Assembly: GCF_027942865.1 (NCBI RefSeq)
Contig: NC_134514.1
Location: 17,345,965 to 17,409,964, forward strand
Reading direction: 5' to 3'
Length of the DNA: 64,000 nucleotides
Source of the DNA: Odontesthes bonariensis
Lineage: Eukaryota; Chordata; Actinopteri; Atheriniformes; Atherinopsidae
Below are positions 1 to 64,000 of the stretch, in pieces. The stretch's first letter is position 1; every line of letters begins with the position of its first letter. The notes beneath the pieces were generated by a model that worked only from the letters and a program-made list of their open reading frames with translations, was not told the origin of the DNA and did no database searches. Position numbers and translations under genes: made by a program.

Positions 1-763
1 TAATGAGATTTACACATGTTGTGTGTTTAGTAGATTTAAGAAAATTATATACTGATAATAAACTCCACGAATCAAGGTTCACAAATGGGACAAACATAAA
101 AAGAGTCTGCAGACTGACAACGACGTTTTATCCATCAAATGCACAATTGAAAATACAGCTAAGCAAAACTTAGAGGCTAAAGGGTTTATACTTGCACACC
201 GCTGTAACACAGTCAATACTCAGTTTTATGTCAAGCAGCCTACGGTATGTCATGCAGCAGACAAGTCGAACAAAACTGGTTAAAACCGGAATCACATTAA
301 TTGATGAAATAATTATAGCAAGAGCTCTCACTCCATCTGGATCCCCACATAACGTTTACCCTGAAATTTGAACAATTACGGATTAAAATTTCTAAAAATG
401 CACACAAAAACACCTGTCTCTTTCTTAACTGACTGAAAAACACATTAATTGCAACAATCATTTAAGCCTTTCCAAAATTCTCAGGCCCTTTTGTGGCCTG
501 ACAGGCCTGAAATAAGATTCCCACAAAGCCCTCAACTGAGTTTGTCTCCATTTTTATTTCCATAAAATGACAAGCAGCCTCCCAAATCATGACAAAGAAG
601 AATGAACGCACTCCCCTCCTCCCCTGCCTCTATCTATCCATCCATCCATCCATCCCTTTGCTCGCCCCCTCCTCTGCGCACTCATGGGTGCAGGTGTGCT
701 GATATGCAGCCAAACTAAAGCAACAAACGACCAGCAGTGGTTAAATGGACAGCTAATTATTGG

Positions 764-866
764 CATATATATATATATAAATATATATATATATACCTAT
801 GTACAAATAGATATAGATATATATCTATGTATGGATATCTATATCTATATCTGTATCTGTATATAA
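764..866. repeat. TA-rich microsatellite
   Basis: Runs of TA dinucleotides grade into ATATCT/ATAGAT units. The small open frame across it encodes only Ile/Tyr-rich low-complexity peptide and is not a gene. Confidence 0.85.
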
Positions 867-2088
867 AGTTTAATATGACATATCACTGACGTCAAAAATA
901 AAATGAGCAGTGTGCCATTCTAGGAGGCGCGGCCGAGCCAGGAAAATACGCAGTACTGATGCATATGCATGTATGATAATAGACCTGCCTTTCCCCCCTA
1001 AAATGCCAATATTTTAAAAACAAATATATATCAAACACATCTAAACCAGATTTGACGTTGTATTCAATGATTTCGCTCAAGATGAGGGGACCATGACATT
1101 GAAAAGCAACGGAAAATTGACGTTTGTTTTCCACTGCGTTATCTACATCTCTCCCATCTCAAGCACTCTTTCCGCTCCAGTAGCTGTTTGCAGCCCCCCA
1201 ACCCTCCTCCCATCACCACACAGACACACACTCTCACAAACACACACATAAACACACACGATACATCTCCTTCAGTCACGGGACAGGGCGATGTACAGTG
1301 CGTATAATCGAAATAGACCCTGTAATCCAATTACATACAACAAAAACAGCACAGAAGTCCCCGGCGCAGCTGCAGCCTGGCAGAGGGCACTGCCAAGGCC
1401 AATGATGGCGACTGGGAGCGTGAAAAAGCCACATTACCTACAAATACAAACAAACACTTCAAACTATCTCAAATAACTCAACTAAAAGGCTTTTAGATTG
1501 TGAAAGCTCCCGTTTCAAACCCATGCATAAAGAAAACGGATGAAAATTAAGTGCAAAATTAACTGTTGTGGGTTTTTGATTTCTTTATTAATCGTGTCCT
1601 TACAAAGTGATAAAAAATCACACCTAAAGAGCGGAACATTTCACATGTCAAAGGCAAAATTAATCATTATCTCGCATCTGCAGTATTCATAGCAAAGCCA
1701 ATCAGTTGAATCTGGTGGCACAGAAAATGGTGGATGAATAATTAGACCAGGAATGATAACAAGTGAGTCTGCACGCTGACACTCCTACATTTTATCAAAG
1801 AAAATCAGCTATACTATACGACCTCGTCTTTTGGTTATCCAACTGGGGAACATTATCAGCAAATTAAAGGCCAGTGCTCAATACCCCCATCACTTCACAC
1901 GTCTCTCTTAAAATGTATTGGCCCTTGTTGCCCTACAGTCGCGTGCATTCAGCACACAGTCGCATCACAGCCTGTCATCTCTGCTTTATCATCTTTTTTA
2001 TTAAAAAGAAAACAAGCAAAAGGAACTAAGTCAACATAAAAATAATATTCTAACCCCAAAGGACTCCATCCCCTCCCTCCAAACCTCC

Positions 2089-2122
2089 ACGCGCGCGCGC
2101 GCACGCTCACAGACACACACGT
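2089..2122. repeat. CG/CA alternating purine-pyrimidine tract
   Basis: A CGCGCGCG run followed by CA steps, a typical Z-DNA-prone microsatellite. No coding sense. Confidence 0.7.
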
Positions 2123-2879
2123 ACACAAGCAAATTGCTCGTGTCGCGACAGAACAGAAAAAGTCAGCAAATACATTAAACTCTTTTGCCCTCTTGGACTT
2201 TGGCGAGTAAACAGCCCACAGCTGTGGTCAGCATCAGCGCTCGAGGTCGCCCCTTTAACCGTGCGCGCGCCTGCAGATTCTTATCAGCCTCTCCGCCTAT
2301 TCAACAGCCTCCATATTCACGACACCTCCACATATTCATCATGCAAAATGCAAATGCCGTTGCCTTTTTCATCGTGGCTATATAGCAGTGTGAAACCTAC
2401 TTAAGACATCTTTGTGGTTTACCTCTGCAGTCACACAACTGAAATTCGTGTTGATTTTATGTTAATGAAGAGCCCTTTCTCATATTTTTATTCATCTAAT
2501 CAGATAATCACTCCGAGGGGCTGAAAACGTAAGATGAAAACGAGAACCAGCTCAGGAACGAGCGAGAGCGGATCAGAAAAGCATCGTCTCAAAACATAAC
2601 GAAAAAGTTATGCAGTCTCTCTTAAAAGAGGATTTAGAGTTAGAATCGACATATCTTCCCCGTCTTTATGACATTATTAATGGAGCCCAATCAAATTAAT
2701 CACCCAGACACATTAATCAACACGCACAGCCAACTTCAGCATTGCACTGGAGAGGGGACAATATGCAAATTGGCAATACTTGGAGAGACACAATTCAAGC
2801 CTACCTTCTTGCAAAGAATACAGCAGAAGTAAAGTTACAAGCCACATGCCATACAAAGCAGTTATATTTCATAGGAATG

Positions 2880-3090
2880 TTGTGCAGTCCCCAAGACGAG
2901 TGCACGGATCAGCGGTCGGCCAGGCGAGACTCCGTGCTGGACTGGTTCATCAGATGCTCCCCGGCGGTCTCTCCAGCCCTGGTCCCACACTCTCCAGCGC
3001 CGAGAAACGAGAAACCGAAAAAGAACCGCCTCTGTACCCTCTTCTCTCCTCCCCTTACCGGGACAAGCTGCTGTTGCCCCACCCCCGATA
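2880..3090. promoter_or_regulatory. GC-rich, CpG-containing patch, possible promoter or 5'UTR exon
   Basis: This block is clearly richer in G+C and CpG than its flanks, which are AT-rich. On the minus strand it contains a CCCG|gtaagg donor-like site near 3,055. Such a patch is compatible with a promoter or untranslated first exon of a neighbouring gene such as dscaml1, but no coding match was found. The assignment is inference from composition and synteny only. Confidence 0.25.
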
Positions 3091-3758
3091 TCCTAATGAT
3101 GCGCCGTAGTGATGAGATAAGCACCGGGTACTAATAGCGAACCGAACCTAAACAAACCACTGGAACCTCTATGACGCGCACTATATAGATGCTTTTATCC
3201 GGTAAAGTGACGGAGTTCCTTGTGAAAACTTTCCAATTCAAGTTAAAAGGGAAACGGATATGCTTGCGCTAGGTTATTAACCATGCAAAGTAACTTTAAA
3301 AAAAATCCCCTTTTCATAGTATTAACAGTGACACGCATAGAAGAGGGCAATGCACTTGCCCAAGTTGTGCAGATATGACTGCAAAAAAAAAAGTGAACAT
3401 TTGTCGGAGTTCCAGGTGAGATGGAAGGAAAGAAGCGCAGAAAGGCTGCAGACTCCGCTTCCTTCAAGCGCTCTGCGCTGCACCCGCGTATGGCTACAAA
3501 CTGTGGTGGCGCCCAAAACCCTTTTTCTGATCATAAAATACCAAATAGATTTGATATCAAACAGTCGGTTATTAACGACAACCAGCATTACTACAATTGT
3601 GTGCATCAGGACAAATATTGACTAAGACGGTCAATTAATTCATTGAAATCGATTTGTGAATATCTCTCTGATTCTCTCCCATTTACGGTTGGATGGGCTC
3701 AAAGGTGCAGTGATGAAATGTTTCTAAACAAAACTTTCACGACATTCACTCATTCAAT

Positions 3759-4260
3759 ACACAGTACTGTGCAAAAGTCTTGAGACACTCGTAATTTCTG
3801 GAAATTTCATTCCCAAGCAGCCAGATTTGATATAATTGTTTCAAGTGGTTTTGAGCAATAGTAGAATTCATTTATTTATCAGTTACTTAACAATGACATA
3901 TGAATCATTGATGCGTAAAAAATCACCGAACTCGAGGCATGAACTGTGATCATCTTGACGGAGAATGGAACACAAGGCAGTCAACATCCAAAAAGCTTAC
4001 AAATGTCCTTTCTGAAGACTTGTAGTTGTAGTTGCAGAAGTTTGTCTGAAATGGTTCAGATTGTGTTGAGGAATAAATGTGACTATATCAAATATTGACT
4101 TTCAAGCTTGTTAGATTTGTACCAACTCTGTTTTACCTTATATTTTGTATTTCCCTTTATGTGTGCCCATGTTTCAACAAATCATTTGCACCCATTTCCT
4201 GTTTTACTGGTAAGTAAAGAAATAAGGGGTGGCTCAAGGCTTTTGCACAATACCTGCATG
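3759..4260. mobile_element. Tc1/mariner-like MITE with terminal inverted repeats
   Basis: The left end contains CAGTACTGTGCAAAAGTCTT. The right end, read on the minus strand, contains CAGGTATTGTGCAAAAGCCT. These are imperfect terminal inverted repeats about 500 bp apart, and both ends abut a TA dinucleotide, the Tc1/mariner target. No transposase frame lies between them, so it is a non-autonomous copy. The terminus resembles widespread fish Tc1-type termini. Confidence 0.7.
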
Positions 4261-7200
4261 TAACTAAAATTTGCATACACATATGGACAAATAGAACTGA
4301 AGTGTTTCAGTTAAACAGACTTCAAACTGCTTTAAATAGCAGATGTTAAAGGGGACAGTCAGACATCCAGGTTCTACAAACCAAATTTACAAGTGTTTAC
4401 ACACTGCAGCTTAGTACCTGTCCAGAGCACAATCACCCTACAATATGTCATCAATTGTCCAAATATCCTATTTTTAGGGCAACATCTTTCTTTTTTACAA
4501 ATCATTAATGAAATAAAATAATTCAAAATGAAATATTTGCTGTCTCAATACAGCCTCTTCTCCTTATTGCATCACTTCACCTGAATGATCAACACACAGA
4601 AAAGTGTTGCTGGTTGGAGTTCGTCTGTTTCAGACAAACCAGAGAAACTCCACTTACAGTCCTCTCAGGTGTACTAGTTATCTGCCTGAATCGTCTCCGT
4701 GGAAGTTTGTTTCTGTGGTGTATGGCGGGCCATAACCAACAGCAATCCTGGTTGTGGAACAGACCTGAGGCGCGCTGTGGAATTCTCTCACTCCCACTGA
4801 AGAGCCGCTGTGGTGTGGCAGGCAAGGAGGCACACTCTGCCTCCACTTTTTTTATTATGTAACAGGTGGAAACACACACACACACACCCACGCATCCCGT
4901 CTCTCTTTTTTTCATGCACACAGATGCACAAACAAAAATACGCAAACATCACACAAGATAAGAGACATGTGTAGACACACAGAGTGAACATAACGGGCAT
5001 GTCTATAATATATTGACTATATCCAGACGTACATCTTTTGGAGCATCAACAGCTTATGGACTTCAGCCACAGCCTATTGTCCTGGTTTAAAAACGAAGCC
5101 TGCAACACAAGGTGAACACAAGAAAATACTGTCTTTACATAATGCACCTTAATGCTCTTCTTCTTCTTCCTGTGACAAACTGGTCATTGAACAGAACCCA
5201 ACACATTTAAGGTCTTTGATGCATCATCCAGCTGCCCTGCACGATAACACATGAAGTCTGTCTTCAAAAGGCAATGTGGCAAGCTGGTTAAGAGGATGAT
5301 GTGAGTTGGCCTGACAGCACCAAGCAGGTTATACTGTATGTCAGCCAGTGATCATCATGGGGGCTGACAGGCTGAGCTGGGCCAGCCAGGCCAGAGAAAA
5401 AGCAAGCAGCTCCCAGACAGCTCCAGTGACTGTCAGTGAGGACAACATCCAGGATAGGCCACCACGCCGCTAAAAACCACAGCACCGTGTGTGACTCATC
5501 TCCATCACCCTGCTCGGATGAAGGAAAGGGAGGAAGCAAGGGTAGCAGGAGAGTGGGAGAAAGATAGTTTGCTGAGGAGAGAAGAAGAGACGGGCAGAGC
5601 AAGAGACAGTAAAAGCCAAAGGTGGGGCAGACAGCAAGAATGGTGTGGCAGATACGTTAATGTGGATGTTAATGCTCAGACAATCGGAGCCCCCCCCCCG
5701 GGCCCTGACTACATGCTAGGATCATATTAGTGTTAATGTATCCAGTATTAATGCACTACCCACAGCCTAATGAAACCTCTGCAATGTTAGAATTAGGAGA
5801 GGGAGAGGGCACATGGTACTGCTGCTAAGCTCTGTACAAGGTCACAGAGATCAAAATGAGAATGGAGAACGATGCAGGAATAGAAATGGTGGAGTAATGT
5901 GATTGGAAGCCATGACCCTTTAAAATCACATCATGGCAGGGAAAACTGACTTTAGAAAGAAAAAACAACAGTTTGAGTTAAGCTCAGTCTTGAGCGGGAT
6001 CAAAGTGAAACTGTTGCCAAACCTTTCTACCGTGCCGCCTCTCTCTGCGTGCTGTTTCATATGAAAAAGCTTCAGCATTATAGGCTAATACGTATTGCAC
6101 ACAACCATGCTGCACCACATTAACAGGAGACTGCCAGCCAATCGAGTGTTTGCCTTGAACCAAGCATGCGTGATGGTTATAGCACAAAGTGTATCAGCAC
6201 ATCTGAGAACGTGTCTGCATGATGGCAAAGCACAGGACATATCTGCTCTCCTTAGAGGTGTATTTATGACTGTGTTTGCACATGCGTGTCTGTGCATGAC
6301 AGTGCATGCACACAAGGCATCAAGGGGTGTTAATTTATTCAAATGAGCTGGGGAGGATAACGAGAGGATGGGGTGAGGGAGGGAGAGGCTGCATTTGCTG
6401 GAGAGGGGGGAAACCTTCAGCTGGAGGTTCATGCCTCCATTTTTCTCCCCCTCTTTCCACTTGTTTTTTCAGATTCACAAATGAGACTATTTGCATGGCT
6501 GAGAAAAAGGGAAGTGGTGGGAAATGACATCGGAGATGCGGATTGATGCGATTCTCAAGCAGACAGAGCACCTTCAGATAAAAAACATACCGTGCCAGGG
6601 CGATACCACCACTTCCAAGATGGCTGCCGCTGGAGGCGTCCTCTGTGGGACCAACCCAGAGACTGGCTGCTCTCACCCCAGAGTGGGTGAAACACATACA
6701 CACTTTCACACACAAGGTTTCAGGTTTGTTCCTCGAGCATAACGAGCACAATTTGCATGACACAAAATATTAACATTTTCATTTGAATAAGAATATATTA
6801 AAGACTTCAGAAACTCAGCTTGTACTGAGATATTGATCAGAGATATCTAGTGACACCTAGTGGCCACAATTAAGGATGTTATCATTGGAAGATCAGATAC
6901 TGATGTGTATCGGCTGGAGCTGGCAAAAAAAAATCAGTGACGCAAACTAGTTGCTGACTCCAGTTCATGGTCTTGTCCATAGTTCAGTGATGCCAAAAGT
7001 GTGGTCTGCGGATCTATTGGTACTTTAAGCAGATACATTTGTTATCCAAACAGTTAAAAATATTCAAAGCTCTGGGTAACAAGAGAGAAAGTGGAGAAGA
7101 ATAAGGGGGACCTGGTCAGCATGCATGGCTTCTGCCAGGAAAGGAATCATCAACTGACAGAGACCCCTACTTACTCCCACTCGAGATGACACTCTCCAAC

Positions 7201-7384
7201 AGGAGTTGAAAGGTTGACCTGGTTGATGGTCTATGTACCTGCGTTTTTGACACAATTAAGCACTCCATTCTTATAAAGTTTGTGAAAAGCACTGGCACCT
7301 ACTGGAGAACGATCTCTTGTCATTAGGTGATACACCAAGAGATCTAAATATTTGTCTTAAAGATGAATTAGAAGTGGATGAAAC
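4261..7384. other. gene-free stretch, non-coding
   Basis: No coding exon could be supported. The stretch contains a short (CA)n run near 4,870-4,890, a C-run near 5,692 and several moderately GC-rich segments at 5.3-5.7 and 6.35-6.7 kb. At 6,617-6,630 AAGATGGCTGCCGC resembles a YY1 site with one mismatch. None of these is decisive. Confidence 0.45.
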
Positions 7385-7452
7385 CTGTATAAAGTTTTGA
7401 ATTTCACCCACGAAGGATGAATAAAGTATTTTCTATTCTATTCTATTCTAAG
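7385..7452 (+). mobile_element. LINE 3' tail scrap (Rex1-like)
   Basis: The text GATGAATAAAGTATTTTCTA followed by TATTC repeats has the same layout as the 3' end of the full LINE at 15,130 (GGGATAAATAAAGTATTTTT plus hexamers). It is therefore read as a 5'-truncated copy of a related LINE, too short to carry protein sequence. Confidence 0.55.
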
Positions 7453-9135
7453 TGCAAGTAAATCAGGATGCAGCCTATGATTCATGGGAAGATGGGTCTC
7501 TAAGACAGGAATTTGAGTCATCAAGTCAAAAAGTTGGCTTTCAGGCAGGACCAGCATGCTCAGGTAAAATTTGTAACAAGGCATTATAAAGCAAGCATTC
7601 TCCTCAAAGAATGACAGTTCTATGATGAGTATTTAGTCCGGTCTAGGACTCAGCAAAGTTGGGAGTGTAGAGCAAATGAGGCTCAGCAAGCTTCTAGAGT
7701 TTGGTTTTCCATTGAACATATTAGTACTTGTGCAAAATGATCCAGCATTGGCATTCTGATTCTTATACATTCAAATACAAGTCATAATCAGTGGCCAAAC
7801 CTGAAAAAAAAACACAAAAACATAGCGCCTTAAATTGTCAATCCAGTTCCTGTATGCTGTGCTCTTTCAGCTAAGTCTAGCGGATGTAACAGTCTTCTCA
7901 TGTAACAGAAAAATATTAATTCATGTAGATGAAGAATAAATCTGTATCTTTTTTTTTTCCATTCAGCACAACTTTTACGTGAATGCAAAAACAAAATTTC
8001 ACATAAGGATAAAGTTAATTGAAGGCACCATGGGTCAAGACTGGACTCGATCTTGACTCTCCCTCCTAGCTGGGTGTGCTGTGCTATGACTCACCCCTTC
8101 CAAACTCCAACTGCAGACTTTTGAGCCTATTAAATGTGATGCAGCAGTCAAAATGTGAGTATTTCAGAAAATGTTTTGGCACTGTGTTACTATATGGAGT
8201 TATTTTTGTATTAAAGGAGAATTCCGGCTATTTTACAAACATATCCCATCTGTTGGAGACCAAGGAAAGTTGGCCAAAGGGAAAAACGCGAGAAATTTTC
8301 ATGCCCGCTGCGCAAAGTTGTCCAATTGCGCTGATTTCCATGAAAGCGGGCTCTATCGGGCAAGCTTTTAACCTTTCCTGAGGCTCTTAATGTGTATCAA
8401 AATACTTTTTACCGAATTGGCCGTGGTGTCAGTAGCAATACAATTCAACCCAGGGGCTAACCATACCATTAGCTAGCACAGACATTATACATTTTGAGAT
8501 TTCAAAAACAGCGCACTTACCTTTCTCAGCTTCCGTGTTCCACAGGCATGCGCACAAATCGATCGCCGAAGTCATACACTATAGTATTCCAAAATTGTCT
8601 TTTTGTCCACCAAAAATGACCCTCGGGAACCGAACTACACATTGCCATGTTTGTTATTGTTTCCTATCGAACAGCTGACTCGTTTCAACACCCATTTTCG
8701 CCTTTAAAGGGGCACTAGGTAGCATTTTAACCTAAAATTATAGCCTTCAGGAGTTTACCAAAGGTTAAACAAGTCAATGGTAAGCGAATGAAGCCTGTCT
8801 CGCTCCCAACAGGGGTCTGTATGCTGAAAATCCCATATGTAACTTCGGCAGGAGCGACCCGCTTCTGAAGTGTCGTGATGCGCGAGAAGAGTCGTTTGTG
8901 TTTACGGCACTTAGCTAGGTACTGTATGCTAGTTGTAGTTGTAGGCTATGTGTTCGCTTGCGTTGAAGAGCCAACACCAAGCGTTTCATATTCTGCCTTT
9001 CACAGACTGAATATGAAACGTTCGATGTTGGCACTTCCCATCTTTGTGAAATTTCTCCAAGCGTGATCGTGTTCATCTACCATAATGATCTGCGTTTTAC
9101 ATCGTAAAGAGACAGGTGATGATGGTGCTCTAATT
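7453..9135. other. gene-free stretch, possibly old repeat
   Basis: No coding exon is seen. The segment from about 8,205 to 8,730 has a different texture (CpG-containing, beginning with an AAAGGAGAATTCCGG word and ending near a TTTAAAGGGGCACT word) that I associate with dispersed fish repeats, but I cannot classify it or find its ends. The last bases, ctctaatt at 9,128-9,135, are the left target-site copy of the hAT element. Confidence 0.35.
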
Positions 9136-9491
9136 CAGGGATTCTCAACCTTTTTTCAGTGATGTACCACTTGTAAAATATTTTTTTAACTGTTTGCAAA
9201 CGAAAATACATAAAAAATAGCTTAAGATCTTTAAAAATAATAATAATAATAACTTAGTTATAATTAAAGATTTGTGCACAAAATATAATCAACTTAAAGT
9301 GTCCTCTTTTAGGTCTGTGTTTAAAACTGAATTTATAAACTCGATTGTTGACAAATAAACACATAAAATCATTATATTTTTGCACAGAAAATGTTCACAA
9401 AAATGAATTTATGTATCTAATGTTCTTTAAGGATCAAAATGAGACTGGCATGTCAAACTTACAGACTGTCAGCACAGATGATTGCATTGTT

Positions 9492-11341
9492 TTAGTGAGA
9501 AACTTGTGCTTGTGCTTCACTAAGGATCTTGGTCAGTCTTGGTGGCAGGGAGGCAACTGCTGTGATCAGGCTCTTCTCCAAGCTCAGTCTGTTTCTCTGC
9601 TTTGTTTTTATCACAGTCATTGCAGAGAAGGAGGCCTCACATAAATATGTTGAGGCAAAGGGTAGTAGCTGCTCCAAAGCTTTCTGCCCCAGGTCAGGGT
9701 GCTCCTGCTTCACACACACCCAAAACTGTGTGAGTGTGGATGTGGCAAACGTCATCTGGAGGCCACGGTCAGATGACACTTCCAAGAGCTCTTCCTGATC
9801 AGTGACAGGTAGCTTGCTTGTGTTTGCCTCAGACAAGAGAAATGAGTCTCTGACCCAATCCAGCAGTGCAGATTTCTCCTCTATGTCAGGAAAGTAGGAA
9901 TGAAAATCTTGAATCAGTTTGGTCAAATGTCCCACTATGATGGATATGACTGGAGCTCTGTTCACATCCTCACGAGAGAGAAAATCATTCACCTGAGGAA
10001 AGCAGGTGAAATTTCCCTGTGCACAGGCCCTTCTCCACAGCTCTGCTTTCTTCAGGAAGCCTCCCACCTTGTCATACAGGTTTAAAATGCTGGTGTCCTT
10101 GCCCTGCAGAGATGTATTCAGTTCGTTCAATTTGCTGAATACATCTGCCAGGTAACACAGCTTTGCCAGCCAATCTGTGTCCTGGAATAAGGTGGCATGG
10201 GGGGATTTGTGCTCAGTCAGAAAGGTGGTTATTTCAGCTCGTAATTCCAACAACCGGTTGAGTATTTTTCCTCGAGAGAGCCAGCACACTTCTGTATGGA
10301 GCAGCAGCTGTGTGTGTTCAGCACCCATATTTTCACAGATGCGGCGAAAAAGGCGTGCATTAAGTGGCCTCGACTTGATGAAGTTGACCACTTTGATGGT
10401 GTCATTTAAGACGTCATGTAACTCAGGGCTCATTTTCTTGGACGCCAATGCCTCCCTCTGTATCACACAGTGAGTCCACTTCACGTCGGGATTTTCCTTT
10501 TTAATGTGCGCGATGAGTCCTCTCGTGCGGCCCGTCATTGATGCTGCTGCGTCCGTGCAGATGCTGCTGCAGGATTTCCAGCTGAGGCCGTTTGCACAAA
10601 GTTGTTGACAACATGAAAAAATATCCTCTCCTGTTGTTTTCCCCTCGAGAGTTTTGCAGAAAAGTATGTGCTCATAAATGTCGTCAGTATCGACGTATCT
10701 GACGAATCTGACGAAAGCAACAAGTTGTGCATTTCCACTGACATCTGTGGACTCCTCCAGCTGGAGGGAAAAAGAGTTGCTACAACTTGATCGACAATAT
10801 CTGTTCCCATATTTTCTACTCTGCGGCAAACGGAGTCATTTGACAGAGGCACAGTCTTGAATTTCTCCGCTGCGTTTTTGTCCAGCATCGTCTCAGCCAA
10901 CACAACAGCAGCTGGAAGAAGCAGGTCTTCACCTATAGTGAACGGTTTCTTCGCTTTAGCTATGAGCAAAGACATCGCATAAGAGGCCTCCAGGGCTTTG
11001 GCTGATGTTGTGGAGGCTTTCCGCATTGTGTCTTGAGATAACCTGAATTCCGAAAGTTTTCTTTTAAAAAACTCAGGTTCCCTACCAACGTTTTTGTCTT
11101 GAGATGACGCTGGAGGTGCGCTGGCTTCATTCCACTGTTAGCCAACTTATCCCCACAGAAAAAACACAATGCCATGGGAGGATTGGAGCTGGTGGACGTG
11201 AATCCCATTAGGGCGTATTCTTCCGAATACTGTCGGAATTTTGGGGGAGTCTGTTTTTACCTTCTTTGTCATCTGTCCCTCTGTGTTCTCAGCAGCACCG
11301 CTGCCGCGCTTTAACCAGGACTCCATTGTTTGTGTTGTCAA
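9492..11341 (-). pseudogene. hAT transposase relic, ZBED5/SCAND3-like, frameshifted
   Basis: Read from 11,341 down to the stop at 9,492, the pieces give an N-terminal stretch beginning MESWLKRG, a BED-type finger (CFFCGDKL then HLQRHLKTK), a helical segment, the hAT core (EESTDVSG, CTDAAASMTG, HCVIQREALA) and the C-terminal dimerisation region (LPFASTYLCEASFS). This order is that of BED-finger hAT transposases and of the host genes ZBED5 and SCAND3 derived from them. The frame is broken at least three times, near 11,205, 11,030 and 10,770-10,830, so no single product can be made. It sits inside the hAT element, so it is an inactive transposase rather than a domesticated gene. The last 445 codons are still open, which suggests moderate age. 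Confidence 0.85.
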
Positions 11342-11812
11342 GGCGACAGTGGTTTATTTTGTCTATCAAGTAAAAGGCAAATGCTGCGAATTCATGGATA
11401 TCAGTCCCGTCACTGTTACGTTGCACGCTCTAGTAGCCAGTAGAACGCCGCCATTTGGGTACCTGCCAGCTGTGTTTGTAAACATACCTGAACATACATG
11501 AACTTATATTAATTGATATTTATAATGACTTTTGAATTGATGCTATTTTTTAAACATATTTTTCAAAATCTCAAGTACCCCCTGGAATGCCTCCAAGTGC
11601 CCCAAGGGGTACGAGTACCCCCATTTATCTAGCAATATTCTAGAATGCGCTGCTGAGGGTGGCAGCACGTTGGAAGCTCTGTACCTCACATTGAGATTTT
11701 TCTTTTTTCTAAATTCATTCCTGTTATTTCTTGGAAGAAATTGCATTTTTTTGGACAACTGTTCCTTCCTGCCTTGGATGCTGTGCAGCTGGATTGATTT
11801 TTCCCAACACTT

Positions 11813-14800
11813 TTGTATATTTACTCTTTTGTTATGATGCATAACCATAGCAACAAGGTGGTTTACAACAGGGAGCAGCTGATTAACATTGGAAAAGCAG
11901 AAATAATTCGACAACTGAAGCTAGAAATCCCACTGGAATTGAAAAGGAGGCGTCGTGGATGCAGAGCAGGAGCAAAGAGGAGAGAAAGAAAGAAGAAGTT
12001 CAAACCATCTCTGCCATCCGTCATCATGGGCAATGTAAGATCGTTAGCTAACAAGTTGGATGAACTTCTAGCCTTGACAAGGACTCAGCAAGAATATCGG
12101 GAATGTAGCATTATGTGTTTTACTGAGACATGGCTGCAGGATCATATCCCCGACTCCAGCGTCTCCCTGCCGGGCTTCCTGACTGTACGAGCAGATCGAG
12201 ATTTAAAGAGTAGCAGGAAAAGGAAAGGGGGTGGATTGGCAGTGCTTGTCAACAACAGATGGTGTCACCCAGGACATGTTACTGTGAAGAGTCGTCTCTG
12301 CAGTCCTGACATTGAACTATTGGCAGTAAGTTTTTGTCCATATTATTTGCCAAGAGAGTTCACCAGTGTTGTTTTGGTGGCTGTTTACATTCCACCCTCA
12401 GCTGTTGCCGACACTGCATGTGATGTCATCAGTTCCGTTGTTGCTAAGATACAGACACAGCACCCCAATTCTTTTGTGGCAATATCTGGTGATTTTAATC
12501 ATGCCTCACTTTCTGCTACACTGCCAACTTTTCAACAGTTTGTCAGCTGCTCTACCAGAGAAAACAAGACATTGGATTTGTTTTACACAAATGTCAAGGA
12601 TTCATACATTTCCAAATCAAGACCTCCCCTGGGTAAATCAGATCACAACCTTGTTTTTCTCTGTTCAGCATATAAACCCCTTGTCCAGAGACTACCTGTC
12701 ACAAAAAAGACTGTTAGAAAGTGGTCACAGGAAGCTGAAGAAGCCTTACAGGGTTGTTTTGATGCAACCGATTGGATTTCTCTTTGTAAGCCACATGGAG
12801 AGGACATTAATGCCATGACTGAGTGTGTGACTGACTATATAAACTTCTGTGTGGACAACACCATCCCCACCAGAACAGTGAGATGTTTCCCTAATAACAA
12901 ACCCTGGATCACCAGTGAGCTAAAGGAACTATTGAACAAGAAAAAAAGAGCCTTTAGGGAGCGAGACAGGGAGTTACTGAGGAGTATACAGAAGCAGCTC
13001 AAAGTCAAGATCAGAGAGAGCAAGGAGGTGTATAGAAAGAAGCTTGAGAGTAAACTGCAGAGGAACAATATCAGAGATGTGTGGTCAGGAATGAAGAAGC
13101 TCACAGGCCTCAAGCAGAGGGAGGATCGGATGGATGGAAGTCTGGACAGAGCAAATGAGATGAACACATTCTTCAACAGGTTCAGTTCAGGAACAAGCTC
13201 ACCATCCTCTCCTCCTGTTCCCAGCCAAAGAGACATCCCACCCTCCTCTGACCCACAGCTTTCCTGTAACATCTCCACCTCCACCTCAGTCATGGATTCT
13301 TCTGCTTCCACTAGTTTGTCTTCAACCAAATCAGGAGATGCTGCTGTCCCCTTTGCCTCCCCCTCCCACTTTTCTGTTTCTAGAAGTCAGGTGAAGAGGC
13401 AGTTGGAGAGACTGAACCGGAACAAGGCTGCAGGTCCAGATGGTGTCAGCCCCCGAGTCCTGAAGGCCTGTGCAGAGCAGCTCTGTGGGATTCTGCAACA
13501 CCTTTTCAACCTTAGCTTGACCCAAGAGAAGGTACCACTGTTGTGGAAGACATCCTGTCTGGTTCCGGTACCAAAGAAAACTCATCCTTCAGTCATCAAT
13601 GACTACAGACCTGTTGCCCTGACATCCCACATCATGAAGGTCCTGGAGAGACTCCTGTTGACCCACCTGTGTAAGCAGACCAGCACATATCAGGACCCCC
13701 TGCAGTTTGCTTATCGCCATGGAGTTGGAGTTGAAGACGCTATCATACACCTGCTTCAACAAACCCACTGTCATCTGGACAAAGCAGGCAGCACTGTGAG
13801 GATCATGTTCTTTGATTTCTCCAGTGCATTTAACACAATCCAGCCTGATCTGCTTCGTCTGAAACTCCAGAAGACTCAGGTGGAGGCCTCAACAATCACC
13901 TGGATTAATGACTACTTGACAAACAGACCACAGTTTGTCAGACTGAAGAATTGTGTGTCTAACCAGGTGATCAGCAGCACAGGAGCACCACAGGGGACTA
14001 TACTTTCACCATTCCTTTTCACTCTGTACACTTCAGACTTCCAGTACAAGTCAGACTCCTGTCATCTACAGAAATATTCAGATGACTCTGCAGTTGTCGG
14101 GTGTATCAGAGATGGACAAGAAGCTGAGTACAGAGAGCTGGTGGACCGCTTTGTGGCATGGTGTGGGAACAATCATCTCATCTTGAAAGTTAACAAAACA
14201 AAGGAGATGATTGTAGATTTCAGGAGAAACAGGGTCAGATCAAACCCTGTTTCCATCATGGGAGAAGAAGTGGAGGTGGTTGAGGAATATAAATACCTTG
14301 GTGTTCATGTGGACAACAGACTGGACTGGAGACACAACAGTGAAGCCATCTACAAGAAAGGACAGAGCAAACTGTACTTCTTGAGGAAGCTAAGGTCCTT
14401 CAAGGTTTGCTACAAGATGTTGCAGATATTCTACAAGTCTGTTGTTGAGAGCGTCATTTCCTCTTGCTGCACGGTGGTGTGGTGGTTAGCACTGTTGCCT
14501 CACAGCAAGAAGGTTCCAGGTTCAACACCCAGCTGGGGCCTTTCTGTGTGGAGTTTGCATGTTCACCCCGTGTATGCGTGGGTTCTCTCCGGGTACTCCG
14601 GCTTCCTCCCACTGTCCAAAAAATCATGCATGTTAGGTTGACCACCTGCTGGTGGTGGTCGGAGGGGCCGATGGCGCCGGTGCTTGGCAGCCTCGCCTCC
14701 GTCAGTGTGCCCCAGGGCAGCTGTGGCTACAACACAGTAGTCTGCCACCATCAGCATAGCACTTTGAGATTCCGTATGAAATGAAAAGTGCTTTACAAAT

Positions 14801-15143
14801 GTAATTGATTATTATTATTATCTGTTGGGGCAGCAGCATCAGAACCAGGGACCTAAAAAGACTCAAAAACCTGATAAGGAAGGCTGGTTCTGTTCTGGGG
14901 ACGACTGTGGAACCTCTGGAGACAATAATGCAAAGAAGGATTTTGCATAAAATCAAGAGAATTATGGACAACACTGAACATCCTCTCCATGAGACTGTTA
15001 TCGGAAAACAGAGTCTCTTCAGTCAAAGGCTTCTTCAGTTTGGATGCAAAACGGACCGCTACAGGAAATCATTCCTGCCCACAGCCATCAGCGTCTATAA
15101 TAACTCCTTGATTCAACATTTAATTTCCCTCTGGGATAAATAA
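11813..15143 (+). pseudogene. LINE ORF2: EEP endonuclease and reverse transcriptase, split by a SINE
   Basis: The ORF opens at 11,813 and reads to a stop at 14,641. After a basic leader (KRRRRGCRAGAKRRERKKK) comes an apurinic-type endonuclease: NVRSLANKLDEL, FTETWL, YIPPS, GDFNH and KSDHN mark its motifs. The reverse transcriptase follows, with NKAAGPDGVSP, the DFSSAFNTI motif, GAPQGTILSP and the active-site YSDD (the commoner LINE form is Y/FADD). After VVESVISS the frame runs into a SINE and gives about 60 unrelated residues. The true C-terminus resumes after the SINE near 14,815 (CWGSSIRTRDLKRLKNL) and ends before the stop at 15,141-15,143. About 2.6 kb of open frame before the SINE shows that the copy was young when the SINE landed. 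Confidence 0.85.
14470..14822 (+). mobile_element. tRNA-derived SINE inserted in the LINE ORF
   Basis: The start carries an A-box-like TGGTTAGCACTG and a B-box-like GGTTCAACACC about 35 bp later, the split pol III promoter of a tRNA-derived SINE. A long middle part follows, and the 3' end reads AAAGTGCTTTACAAATG and then ATT repeats. The LINE protein is continuous on both sides (ESVISS before, CWGSS after), which fixes the element as an insertion. Exact borders are uncertain by a few bases because no clean duplication was seen. Confidence 0.82.
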
Positions 15144-15453
15144 AGTATTTTTGAATTTGAATTTGAATTTGAATTTGAATTTGAATTTGAATTTGAATTG
15201 AATTTGAATTTGAGAACCACTGCTCTAATTCCTCCTGAGTTCGAGATGTAGCCTAGCTTCAGAAATACACGGACTGACCTGATTAGAATAAGAATAGCAT
15301 TTTGATCCGAACAAGAATTGTTATCTACACATGAAAATGGATTAATTTGTTTGGATTATGATTGTAATCGGAATAGTGTAGAGCTAGTCTGCGTTTAATC
15401 ACTCCACGAATACACCATGATGAGGGAAGAATCCCATTCAAGATCAGCAACAG

Positions 15454-15562
15454 TCCATCCATCCATCCATTATCTTCCGCTTGTCTGGGGATCGGGTCGC
15501 GGGGGCAGCAGCCTGAGCAGAGAAACCCAGACGTCCCTGTCCCCGGCCACTTCCTCCAGCAA
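15454..15562 (+). repeat. dispersed fish repeat fragment
   Basis: The run of CCAT units followed by TATCTTCCGCTTGTCTGGGG and then a GGGTCGCGGGGGCAGCAGCC word is a text I recognise as very common in fish genomes. It is truncated on both sides. Family name not assigned. Confidence 0.6.
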
Positions 15563-15607
15563 CAGTATTATAGCATATTATCTTGAGTTCTCTCTTCAGA
15601 AAAATGA

Positions 15608-15643
15608 TAGACTGCCCACGTAGTATCTTACGTGGGCAGTCTA
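15608..15643. repeat. perfect inverted repeat, 15-bp arms and 6-nt loop
   Basis: TAGACTGCCCACGTA at 15,608-15,622 is followed by GTATCT and then by its exact reverse complement TACGTGGGCAGTCTA at 15,629-15,643. No T-rich terminator tail or flanking gene explains it. Confidence 0.9.
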
Positions 15644-16809
15644 CACTTGTGAATCAGATGACCTAACTGCACTGACTAAATAACACAACGGCAGCATTCG
15701 CCACGATGTTTAGTTAGTGGATGTGTATAATACAAAGGTGGGAAATTTTTACGACAGTGTAGAATTTCAGGTTGACCAATAGAGATCGCTATACTGCCGC
15801 TAAACTACCTTGTATCCCTTTAAGTAGCATGAAAAAACAGCCAACATCATCAATGGATCAACCATGAGACTGGGGTGGCTATTTACTCCAAAAATTGCCC
15901 ATATTTGGTGGCTTGTGCCCAGTAAATTGTGACACTTTACAGTCTCGGACACGACATTTTCTCTTTTTTTCCTGTACATGGACAAAATGGCTGCAAAAAG
16001 AGATTACATTCATGACCGGGGCAAGAAGGTAGCTGTTAGAAAGTAGGACGATATTGCAGAGGCCTCTCACTTTGGGTTAAGTAAACAACTTGATTATGTG
16101 TAGCCCATAGACTGAATGAAAATGGCACTTAAAACCACTTGATTAGGATAAGGAAAAAAGAACACCACCCTATAAATAAAATCTCTCGCAACATTGGCCT
16201 GCATATTGAAAATCTACATTTTCGAAAAATATAGAAAAAAATGAATGAATAAATAAGGACACACCATTCTTATGAAGACAGTGGGACTGTGATAATTAGC
16301 TAATCGTCGACACTTAATGATTCACCAATGTAACATTTCCCACTCTGTTCTTTGGTGTGAATTATATGTATCTACTATGAATTGAAGAATGTTAATTGAT
16401 TAGGGAAGTATGTACTTAACATGAACTATTTACTCCTGATTATTTTTTACTCATTTTGAAACTTTGCATACCGTATTGCAAAGTGTTACCATTATGTTTT
16501 GCGTGTGACTGTACTATGTCCTTCCATACATTAATAGTACTGCCAGAACAAAAACTGTTTATAGTAGAAGGGGTTCCCTGAAAAATTAATACATTCAAAG
16601 TAACTGCAGCAACTGTAGCTATCTCCAGATCATTTCAAATGTAAAATGTAGGGGTCTAACAAACAGAAATAAACTTGTGTTTACAATTGTTCTGGTCTGC
16701 TACATCAGGTTAAGGCAACAAAATTCTGATGCAAACCAGAGAAAATGACAGCTAAGACATAGACAGGTGGCAGGTGTGAGAAGACACTGTAGACACTGCA
16801 TTGATTTCT

Positions 16810-16878
16810 AAAATCATATGATAATATAATAATATAATATAATTATAATAATATAATATAATAATATCATATGATTTT
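16810..16878. repeat. AT-rich near-palindrome with 13-bp perfect arms
   Basis: AAAATCATATGAT at 16,810-16,822 is matched by its exact reverse complement ATCATATGATTTT at 16,866-16,878. The 43 bp between consist only of A and T in TAATA-type repeats, so the whole block can fold into a long hairpin or cruciform. Confidence 0.85.
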
Positions 16879-17619
16879 CCCACACTTTAGTACTCTTGTA
16901 CCTTTGGCCTACAGTGAATAAGAGCAAATATAAAAACGCTCTTTCTGCTACTGAATCAAATATACACAACGATGGTTTAATCTTTATATTTTCATGTAGG
17001 TCTGGTAGCTATGACAACTGTCATAGCTAACTTATATATTTTCTAAAACTATGCAGTGACCTTGGCAGGGATGACAAGCAAGTTGCCCACATTCCATCAG
17101 ATTTGACACACGCCTTTCTACAGCTATTTTGTGACTTTTCAAAGAAAGCTGACAGTGTGTTATGAGGTTGTTGATCCCTCATCCTGAGGCGTTTGGGTTA
17201 CTTTCTCAACACTTTCTACCTCTCCACCTGTTTGTTTCTTCCAGTATCCCTGAGGCTATTTTTCTCAGCAGTTCCTGACAGCCATCCTGATAGCGCATGG
17301 GAACAGTATCTGATCAGCCCTCTCACACCTGTCCAGCATAATGTGCCTGAGTATGTGTTTCTGTTGCTTTCCATACCTCCTCCTCCTGGCGCGCTGATGT
17401 TATCAGGTCTAGTGAACATTGTGACGAATGGCTTCTCATGCTTACCTCAACTGAAGCCCTTATGGAAAGCAGCCGACCCGAGCCCTGGGGGATTATACCG
17501 GTGAAAACGCTTGCTCCGTCGCACGGCAGCAGGCTCTGTTAACTTTTACAGCTCGATCCTTCATTTTTCCAGAAAGTCTGCAGGCTGGACGGGAAAGAGA
17601 AAGTGACAGAGAGAAGGAG

Positions 17620-17770
17620 AGAGCTGGGGGGTCCTTGGGACTCAGCCGGCTGACAGTTCCTGTCTCTCCCTGTAACGACTTATTTATTATTGGGTAATTA
17701 ATCAGGCCAGTTTTCTGGCGGTGTGATTAATGCTCTTTGTCATCCGAGCTGTGGAGATGAAACTACAGTA
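17620..17770. promoter_or_regulatory. candidate conserved non-coding element
   Basis: This block has balanced composition, no microsatellite, no open frame of note and homeodomain-type TAATTA/ATTAAT words (GGGTAATTAATCAGG, GTGATTAATGC) packed close together. Such texture is usual for developmental enhancers. It lies upstream of where dscaml1 is expected. This is composition-based inference only. Confidence 0.25.
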
Positions 17771-19792
17771 GCCTGTGAAGACACTGTAAGCCTTCAGCTG
17801 GCTCTGATGTAACGGCAAAGCGAGAGGGGCTTGTTTGGGGCCTTTCTGTGACAACAACAGCAAAGACAACGCCAGCTTGCATTTTAGTGTTACATGTTCC
17901 AAATGTTAATTTTCTGTTCAAGGTTAGGCGTGGGAACCCTGTTCATGTCTTTATTCAACCCGATATCGGCAAAATCTGTTCTCGGATACGCGGTTATGGT
18001 TCATGATCATCATCTTACCTTTCAAGCGTTCATGGGTGTCAAAGTCACTTTCCGAAAACTTGTCCTTTCCCACAGTCGTGGTGAGTACTTGATTCTCTTC
18101 TCTTCAGTCAGCAGCTTCTCACATGGTCGGGCCATCGTACATGATGGTCTAAAGACGCCACCTGGTGGTTGGTTTTGTTAGCACACTACGACAAACTATA
18201 TCGACGTGAACGCGGTTATTTTGTTTGCTTTTGCTTTTTTTTTATTTTTGTTGCCATTTGTCACTTTCTTAAAGCTTTTTTTTAATCATTTCTCAATCAA
18301 TCTTTATTAAGGAGACATCTGGGGGAAGGAGAAACAGGGTCTCAAAGAAATATAAAGGTTTGGAAATGTGTTGACATCTATTTTTATCCTACATACAACT
18401 CACATGTTTACGGTCATATACCAGATTTTATTTCCCTTCTCATTTTTCTGTCTTGCAAAGCACTTTGTAACATTAGAATTGCATTTATAAAGTCTAGTGT
18501 AATAGTTGTAGTAAGCATGGAAGCTATGAGGCATCAGTGTATTTTCTTAAAATCAGTTTTCTGTATTTTTTATTTCTAATCTTTTTGTGGTCTTTGGTTT
18601 TACATCATGCCAACACCTGTATATTAAAGTCCATTTGCAGTGAGGACGGTACTTTTTAAAAACAGTGTCATGGCGAAAACGTGGAATAGTCACGGAAATA
18701 GAATCTCTTGATTTGTGTCCACAAAGCATGCAGCTAATACTATATAGATAAAAAATGCATGTGATAGTTCATTAGAAACCTAAAATGTGGAATCTAACTC
18801 GTATAAAAGGCACATCACATAGAAAAGGTCAAAAGGAGGAAGTGAATAAAAGCACTCATTAAGGTGGAGTGATCACCTTGAGGAGGCATTTCCTCACTGG
18901 GTGAGAACATATTTTGAGTTTTTTGTCCAACCCTTCCTTTGTTCTTGTCAGGTGTTGTCAGGTGATTCTTTTGATGTGGACCATTAATCAATTTTTATAG
19001 TATTTCTATGTTCTGTCTTATAATTTGAAATACACTGTCACTGAACTTTTGATGTTATTGCAGTTTTATTGTGTATGGCTATTCCTAAAATTGTACTCTT
19101 CTGGACAGAGGTCTCTGATCTTGTTCCTGGGATTTGCTGGAGCCACTGTCTCAGTTTGGGGTCTCAGCTTGGCCTCCAACCTTCATCACCATGGGGAGCA
19201 CTAGCCCTTCCTGCTCCTTGTGTTGTTTATCTTGTAGCTAAGCCTCTCTAGGATCACTGCTTATTGGTCTCTGTGATGGTCCCGGCTGATATCAGCCGAT
19301 AGCAGACTTTCACAAGATACTTTGTCGCTTAGCCTTGGCAAAGGGCCATGCTCGCTTCAAGTATCCAGGTTATTCATGATCTTCCATCTTAGGTTCGCTG
19401 TCTTCGTGTTAAGGCTATTAGGGCTTCCTAATGGGGTACTCATTCTGTGACCTGTCGCCCTATGTACCAAGGGCGACAATATCACTTTGCCAATCTGTCA
19501 GCTCTCTCTCTCTCTAGATATATATTTGTGTATATATTTATATAACTTTGTTAATATTTGTATATTTATATATTTCTGAAAGATCTGGCACTTGAGGGCA
19601 AATTTGATTTTATTGCATAAGACGATTGCAAACATCTGTACTTCTCTCACTAGCATTGCTGCCTATTTCATCCAACTACTTATTATCTGATCTATGCATT
19701 AGTTTGTGTTGATTTAAAAATTGATAACAACAATAATAATAATAATAATACAAGTAGAACATTCAGGCACAACACAGTGTGATTAGATACAC

Positions 19793-19798
19793 TTTATT
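19793..19798 (-). terminator. polyadenylation signal AATAAA, fxyd2
   Basis: TTTATT on the plus strand reads AATAAA on the minus strand, about 95 nt past the fxyd2 stop codon, a suitable distance for a short 3'UTR. Confidence 0.55.
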
Positions 19799-19893
19799 TA
19801 TACAAAAGCCCTACATTCTCACACACATAGCAGTCTACAGCTTTGTAGCTCATTGTTGATGTCTCCTGGGTTCATTGGCTGGTTCTGTTCACT

Positions 19894-21642
19894 TCACTCT
19901 TCCTCATCTGGAACACGCTTCGGCTGTTGATGATAACGTCATTATTTTCATCAGTTACTAAGATGCAACTCTTATTTTTAATTTATTGCCACACTAACAT
20001 AAGCTTTTAAGAATAACCAGTAGCGATTTAAAACTTGGTTTTGCTCAGAAGTTGAAGCCTGATCTCTGATGTTGGTATACACTGTTTCATCCCGACCAGC
20101 AGATGTCAGTATAAATCTGATTGTAATGTTTGTAGCTGCAAACTTACCTTGGATTTGCCACAGTTTCTGATCTTGTTGCCTGAAAAAAGAATGAGACTGT
20201 GTGATGAGCACCGTCATCTTGAGCCCCCCAAAACTACTGTATATATGTCCTCAATAAAGCTGCTTCAATAACAGCAATGATGGAAACAGAGTTTTAAGAA
20301 GGGAGTGTAGATATATTTGAGCATCATGAACACAATGCACATGTTTCCACTCTTGCTGTTACTTAACCAGTCTTTTCAGCCACATACTGTATTATGTGAC
20401 ACAAGCTCCCCACATTCAAACATGTTCAAATCAAAGATCAGACCTTTAGCTGTTCTGTCAGTGTCACTCCCTCTATATTCAAGCGTACAAAATACATGCC
20501 TGTGCAAAAACAAAACACACACAAACATCGAGCGCTGCTATTAGCTTACCAAGCAACAGAAGGAGGGAAAGGAACACAATAACTCCGGCGAAGGTCAGAC
20601 CTCCAATACGTAGTGTTTCATAGTCTGTGAATTCAAATAGAACACTATCATTTACTGTTACCCATGAGGTCTGTTACTGTGCTCCGGATTTCTCCCATTT
20701 TATCCTTATTTCCTACTTTTGCTTTTCTGCACACCATTTCACCACATCCTTTTCTTTGCTCTCTTTTTGTCTTTGACACTTTTTGTCTGAGCTTGTTTAT
20801 TCTCCTATTGTACCTCTCTATACTTTACTACCCATCTGAATATAAAGCATTCTGACGGAAACTGCAATCCCTCTGCCCTCTACAATCTCTTCTTTTAAAG
20901 CACTGACAGATTAGAAAATTGTTCCACCTCATTAGATACTCTTTCAAAGAGGCAGCTACTTACCATATACAAAGTCTGCATCCAAGTCAGTTATTCCATC
21001 TGATGAGAGGCAAGAAAGAGAAAGAATTGGATATCCAAAAGAAACATCATCTTACAGACGCATAGCTCCTACAGTTTCTCAATGTGTTTTTATGAGTAAT
21101 GTTCACAGTGCTTGTTATACAGTCATTTATTGATTTTAATTGATGCAATTGACCCACTGTCTAACTATGTGACGGCTAAGAAAATAGGCCATAATCAACG
21201 CAAGTCCATTCTCTGAAGATTTTATCACTTCTAATAAAGGTGTACGCTGTGTCATGCCTCAATCTTGTAAATTGTTTTGCCGTATACTGAGGCACTTGAC
21301 TCTGTCTTCCACTGCCTTGGTAGTTCTTTAACTTGCTATACCAACATCTTGCTAGAGAGTGATTTGTGCAGCACTCTAATCTATAGAAGTGTAGACTTTG
21401 TGAGCATGTTTTGCAGTGGTAGAAAGCCAGTACTGGTTGCTGGACTCCCCTTGGTTTTCATTCTTTGTAAAGCTACCAAGGAAATTTGAATAACAAACGT
21501 TAAGCTGCATTTAGTTTGCTTAATGTTACTCTGTAAGAAGTTATGACTCAGAATTAAAAGAAAGCAAACATGGCTCTGAAAATGTTAAAGTGTATGTGTT
21601 TGTGGATAATGAGCAGTTCATCTTACCTTTGGAAGAAGACAT
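19894..21642 (-). CDS. fxyd2: FXYD domain-containing ion transport regulator 2 (Na,K-ATPase gamma subunit)
   Basis: Five coding exons on the minus strand: 21,627-21,642 (ATG), 20,964-20,999, 20,550-20,624, 20,148-20,179 and 19,894-19,923 (TGA). They join in frame with GT-AG borders to 62 residues. There is no signal peptide (it starts MSSSK), as in FXYD2. The FXYD motif is FVYDYETLRIGG at residues 15-26, followed by one membrane span (about 27-42) and a basic tail ending PKRVPDEEE, which resembles the acidic end of mammalian FXYD2. FXYD proteins bind the Na,K-ATPase alpha subunit and tune its kinetics. The usual Pro before FxYD is Asp here and the usual Ser after the span is Gly. It neighbours fxyd6 in the same orientation, as in mammals. 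A different fish FXYD paralogue is the main alternative. Confidence 0.88.
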
Positions 21643-24307
21643 GTTGCCTCGTCTATGTGTGTGTTCAGCTGACAAAACTGAAGGGAACATAATAGAAACA
21701 GTTCACAAAAGGCCAGTGATAACAGCATTTGCCAGCTGGTGACCCATCAACACCTGCTGTTTTGAATAATTTAATCAAGACCTTTACGACAAGATAGGTA
21801 TACACTATCAGGTCTGGCATCTGAAAAATGTTGTTTGGGGGCAAAATTCGAGTGGATTTAATGTCAGTGGTGTCTTTTTTAATAAAGATAGAGAATTGTA
21901 GAAGCTCATCTTCTTTGGTTTATTTGTTTTAGATGAGAGGTAGCTGAAAGGCTTGGAAACTCTATACCAAATGTTCTGACAAATTGCCTCATTTGGTTTG
22001 CTTCTGGAGTATCAACGATTGCCTTGATCTTCAATGGGAATTCTAAGCGGCTAATGGTGTTATTGATCCTCTTTCCCCACTTCTTCAGCCATCATTCTTC
22101 AACCGCACACAAGCACACACTCATACAAGATTCTTATTTGATCAACATACTTTAAACTAAAATCATTAAGTCACACAGATTAACAGACTAAGATTTCCCT
22201 TGCTGTCCCATTCAATTCAAGCACACCACTGTGTATTGTGACCTTCGGGTTCTTTCATTCATCGTGTGTCTTGCCCTTCTCAATGCACTGCTGAGCGCAA
22301 GGGCATGCCGGGAAGTTACTCATTAATGTATTATAGCTCCAATATTCATTAACCTTGAACCTTGAGCAGTCTCACAGAGGTTATAGATATAGTAAGAAAG
22401 TAGTTGGGGTGACACATGCCCAACACTACAAAGCTGAAAAGCAAATGCTGAAATCCAGTAATTCATTATTGCAATGACATTTTTTCAAAAAAGGTGGCAG
22501 TTAACAAAATCACTGCCAAAAATATCTGTCCTCTAAACACACTTTTACTACAATTATTAATTGGGCCATTTCTTTAACATATTTAACCATTCGTGCCAAT
22601 TAGTAGGCATCATAAGTGCATACATAAGATACATTTCCATAACCTGCACATTTTATCAAGCATTTGTTAAGGAAAATAAATAATGACCCACCTGATCTGC
22701 TGAAGGCTCTGTATTGCTTCTGTCCAGGTGTGTGCTGGTAGCCCAGTGTGCAACTAAAATGCCCACCCCAGAGATCCACCCCCTTACACATACACACACA
22801 AACCACTTCTCCACGCCTCCGGGCATATTTCAGTCCAGCCGCTCAGTTACATATTTACAATCTCCTATAATTAGTGCCGATGAAGAGAAGAACATCCAAC
22901 CTTTGGAATCATAGCAAAAAAAAAAAAATTAACTCTGCTTGTGAGGAAGCCATTTCCTGAAGCTTAGTTCCGTGGCCATGTAGCAGCATTACAGCCTTGA
23001 CTGACATTGATGGAAATTTTCCGGATTGATATCAAGTGCTGTTTGAAGGCTGCTTGTCACAGAATGTCTTTAGGCCCAAGTGTTCCCTGAAGAAAAGCAG
23101 ATTCTACACAAGATTCGATTACAGTTTCCATTTAAATGAACACAACAAGAAACAATATGTTTTTAAACATGTTTTAATTTCTGCCAAAAGCACAACAGGT
23201 TGTTACACAAGGCCTCATGCGTAGAATGGACAAAGCATTTACTTGTACAGCAGACATCTTTTAAACAGGTAAACTCAAAGCCAGATCTGATGGTAGATTT
23301 ACAACAAGGACTGCTTTATGGTATTCATTTAGTTTACATTGGCCTGCTATTGATGTAGTCTGGCACAAATGCAGTATGGATTTAAAGTCTTGCCTCTTTC
23401 AAACTCAGCACCCAGACTTTGTCTCTCTTTCAGAGCATGTTTGTCATTCAAATCACTGTAACATTAGAAAGACTGCTATTTGATAACCAAAGAAGAAAAA
23501 GAAGAGAAAGATATCCCAACCTTAGATTTGTGGCACAAGTGATTGTAAGTGGGGAAGATAATCATAGCCTGCTGGAGACTAGTTAATCCTGACGGAGCCA
23601 GTGACGCAGCAGTGGAGTAGATATGTAGAGAAGAAGGCAGTGAGACAGCTGAGCCCATGCAGGTACCTGCAAATTACTCACATGTTCGCTCAAAGAGCTG
23701 TGGCAGTTGAGATTGTCTCATATAAGGCTCATCACATCTACATGTAGAGATACACATGCACTTGTGATGGATGCACAGTCATACATATACAGGATATACA
23801 CGCACATTAATAAGTGCATCTGTATGTGCACCCAAACAACACACAACCATTCAAACATAAACATAAATGGAGGATATTTAACTATATGTCTCATGTATAC
23901 CCTATCTATATTCATATTTAGATTTATGCACTGTATATATCTGTAAAGATTATAATCCAAATGTGACAAATATTACCCGGGACAACTGACAAAACAAGCA
24001 ACAAACTGACAAATCCTACAACCTAAAGTCAATCGATAGGAGTACAAAAAGAAGAGCAGACCCCACACCATTCAAAATGAATCTAGGATATTAAAGACGA
24101 TCTTATGTCGAAGGAGCCACTGGGTAAAACATCAAACTTGAATGAGAAACTGTCACAGGAAGGCACAGGAATAGACAACAGCACTGAGGGACTGGCACAC
24201 TCACAACAAAGAACAACTGGCACAAGATCTCTGTACATATTACACCCTTAAATGTATACCTCCCCTCTTACCCTGTCATATAACCAGTTACAATAACCTT
24301 CAGTTCC
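21643..24307. other. fxyd2 upstream region
   Basis: No coding exon is supported. Upstream of the fxyd2 ATG a CCCTTCAG acceptor-like site (about 21,680) and, further out, a GATCAG|gtgggt donor-like site at 22,691 suggest an untranslated first exon beginning near 22.7-22.8 kb; this is weak. An A-run lies at 22,917-22,928. A CA/GACAA-rich block at 23.96-24.25 kb looks repeat-derived but is unclassified. Confidence 0.35.
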
Positions 24308-24313
24308 TTTATT
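24308..24313 (-). terminator. polyadenylation signal AATAAA, fxyd6
   Basis: TTTATT on the plus strand is AATAAA on the minus strand, about 70 nt past the fxyd6 stop codon. A later signal could also be used. Confidence 0.45.
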
Positions 24314-24383
24314 GTTACTGTGGCTTAATATCATATAAACTGATGATCATTTCAGAAGGTGGTCACAGTCCTGTGGCATCGCT

Positions 24384-27300
24384 TCAGTTCTCCGCTGGAG
24401 TCTCCTTTGCAACTGCTGCAGCTGAAACAGGTCAATGACAAGAGTTTTAGTTTAAACCTAAACACACCACAAGTTCTAAAACTGAAATGGTCATGTGAGT
24501 TGTTGGTTCATATCCTTCAACACAACCCATATCCTGAAAAGCACCGGCCTTCGAAGCAGTAAAACGGAAATTAAATTCATACAAGCGTTTCCACGTCAGA
24601 GGCAAATGTCATTCTCAAGTATTTCGTTTAAGGAGCCAAAAAGTCCTCATGAGGAGGAAGGAGGATGGATGGTGAAGTTAAGTGCAGAGCTTTCAGCAAT
24701 GGACCTTTGTGGGATGTCAGATTGAGAACAACATACCTTATGTCAATAATAAGACAAAGCTCTACTAAAACACGATTGTTTGGGTTAGACAATAACAACA
24801 TTTTGGTAGAGTAAGAAAACCATCATGATCAGGGCTAAAATATATTCTTTTTACAACATCACCTCCATGGATGCCATTCTAAAGATAGTCTTGGTTACAT
24901 GTTAACACAACACGGTACAACGAATTGTTGTCATTTCCTCGTTGTCTTGGAGCAGTGGCGTCACTTGGCAAGAGTTGCAAATCAAGCCAGAAAAAAATAA
25001 ATAGATAAAAGAGTTACAAATAAAAACTACTTGGGTAGAGTTAGAAGACTATCAAGCTGGATAAGTGGATAAGTCCCTTCACACTAAAAAAATATGCCTT
25101 TTTTAAGTAATGAAATAATAAGGGATGCTAACTCAAACTGACTGAATTCAAAGTGGTGTATTTTCCTTGTAGAGATGGCGCTCTCACAGAGCAATGCTTT
25201 CTAGAATTTGACCCCAAAATAACAGCTGGATTTCCCACTACGATTACTATGAAGACTGACCCTATTCCAGGCACTTACCTGGGAGACACAGCAAGAGAGA
25301 GCCTGTTTTTTATTTTTATGTTGTCCCTCTCTTGTTTGCAACTCATGCCACCAGGGAAAAAGCCTCAAGCAGGGCTGCCAGCAGCCACCCGCAAACCTCT
25401 GTGTATTTCCAGGCTGTATCAACTATTTCCTCCACAAAACGCAGTGTCTGTGGCACGCAGCTCAAAAAAATTACGGCAAAGCAGGCTTTTCCCAAGAGGG
25501 TGCCTGTACACTGTGACAGACTTCTCACATGTGAGAAAGAGGTGGCTGAGGCTCCCAGGTTGCCAGCTGTCCACCTTCCTGAGTCTTGTTCTGCCAGAGG
25601 TTACTTCCTGTTAAAAGGGAGTTTTTTCTTTCCTCAGACGCCTCATGCACGCTCAGGAGAGGAGTTTGGCTCCAAGAGAAGTTTCGGTGAAACCTGTTGG
25701 TTTTCTTGGCTAGGCTTCTTTTTTTTTTTTTTCGATTGGCTTTGTATGTATGAATTAGACTAATTTGTCATTTGATTAATTGAATTTGATTGGATTATGA
25801 ATGGATTACAATGAATTGGATGCTAATTGGCTTGAATTGGATAGTATCTTTCAAGTACCTTGAGATAACATTTGTTGTAATTCGGCGCTACATAAAAAAA
25901 TTTAATTGAATTAAATTAAATTTTTATTCTTTATTAGAATCATTTGAAACCGTAAACAAATTTTGGGAGGTATGATATAAAAAGGGGAGCAGGTCAGCAA
26001 TAAAGCAGAAACATTTGTATTGCTATATGCTCTAAGTAAACCCCTTCCCCCACCTGACTCTTCCCTCTGCGCTATAAGCACTCTCAAAGGAATACTTAAA
26101 TATGGATTTATGTCAGGGGCTGAAGATGAGGTGAGAACAACTGACAGAGGTGAAAGTACTCATCTTACCCTTGGAGACAATCAGATTCTCCTCTTGTGCC
26201 TCTTCATCTCCGGGGGCCCTGTGGAGAGAATCCACAGGTTGTCATAGAAACAAAATCATGTCATATCAGTAAAAAAACAAGAAGACCTTTCACAACTGAG
26301 GATTTCTCTCTTTTTTCAATCGGAGAGGGATACTGGCATACCTGGGCTTCTGGTTGATACTGCAGCGGCATCGCCGACCTGCAAACATACGCAATAATTG
26401 GCTGTACAGCGTAAAGGTCGAAGCAGACAGACATCATTTGTGTCATCACTACGAACAGTGTAGCTGGATTATAGGGATAAAACTGAGAGCAAACACGACT
26501 GTGAAATAACATTGTATGGCACTTATTTTTAAATAAATTCTAACAGAAAATTACACATTTCGAGTGCATGTAAATGTGATCAAATGAGCAGACAGAGGTT
26601 CACTTACTAAGGATAAGAAGAATGCCCAGTGTGAACAGCACCACAGCAAATGCCAACCCTCCAATTCTTAAACTCTCATAGTCTGTAAACAGAACATACA
26701 CACTCTTGCATTGAGGATACTTTTTAGGACAATTTGCTGATTTAGGACAATTTGCTGATGTTTTGATGTTTTGAGAAATGTTTTTTAAACTCACCATAAA
26801 TAAAAGGATTTTCAACTGTTGCCTTGTCATCTGTGAACATACAGAAAACATGTAGATATCCACTTAGATAAGAAGAAATCCATGATCCCTTGATTAAGTG
26901 TCCGAAGATATCATGTTAAACAGGTGACAGATTTTTTTTAACATTTTCTTACAAATTCAATCTCCATCCTCCTTCAGTCAATTTTTGCCAAGACTAATCT
27001 TGAACTAAGAAGTTCATGACATGTGGCAGCTACCACAACATGAACCTGAAACCAATAAGAGGGTATCTTAAAGTGCAATGTACCAACTGCTGCCAGATAA
27101 AGTTTATTGTCCAACAAATCATATTGTATCACTAAATCCAAGCCATTTGTAAGAGTGCTGGTGGTTATGATATAAATTATTACTTCTTTGATAAAACTTG
27201 AACGCTTCAGGTATGTGTTCATTGTCTGATTTTGGACAACTTTTGAAGGGACTTTTGGCACTTCTGTTTATAGAATAAACAGCAAATATTTAACACTGCC

Positions 27301-28384
27301 GATCCTGTTAGTGAGGCATACCTAGCCACAGCATCTTGTATTAGCTCATTTAGGCCAGTTTCCAGTGTTTCCAGAGTATGAAAGATAACACATTACATCA
27401 AAAGATGCAACTCCAGGCTTCACAATAGCTTGAGCGCAAACCAGCTCACTGTCCATCTCAATTCATTCAGTTTTATTCTACATTAAAGGAAGAGGTAGCA
27501 GCAGCATAGCTGTTGACATAACAGCATGGTACCATTGTTGTAGTTTATGAACCCATAATAATCAAATATTAACAATACCTATATACCACATTTCCCCTAT
27601 GTTAAAACAAGTGTGAGCATGTATCTGTTATGGACAATAAGGTTTAAAAATACAAAAGTATAGTTTACTGTCCATGCAAATGAATTACCTGTATTAATTA
27701 TCAGCTCTTTTTCCCACCGAACAACAACTCTTATTCCATCAATAAAAACCTCCTTCTCTTTTGGTCTGGTAATTTTTTGGACTCTGTCCATACACTGTTT
27801 GCTAGAGCACAGCAATCCCTGCAGGGCTGATCTAGAAACCAACACACCCATCTATTGGATTGCTCAGCTTTAACCCACCAGAGACTGGATGGAAGTACTC
27901 ACCCTTTGCACTGGGGTCTTGTGCAGCTGAGAGGCACCAATGAGAGGAAAGGGTTAGAGTTGCAAAATGAAAGGACAAAGAACAGTGGAGAGGAAATTAG
28001 CGAGGATTTCTGCTAAAACATAATCCATCCATTACCAGCAGAAAAACAAGATCATCATTTTTATAGCATCTGACAGTGTTGACATTTTCCTTGTAATCAT
28101 TAGCTATAAAGAGACCTCACACAGTCAGTGTCACAGCCAGCCCAAGGAACCCACACATAAGCCCTTAAGTGGTAATTGATGTTTTGCTTCGAGTCACGCC
28201 CAGTGAGTGGAATTTTGTGAAACATTACTTCCTGCCACAACACTGCCTCTCGATGGACAAACTATGGCTTAGCAGACTCTTGTGTGTTGTAAATGTGGAT
28301 AGGAGTGTGTGTTTCATGAGTAGAGGGGCACTTACCAGCCAGACATACCAGGAGCGAAGAGAGGAAGAGCAAAACAGTTTCCAT
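24384..28384 (-). CDS. fxyd6: FXYD domain-containing ion transport regulator 6 (phosphohippolin)
   Basis: Seven coding exons on the minus strand: 28,336-28,384 (ATG), 27,903-27,926, 26,795-26,830, 26,608-26,682, 26,342-26,378, 26,169-26,218 and 24,384-24,421 (TGA). The join gives 102 residues (human FXYD6 has 95). Residues 1-16 (METVLLFLSSLLVCLA) are the signal peptide, nearly the human one. The signature PFIYDYESLRIGG is at 33-45, followed by one membrane span to about residue 61. The tail SRRCRCSINQKPRAPGDEEA and the ending PAEN match FXYD6 closely. It modulates Na,K-ATPase at the plasma membrane, with high expression in brain in mammals. Exons 3 and 4 have exactly the same lengths (36 and 75 nt) as the corresponding fxyd2 exons, showing their common origin. 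Confidence 0.95.
25555..25925 (+). mobile_element. 3' end of a fish non-LTR retroposon
   Basis: The text CTGCCAGAGGTTACTTCCTG, then TTAAAAGGGAGTTTTTTCTT, and at the end TTCGGCGCTACATAAAAAAA with AATTGAATTAAATT units is the usual 3' part of a very common fish retroposon. It lies in the last intron of fxyd6 on the opposite strand and holds no protein-coding frame of interest. Confidence 0.6.
26725..26760. repeat. tandem duplication of an 18-bp unit
   Basis: TTAGGACAATTTGCTGAT occurs twice in direct succession within the fxyd6 intron between exons 3 and 4. It does not touch the splice sites. Confidence 0.8.
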
Positions 28385-29751
28385 GGTAACTGTTGACTCA
28401 GAGTAAAAAAGAGGTAGGGAGTGAGACAATGAATGAAAGACAGAAAAAAATCCAGTGAGAGAGGTAAATAATCTACGTTGCACTTTGACACAAACAATAA
28501 CATTGATCAAATATTTTATGTGCCCTTCACAAACTATTACCACATAACATTCAGTGCACGTGAAAGAGGAGGCACGTTACAAAGCACTGTCTCTATCCAA
28601 ACCCCAGTAGTTTAACACATTTTTATTTTTTTTAAAGCCTATGGATATAGTTTTTAATATCTTGTATAATAATTCATGTTCAGAGTAATTTTCTTTTACT
28701 GGCAGAAAGTCTTCTTTCATCCCTGTGGACATCACATAACCTTGGCCTATTTTCAAGTAGGCTGTTCATTGCACACACACCAACTACGTCTCCCACAAAA
28801 TGTGATCAGAATCAACGAATAACAGTTATATTTAACATTATCAAATATCTACCCTCCTGAGACCCAGCAATTCATTTTTGTCCTCTGTAGAGGACCTAGG
28901 TTTTTGGTCTGTATCTCTTAAGCCATACATGCCACTGTGTTAATTCCTGTTGGCCCTTACAGAGGAAATCCTGGGCTTTTCAATGATATGACATGTGTTT
29001 GGGTGGAGTCTTGACAGAATTCTCTTCCTGGTTCTTCAAAATGGCCGCAATCACAACAAGCACATTTTAGGGAAAGAAGAAAGGTAAGTGTATAATCGTG
29101 TAATTATGAGATTTTTTTTGGTTTAATATTCAGATTGATTCTAGTAAATTAATATCTAAGGAATAGTTTAGATGAGTTTTCAGAGGAGTGTAATTATTTT
29201 TTCACCTAAAAAATATCTTGTTTATGTGTGTCCTCCATAGAGGACATCAGGATGTGCTAACTTTGTTTTCACCTGTTTTACACAATACAATTGTGTAAAA
29301 TATCTGCATTTCAAAGAGGAAGAACTGCTTCATGGAGTACCCGATCCAAAACCAACCCAGAACTAACACACCTGATTCAACTACTACACTAATCAGCTAG
29401 CTCTTGATTAGTTAAATAAGGTGATGGGAACGACTGGCTTAAAGGTGATAGAGAATGGTTGAATGGGGCATTAATCCTTGTTCTGTGATGTGATATGTAG
29501 CCCAAAGAAAATTGGTTGGGTCTGTAATGGCTCAGAACCTCCCTAAAAGGCTCTCTGAAACAGCTGTTACTACGCTGGGTTTAGAATGCGTCTTTTTCCC
29601 TTATTGGCGTCGTTTCAGAGCTTATCTGGCAGCCTCATTATGAAATGCAGGTAGGTGTTGGCGCTATTCGGTTGCCGATGCTTGATTGGCTGCCCTTGCT
29701 CTCACTGAAAACAGAGCTATAGAGTAATACACTGACTGGAAAGAAAGCTCA

Positions 29752-30240
29752 TCAGAATCAGAATTTGTTTTATTGCCATTGGAATTTGCTGCGGCGTAAG
29801 GTGCAAACATGTAACATAGGATATAATAATAAAAAATAAAGAATAAAAATATATGAATATAAAATGTACAAGGTGTGTACAACAATACACAGTAACCAAT
29901 ATACAGAGCAACAACAGTGCAGCTTCATTAGTGCAATTTTAATGATGGTAAAGTGACTGGGGCAGGTTATGAGATGATTATGAAGTGTTCATAAGTCCAA
30001 CTGCAAGGGGGAAAAACTGTTTTTGTGACGGGAGGTTCTGGTCCGAATGGACCGAAGCCTCCTGCCCGAGGGGAGTGGTGCAAATAGAGAAGGGTCAGCT
30101 GTGATCCGACCCGCTCGCCCCATAGTCCTGGAGACGTGCAGCCGATCACCTTCTCAGCGGAGCGCACAGCTCGCTGCAGTCTGTGTCTGTCCCTGTCGGA
30201 ACTGACCATCTACCGACTGAAGCCTGCTCGGAATCGTGCA
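29752..30240 (-). mobile_element. LINE 3' fragment
   Basis: On the minus strand the peptide RDRHRLQRAVRSAEKVIG, then in another frame text equivalent to LPSGRRLRSIRTRTSRHKNS, is the C-terminal region of fish L2/Rex-type reverse transcriptases. The copy ends at the low-coordinate side in TTCTGATTCTGA, a short tandem tail. It is 5'-truncated and frameshifted. Confidence 0.72.
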
Positions 30241-30687
30241 AGGTTTGTGAAACTGTACTCCGTGAAATGCGCAGCGCAAAGGAAAAGTCGGCGGTTGTAT
30301 GTACTGGGGATGCTGTTAAAAATAAATAAAAGCCATTGATCGCGAACATTGCTTTCCAGGGGAAGAATATGTAACGATCGTAGTCCACTTTCACAGCCTT
30401 GGAAGGCTCACCTGTTCCTGTGTCTGAAACGGGGTGGCTGTGGATTTGGGTGTGGGGGGGGCGATTGCTGAAAAAGTGACATCACTTTTTCACAAAAACG
30501 GATTGGGGGATATTCTGGGGGATATTCAAAAAAGGGGAGTACTTGAAACAGAGGTTCTGACACTTGCTGGCACTTCGTGTGTACTCCCCACAGCGGGGAG
30601 ACTCAGAACTAACACCAAAAACGTGAAAAAGACGATTTTGATTCTCTATCCCCTTTAAAGGATGTGGCCATTTTACTTACCTTTGTG

Positions 30688-30751
30688 CCAAAGTAACGTA
30701 CCTTTGTTACATTTCTTTGTTACGTTACGTTACTTTACTACGTTACTTTGG
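30688..30751. repeat. inverted repeat with 13-bp perfect arms
   Basis: CCAAAGTAACGTA at 30,688-30,700 and TACGTTACTTTGG at 30,739-30,751 are exact reverse complements, separated by 38 bp rich in TTACGT and TTTGTTAC words. Confidence 0.85.
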
Positions 30752-32164
30752 CTGAGTATCACCTCTCTCTCAGGAATATTCCTTGCACCAAAAACTAAGG
30801 TTCAAAAGAGTTCAGTTGCAAATGTACAACCTTAAAGGTGGTCAGAGTAAGGTAAATGTACAACTCTAAATGTGTTTATATATCATATCATTCATTATTG
30901 CAAAAAATGGAGTCCCGATGTCCTCTCCATATTGCATATTTTTTTCACATTTATCAACACTAAACACAATTTAACATTTTTCCTCTGGTAAGTTTTCCAT
31001 CATATATTCTCAAGGTCTTCTTCTCCATCATGATGTTTTCAAAGTGGCACTTTTACAGTATACTTAAAACCAAATGTGAATGATTAGATGCGACAGCACG
31101 ATCTTTGAAGGCATGTCTGTTAACATCCTACATCTTAAGACAGATATATTTTTTCACATCTGATGTGTCAATTGATGATTGGTCCTAAGCTGCACATCAC
31201 TTTCATCCATTTCAGACATATCAAAATAAAACTGGTCTTAGGATCTCCCGTCTTACTCTTTTCATGTTTTAAATCATATATTCATTCATGTTCAATTTAT
31301 ATATATAATTTTCATATATTCACCTTTCCTCTTGTTTCAGAATCTTCCCTTTCCACCATTGCGTTTCCTGACTGCTTTCCTCGCCTCTATTAGTTTCAGT
31401 TACTCTGCTCATTATCCTTCCTTTCTTGTTTTTGTCCCCAGTGTATTTAATCCCTCTGTGCCTGTTCATCTTTCTACACTGTGTCAAGCATACCGGCCAT
31501 TTTTTCTGTCGAGATTTAGTCTTTTTAGTCCCCTCTTGATATGCCCTTTGTACAGACTTTGTTGTACAAAAGGATTATCTAACTTAAATTCTACTCCTAT
31601 GTCCTCATTCGGTTAAATTCACAGTCTTTTTAAGATCCAGTTAAAGTACATAAAACAGGAATTTTAGGATAAGCACTCAATAACTAGGTCAGCTATGTGT
31701 ATTCTGTCAAATTATTTGCTAAAGTGGGGAAACAGATGACTTGTTTTGGCAAAAACATTCTGTGTAGCTTTAAAGGACTGCATGTTAAAACGACCCATTC
31801 CTTGTAACTGCAGATATAACACATAAATATTTTTACTTGTGATGATCTGAGGATGTTATTACCACTGTAAAGCCATGGCTTTCCATGTGTATATAACACC
31901 TTGTTTCACACAGATTTATTTAGATTGTATAGGGTTCATCTTAATAATGTGTAAATTCTGAATTAAATCGCACAAAAAGCATGTCCATCTCTCTTTTCAA
32001 AAGCAACACAAGTCCTTCTCACCATTTAGCCATCCAATGCTCCTAAACTGTAAAATCAGCCAACATGCAAAAGGATTTGGCTTTCATAGAAGAAGTGGGT
32101 GGAAAGATGGAATCGTGTTCTGATATTCTTCTTCCCCGTCTACATGGCACCTCACACCACCTGT

Positions 32165-32343
32165 GAATCAGTGGAATGTTTATGCAAAGCAACTTACACT
32201 TATATCCCAGGTTGGCAGGTAGCATAAGGAGGTGTTGCCTTAGGACCTCTACTGGATGTAGTACCTTTCATGCATGGGGGTCAGGATTCAAACCCCAGTC
32301 ACTGACATGAAAGGTGGCAATCTTACCACAACACTATCCAGCC
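32165..32343 (-). mobile_element. tRNA-derived SINE, reverse orientation
   Basis: On the minus strand GTGGTAAGATTG (A-box-like) is followed by GGGGTTTGAATCC (B-box-like), and further on by GTGTAAGTTGCTTTGCATAA. The last phrase resembles the 3' part of common fish SINEs (GTAAGTCGCTTTGGATAA). It lies in the long first intron of fxyd6. Confidence 0.65.
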
Positions 32344-34982
32344 ACTATAATGTACAATAATTGTCAGGAATGTGTATCACGTCACCTGCACGTGTATTCT
32401 TATGTGTATTCATGTGTGTATGTTGTTTTATTACTAACCCCAACCAACTGCAACTGATGGTAAAGCCCAAAACTGAAAAGTTGTTGGACAGAATTGGATC
32501 GATGGCATTCAACCTGGGTTCCTTTGCATGACAGTTCACAGTGCAACCCCACTACCCATCACATCCAACCTCGTCATTGGCTTTTTGAACATCTGATAGT
32601 CATGCTTCATCACATTTGTGGCAGATTAATGCAACGCATAACCATGTTACAATTTGCAAAGTTGCAAAGACAATTTGTTATTTCACCATTTTTAAGCATT
32701 TGTGACAGTTTCACGCAATGCAAAATGTATTTTACTATTTCAAAAGATGGATGGAGGCATACTTGGATTTTGTTGCCTAAATTGTGTAGAAACCTTACAA
32801 TATTTGATGTTTTGCCGTGAAACTGCTATGATTTGTGTGTTTTGCAATCTAGACCAACTTGGCTATTTGGTGGTCTGAAGAGAGACGGCATTGGTTGTGT
32901 TTATCCCATGAAACTTGTTTAGTGCTGTGCAGACTGATACTGCCCACTGACAAATCAAGATGCTGTTTGGTGCTGGCATTTTTCTCCTTTTGCATAATAC
33001 ATGACACCTGAGCCTCTCCAACCTTCCTCAATTTTCTCTGCACTTTTGTTTAACAATATGAAGTTCCTGAGCGGTCTGGCTCCTTTTATCTGAGGAGAGT
33101 ACAAACAAAAAGGTGCCCTGGGTGACTACATTTGTTTGAGGAGAATGGCAAAATATCAAGCCAGGAGATACAATTGTTTTTTTCTCTCTTCTTTTCTTGG
33201 GATAATGTGGGAACAATGAAAGGGCAGGGTGAAAGGCATTGACGATGGAAGATGGGGAGAGACACTGTCTGGCAGGGGAGTACAGACAAAGGGCATGCAA
33301 AAGAAGACACTGTGTGAGGTGGACAGGACTATGGAAAAGCAGTTTGGTGTACAAAAGTTACACTTCCAGTATTAAAAAGCAGTAAAAAGAAAGAAAAGTC
33401 AGGGAATGTTGACAAGCACATAATGGCAATCAAAGGGACATTAGCGCTAAGTGATAGGAGCAATGACATGACAACCAAAGGTAGTAGAATACACAATAGT
33501 AAGCAATACATGAAAACAGTAATGACATTATATTATTTACTACTGTAAAAGCAAGAGTTTCAGACATGCTTTGCTTAGTGTAACACAATTATCACCGTAA
33601 TGGATTAGGAAAACAACAGACAAGGTCATGCAAGATACTCAGGACAGTCAGCTTGCACTGTGTTCATTTTTACAGGAGACCACACCCCAACAACCTCTTT
33701 AGAAGCATTCTTTGTGTTACCAGTAGGCTGTCCTATACTGTACCCAGTGACATATAATCAGTTTTACAATGTAACAAAGGATGACCTCTGAGGTATACTG
33801 TGTAGGCTGTTAAGAATTTGAACCCATTAAATACAAATGCCGCAGTGTCTATCAAAAATCCGTACACCACATTACATCGTCAATAAAATGTAGGTCAGCG
33901 AAATAGGTCACACCACAGGTCTCCATAACTTACGCGAAATAGCCTGACCTCATATATCTACCATCATAATTATGTTACATCACCATGACAACTATGTGCG
34001 GCGTTCCATAGAGTCCAGTTATTGCCATGGTAACTGTCTGCAACTGAAAATTCTGGCGCCGAATGAGGAATGGGTCTCGATGATGGGTTAATGTGAATAC
34101 ACGAGGACAATGACAGCCAGAGTCGCTTCAAAATGAAAAATAATGGGTGTGGCACACGTGCAGGCTTAAGTCGTATCTGGCTGACATTCAGCTTTTTTTC
34201 CCGATAAATCACTCAGTCAACAAAAACCCGAAACTATAGTCGTTGGGAATTCAGTAGCAGTTGTTGTCTGTTCAACTTGACGCCAGCGACAAAACACCCA
34301 CCTCAAATAAGCGCACAATGACCTATCCATTGTGATGTAAACCTCGAGCCACAAGTGCACAGCCAAGCGATAGACCGTCTCATAACGCACAAGAGAAGAC
34401 AATATATCAACATCCGACGTGTGACGTCTGTGTTTTAATCCACTTTTGCGCCCCTCAACCTGTGGATCATTTTATGTAGCACAAAGCAGAACCACCATAA
34501 ACCTGGATTTATTGCCATGCCCAATGCAACTGTTAATCATATCAACAGTTATATTGCATTCGACTTCTCATTTTTCGTTTTAAACTCAATGCAGTCAAAT
34601 AAATTAAATTAGTCACGCACTGACCCATATTTGCCAACATGCTGTACCTGCAACCAGTGCCAACAGACACACCCTCGTGCTATAATAGAGCGTGGTGAAT
34701 CACGAGAAGCAGTATTATTGGCATATCTGCAAGTTATTTTGACCACATATAGCGTTTTGTCGTCTAAATATCGAAAACGCACACGGAGTGAAACAATTTA
34801 TAGTGCAAATGTGTGTGATTCAATTACGCTATATACATTTACATTGTGCACCCATAATCGGGTATTTGAGAATAATTACGAAAAATAATGGCTCGATGTA
34901 GCAGCTAAAGTGACCCCATATATTCTCTGAAAATATAACAATGGCACAATGTAAGAAATGAAATGTGCGCTTATCAACTTAC

Positions 34983-35210
34983 CTGTTGTTTCTCCAGCAG
35001 ACTTTTGGCCAGCAAACTATCCACGCTCAAAAAAAGAAGTCACCTTGTCTCACAGAATTAGTTTCAATAATTCTCATCTGTCAGTATGTGCTCCCCGATC
35101 ATGTGAAAAAAAAGAGGTGATGGATGCGGCTCCAGGAGAGACTTCTTACACAGTGCGTTGAATCCTCTCTGTGGCTACGTCTCCGTCTCCCTCCCTTCTA
35201 TGTGCACCCT
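34983..35210 (-). other. fxyd6: probable fxyd6 untranslated first exon and promoter side
   Basis: On the minus strand a strong donor, AACAACAG|gtaagttg, ends at 34,983. The sequence upstream of it to about 35,210 has moderately higher G+C and CpG and no long open frame. Mammalian FXYD6 has untranslated 5' exons far upstream of the ATG exon, and here the ATG exon at 28.4 kb is preceded by an acceptor-like TCAACAG. The start of transcription is not determined. It could belong to another transcript. Confidence 0.35.
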
Positions 35211-36009
35211 CCACAGACGACGTCCGCAAATTAATCAAATCCAACACAGATTTTCATGATTTTTACGTGACAGATCACATACACAACTGATTTTTTAAAG
35301 CACATACACATGACAACACACACAACCACACATATGGCTTATAATGTTGGAGGAACAATTTCTGAATAAAATACAACAAAAAATAATCACAGTGTAAGTA
35401 TAGGGGAATGTTTAGGTGCAGAGAGTTCCAGCTCAGTTCAGGTGTCAACTGTAGCTGATTCCTTCATAAAGTGGATATAAAGTGTCTTCTTTTTTTCTTG
35501 TATGGCAAACAGTAGTCAACATTATCAAGATGTGACCATGAGAAAAATACACACCATATTATCATTCATAATTTCAAAGAAAAATTTTTTTTTTTTAAAG
35601 ATCACAGTTTAGGTGACTGTGTGTCATTGGCACAGATTGGATAAAGTAAGAGAAGGGTCAGCTACTTTAAAAGTTCAGTTAATGAAAAGGTAAACCTTAG
35701 TATGAGTAAGAAACCAAGACACAAAGGAATAAAATCATAAATGCAAGACTGAGATCAGTGCATTGATGAGCTTTTAAAATAATCAGGGTTATATGTTGTG
35801 TCTAAAACAAATGATCTTTTGTGCTCAGCTTGTGCATCCTGTGCATTTCTTTCATACTCCAGTTCCAGCGTGTGTTTTTCCATCAGCAATATCTCTTCGT
35901 AGATTCATTCTTCCGTGTGTAAAACTGTTCATCTATCAAAGAAGACTTCACAGTGCTGACTTCATTGGGGAAGATGTGAAGCAAAACACCAGCAGGAGAC
36001 GAGAGGATA

Positions 36010-39000
36010 TTATGGTTGTTCTTGCTGCAGGAGGCACAAGAAGGGTTTTATAAGGCGGAAAATGGACATCAAACATGTTCTTATACAACTTTATCAATTT
36101 TGTTATAACTTATCCATTCTCACCTGCATGCTGCTATGGATCCAAGGCAGAAGACTTCTGACTTTGGCGTAAACTCCAGGCTTGTTTTTATTTCCACAGC
36201 CAACTCCCCAGCTTGTGATCCCCACCACATACCAGCGGCTCTCTCCCTTACACACCAGAGGTCCGCCACTGTCACCCTGAGAAAATATAGATCATGGTCA
36301 GAGAGCAAACATGTTACTTTTTAATCGGTCAGATGTTCAAAATACAGTGAATTCATTACTGTACAACTGTCATGAGACATTGACTGCTCACCTGACAGGA
36401 GTCTTTGCCTCCCTCCAGGTTCCCAGCGCAGATCATGTTCTTTGTCACCGCGCTTCCATACACTTTGCGGCTGTTACACTCTCGTGTGTCAATGATGTCC
36501 ACAGTCACTTCCATTAAATCTCTGGAAACAGTCCCTATTTTTTTTTTTACGAGAGAAAAACAATCTCTGATCACATCTCTTTGGGTTATTTGAATATTCA
36601 AACAGTGCCTAAGCATATAATTAGCTTAACATTAAATTGCAGTGTCGCAATCAGTAGACGGTGGTCCCAATTCTTCTTTATTCTTTTTTGTCTCCAGTTT
36701 TTTTTTAATGAAACATGTTGCATTCTTACATTACCTGTAGATTGTTCGATGGTTTTCTGTCCTTGCCCATCAGTGATTACCACTGAGCTTTCCATAAACG
36801 TGTCTCAATCAATGTCACTTACTGTATGTATAGAACAGACAGGTTACTCCCTGATTGCTTATCCATCTTCATTTAAAGGGTCTGAACTTTATTCTTGTCT
36901 TCTGCCTGCCTGTTTCCCCTCTGATGATAATGTACCTGCTATTACTTTAACAAATTTGCTCGTCTGGTCTTATTGAATTCTTGCAAATGTCAATCCTTCA
37001 TTTTGACTCATTATAGTTTATTGGTAATAGTTTTGCAGAGTGTCTTAGGGATGCTTGAAATGTAATGCCGAAATCCATTCAGAAAGGCCCAGTATCCTGA
37101 ATGAATGGAATAACAGTATTCGCATTTGTGCTCTCATCTGGTCTCAGTTTACTTGTTCGTACTCTATGTGTATTCATATCAATATTTTGATAGTTTCTTT
37201 AAAATAACTGTATTATTCTCTTATGATTATTGTGGAGAACTCTGGTTAAAAGACTAAAAGACTATTTTTCACATCATCAAAACCATCCGTTTTAATCCTT
37301 ATGTAGGATCAAATAATCAAAAACCACATGAACTTTCACTTTTAAGACACATATGCAGCTTTACATTAAGTAAGGAATATATCTGTGTAAGTTGCACAGG
37401 ATAAAGAATGAGTGTGATAAAGAATCACTGTGTATCGTTGATTAAGTTTCTAATGTCTGACTGGCTCCTTATTCTGGTCTACCTGAGCCTGCTTCAGTAG
37501 TGCCGAAGCCTGAGGTCCAGCACTGGGTTCCCTGGAGAAACTGCTGGTCAAAAGCTGGCAGGCAAGCTGGCTGCACTTTATCTGAAAAACACAAAAAAAT
37601 GCCTTTAACTTCTCCAAACTAATTGGTGGCCTTGGGGCTCCAAAAGATTAAGATGCAAATATGCCCAAACAAACTGGGCAGAGCTTATCATATATCCAGT
37701 GTGAGTGTGAACTCAGTTTAAAAGCTTTGACTCAACAGGAAGAGGACCTCTGCAATCACTGTCCTGCAGATTTAGTTTTTTTACTCTGTTACACAATTTG
37801 GATTTTTTTTCTTTGCGTTCCTTAGACAGTATGTAAACATTTCAACATTTCACAATGACCCTATCCTGTTCTAATTTCCAGATAAAAAAAAAACATTTTT
37901 CATGTAAAAATTACACAGTGTGAATAAAACTGTAGGTTGAGATCATGATAATATTGCTATGTAAGTTGGAACAGACCGTTCACTTTCTCCAGCTTCAGCT
38001 AAGATTATTTTTCAGAGATTTTAGATATTTGTTTATTTGTTCAATGGTGTTTCAACTGTAGAGTGAACATTTAATGACAAAGGCTTTTTGGCCTGTGTCA
38101 ACCACCTGAAGAACCGCCTTTAAGGAATTTACCTCATTGCCTCACTACACAGACTCCGTTTAAGCAGGAAGAGTTTTTGCTACAAAATGCAACAGTTGTC
38201 ACTATTCATAAAGTTGATGCAATCAAGTTAAAATTCTTTCCTGACTCTTCCTTCTCTCCATCTAACACGTGCCCAGGACACTAAAAACACAGACAAATGA
38301 GTGATTATCTCGTGACACTGGAACCTGTTAGGAAATGTAACATTGTAGGCTGCAGAGTTAGGTCTCTATATGAATGTGTGTGGGGCAGAATTATGGGCAA
38401 GTCTAAAGATGACAGCAACTCTGACGAGGATCAATCTATGATGGCAAGATGACTATCTGAGCATTTTAAAGATGGCCAGTCATTTGGGTGTTTAAGAGAT
38501 AATATCAACCAAGACTGATCCAAGAAAAAACAGGTGGTATGTTTCAAGGGCACCTAAGGCTCACTTATGCACATAGGAAGCAAAGACTTGCTTGTTTGAT
38601 CCAAACAGAAGTCAAGTCAAGTCAACTTTATTGTCAATGCTGCCATATGTGCAGGACATACACAGAATTGAAATAGTGTTTCCCTCTTATCCCTGATGCA
38701 AAACAGCAATAAACATGAAGTAAAATATAATATATATATAAAGAAAAATATTAAAAAATATATATACAAGCTAAAAGATATACAAAAACAGCCGTGGCAA
38801 ATCTGTATGTATATATATATATATATATATATATGGCAGTATAAACAGATTAACAGTATAAACAGAATTTAAAGTATGAACAGTGAGCTATGTACAGTTT
38901 GTGAACTATAGAAGACCCACTGTAGCAGAAACTGCTACTACACTGCTACTTCTGAAAAAAAACTCAAGGCCTCTGGGCCATTCAAGTTGATGCATTTTTG

Positions 39001-42000
39001 ACACCTACCTCCTTAATAAACTTTGTTGCAGATCACTTACGCCTCTTACTGGTAACTCCATCCCCTAATGGCAGAGGCCTTTTTTAGTGGGATATGGTGC
39101 CCTCTCACAATGCAAAAACTGTTCAGGAATGGTGTGATGAACATGGATGTAGGATAATCTCAAACTGATCCAAGGTGTTGGTGCCCAAAACTACCATCTA
39201 AAATTTCTATCTTCATGGATCAGAGGTGTTATGGTGGTAATATAAGGGAACTGTGGCTGTAGGATTGAAAGTTGGGTGAAATAAACTTTGTAGTGAAGAT
39301 TTGACTGACCAGTGAAAGTAACAGGAGATCTAAGTTTGAGTAGAGCAATGTCTTGGTCATTTGTCGTGCTGTTGTAGTTCTCATTGAGAAGGATCTTCTT
39401 AACCAGGTAGGGCTTAGGTATTCCATTTAAAGACACAATTCCACCATACACTTTCCAGTCCTCTGGTGAGGAAGCCATTGAGCTGTTACGGTGGAAGAGA
39501 AAGAGACAGTTTGGTGGAAAGGAATGGACTGGTACTGATTTAGTCTTTTTTTTTTACAGCACAAAGCACACTGCATTTCAACTTCTAAGGTTTATCACTC
39601 ATTCATTGTAGTAAATCATTGTAGTAAATTCATTGTAAATTCTCAATTATAAAATGTAGAAAATTAACATTTCAGTTCATACTTCCGAATAAACTTGATT
39701 ATTCTATATCAAGTTTACAGGGGTAGAGAAAAGTAAAAACCTCCAGTGTCGAAATGTTACTGGGGCACTTTCTGTGACAGTCACCTTGGAAAACAGTGGG
39801 CAGCAGTGAGGGCAAAATCAGGAGAGATCAGGACTCCTCCGCAGACATGGGATCCTCTGTAGTGAAGCGATAGTTGCCACGGCCACTGTCCTGCCTTAGC
39901 TATGCTGCCCCCAATGATCCTGGATGAAGACTGCTGCTTACCACAGTCTGGGAGGAAGAAAAACATTCATAATTTCCATGAAACCGGCTGTAATAGAATG
40001 ATCAAAATTAGTTTTTTCTTAAGAAAATCCTATAATCAGGGACTGTAATCTATTTGGAATTTTAAAGTAACAAACCAAGTTAATCATTTTGTCTTTTTAC
40101 ATATAAGAAGAGCTTAACCTGAGTTAACTGCCAGGCAATGTATTTAATGCATATACATAATTCAGTATGTTTTAGTTCCCAAATGCAATGAATAGACCTA
40201 AAATATGTAGAGTTTTGATGTTTGCCTCCTAAGCCCTGAAACACAGTTGGGCGAGATGCTTTTGGCTTTCCCTGAACTCAGAGCCAACAGGTGGATGAAA
40301 GGATAATGAAAATCGACCGTTTGTACAAACAACAACAGCAGTAGTATTTGGCGTCAGAATAGCGTTTAAGCTAAGTAGTATAACACATGGCATAGTGAGA
40401 AAAAGATCAGCTTCAATTGTTCCTTCACAGATGTACAAGTTGCGCTACATACAATATTGCACTGTCAGCCCACAATGATTTCCACAGGGGTTTCTCTGAA
40501 TAAAATCAGATTTGTGTTTTGTTTTTATGGTGACAGATAGATGGTGTGAACTTGTTGGCACCATGTGCATGAGAGAGAGGCACAGTGAGAGAAAGAAAAT
40601 GCAAGCGTGTGTGTGACACATGACTGTGAGAACAGATGGAGGCTCCTTACCCACACACTGCAGGGAGACAGTCTTCTGGTTTGGACAGGAAGAACTGCGT
40701 GATGCCGCAATGAGAAAAACATGCCAGTTAGCATAAGTGCACGCAGCTAACCAGCAGATTTTGTATGACGAGATGACGAGGCTCTGTACCTGACATTTAC
40801 CAGACCTTGGATAGGAGAAGATGATCTGCTGGTCAGTATTAAACCAACGGACTGCTGGGACTGAATTGCTTTGCTAGTATAAGACCTGGAGACAGAGAGA
40901 AAGGTCATTCAGAAAGTGAAGGGATAAACTAGCACACACAGAGACCATTTTGTCAAATCAATGCCTGATTGGGTCTGGATACTCATTCTGATTCTGTCAG
41001 ACTAAGACACCCCAGTGATACCTGTGGAGAATCAAATCAAGCCCAATTGCACAGCAGCAGGTGGGAAGAAATTAGATGGAACTTTGTGAGTATATTACAA
41101 GTTGGAAATAGAGTTCATCATGCTCACTGGCTGCAATTGAAATTGGGTCTAGGAAAATAACTGGAAAAAAAACTCTTTCAAGAAGCCTGCCTTATGTCTG
41201 AATAAAATTGGGAAAAGGCAATAAATATCAATGATGGTGTGATACTGACACAAAATGATTATCAGCAGTTAACACTTTTGCCGTTCAGCATAGATATATG
41301 TGACAAAATTATGTGAGTTAAAGTGGTGAGTCTTTACTGTCTGAATCCAAGCTGAGCACAGATTTGGTCGGCATAGTTCTTATCCCAGTCTTTGTAACAT
41401 ACTGGTAGGAAACGGCCATCTTGAGATGTCCTGACCTGCAGACTGCTGTCCTCACCAAACCTCACTGGGAAGACATGGAGAGAGACAGGAGGAATATGGA
41501 GTCTTTAACTCGTGTGCTGCTGCAGTCCAGTATGCTGTTGCACATTGTATGCATGCACATATTTCACAATAAAAAACATGCTAAGAGCACAAAGGTTTCT
41601 ATCCAATTATTTATCAAAAACTACATCAATGTCATCCCATCCCTTCCCTTCCTGCACCAGGTAAGGATGGGAATTGAGAACCAAAAAAGCTTATCAAGTC
41701 TTCTAACGACGCTGGTGATTGCTGGCAAATAGACACAGAATCAGTAACATCATTCACGCGGGCCTCTCAAATCAGCATTGAATGTGAGAATCACAAATCA
41801 CGCTTTTCACACTGTCATGTCACAGGTTTCTTTTTCTCAAATGGTGAAAAACAAATTCAAAACACGGTGCAGAGCAAAGCAGACCAATCTTGCCAATTTG
41901 GCATGTTTTTCAGATGACGCTGTGGGTTATCAGTTTAAAAATGTTCTCGGTAGTTAATACGTAATCTTAATGGGAAACTTTTCAGGAGTAAATTGTGACC

Positions 42001-45000
42001 TGTTTTACAATGTAAAATAAGAAAAAAAAAGTATGTGAATGAGAGCAGCTTTATGGGAAATTTGACTGTAATAGTACCCTGTAAATTTGAGCACAGGGAT
42101 TAGGAGAAAAATATGTGAACAGCAAAGCAGAATGCGATAGTGCTCTATGTACATGCAGCACAAGGGCGTTGAGCCAACATATCACCTGACAAATTTTATT
42201 CAGTGTTTACTGTTTCACTTTTACTGTGTTGTTAGGGAGACCGAGAGTCAAAGTCAATGAAATTTCAATTCCGAATATGTCTGCGTATGTATTGCAGAAT
42301 TGAATAAAGCTGACTTTGACTTTTATTTTGACGCACTGTCGTGCAAACACCAGCCAAGTTCCTCACCTTGGTACGGGAGAGAGAGCCAGAGAGAAAGGAA
42401 AATTCTACCCAAAGGATACCTTGTAGACGTCCGCAGAGAGCTGACAGACTAACCACAGCCGACCCAAGGACCCAGGCAACGGATTCTGTGAAAATATCTT
42501 AACCCACCCCACCTCGCCACACATATTTGGCATAATTTATTTTCCTACCTCCCGATACATATTTCATATGAAATTAGGTTCTCATAACATACATCTACAT
42601 TTCCTGTTCGTCATTTAAGGTTTATGTTTTGGTTAATATTTCCATGAATATTTGGCAGTTATTTTCATTGGTGATAAACTCAAGCCAGAACTATTGAGTA
42701 GCATTGTGAAACTGATTGCAGTGCCCGAAAGATTTTTTAAATTTTATAGTGAGCATGTTACAAAAATGAAAACAATTAATGGATTACTTCTATACGGATT
42801 TAATTCATTGTATAAACACCTGGCATGCAACATGATTCATAATAGAAAAGAAGAACCCCTTGGAAGGTAATTCATTGCTAATACTATTCCAGAATACATG
42901 TGCCTTCAAAATATTGTTATTCCCATCTCAATAACAAACCTACATAGCCATGAAAACCCAACATCCAACATCAGCTTTTATCCATATGGCTGTTCAGTGT
43001 ATTGTCAAACCTTCTTAGTGATCTTGCCTCGCATTAACGTGATTCTTATAAAGTCAATGTGTTTGCATGCGCTCACTCACCACAGTTTATTTCATCAGTG
43101 CCCAGTTGGCAGTCTCGTATGGCGTCACATTGGACGGTGTTGTTGGAACAGGTGTCATACTCTGGCAAAGCAGCATCTTCACTACTTCCATCTTTGTCAT
43201 CATCATAGAGGATTGATGTTGCTGCTGTCCTGGTGCCATAATGAACTGTGGATGTGGTAGAGTAGAGGTAAGAAGACATACAGGGTACCCTTATCGTTAT
43301 GGTTAACCAAAACAAACTCTATTGGACAAATTAGAGCAGCAAAATGTAGATTTCATAAAAAAAAAAAAAAAAAATCTCTGAAAAACATCCTGTTTTTTGT
43401 TTGTTTATAACTGTCCTCTGCTCATTCAACTTGTACACCTTTCCGTAAACAATTAAACCGGCAAACTTGTAGCACAGTGCAAGCTGAAAAAAGCTGAAAC
43501 TAAATCTTCCCGTAAAATTATATGAAACTAAAAACATTTTGTAAATGTTAGCACACTTCAATCAAAACAGAAATAAACATCTACCATCTAATAATCCTAT
43601 AATACAAACTATTTCTAGAGCTTGGCAACCGAGCCGTTGCTCTCGTTGACTTATGACTGGTGTATAAAGCTTTATGTACCAGAAATAAAATTACAGTTTA
43701 CATGACATTGTATTAAGTCACAATTGCTTTAATTATGAGAAAAAAAACAAATAAAGATAAATATTGACAAATCTACTGATTGTAAAATCAATGAAAAAAC
43801 TTTTACAGACATATTATTTTCATTTTATTGCAACAGACTAAAGAATAAATTAGATTGTAAAATGAATTATGTCAATGACAATGTCCAGTGATCTGTATGA
43901 ATAAACAAACTATACCTCCTAGCCAGATGGCGACTCCCAGGAGAGCAAGCACCAGCACAGCTGCCCCTGACCCCTTGTAACCCTGCGCATTACTCTCACA
44001 GCAATTCTTTTTCTTTCTGGGGGCTGGACAGAGACAGTGTGGAAACATACACAGCAATGATCTTCAGGCTTTGCACACCTATGTTCATCGTATTCTCAAA
44101 CCATGGGACGTGCTGGTATCACTTACGTGGGATGTTCTGTGTGACTTGAGGACCAGCCCCAGCAGGTGGATACTGGGGGATGTAATGCAGTTGGGTTGGG
44201 ACAGCCAGGCCAGGACCTTGTCCATACACTACCTCTTCATAAGACTTGAGGGGGGGTTGAGCGTGCACAGCAACAGAGTAGTAAGGTGGAGGAGGGGAGT
44301 CCTGAAATAGAAAGGAGAAAGTAAATTCTTTTTGATAAGTTTTATCAAGATGAGATCCATCATAATGATCTCTCAAAATGTGATAAGAGGTCTTTATCGT
44401 TAATGTGTCATTTATCCTTGGAAATATAATGTCTTGCATTATATAACAGGTATGATAATATCATTAGATAGACCAAAAATAGAGAGGCAAATCACTTGCA
44501 TGTGCGCAGCTGCCAAGACTGAAGTAACCATCAAGTCCACGTTAAAGTAAAAAACTAGAGGAACAAGCTTGGTGCACAAAAACACAAACGGTGTATCCTG
44601 GCAACAGTATCTTAAAGATCAGGTGAATGAATTCACTTCCTTCTCTTTTTTAGCCCTATATCTCTCAGTTCTTTTTTACTCAAAGTTTACAGTAGCTTTA
44701 TCTGGTATTTTAGACAAATAACTTACTCAATACTTTGGACTTTTTGGTAAAGCGGGTCAACACCTGCCTCACAAATGACAACTGATAAGGAGAATTAAGT
44801 AAACTAATACTGAAGTTTTTATAATAGAGTGATGCAGATGCTTGTACCCACTTGGCAATAGCTCTACCATGACCTTGTTGGGAATGGTTGGTGATAAACA
44901 CACAATGGGTTACTCAGATTGTCAAATTCTCCTTAATAAAACAAAAGTTTCTTATTCTGTGAGTAGTATGTTTTTGCTGCTCTGCAACATTTTGAAGGCT

Positions 45001-46461
45001 CATTCGACACGTCATTGTTTGCACAGTCTTTACTTCCTGCTTCACTGAATATGGTTGAAGTTTATCTATTGTGAGCTATGTTAAGTGACTTATTCTAACC
45101 TGTAAGTTGGTGATTTTTATAGGTCGTGATACACATATTGGGTTAGATTTATCTTTTAATAGACCTTTTTTCAGGCTTGGTAGCAAGGTTTTTAGGTTTC
45201 TGTATCACTTGCAATATTTCTTGTTTTCTCTTTTGTGGAATGTGGAGTGCAACTTGAGAATGGAAAACTTGTGAATGCAGTACGTTATGTGACTAAACTT
45301 GTTTGAGTCATGTGGCCTGAGGACCTGTTTGCAACGTCACCTTAGAGTTTGTAGAAGTGCTTCAATAGGACAAAACAAACTTGGAGCAAGTCATAATTCT
45401 CCTCTGAAACAACGCTACCTATACACTGGATTTGGTAATGGTACTTTTGGAGGAAGAGAGTAAGTTAATACAATCAGAGGCTGTAATGTGTAAAAGTAAA
45501 CATTTTGAAATTTAGCTGAGGCTTTGCACTTCTCTTATGTTCAAGGGAAATGTTCTGTCCCAGTGTTTACCCAGTGTCTTTAGAATAATCTAAATCTTTC
45601 TCTCATAGCTGAGGGAGGGAGGGTGTAAACTGAGCGGCACTAAGTAAACTGTAAGAGAGGAGATCTCTCAAAGTTGTTTCAGGGACAGTTTTTATTGCAT
45701 GATGGCCAAGTTTCAAAATACGCACATAGGTAGCAAACACCCCACTCCATTGAAGGGAGATGGCTGAAGAAAAAGAGGGTGGGGGAATAGCTTTATCATA
45801 TTTCGCAGCAGCCCATACATGATCATGTTGCAAAGTATACCTATTGGCCATTATCATGGAAAAATGAAAAGACCAGGAACAGAAACACTTTTGCACTCAA
45901 ACAATGACCAGGTAATATGAAGTTACAAAGTATGAGATGTGATCGAGGCTCGACTCTAATCAGACAATCTCTGAAAGATTAGTCCCACAAATGACTATTT
46001 TTTCTGTCATTGCTTGTTGAGTGCATATTTAAATAGATGCTACAGTTGATGTTCAACACATTTTCAGGTTAACTGAATAATTAAGTGTCTCTATGAGGTT
46101 TAGAAAGTTATGAATAAATCATTTAGACACCAACTGGATTATCTGTGAGATCCAATTAAATTTTTATCAAGGGTCATTAAAAGTTCATATTTATTGAGCT
46201 GACCTACTAACGTATACTTGAGTTGTAAAATGTGGAATGAGAATACCTGAAGCAAAGTGTCAAAGTAATGCTCCACCGAAACTAAGACAGAAACAGTTCC
46301 TGATGTCTGCTGCTTAACAGGTAAATTGAACCAAATAAAACAAACACTGACAACGATCAATCGAAGTAATGTCAAAGTCCAAAGACCAAAAAGCAAAGTG
46401 TAGAAAGTAGTTTTAAGAAAGAAAAGGAAAAGTAAGAGCCTACCGGTTCACGCTCTGCCAT
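36010..46461 (-). CDS. tmprss13: transmembrane serine protease 13 (type II, mosaic serine protease)
   Basis: Thirteen coding exons on the minus strand: 46,444-46,461 (ATG), 44,127-44,301, 43,916-44,023, 43,081-43,245, 41,338-41,464, 40,790-40,885, 40,651-40,694, 39,785-39,947, 39,310-39,482, 37,483-37,581, 36,392-36,534, 36,124-36,276 and 36,010-36,024 (TAA). Total 492 residues (human about 586). Order: proline-rich cytoplasmic tail (PPPPYY), membrane span about 85-103, short LDLRA domain ([16 protein letters not shown], 140-155), SRCR domain (156 to about 243), activation site R254|IIGG, protease domain. The triad is His295 (TAAHC), Asp343 (DQDIALL) and Ser440 (GDSGGP); Asp434 predicts cleavage after Lys/Arg. 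Cys246 and Cys363 should hold the chains together after activation. It is a cell-surface epithelial protease. The SRCR and LDLRA text matches TMPRSS13 better than TMPRSS4. The LDLRA has only four cysteines in view. Confidence 0.95.
38611..38700 (-). mobile_element. LINE 3' tail scrap, reverse orientation
   Basis: GTCAAGTCAAGTCAACTTTA, then TTGTCAATGCTGCCATATGT, is the reverse complement of a LINE 3' end (AATAAAGTTGAC plus TTGAC units). It lies in the intron of tmprss13 between coding exons 9 and 10. Confidence 0.65.
38732..38834. repeat. AT-rich microsatellites
   Basis: Two TA-dinucleotide runs separated by A-rich sequence, next to the LINE scrap in the tmprss13 intron. Confidence 0.8.
42236..42335 (+). 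mobile_element. LINE 3' tail scrap
   Basis: GAATTGAATAAAGCTGACTT followed by TTGACTTTTATTTTGAC has the AATAAA-plus-short-unit form of a LINE 3' end. It lies in the intron between tmprss13 coding exons 4 and 5, on the opposite strand. Confidence 0.5.
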
Positions 46462-49400
46462 TTGAATCAGGACAGCAGCAAGTGAAGAGTGGAGGTGAGA
46501 GCAGGTGGGTGGAGCCTTTTTTCATCCAGGTTCACCTACTCAGTAACATAGGAGTTGTCAGAACATTGTGGCGCAAACACCTCTCCTCCTCTGTCCTCTC
46601 GTTATCTTTTCTTTTCCTCTCTATTTCTTCTCGGCCGTGTGTTTGTCAGCAACCTTACACCAAACAATAACTGGAAGGTCTACCTTTCCCCTCCCTGCTT
46701 AAGACCTCCCACCTCAAGCCTCCACAGTTCCAGCAATCGCTCTTTCCACATGGACGGGTGCGCTCAGTTTCCCACCTGTCAGACTGGTTTTGCGGCAATC
46801 GAGAGCTATCAAAGGCAGTGTGAAGCTCCATTATTGTTCAAATGACACCAGTCGATCTGTCAGGGCCCTGAATCAATGGCCTATGGCTCCTTCTGCACAG
46901 AGAGTGGCAGGATACAACTAGACTCTGTAGTTTTGAAATCCCCCATTTATCCATCCATTTTCTATACGCGCTTAATCCAACTGTCGGGTCACGGGGGGCC
47001 TGGAGCCTATCCCAGCGACCATCGGGCCAGAGGCGGGGTACCGTACCTCCATCAGTTTAATGAAGTATTTGTATAATATAAAACAATATGTTCAAAGGCA
47101 GTTTATAGTTTACATGAAATGGCTAGCTATTTGCAAATGCAAATGTGTGTGTTTGATCTAAGCCTTCCAAACCATCGAAAAACCCAGTATGTTTGGCTGA
47201 CCACACTCTCAGCATGCTTTGATTTCCATTTTGTATTCCCAATCATAGTTTAGACTTTGCCATCTCCTGGAAAGACAATTTAAGATTATCGATGAATCCT
47301 TCTGCACTGGAGGGTGTATACTAATTTGGCAGTACGTAAAAACACTAAGATGAATTTTTCTTTGAATGAATTTGAATGAATTTGATTTATTTTCAGGCAG
47401 AGCTGAAGCTGAATGGTGAGCACCACCATCTCAGGCGACTGGAGCTAAAGTTTCTACAGAGGAAATAACTTATGTTGCTTAAAAAGACCTAAAAGGAACA
47501 AAGAAATGAAGAGTGACAAAAAAAAGGTTCCCCTTAGAAAGATACAAGCTGCCCTCAATATGTATTTTGTGAATTCAACGCAGGGTCTGTAAAATACAAA
47601 CAATTAAGTTATTTTAATCATGAATTTCTTTGTATCATTGATCATGCTTAAAGTCAACCATAAAGCGTGATAAAAAGCCTTTCTCTTTCTCTCTCTTCCT
47701 TGCTCTACATGCTGAGAGATGCACACCACTGTGCGTTTTGTAAAGGCTTTACTGGGAGATTTTTGCAGATGGAGCTCTCCCACATCTTGATAAAGTATTA
47801 ATAAAATCACTGCGCTTTAACTAAGTGTTACTAAAACCTATAACAGTTTAGAAATATGGTCAAAGGTTAAACGTACTCTGTAGAAAAAGTTAATGTGAAA
47901 ATGATTCATTATACAGTAACAATACTATGAAGTACAAAACCACCTATCATCTTTCAGAGGGTTAGTTGCAGAGTCAGATTCTTATGGAATGGAAGGAAGC
48001 AAACTATGGGCTTCTAATAAAATGGATCTGCTGAGTCTGGAATCAAAATGCCTCACTTTGAGAAATACTGGAAGTTGAAGATATAAACAGTTGTTCAACA
48101 ATAGCTGGATTCCACAGTTCTAGGGTAGGGTGCTAATGGTTTGGTGTATCTATTTGATGCCTAATTTCACAACTTCACATGTTGAGGAGTGCTTAAAAAC
48201 ATTAATCATAAAACAGCTTTTTCTATTATTGTTTGGCCAGATGCATCCAGTTAACTAAGACTAGATAACTAGATACATAGCAATGTAACACAAAAACAAA
48301 TAAAAATGCATTCATTTAATTTCACAGTGACTTGAGATAATGAATGGGGAAAAGATGATGACCAAACTCATAGAAATAAAAGATTAACTTGTGTTTGTGA
48401 AAATTCCTAGAATTCATTTTGTCTTAGTTATGCACCACATAGTTTTCCCACAGAAACCTTGGATCTACCTTCCCCGTAACATTTGGGTTTGCTTTTGCGT
48501 TCACTTTTTTTTAGTTGTGTTTTCATTCTATTGTCAAAAAATGTTTTTATTACATCTGTCACGTTTTACACTCATCACTTTTAGTCTGGAAATCCCCCAA
48601 TTTTCATTCTTTTCAGTTTACCTCTGCTGTTCTGTGCCTTTGACTTTTTCACTTGTTGTTTGAGCTTATATATAGCCATGAATGTGGAGCAATGTGACAG
48701 CTTGTGGTCCAAGACACAAACCACAAACTGTAACCACGATGATTCTAGATTTGAGCCTGGATGTTGCGCTTTAGAGGTGCATTACGACACAATCACTGTG
48801 ATGCATCTCGAAACACCACTAGAGGGGGACATTTTATGCATTATCTTTCTTTTTGCAGGGCTCTCCTCACCTACCAGATGACTTGTGAAAGTCCCTTCTC
48901 TGAACAACCATCAGATGATCTCTGACATTTCAAATGGATGTTCCAAAGCTCGAATTTACTCAGCAGCTCTCGGACCAAATGCAAGACAGAAACCAAGAGG
49001 TGAAACTAACAAACAGTGAAGTGGTTTGTTTCACAGAGGGACTGTTTCCTTTTACCAGGAACTAAAACTAAATGAAAAAAAAAACAAGTCACATGTGAAG
49101 AGGAGGTGAGAAACTCAAGGGTTATAACAAGCCTCAATTAAGAGAAAAGCAGTTTCTCAGAATTGAGTAAAAATGTTTAATTCAAGGAAATTTAAATCTG
49201 CAGAAGTTCTGTGAAAAACTAAAGACATAAGGTTATCTCATAAATATTTCAACTACTCAAATAACTTCTCTTCAGTATTATGGTAAATATATTATCTACT
49301 GTTTTACATGTAGGCTGCTATTGTATTGATACAGTTTCACTTGGACTACAAATGCTAAATACGATATGAACTGCCTGGTGTTTCCACGATTAGATAAACT

Positions 49401-50754
49401 TTCTGTTACAAGTGTGGACATTGCATTTGGATTGAAGACAAAACGATGAGAAACTTGAGTAAAGGTCAGCATTGATGGAATGTAAAGTGAGGAGACAAGT
49501 TAGATAGCTTGATCAGTTTAACAGTAAACATCCCATTAGTTTTTAAGGACTTTGGAATTCCACATTTATTGTAAGACCAGTGTAGTATTAGTATTTGACA
49601 CTTTTGGGCCTCACTACATGGTGGAAACAGTGTCGGAAAGTATGTGAAAGGACAACTGAGAAAAATCCCCTGAGTGGTAAAAGATCAGTAACTGGCCAAC
49701 AGCTATTACCAAAAAAAGTATTTTAAAATCTATGTTGACCAGAAATAATCGTGGTGCATTTGCATGCTAGATGAGGTGTTGTTATACAGTTTATCAGTCA
49801 GTATGTGGTTTAGATAAAACAAAATCATAACTGGAGGCAGATTACTCACTTGGCAAGCTCAAATTGAAAAAGTTATCAAGTTTTGTGACTCAGTATGAAA
49901 TAGGAATCTAAATTCTTTATGTCGTAACCTGCTCACTTATTATATTGTACTGACATTATGTTGTGTTTACAGTTGAAATGAGATGCATACAGTTTTTGCT
50001 GTTGCTCATTTGAAATGATAGATGTCTACGCCGTTTTCATGCCTTTCGAAACAACTTTGCAAAAGCCATCTGCAGTGCAGCCAACCACAAGCGGTGTTTT
50101 TATAGGCATAGACTATAGGACATCATAGACATCATAAGAAGCAGATAAGAGTGATGTGGTGGAAAAAGCTTAGATTAAAACCAGCCCTGGACTAATATGT
50201 GTTTACTGAGTCAACATATTTATTTTTGATGATAGAAACAAGATAATGAAAACATACAATTTATCCTGAAAGGCAGGAGCACGGACCTAGGCTTGAAATG
50301 ACAAAAAAGTGAAAGGGATGTTTCTGAGGTCTTTCTCCTCTTTACTTTGGGCAACATATTGTACGGTCTAACATGTTCTCAAAAGAAGGTCATTGCGGAG
50401 AGTTAACCTATTGTGTGAAACGAGTTGATGACGAAGAGAAAAAAATAAAAAAGGGGGGGTTGTTGAAAGAGAGGGAGAGATCTGAAACCAACCACAGCGT
50501 CACTGATGCTGTCACAACAGGAAACTCGTGAAATGAGAGGGAGGGGAAAGTATCTGTTGCAGAAGTGGAGACAAGTTTAATCATTTCTACGATGAAGTCA
50601 CAGCACAGCCTCAACCAGAGAACAGCTGTGTCGCTCCCTCATTCACTCTTTGATATTCAGTACGGTTTTGATATTTCAACGCCAATACTTGGACTTTGAT
50701 GATGACCACTGAATGGATTTGGACTGAATGATGACAGCTTTACAGATACTTGAA
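46462..50754. other. intergenic region between tmprss13 and il10ra
   Basis: The two genes are divergently transcribed, so this 4.3 kb must hold both promoters. No other coding exon is supported. A fish dispersed repeat lies at 46,944-47,050; the rest is AT-rich single-copy-looking DNA. The 5'UTR of il10ra probably begins shortly before 50.6 kb, but no TATA or initiator can be called with confidence. Confidence 0.45.
46944..47050 (+). repeat. dispersed fish repeat fragment
   Basis: CCATTTATCCATCCATTTTC, then TGGAGCCTATCCCAGCGACC, then a GGGCCAGAGGCGGGGTACC word is a text I recognise from a very abundant fish repeat. It is truncated after the GGGGTACC word. Confidence 0.65.
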
Positions 50755-53700
50755 ATGGATATGAAAAACAAAATGCCATTTCTTGTCGTCCTTTTTTTCT
50801 GCATAAACCATGTGTCAGGTAAATAATATCTTCATACTCTTCATATTAAATCTGACAGGTTCATGTGGTTGTTTCAGAATTGTTTTCTATTTGATTTTTA
50901 GTCAATTCAAATGTATCCCGAGTCTCTTCTTTATTCAGCATTATGGGATTGTTCATCTGTGAAAACTAAAAAAGTATCTGGTACAAACTTATGATGAGGA
51001 ACTTTTTTAACTTGTTTATTTATTTTCCAAACCTGTGTTGGTAATATGATTTTCACAGTGGGTCACATGTATCAATTTTTTCTTCAGTTCTGATTAATAA
51101 ATATCAAGCACAGAACTATGTCAAACTCTGTTCCCTTTACAAAAACCCCACAGCGTCATTATGACCAGAGAGCACACAAATGCTCTGCAGGATCACGTCT
51201 CGTTTCGACGACCAAACTTCCCTTTTCTTTCCCTTGAACACAACTGTACAAGAATATCTAAAAATAACTTTTTCAGCATATGATTAGCGTGATTTTGCGT
51301 AACGCTTGCTGACTGGAAAGAAAAGACGTGCACACATTACCCCCTGTCCTTGCCTCTTTACACTGGCTGCCTGTTAATTTTAGGATTCAGTTTAAGCTTT
51401 TATCAATTGCTTTTAAATGTGTAAATGGTTTGGTACCACCTTATTTATCAGAGCTTCTACAGCTCCACAATTCTGCTAGGGCGCTTCGGTCATCAAACCA
51501 GCTGCTCCTGGCAGTACCTAGGTCCAGGCTCTCCACTCGTGGAGACCGAGCCTTCTCAGTAGCAGCTCCTAAGCTGTGGAGCAGCCTACCTCTCTATGGT
51601 AGAGCTACACAGTCTGCTGAGCATTTTAAAACACTCCTCAAAACGCATCTCTTCTCCTTGGCGTTCACTCCCAGCTGAGCCAGGAATCTTGGCTCTCTCG
51701 CCTTCTCTTTATCCCTCTTACTCTCTTTTTATTTTCACTTTTAATCTTAATTTGTTTTATATTGAATGATTAGTAGCCCTTGTGTTGTATTTGTTGTTGT
51801 AGTGTTTAGGATTATTTTTATTATGCTTTTGCTTCTGTACAGCACTTTGGTCGACTGAGGTTGTTTTAAATCTGCTCTATAAATAAACTATGACTATGAC
51901 TATGACTATGACTATAACAATTTGATATTACATTGTATGAATATTTCCTGTTTCTCCCATTTTTTGTGATAGGGATGCATGTCCCTCAGCCCGACAAACT
52001 GGAGGTGAACATTTCAGATGGGGAGGTAACAGTACTGTGGAAAGATCCCGTTGGCGCTCCCTCAAATTACTGGTACAACGTACAAATAGCAAAGTATGTT
52101 TAATCTCAAAATATATACAGTAACCATTTTACTCCAGAGTTTCAATGTTCGGTTTCACAACTTCCTTCTGTTTTATAATTCAAAATACCTATTTTTATCT
52201 GTTATCTTCTTCACCTTTTATCGGCATATAATTGTTGTCCTTGTTAGTCTTATGTTTGGACAATTGATTTGAACCATTTTGTAAAAGCAGTTTTAGAAAT
52301 ATGATACACTTTAATAAAAAAAAAGTTTTTATTCAATTAACCCTGTGTTAGCCAGTGACTCCTCCCTTTCCGTTTGATGATTGCAAAGTTTTCTTTCTTC
52401 AGATATATTGACAAGTGGTCTGAATTATCCAGCTGCTCAAAGATCAGAAGGACACACTGTCACGTGGGCAGTTTTGTAGATGACTATAGTATGGCCTACA
52501 AGGTCAGAGTCCAGCTGGTCACAAAAGATGATGAGTCTAAATGGACATCCAAGAAATTTCTGCCAAATCACAGTAAGCACTTTCAGTTTGGTGTGTCACA
52601 GTAAAAATGATTTACCCATACAATATTGTTGTCATTAAAGGTTATTTTAACCTCTCTCTGTTTATAGGTGATTTGTTGCCTCCCTCCTTCACTTTGTGGG
52701 CTACTTCCAGCACCCTCACAATTCATGTCCATGAAAAACCCATTCTGAAAAAACTCTTTCCATTTGGAGTCACATACACCATCTATTTGGAGGAAATAGG
52801 GCAAGACAATACGGTGGGTATCAGAATTCAGTTTGAAGACACAATGTCTGAGATAATGTTAGAAACACCCCTTATTCCACCAACACCAATAAAACACAGG
52901 ACATAAAATTCTGACTCACTGTATAATGGTTAATTAATTAAGAAACAGACAAGAGATACATCTAGATACAATGATCATTGTTATCACCTTTCAGACTACA
53001 ATTGCCTACCTGACAGATGACGTGGGGGCGGATCAGAGGATGAAGCTTTTTCCTGCTCTCCATTGGGGGAAAAAGTACTGTGTCAGCCTCAAGGTAGAAG
53101 GCAATGGAGCTCTGTCAACCAGCAGTATATCCGACCAACACTGTGTGAACCTCCCGGAGCAAGGTAATAATGAGACGAGAATGAGGATGAACAGGCAAGA
53201 GACAGCATCAGTTAAATCTGATTAACAATTCTATAGCTCCATAATGAAAGTCACAATGCTGATGCAAATATACATATTGTTTCTAATCGCCGCTGGTGCT
53301 AGTATAAACATGCTTACACATGATTTAAGCTCAACCTCCTGGAATTGGAGGATCCTAATACCTAATACATTTGTTTGTGTTTTTTGCTCTTTTCAGAATG
53401 GTTCATAATTGCTGCATCATCTTTATCTATTCTGGGTGTTCTCGCAGTGATTGCTATAATGGCAAGCATCGTATTATGTTATCTGAGACCTTCAGTGAAA
53501 ATACCGGCTTCTTTGGTAATTATAAAAATGTGCAGATTATTGGGAAGTATTGTAGAATCAGAATTATGTGAAAATAATCATTTAAAAGCTAAAGAAGATA
53601 TCCAAGCTCATTAACAATTTCGCATTCTTGATATTACTCTGAAATAAATGGCTCACTGGTCCTACCTAATACTGTTCCCTTTTTCTCTCTTATTTACATT

Positions 53701-54617
53701 AGAAATCCCCTGTAAGTGGCTGGCTCCCCCTCTCTGTTGCAGAAGGAACCATGGAGGTGGTTACAGACAGGGCATGGTTTCTTACCAGTTGCAGTGCAGA
53801 GGTGAAAAACAGTGTCAAACTCCCAGTGACGCATGTTACAGTAATAGAAGACAATAAAGAAGACAGGAGGACCAGCATGGACAGTGGGGTCGGCCTGGAG
53901 TCTAACTCTGCCACAAACAATGGAGGAAGTCCTCCAATAAGACAAGAGGACAGTGGCTGTGGGAGCATGGGAGGACCAGAGAGCTCTACTGGCAGTCAAA
54001 CAGATTACCCCATGAAGGATGAGAGGACTGAAGCTGATGCAGTTAGAAAAAGTGAAGACAGTGGGTTGGGCATGAGCTGCCAGCACGAGTCTTCTTCCAT
54101 GAGCTTGGATGGGCAGGATAGTGTGCCTGCAATGGAGTCTGTTCCTGGGGGTAATTATCGCAGCCAGAGCCCCTCTGCAGTACAGATCCATGTCTGTGAT
54201 AATGAGGACATGTTCAAACAGATACCTGCAGACTCAGTTTTGGCTGAAGTGGTGACAGGATACAGAACTGGGCCTCAGTCCTGTATCTGTTCAGGAGCAG
54301 GTCAGTGCAGCTGGTGCCATAAATACGGCCATTACGGAAGGGAAGTTATGAAACAATACAGAGCTGTGTGTATTGAAAATGAACTGCTGGGAAACAAAAG
54401 TAATTTGGTGGACTCTTATAAAAGAAATGTTACATTTTCAGGCCATCCTAGTAAAACACAAGTGGACACTGCCATGATGAATGACTTAGAGACATTTTTA
54501 CAAATGAGTGAGACTTTTCCTCTGCTGACATCCCTGCCACTAGATAAGTGTGAACAGGACTTTAATATGAACAATGTGTCACTCTCGCTCTGTGATGTAC
54601 AGCTGACAAGTGACTGA
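50755..54617 (+). CDS. il10ra: interleukin-10 receptor subunit alpha (fish crfb7)
   Basis: Seven coding exons on the plus strand: 50,755-50,818 (ATG), 51,973-52,093, 52,403-52,572, 52,668-52,813, 52,995-53,163, 53,397-53,515 and 53,703-54,617 (TGA); 567 residues (human 578). A signal peptide (about 1-22) is followed by two fibronectin-type domains of a class II cytokine receptor. One domain has the cysteine pair of CSKIRRTHC and the other has YCVSL and HCVNL. A membrane span follows at about 226-250, then a long serine-rich cytoplasmic tail with three DSGxG repeats. The last exon encodes nearly the whole tail, as in IL10RA. The protein binds IL-10 and signals through JAK1 and STAT3. One YxxQ motif is seen (YRSQ, 415-418). 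The neighbours tmprss13 and the small gene beyond fit human IL10RA. ATG choice: an upstream in-frame stop lies just before 50,755; MKNKMP within could also start. Confidence 0.93.
51328..51916 (+). mobile_element. LINE 3' end in il10ra intron 1
   Basis: The plus-strand frame reads HITPVLASLHWLPV, then FKCVNGLVPPYLSELL, then GDRAFSVAAPKLWSSLP and FKTLLKTHLFSLAF, the standard C-terminus of fish L2-type reverse transcriptases. It ends with CTCTATAAATAAACTATGAC and an array of CTATGA units (51,888-51,916). It is 5'-truncated. It has the same orientation as il10ra and could supply cryptic splice or polyadenylation signals. Confidence 0.85.
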
Positions 54618-55147
54618 TAAACTGTGGAATGTATGAATTCACTTTATAAGTCCATGTTGACGCAGCCTCTCCTGCAAATCACACATCTTGAATCAGGAAA
54701 AAGAGGTTAGTGTGTGTTGAAATACTCAGAAATTTCAAAAAAACTCACTTCAGGACAACTCAATCCTGAGGAGACAACGTATCAAGTAACAGACTGTGAC
54801 TGAACACAGGAAGGAAGCAGGAGTTCAACTGCGCAGGTGCTCACGGATAACTGCTTGTTAAGGTCCCGGGAGCTTGTGTTGAAGATCATACTCTAACCTG
54901 CCTCACTTGGTATATTTACAACATACTAAGGTGCATATGCCGGAAGTGAAACTCATGTGGGGAGCACTGAGAAGAGACGGTTTGACAGTTGCACGCTTTG
55001 GGACATTTTATTATTTCACCCCATCCAACAGTGATGCCTTATGTCAGTTACTCACTCTTAAAGTGTCTGGTTGTGCCCAGTTCATTACTTGTTCTCGTTC
55101 ATCAATAATATTTTTAGATCAAAAGCATACATGTTTGCTCAAAAGGT

Positions 55148-55235
55148 GAATCTAAAGTGTCCCTCTATGAGTGAGTGTGAACGTGGATGGTTGTTTGTCT
55201 AGTTTGTACCCTGCCTGGGATGGGCTCCGGCCATC
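55148..55235 (+). repeat. SINE-type repeat scrap
   Basis: TGAATCTAAAGTGTCCCTCT, then GAACGTGGATGGTTGTTTGT, then CTGCCTGGGATGGGCTCCGG corresponds to the middle of a common fish SINE-like repeat (usual form TGACTCTAAATTGCCC with TGGTTGTTTGTCTC). Both ends are missing. Confidence 0.55.
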
Positions 55236-55721
55236 TCTTCTCTGTAGAGATGTTTCTTTTTCTATTTATTGTTTATTGCTGTGACTATATGTGACTCTTT
55301 TGCATTTGATTAAAACTTAAAGTCTCGCTGGACTGTTCTGTAAAATTCCAAACATGTTCACACGCAAAGAAAAAGAACAGATGAGTAAACCAACGACACA
55401 ATAATGCTTTTAAGAAACCATTACTTGGGCAAACACCAGGAAAACCCTGAATCAACACGAGCTTACCAAAAGGATGGAACATTACAGATCACATAGCTGT
55501 GCTTGGGATCCCCGAATGCAGACTGAGTACAGGAACTAGGGCTGCGGTTGTGACGCCTCTAAAGTAAGAAACAAACACTTCCTCTGTCACACTTCCACCC
55601 AGTTCAAAAAAGTCCCACATCAGGCTGACAACAAAGGGAACAAATAATGTCAACAGGGCTCAATTGTGAGATACCAGGAACACTGCTATGAAACTCATAT
55701 GACTTATTTCTCTATGTGTGC

Positions 55722-55727
55722 AATAAA
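55722..55727 (+). terminator. candidate polyadenylation signal AATAAA, il10ra
   Basis: AATAAA about 1.1 kb past the il10ra stop codon; the weaker ATTAAA at 55,309 is the alternative. Neither can be preferred from sequence alone. Confidence 0.35.
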
Positions 55728-56210
55728 GTATAAAAAAAGGGGAAGAGAGACAATTTTTAGTTAATGCTAAGGTTTGAGAAAACAAATTTTATTGAACTGT
55801 TCCAGCAGTAAGAGCGTTCCTTTCTGTCCAGCATGATTTTATGACAGTGCATAGAAAATAGCACAAATAAATAGCACTTAACACTTTTCTGTCTCATTCA
55901 TATGCATCTTAAACTTTTGATGTGTCTTTTTATCCCATTAGAATGAACCGCCAAATGGCTGGGGTAAAAGCATGGAGTCATTCTGTCATACTACTTCATG
56001 TGAAACAATACAAAAAAAAGATAGAAAAACTTTATATTATTTAGTGTGTTAATGATACACCTTTTTGTGATATTAAGCTGTTCTGTCATATGTACGTCGT
56101 ATCTGACGAATGTCAGATGTAATCTCATGCTGGAATGACATTTTTCTCATTTAAGGGAAGTGTGATTCATCATTTAAGTTCCCAATTCTTTTTTTTGTTT
56201 GTAAGTGCAG

Positions 56211-56212
<2 letters not shown>

Positions 56213-56245
<33 letters not shown>
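56213..56245. repeat. (TA)n microsatellite
   Basis: Uninterrupted TA dinucleotides, about 16 units. Confidence 0.9.
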
Positions 56246-56247
<2 letters not shown>

Positions 56248-57947
56248 ATATATATCAGTGTGTGTAGTAAATCCCAGTTAACTCATGATTTAACAAAGGG
56301 GGCAACTATATTTCTATATTTTCACATAGTGCCTGGTTGGTTTGGATAGCTTTTTTCCCTTCATAAATTAAATGATAATTTTAAAAACTAATTTTTTTTT
56401 GTATTTACACAGGTTATCGTTGTTTGATTTATTAGATGATCTGAAACAAGCCGAGTGACAAAAAATAAAAAACAGAAGAAATCTGTAAAGGGGCAAGTAC
56501 TTTTTCACAGCACTGTGTGCATACATTCATGATGACCATGTTTATTGGTCACGTTAAGGTTACTATATATATATACTGAATATACATATATTGTATATGA
56601 GTGTGTATATGCTAGAAAAAGATTATAACCAAATGCAAAAACTGTGAATGTCAAGATTACCATTCATGCATATCCAATTACCAGAGTAAACACAGATGCA
56701 TGATATATTTGTATCAGTGCAAATCAGCTGACAAAAATAGCTTAATCAAAAAAGCAGAACTTTCTACTTTGAAAAAGTAGATATAGAGCTGATAGTGTAC
56801 TATATGGCCAAAGAAAGCACTCAGGTGTTCAACAGTATGAGAGGATCTACCATGTATGTTTTGGTTAAAGTGAAATATGTTGTCCAAACACAGTGGGGAA
56901 TCCAGGGAGATGTGAAATCAAACAACCAAAACACCAAAATAATTTCCTTTCTGATAAAGCCTTCGAAGCACTATCCTAGAACATGCAGCTCAGTTATGAC
57001 TGTTTTTCACTGAATGCAGCAACATATTACCTTTATTCACCCTACTGCAGACAGCTCATATGTGGAAAAAGTATCAGACTCAGACAAACACATTTTAGTT
57101 TCATTTAAGGGAAATCAATGAGACATTTAAGTTTCGTCAACCATAGAAAGTATCAGAGAGGCAGTAGATATGTGAATTTGGAGGGAAGTCACCTGCAGCT
57201 TACAAGAAAACTGATCCGCCTGGTTGATGCGACTGAGCTGTTGAGATATTCTGCCTTCACCTCAGAAGGTTCTCACCAGCAGCGCAATGCATCTGCTTTC
57301 CTGTGTGTGCGTGCGTGCACATAGTCAGCTTTATATCAGGAGAAATACCACAGCGAGGTGTCAGTGTCTTATGACGCATATCAAAACTGACAAAGTGACA
57401 TTATGATATCTATTTCCATGTTATTTGGTCATGTTAAAGTTACCAAAAAAAACATCTTAAAACATCTTTGCATATATGTATTTACATGTGATACATAATC
57501 ACATGCATTGCCTTTTTTTTGTTTCTAAAATAAGTAAGCAATAAGTTAAAGATGTAACTTAAAAACAAAGTTGGTCAAGCGGCAGGTACATGGTTCAAAG
57601 GCAGTTACATACAAAATCATACATCAATCAGAGGAAATTTAAGCAAACATCTTACATAGGTTTAAACATCAACTTTAAGTACAGCAGCAAAACACAGACA
57701 ATTATACACACCAAAAACTATGTTTTGTGCAGGAAAGTGACAGTTCAGTGGCCTGCCTTCCATCTTGGTCATTTTCAATCGCACCGAAATTGTTATTTTA
57801 CTGAACCGCTGATGGAGAATGGAGGCGGTGACTTCTTTAAGCCGACCTTGCTGTAAAATCAGGCATACCGAGGTTACCCATGCAACCGCAAAGTATTTAA
57901 AAGGAGGAAATAATACTTGCAAAAACTGAAAAGAAAAAACAATCTAC

Positions 57948-58767
57948 TTACGTGAGCATTTTGTCTTTCAGGGTTGGCTCTACAAAATAAGGGGAAATAT
58001 GAATATGAGCTTGTTTTATTACAATAATAGACAGATTTTTATCAGAGCAGTCTTAACTGTTGCTTGGCATATACTCAACATCACATATGTGTACATGTTA
58101 GTGATATCTATCTCTGAGGTTTTACATCTGATCATAGAGTGTGGCACAAACAGCATCGGAAATTTCATTGGAATATGAAAGAAAATACACCTGTTCGTAA
58201 CTTCGATGTCCTTGTTACGCAGTAAACTACTCACCCTTTTTCTTGCAGCACTTTTTCAACTTTTTGCATTTGTGCTTGCAGCAGAATTGTACAATACCAA
58301 TGGTGAAGAGGATGGCCAGGATCCCAAAGCCCACAGCAATCCCGACTGCCGTGGAGTTTACTGTGAATACCAACAAAAGGGGTTGTTAGACCACAACCAC
58401 AGAATAACACCTTTCAGAGATGAAATTGTAAGGTCAATCTCGACGAAGACGTCTAGCAGAGACATCTTTTTGAATGTACATGCGGATTTGAAACACATAT
58501 TCTAAAACTTAAACGTTAATGCATGTTAACATTTAAAGCATGTGGAAACAAGCAGAGCTGGTGTTCGATTGTTGTGTGAGACAGAATCATTAACCCAGCA
58601 ACGCATCCAAATACAATGACAATAAAGAAGAAAATCAGGAGAAGTAAGGTACTTGAATAGAGACACATTTGAATCAAGCAATTCCTGGAACTTCTCTGTG
58701 TACATATCTCTTACTTTAACAGAACTGAAAGTGCCTAAGCTGTGAGTTTCTTACCACCATTCCCCAT
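57948..58767 (-). CDS. small single-pass membrane protein with Cys/Lys-rich tail, possible SMIM35 orthologue
   Basis: Three coding exons on the minus strand: 58,755-58,767 (ATGGGGAATGGTG|gtaag), 58,235-58,360 and 57,948-57,979 (TAA). Intron phases agree (1 and 1) and the join gives 56 residues. An N-glycosylation sequon NST (6-8) precedes one membrane span (about 9-30, with a GIAVG motif). Then follows a very basic tail with five cysteines (CCKHKCKKLKKCCKKK, 31-46) and the end EPTLKDKMLT. Charge predicts an outside N-terminus and a cytosolic tail, and the cysteines suit palmitoylation. I do not recognise the family. In human the gene next to IL10RA on the opposite strand is SMIM35, whose sequence I cannot recall, so that name rests on position only. 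The TAA stop overlaps a good donor (CTCAC|gtaagt), so a longer spliced C-terminus is possible. Confidence 0.62.
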
Positions 58768-61700
58768 AGCTGACTAGCCAGAATGACCGCTGTTATATCT
58801 TGTCCCTTTTCTTTTCTCCTTGCCGTCGTTTAGCTGCTGAGCTCTGTCACTCACTTACTTGACATCAACTTTTATGGAAAAATATGTCTTGATTGTAAAG
58901 AACCAACACGGTGCTCTCTTCTTCCTTCTTTGCTGACGTCTGTCTGCCATGTCCTCATACCAGTCATTCTTTTAAACCGGTCCATCTTCTTTCTCCATAT
59001 CCTTACTGTCTTTTCAGCCTCGCTTCATTAACAGACATCATGACAAAGTGGCTCTCATGGCCTTTTGCCTTCACCGTCGTGCTTTAAAAGCTCACTCGAG
59101 AGTACACTGAACTTGTTACCAAACTATTCACCACTAATGATTGTTTCATGGAGGTCCAGGAAACTCAATTACATTATGAAAATCTTCAACTTGTGTTTTA
59201 TGACTCTCAAAAAAAAGAAATGCATTTTCTCACCAGGATACTATCGAACATACAAACAAGTCAGTGACTCCTGCTAGATAACTGAGTCATCGCATCTTTT
59301 TTTCGAAGCGGAACCATTTTAGATGGAACCATAAAATTGTCAGAATTGTACTAATTATCATACAGTAAATATCTTCAGATAAAGACTAAGGCTGTTTTGC
59401 TTTTGAGGGATTTCCAGCTTTCATAACACATAATCCCCATATTTGAATAAATTTGAATTTGAATAAAGTACTGTAATAACTGTATCTGTATAATCTGTGT
59501 AATGTAAAAGCTCTGCTGCAGTGTACTGTTGTACGGGAATCCGTGTTGACCTCACTATAAAATGAGGCATTATTTAAACAGTTTCACATTGCATTAAAGT
59601 GAATGAAAGTAAACAACAACCCATTATAAATTCTCTGACATGCTCAAAGGTGTGATCTTAGTAGTTTTATTTTGAGCATTTGTCTGTTTGGCATGTCATA
59701 ATTGTTTCCTGAGCATATAATGAGAGCAATGTATTAAGTCTAAAACACTGATGTACTGCTTCAACAAGACAAATATAAATACGTGAACATGCACAAAAAA
59801 AAGGCACAATGACGAACAACGTCTACAAAGCTAGTCGAGAATTGCTGTAAAAACAATTCTGAAAAACATACCACTCATCCACAAGATGTCATCAGTTCTG
59901 AGGAGTGAAGAGTTTCCTGTTATTTACCTTGTGTGAGTGAGTCAGTCTGACATTATGGGTCTACCTGCAAACATGAGCCACAAAATATTTTCAAGGTTTC
60001 ATAGAGACGGAGGTCTTTCATTCAAAAACACAGAGGTGATACAGCATATCTTTTCTTACAGAGTTATGACTTACAATAAAGCCTCATGTTCCTACTCTGT
60101 ATAGAAAATAAGCACGTTTTTCATTTCGATCTCGAACACCAATTTCATTGTTTTGCAACTGGTGGCTGGCAGCAATGTTGTTTTTCTGTGTGGATTAATG
60201 TCCATCTGCATATGAATTTGAAGACATTTTGGGTTACGGGACAAGATTTTGATCCTAAAAGATTCAATTTTCGACATAGTGTAACAACTACTGCCCAGTC
60301 ACATTTGCTGGCTTTGGCTGCATAAAAATAGAAACTGTATGAAAAGCAAAATAGGCAAAAACCATGTGCCAAAAGTGAGAGTCAGTTCTTACTCTCAACG
60401 CATCACATACTGCTGTCATGTCAGGACACCTTGAAAATCAAGGCAGTTCATATCCTGAAGTGGCAGTTTTTCAACACATTTGGTAAATGTTGTGAAATGG
60501 TAATTTTTTGTTATCATCACTCAACTTGATCGCTTGACCCTAACCCAACCCCAACCAAAGGGTAGTTTTGGTACCTGAACCTAACCATTTAATGAGTCAG
60601 GATGGCCGACTTGAAGCATCACCATCCCTCCTAACTCGTCATGAGGAAGAGTTTACTGTTTGTTGGTAAGGTGATATTCAAGAATAATGTTGAAATTGTG
60701 TCTCTCAACAGTTTATATTGGGATTCACTTTTTTATACTGTATATCTGCAATAAAACGATGACAGGGGCACAGAATAGGAAATCTACACCTAGATATCTG
60801 ATATAAGTTGGCTCGGAGCCCTGTCTCTGATTCCAGAAACACCTCTAACTCAGAAGTACCAGGATATAATATAATACCAGGAAGTATTACTTACTTCCAA
60901 TACATTATGGGAGCAAAAATTTCTACTTTTTACTTTACTAGATACTTTACAGCCCCAACTGTAAGCACTTTTAAATCCAGGTTAAAAACATTTCTCTTTC
61001 GGTGTGCTTATGGTTGAGTTTATATTTTTCTTTTCCCCTCTTCTTTGATTGCTTTTAACTGTGTTTTAATTTTTATTCTATTTTTTTTCTCTTTAAATCT
61101 CTTGTTTTTATGCTGCTTTATGCTGTTCTTTTCCTTGTCTTTATGTAAAGCACATTGAGTCGCCTGTGGTATGAAATGCGCTATATAAATAAAGATGCCT
61201 TGCCTTTCCTTGCCTAGATCTGAAAGCTTAAAGTCTCAGTAAAGCAAAATTAGAGATTTGCATGATAAAAAGTTATATGTATTAGACAATGATTGCTTAA
61301 AACACATTAGCCATGTTTTATTTGATTGTGCAGCTGGACTTTTAAACTTCCAACTTTTTTTGGCTCGGGTTGTTTAGGACAAATCTAAAATCACAAATCC
61401 ATGGCAGGGGATTGTATATAAAATGTATTGAATAGGGCAGCATACCCGCTGAGAGAACCAAAGTTTAAATATTAACTATGGTCACTTGAGGTCCTGTGGA
61501 TTCATTTGAGCAGACCTGCTGTGAAAGAGAGTTCAGGGTCACTACCAACACCCACCTCATTATTCACCTGGTAATTCTACCAACTTTTACCAAAGATATC
61601 TGGGATTAACTGGTACACCAATGAATTGCTCGTTTTTCCTGCAAGGAGACTATGACTCATTGGCAAATAGGATCAGAGGGTTAGTGTGTGACAAAGAGCA

Positions 61701-62934
61701 CAAAGCAAACAATTATCTTGACCGTAACAAACTGGTAGTCAACTCTCTGGCTGGGTGTGAAGGCAGCAACCAGATATCTGTGGAGGTTTTCAAGGAGCTG
61801 CAGCTAACAACGTACACATTCATCATGAACTGTTTCTGGCATGAAACTCAAGTGACAGGGAGGGGAAACAGACAGACAACTGCCAAGGTAGAGGCTGAAA
61901 ACACAACAGTGCATACACTGTATTTATTTTCTTTAAGTTCCATGAGAACAATTCAATAATCATATATATTTGACTGTTTTTCCTTGTATTGAATAGTTTC
62001 TCCAACCATGAGAAAAAGTCCCATTTTTTGTTTTCTATTTTGGAAAGATGTATTGTAAACATGTCCAGTTTTACAAATGCAGTCTGTACCTTTGTTTGTA
62101 TGTTAGCTGATACTGTGAGTAAAAGACAATGTATTTCTGGGAAATTGTTAAGAGATTTCTCGTAAGCATTATTGCATATTTCCCGTAAAGAGTAACTCTC
62201 TACCGCTACATCACACAGTAAACATGTCACTGATCTTCACAGTGATTAGAGAAATAATAATAATAGGTCATCAGGCAGCAGAGCCTTTTCTCTAGAATGA
62301 TATTATTTTTCACTCTCTCATGCATCAGAGACTGCTACGGACAACACATATTGCATAATATGTGTTACCTTTCACATTTCTGATCAGACAGCACAAGTAC
62401 TTCCTTATGCTGAAACCCCTTTTATTTATCAGGAAGTGGCTGACCAATGATACAATAGCATCAATAGAGAAAAGTTCCCAAAGGAGAGTTGTGCAACAGA
62501 GTTGTTTACAATTTGATTGAACCACCACATAATGAATTCATTGCAAAGTAGATAGATTTGTAATAGTTTTATCTTGTGCATTGAGGGAAATAAAAGATCG
62601 AAAAGAATATCTTAACGTCTATTCATAACAGAGCGGCTTTTTGGGTCATTAATTATTTAATTGTAACCATTTCTGATAATATTCCAACTAATTCTAAAAG
62701 GAAAAATGGTGTGACCGTACGTGAGTGCGTGTGTGTGAGTGAATGATGTAGAGAGACAGAGGGGAGAGAGAGTTTGTTTGCCGTGGTGGTGGAGGGCAGA
62801 GAGGTGGGATGAAGGAACTCTGAGGGGTGTTGCCTGTTGAGACGATAAATATTGCTTCAGATTGTCCTCAGAGAAAAAATGCACAACTTCACTCTGGGAT
62901 TACTTCTTCGACCAGTTTTTTGCTCACCTTCAGG
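58768..62934. other. gene-free stretch past the small membrane gene
   Basis: No coding exon is supported. It contains AT-rich DNA, a LINE 3' scrap at about 60,925-61,215 and an unremarkable 112-codon open frame at 61,621-61,959 without splice or homology support. The promoter of the small minus-strand gene should lie just above 58.8 kb. Confidence 0.45.
60925..61215 (+). mobile_element. LINE 3' scrap
   Basis: The peptide APTVSTFKSRLKTFLFRCAYG, the final words of an L2-type reverse transcriptase, is followed by AAAGCACATTGAGTCGCCTG, ATGAAATGCGCTATATAAAT, AAAGATGCC and CTTGC units. This is the usual 3' end with a short tandem tail. Confidence 0.72.
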
Positions 62935-64000
62935 TGTTTTACTGACAAAAAGCAGCAGACTGAAACCTACAGTGCAGGTGAGGAAGACTGCAGTGCAGTG
63001 AGCTATGATTTCTTATGATGTCTTCCAGATGTTTCTTTATCTGATTTTATTCCAAAATCCAGCTCCAAATACGCAATCACACAACCATCATGACATCCTT
63101 ATGGTTGTGTACTTTTCAACAACAAAATCATAGCGTGGGAGAAAAGAATGAACAACTTTTGGGTGAGTTATAGATGTGAGGTTAGATGAACTAACCTCAA
63201 GCCTGAAATAAACTTGAGGTTGAACCACTAAACTTTAACTTTTCATCAACAGGTCTGATAAGGATACACGTTTCTTTAAAGGGGATGTTCCAACTTGTAA
63301 ATCAATTCTGTCTTCATGATTTTTAGTGGAAATGTATTGAATAATATCAACAGATGATAGAAAGCTGTCAAGATCCAAAAACCAATCAAAGTCGAGTAAA
63401 ACTTAAGCTCTATTTGAAGTAAGAGATCAAATTCAAACAGTATTTTAATCTGTTGCTGCTTTATTTTGAAAGTTGGTGTAAAATAAGAATTTTCCAAACA
63501 TGCTCTTCGACACTAGGCCTTATACGTAAATAGAAGGATTGGTAGGCTTCTGATTGTGAGTAAAAACATCCCAGCAACAACCCTGCATGGATGCGTTAAT
63601 ATGTAACTTGTTTGACCTGAATGCTGTTCAGGAAGCTTGCAGAATAACTAGTTGTCCTTGAGATGTCCAGAGAATCCAGTTTCAATGGAAAATACCTTTG
63701 AAGCAGATGGTTTTATTGACAAGAAATAAAGAATAATGAATTAACAAATTTCTTCCAGCTGATGTGGACTGTGGCTATTGTGAGTTGATATCTGTTTATA
63801 AACTAAATGACGTAGTTTGATTATTCAAGCAGTGAAAGCTGAGATTTTAAAAAACTCAAACAAGGGTGTATATTAAAATCATTCGATCTCTCCATTGCTT
63901 CTTTGTGCAGCCACTGCTACTGAAGGTAAGGCTATTGAAGGTCATGTGATTTATAAGCTGTGTGAGAAATGTGCAGCAGCAGGGGAGGATAAAGTACAGT
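62935..64000 (+). other. possible 5' mini-exons of the next gene
   Basis: Three segments have good acceptors and donors on the plus strand: 62,935-62,978 (ACCTTCAG before, gtgagg after), 63,760-63,780 (TTCTTCCAG before, gtgagt after, 21 nt) and 63,912-63,926 (TTTGTGCAG before, gtaagg after, 15 nt). In one phase the last two read ADVDCGY-STATE. Alternatively an ATG inside the second starts MWTVAI-PLLLK. Neither reading resembles a protein I know. TMPRSS4 would be the next gene by human order. The window ends before this can be tested. No other content was recognised here. Confidence 0.2.

What the first reader, a model, noticed from the sequence alone, without database searches (positions are those of the whole stretch)
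57948..58767. Uncharacterised 56-aa membrane protein gene with a cysteine/lysine tail
Three tiny exons, too short for ordinary gene finders, join in frame with consistent phase-1 introns. They encode a short extracellular sequon, one membrane span with GxxxG spacing, and a 16-residue tail holding five Cys and nine Lys. The design resembles FXYD-like or SMIM regulators, but the FXYD motif is absent. No function is known to me. Position and strand match human SMIM35.
Basis: partly seen in the sequence, partly recalled or inferred. Interest (0 to 1): 0.7.

Follow-up and report, generated by a model that had tools for sequence, protein, structure and literature searches.

The report
Fish SMIM35-like small membrane protein gene

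Summary
In detail: three minus-strand pieces (58767-58755, 58360-58235, 57979-57948) join in frame into the stated 56-aa protein. It is unlikely to be chance: gene models with at least three exons and a membrane span, at these splice strengths, arose in 1 of 3000 resampled sequences, and in 0 of 3000 with a basic tail as well. The stop TAA lies inside CAC|GTAAGT, donor rank 10 of 563. Splicing there to a fourth exon (57850-57793) gives 74 aa ending KVGLKKSPPPFSISGSVK. Neighbours are fxyd6, a TMPRSS13-like protease and an il10ra-like receptor. A paper lists the human genes as FXYD6, TMPRSS13, IL10RA, an unnamed gene, TMPRSS4, so smim35 is the best label. No SMIM35 sequence could be compared and no relative or RNA was available. 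FXYD membership is not supported. The sequon lies about three residues from the span and is probably not glycosylated. The likely working is by analogy only: a fatty-acylated, lysine-rich anchor that clusters with acidic lipid and a partner protein.

The parts
58755..58767 (-). Coding exon 1, ATGGGGAATGGTG (M G N G + 1 nt), G at -3 and +4; an in-frame TAG lies 9 nt upstream; donor GTG|GTAAGA
   Evidence: donor rank 12 of 563. Two other phase-1 donors with an open ATG were found upstream (58859, score 4.62, stronger than 3.79 here; and 59872, score 2.58); both ATGs have T at -3
58235..58360 (-). Coding exon 2, 126 nt, phase 1 to 1: sequon, membrane span (about residues 9-30, by eye) with G11xxxG15, Cys/Lys tail (residues 31-46)
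   Evidence: acceptor rank 14 of 560, donor rank 2 of 563
57952..57979 (-). Coding exon 3 as revised, 28 nt, phase 1 to 2, ending CTCAC|GTAAGT
   Evidence: acceptor rank 2 of 560, donor rank 10 of 563
57948..57979 (-).
57793..57850 (-). Proposed coding exon 4, 58 nt with stop, adding KVGLKKSPPPFSISGSVK; an alternative in-frame acceptor at 57808 would add GSVK only
   Evidence: acceptor at 57850 score 1.75, rank 48 of 560; at 57808 score 4.9; one search lists the 60-aa form
57032..57037 (-). Candidate polyadenylation signal AATAAA, first one after the exon-4 stop

Best explanation
This is, by position, the orthologue of the unstudied vertebrate gene SMIM35: four tiny coding exons giving a 74-aa single-span membrane protein, N-terminus outside and C-terminus in the cytosol. 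Shown here: the exons, frame, splice sites, hydrophobic span and neighbours. Inferred: topology (lysine-rich side in the cytosol), S-acylation of the five cysteines next to the span, contact of the lysines with acidic lipid, self-association through the glycine face, and action as a small regulatory subunit of, or clustering factor for, another membrane protein or a secretory-vesicle membrane. The last step is a commitment by analogy and I give it about 0.3 on its own; that the gene is real about 0.9; that it is smim35 about 0.75; that the fourth exon is right about 0.75.
For: Exons and frame; splice ranks; chance test; four-exon model. Neighbours: fxyd6 (FXYD6 chain 8d3u, E 1.3e-30), protease pieces with TMPRSS13 as best PDB chain (6kd5), a class II cytokine receptor next door on the + strand. 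Human gene list in PMC2956734 (passages). Same build known to work this way: synaptotagmin-1 has five palmitoylated cysteines in its span region and a juxtamembrane lysine cluster needed for large multimers on acidic lipid (PMC8694047, abstract and passages); in syntaxin-1A the juxtamembrane stretch controls palmitoylation of the span (PMC9183232, abstract). SMIM35 is listed as a marker of human GnRH cells (PMC13090377, one passage); that these are secretory neurons is general knowledge.
Against: No RNA evidence and no sequence relative found: Pfam, PDB, genome contigs, viral contigs, though none of these is a vertebrate genome collection. SMIM35 protein could not be compared. Codon usage does not single out the frame. 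The exon-4 acceptor is only rank 48 of 560 and exon 4 has a slightly negative codon score (-2.6 bits). A stronger rival donor for exon 1 exists at 58859. The receptor's Pfam scores are under the curated cut-offs (24.7 against 27 and 16.4 against 21 bits) and its best PDB chain is IFNAR1, with no IL10RA among 13 hits; il10ra rests on tail motifs that I recall and on position. The LDL-receptor piece of the protease is also below cut-off (15.2 against 24.1 bits). TMPRSS4 was not recognised in the window.
Confidence: 0.6

Rival explanations
1. The gene is real but ends where the first reader put it (56 aa), with the GTAAGT at the stop unused or used only in some transcripts.
For: The three-exon frame is complete with a stop; the exon-4 acceptor is middling (rank 48 of 560).
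Against: The stop lies inside a donor of rank 10 of 563, and a phase-2 splice leads at once to an open 18-codon end.
Confidence: 0.2
2. A diverged FXYD paralogue born by tandem copying beside fxyd6, acting on the sodium pump.
For: fxyd6 lies about 30 kb away; small exons with phase 1 introns and a short phase 1-to-2 exon after the span resemble fxyd6 as I read by eye; a shared LFTxGI stretch in the span.
Against: No PFxYD motif; the Pfam FXYD model is not among the hits up to E 10 (its filters drop most matches above about 0.1), while it finds the window's fxyd6 at 2e-12; similarity no better than shuffles (106, 274, 308, 838 and 634 of 1000 for five FXYD sequences; the receptor's span as a control 281 of 1000); no signal peptide to the eye; the Cys/Lys stretch lies before, not after, the intron that follows the span.
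Confidence: 0.07
3. A gene unique to fish that merely lies at the SMIM35 position.
Against: Position after il10ra on a conserved stretch; strand agrees with human as recalled.
Confidence: 0.15
4. No gene on the minus strand: chance splice sites, or a plus-strand secreted peptide gene (58206-58505) of which this is the shadow.
For: The plus-strand frame is open for 99 codons from an ATG and starts with a stretch that looks like a signal peptide. Codon usage does not favour the minus-strand frame of exon 2.
Against: Chance test; the plus frame scores -17.4 bits for coding and its ATG has T at -3; a lysine tail read backwards gives Phe/Leu, which explains the look.
Confidence: 0.07

Closest known systems
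SMIM35 (formerly TMPRSS4-AS1, recalled), human 11q23.3
   Same: Position after fxyd6, tmprss13 and il10ra; minus strand as recalled; small integral membrane protein by name (rat gene name).
   Different: Sequence not compared. Of 10 papers that hold the name, 0 have it in title or abstract; passages seen in 5 give no function; the other 5 were not opened.
FXYD family (PF02038; FXYD6, phospholemman)
   Same: Small one-span protein, N-terminus outside (inferred here), basic tail with Cys; small exons; same neighbourhood.
   Different: No PFxYD motif, no signal peptide to the eye, no Pfam match, no similarity beyond shuffles.
Synaptotagmin-1 span and juxtamembrane linker
   Same: Five Cys in the span region and a cluster of Lys (PMC8694047, abstract and passages).
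   Different: No C2 domain in the 74-aa model; similarity no better than shuffles (171 of 1000, segment recalled). Analogy only.

Membership tests
SMIM35 orthologue | Lies after FXYD6, TMPRSS13 and IL10RA | tested here: met
   and the human gene list; il10ra identity partly recalled; human strands recalled
SMIM35 orthologue | Followed by TMPRSS4 | tested here: inconclusive
   Not recognised in 58.8-64 kb by eye or among ORFs, one ORF there sent to Pfam without a match; the window ends there
SMIM35 orthologue | Sequence similarity to SMIM35 proteins | not testable with these tools
   No vertebrate protein or genome collection; no SMIM35 model among Pfam hits
FXYD (PF02038) | PFxYD motif before the span | tested here: not met
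   Absent in the sequence
FXYD (PF02038) | Match to the Pfam model | tested here: not met
   Not listed up to E 10, with filters that drop most weak matches; window fxyd6 matches at 2e-12
FXYD (PF02038) | Similarity of the span to FXYD spans beyond composition | tested here: not met
   106, 274, 308, 838, 634 of 1000 shuffles reach the score for five FXYD sequences
FXYD (PF02038) | Binds and modulates the Na,K-ATPase | not testable with these tools
   needs experiment
Synaptotagmin | Two C2 domains after the linker | tested here: not met
   The 74-aa model ends after exon 4 and has no C2 hit; no separate search for C2 exons further down was made

The most novel reading that the evidence does not exclude
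A free-standing counterpart of the synaptotagmin-type anchor: a microprotein consisting of little more than a glycine-rich span and an acylated, lysine-rich linker, conserved across bony vertebrates, which clusters on acidic lipid and tunes secretory vesicles or a partner channel or receptor, for example in neuroendocrine cells.
Probability: 0.1. Interest if true: 0.6.

Novelty: new member of a known kind. Interest (0 to 1): 0.33.

Why it matters
If confirmed, it adds a fish orthologue to a vertebrate gene for which I found no function, corrects its coding end, and gives a model animal in which to remove it. Small spliced membrane-protein genes of this size are often missed by annotation (general knowledge), and the human locus draws attention: rare variants tied to triglycerides have been placed in introns of TMPRSS4-AS1 (PMC5704019, passages).

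Tried and rejected
Rfam and tRNA scans of the window: nothing. Pfam with the 56- and 74-aa forms: only hits below the curated cut-offs, best E 0.036. PDB: one hit at E 1.9, taken as chance. Scans of prokaryote genome contigs and viral contigs: 300 and 65 stretches matched a peptide pattern, none was a relative. FXYD relation by shuffles: rejected. Alternative first exons: two, both with T at -3, one of them with a stronger donor than exon 1, so not excluded. Codon usage and G+C: inconclusive; 11.7% and 8.4% of flank stretches of 58 and 126 nt are as G+C-rich as exons 4 and 2; third codon positions are 66% G+C in the first 56 codons, higher than in the neighbours (47-53%), so this is a hint only. 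Papers on the order of these genes in fish: 3, 3 and 2 listed, none of them on that subject by title; only PMC2956734 opened. A search for the glycosylation-distance rule gave no paper that I used; the rule stays recalled. I did not fold the protein: a spliced product is not read letter for letter from the DNA, which the folding tool asks for, and a lone span would tell little.

Full report
What is there. The minus strand carries ATGGGGAATGGTG at 58767-58755, a 126-nt stretch at 58360-58235 and a stretch at 57979-57948 ending in TAA. Joined, they read MGNGVNSTAVGIAVGFGILAILFTIGIVQFCCKHKCKKLKKCCKKKEPTLKDKMLT, 56 residues. Introns 1 and 2 are 394 and 255 nt, both phase 1. An in-frame TAG lies 9 nt before the ATG, which has G at -3 and +4 (sequence).

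More than chance? I enumerated models of three or four exons in that stretch, both strands, at those splice strengths: 6, of which 3 have a span, all 3 of them also a basic stretch; the three printed are variants of this gene. In 3000 first-order resamples, 22 held any model, 1 a model with a span and 0 one with span and basic stretch. With looser thresholds the real stretch gave 7 and 12 models with a span (not printed one by one), the resamples 2 of 600 and 4 of 150 with at least one, and 0 of 600 and 0 of 150 with the basic stretch. Six other 9.35-kb stretches of the window, at the strict and middle thresholds, gave none with a span; without a span one stretch gave 2 models (strict), and two gave 34 and 12 (middle). 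The strict thresholds were set after seeing the sites, which flatters that test.

Tests that did not help. Codon usage trained on 727 codons of the neighbours did not single out exon 2: 306 of 1343 open flank stretches score as well and a wrong frame scores higher. The third positions of the first 56 codons are 66% G+C against 39 and 36% for the first two, but the neighbouring genes have only 47 to 53%. For exon 1, a search of 5.6 kb upstream for other phase-1 donors with an open ATG gave two; one, at 58859, has a stronger donor (4.62 against 3.79) but both ATGs have T at -3. The protein would then start MSI instead of MGNGV; the rest is the same.

The end is probably wrong. Any phase-2 exon end before GTAA must show a TAA in frame, so such a stop is no evidence of an end. 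Splicing over 101 nt to 57850 continues KVGLKKSPPPFSISGSVK and stops, 74 residues in all. The acceptor at 57850 ranks 48 of 560; another at 57808 scores better (4.9 against 1.75) and keeps the frame, giving 60 residues. Exon 4 is 47% G+C against 37% for the whole stretch, but 11.7% of flank stretches of that length are as rich and its codon score is -2.6 bits. The first AATAAA after the stop is at 57037. I put the fourth exon at about 0.75.

Neighbours. fxyd6 lies on the minus strand from 28384 to at least about 26170; its span exon matches PF02038 at 2e-12 and the protein as I joined it matches FXYD6 chain 8d3u at 1.3e-30. A protease on the minus strand at about 36-44 kb gives two trypsin hits and a weak LDL-receptor hit below cut-off; two joined trypsin pieces have TMPRSS13 (6kd5) as best of 302 PDB sequences. 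A class II cytokine receptor on the plus strand, 50.7-54.6 kb, gives Tissue_fac at 2.1e-5 and Interfer-bind at 0.011, both under the curated cut-offs, and IFNAR1 as best of 13 PDB hits, with no IL10RA among them. I call it il10ra because its tail repeats DSG motifs as I recall from IL10RA and because of its place. A paper lists the human genes moved in a rearrangement as FXYD6, TMPRSS13, IL10RA, APOO2962.2, TMPRSS4, SCN4B and on towards MLL (PMC2956734, passages); I take the list to be in map order. That the unnamed gene is SMIM35/TMPRSS4-AS1 and that it lies on the minus strand are my recall. The candidate is thus at the SMIM35 place. Its protein could not be compared, as no vertebrate collection is on hand.

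How it may work. The lysine side of the span should face the cytosol, so the N-terminus is outside, without a signal peptide to the eye. N6 is about three residues from the span; as I recall, glycosylation needs about a dozen, so the sequon is probably silent. Two cysteines touch the span and three follow among nine lysines. The nearest known arrangement is in synaptotagmin-1: five palmitoylated cysteines in its span region, and juxtamembrane lysines needed for large multimers on acidic lipid (PMC8694047, abstract and passages). In syntaxin-1A the juxtamembrane stretch controls palmitoylation of the span (PMC9183232, abstract). By analogy I commit to an acylated, lipid-gripping anchor that clusters with itself and a partner; only the anatomy is shown. 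Zinc binding by CCxHxC is a further thought without evidence.

Known families. FXYD membership fails on the motif, on Pfam and on shuffles, where 106, 274, 308, 838 and 634 of 1000 reach the score for five FXYD sequences; an unrelated span from the neighbouring receptor gave 281 of 1000. The likeness of intron phases with fxyd6 (1,1,1,1,2 as I read; here 1,1,2) is noted, but phase 1 is common in such proteins (recalled). Synaptotagmin similarity is no better than shuffles either (171 of 1000, segment recalled).

In print. Ten papers in the library hold SMIM35, 0 of 10 in title or abstract. I saw passages of five: a marker of human GnRH cells, down in infected lung organoids, in a pig locus, in a duck muscle table and down in rat stroke brain. 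The other five I did not open. Three papers hold TMPRSS4-AS1, of which I saw passages of one. None of the passages gives a function.

Verdict. A probably real, ordinary small gene, likely smim35, with a corrected end. Its function is open.

Noticed in passing
11798-14641 +: Long open frame of a LINE-type retroelement with a reverse transcriptase domain (RVT_1, E 1.5e-27).
   Followed up: partly
9492-11256 -: Neighbouring long frames (447, 200 and 98 aa) that look like a hAT/ZBED-type transposase by eye (recalled); the two longer ones have no Pfam match at E 0.01.
   Followed up: partly
51313-51678 +: Retroelement-like fragment inside the first intron of the il10ra-like gene, by eye; no Pfam match at E 0.01.
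   Followed up: partly
28384-26170 -: fxyd6 gene in small exons, intron phases 1,1,1,1,2 as read by eye; FXYD6 chain 8d3u at 1.3e-30. Its last exons were not traced.
   Followed up: partly
58206-58505 +: Plus-strand frame antisense to exon 2 with a signal-peptide-like start; coding score -17.4 bits, taken as a shadow of the lysine tail.
   Followed up: yes
36356-44460 -: TMPRSS13-like protease gene: two trypsin pieces, a weak LDL-receptor-like piece and a proline-rich frame at 44119-44460 without Pfam match.
   Followed up: partly
62879-63926 +: Short open pieces ending before GTGAGG and GTAAGG that might be first exons of the next gene, by eye; not identified as tmprss4.
   Followed up: no
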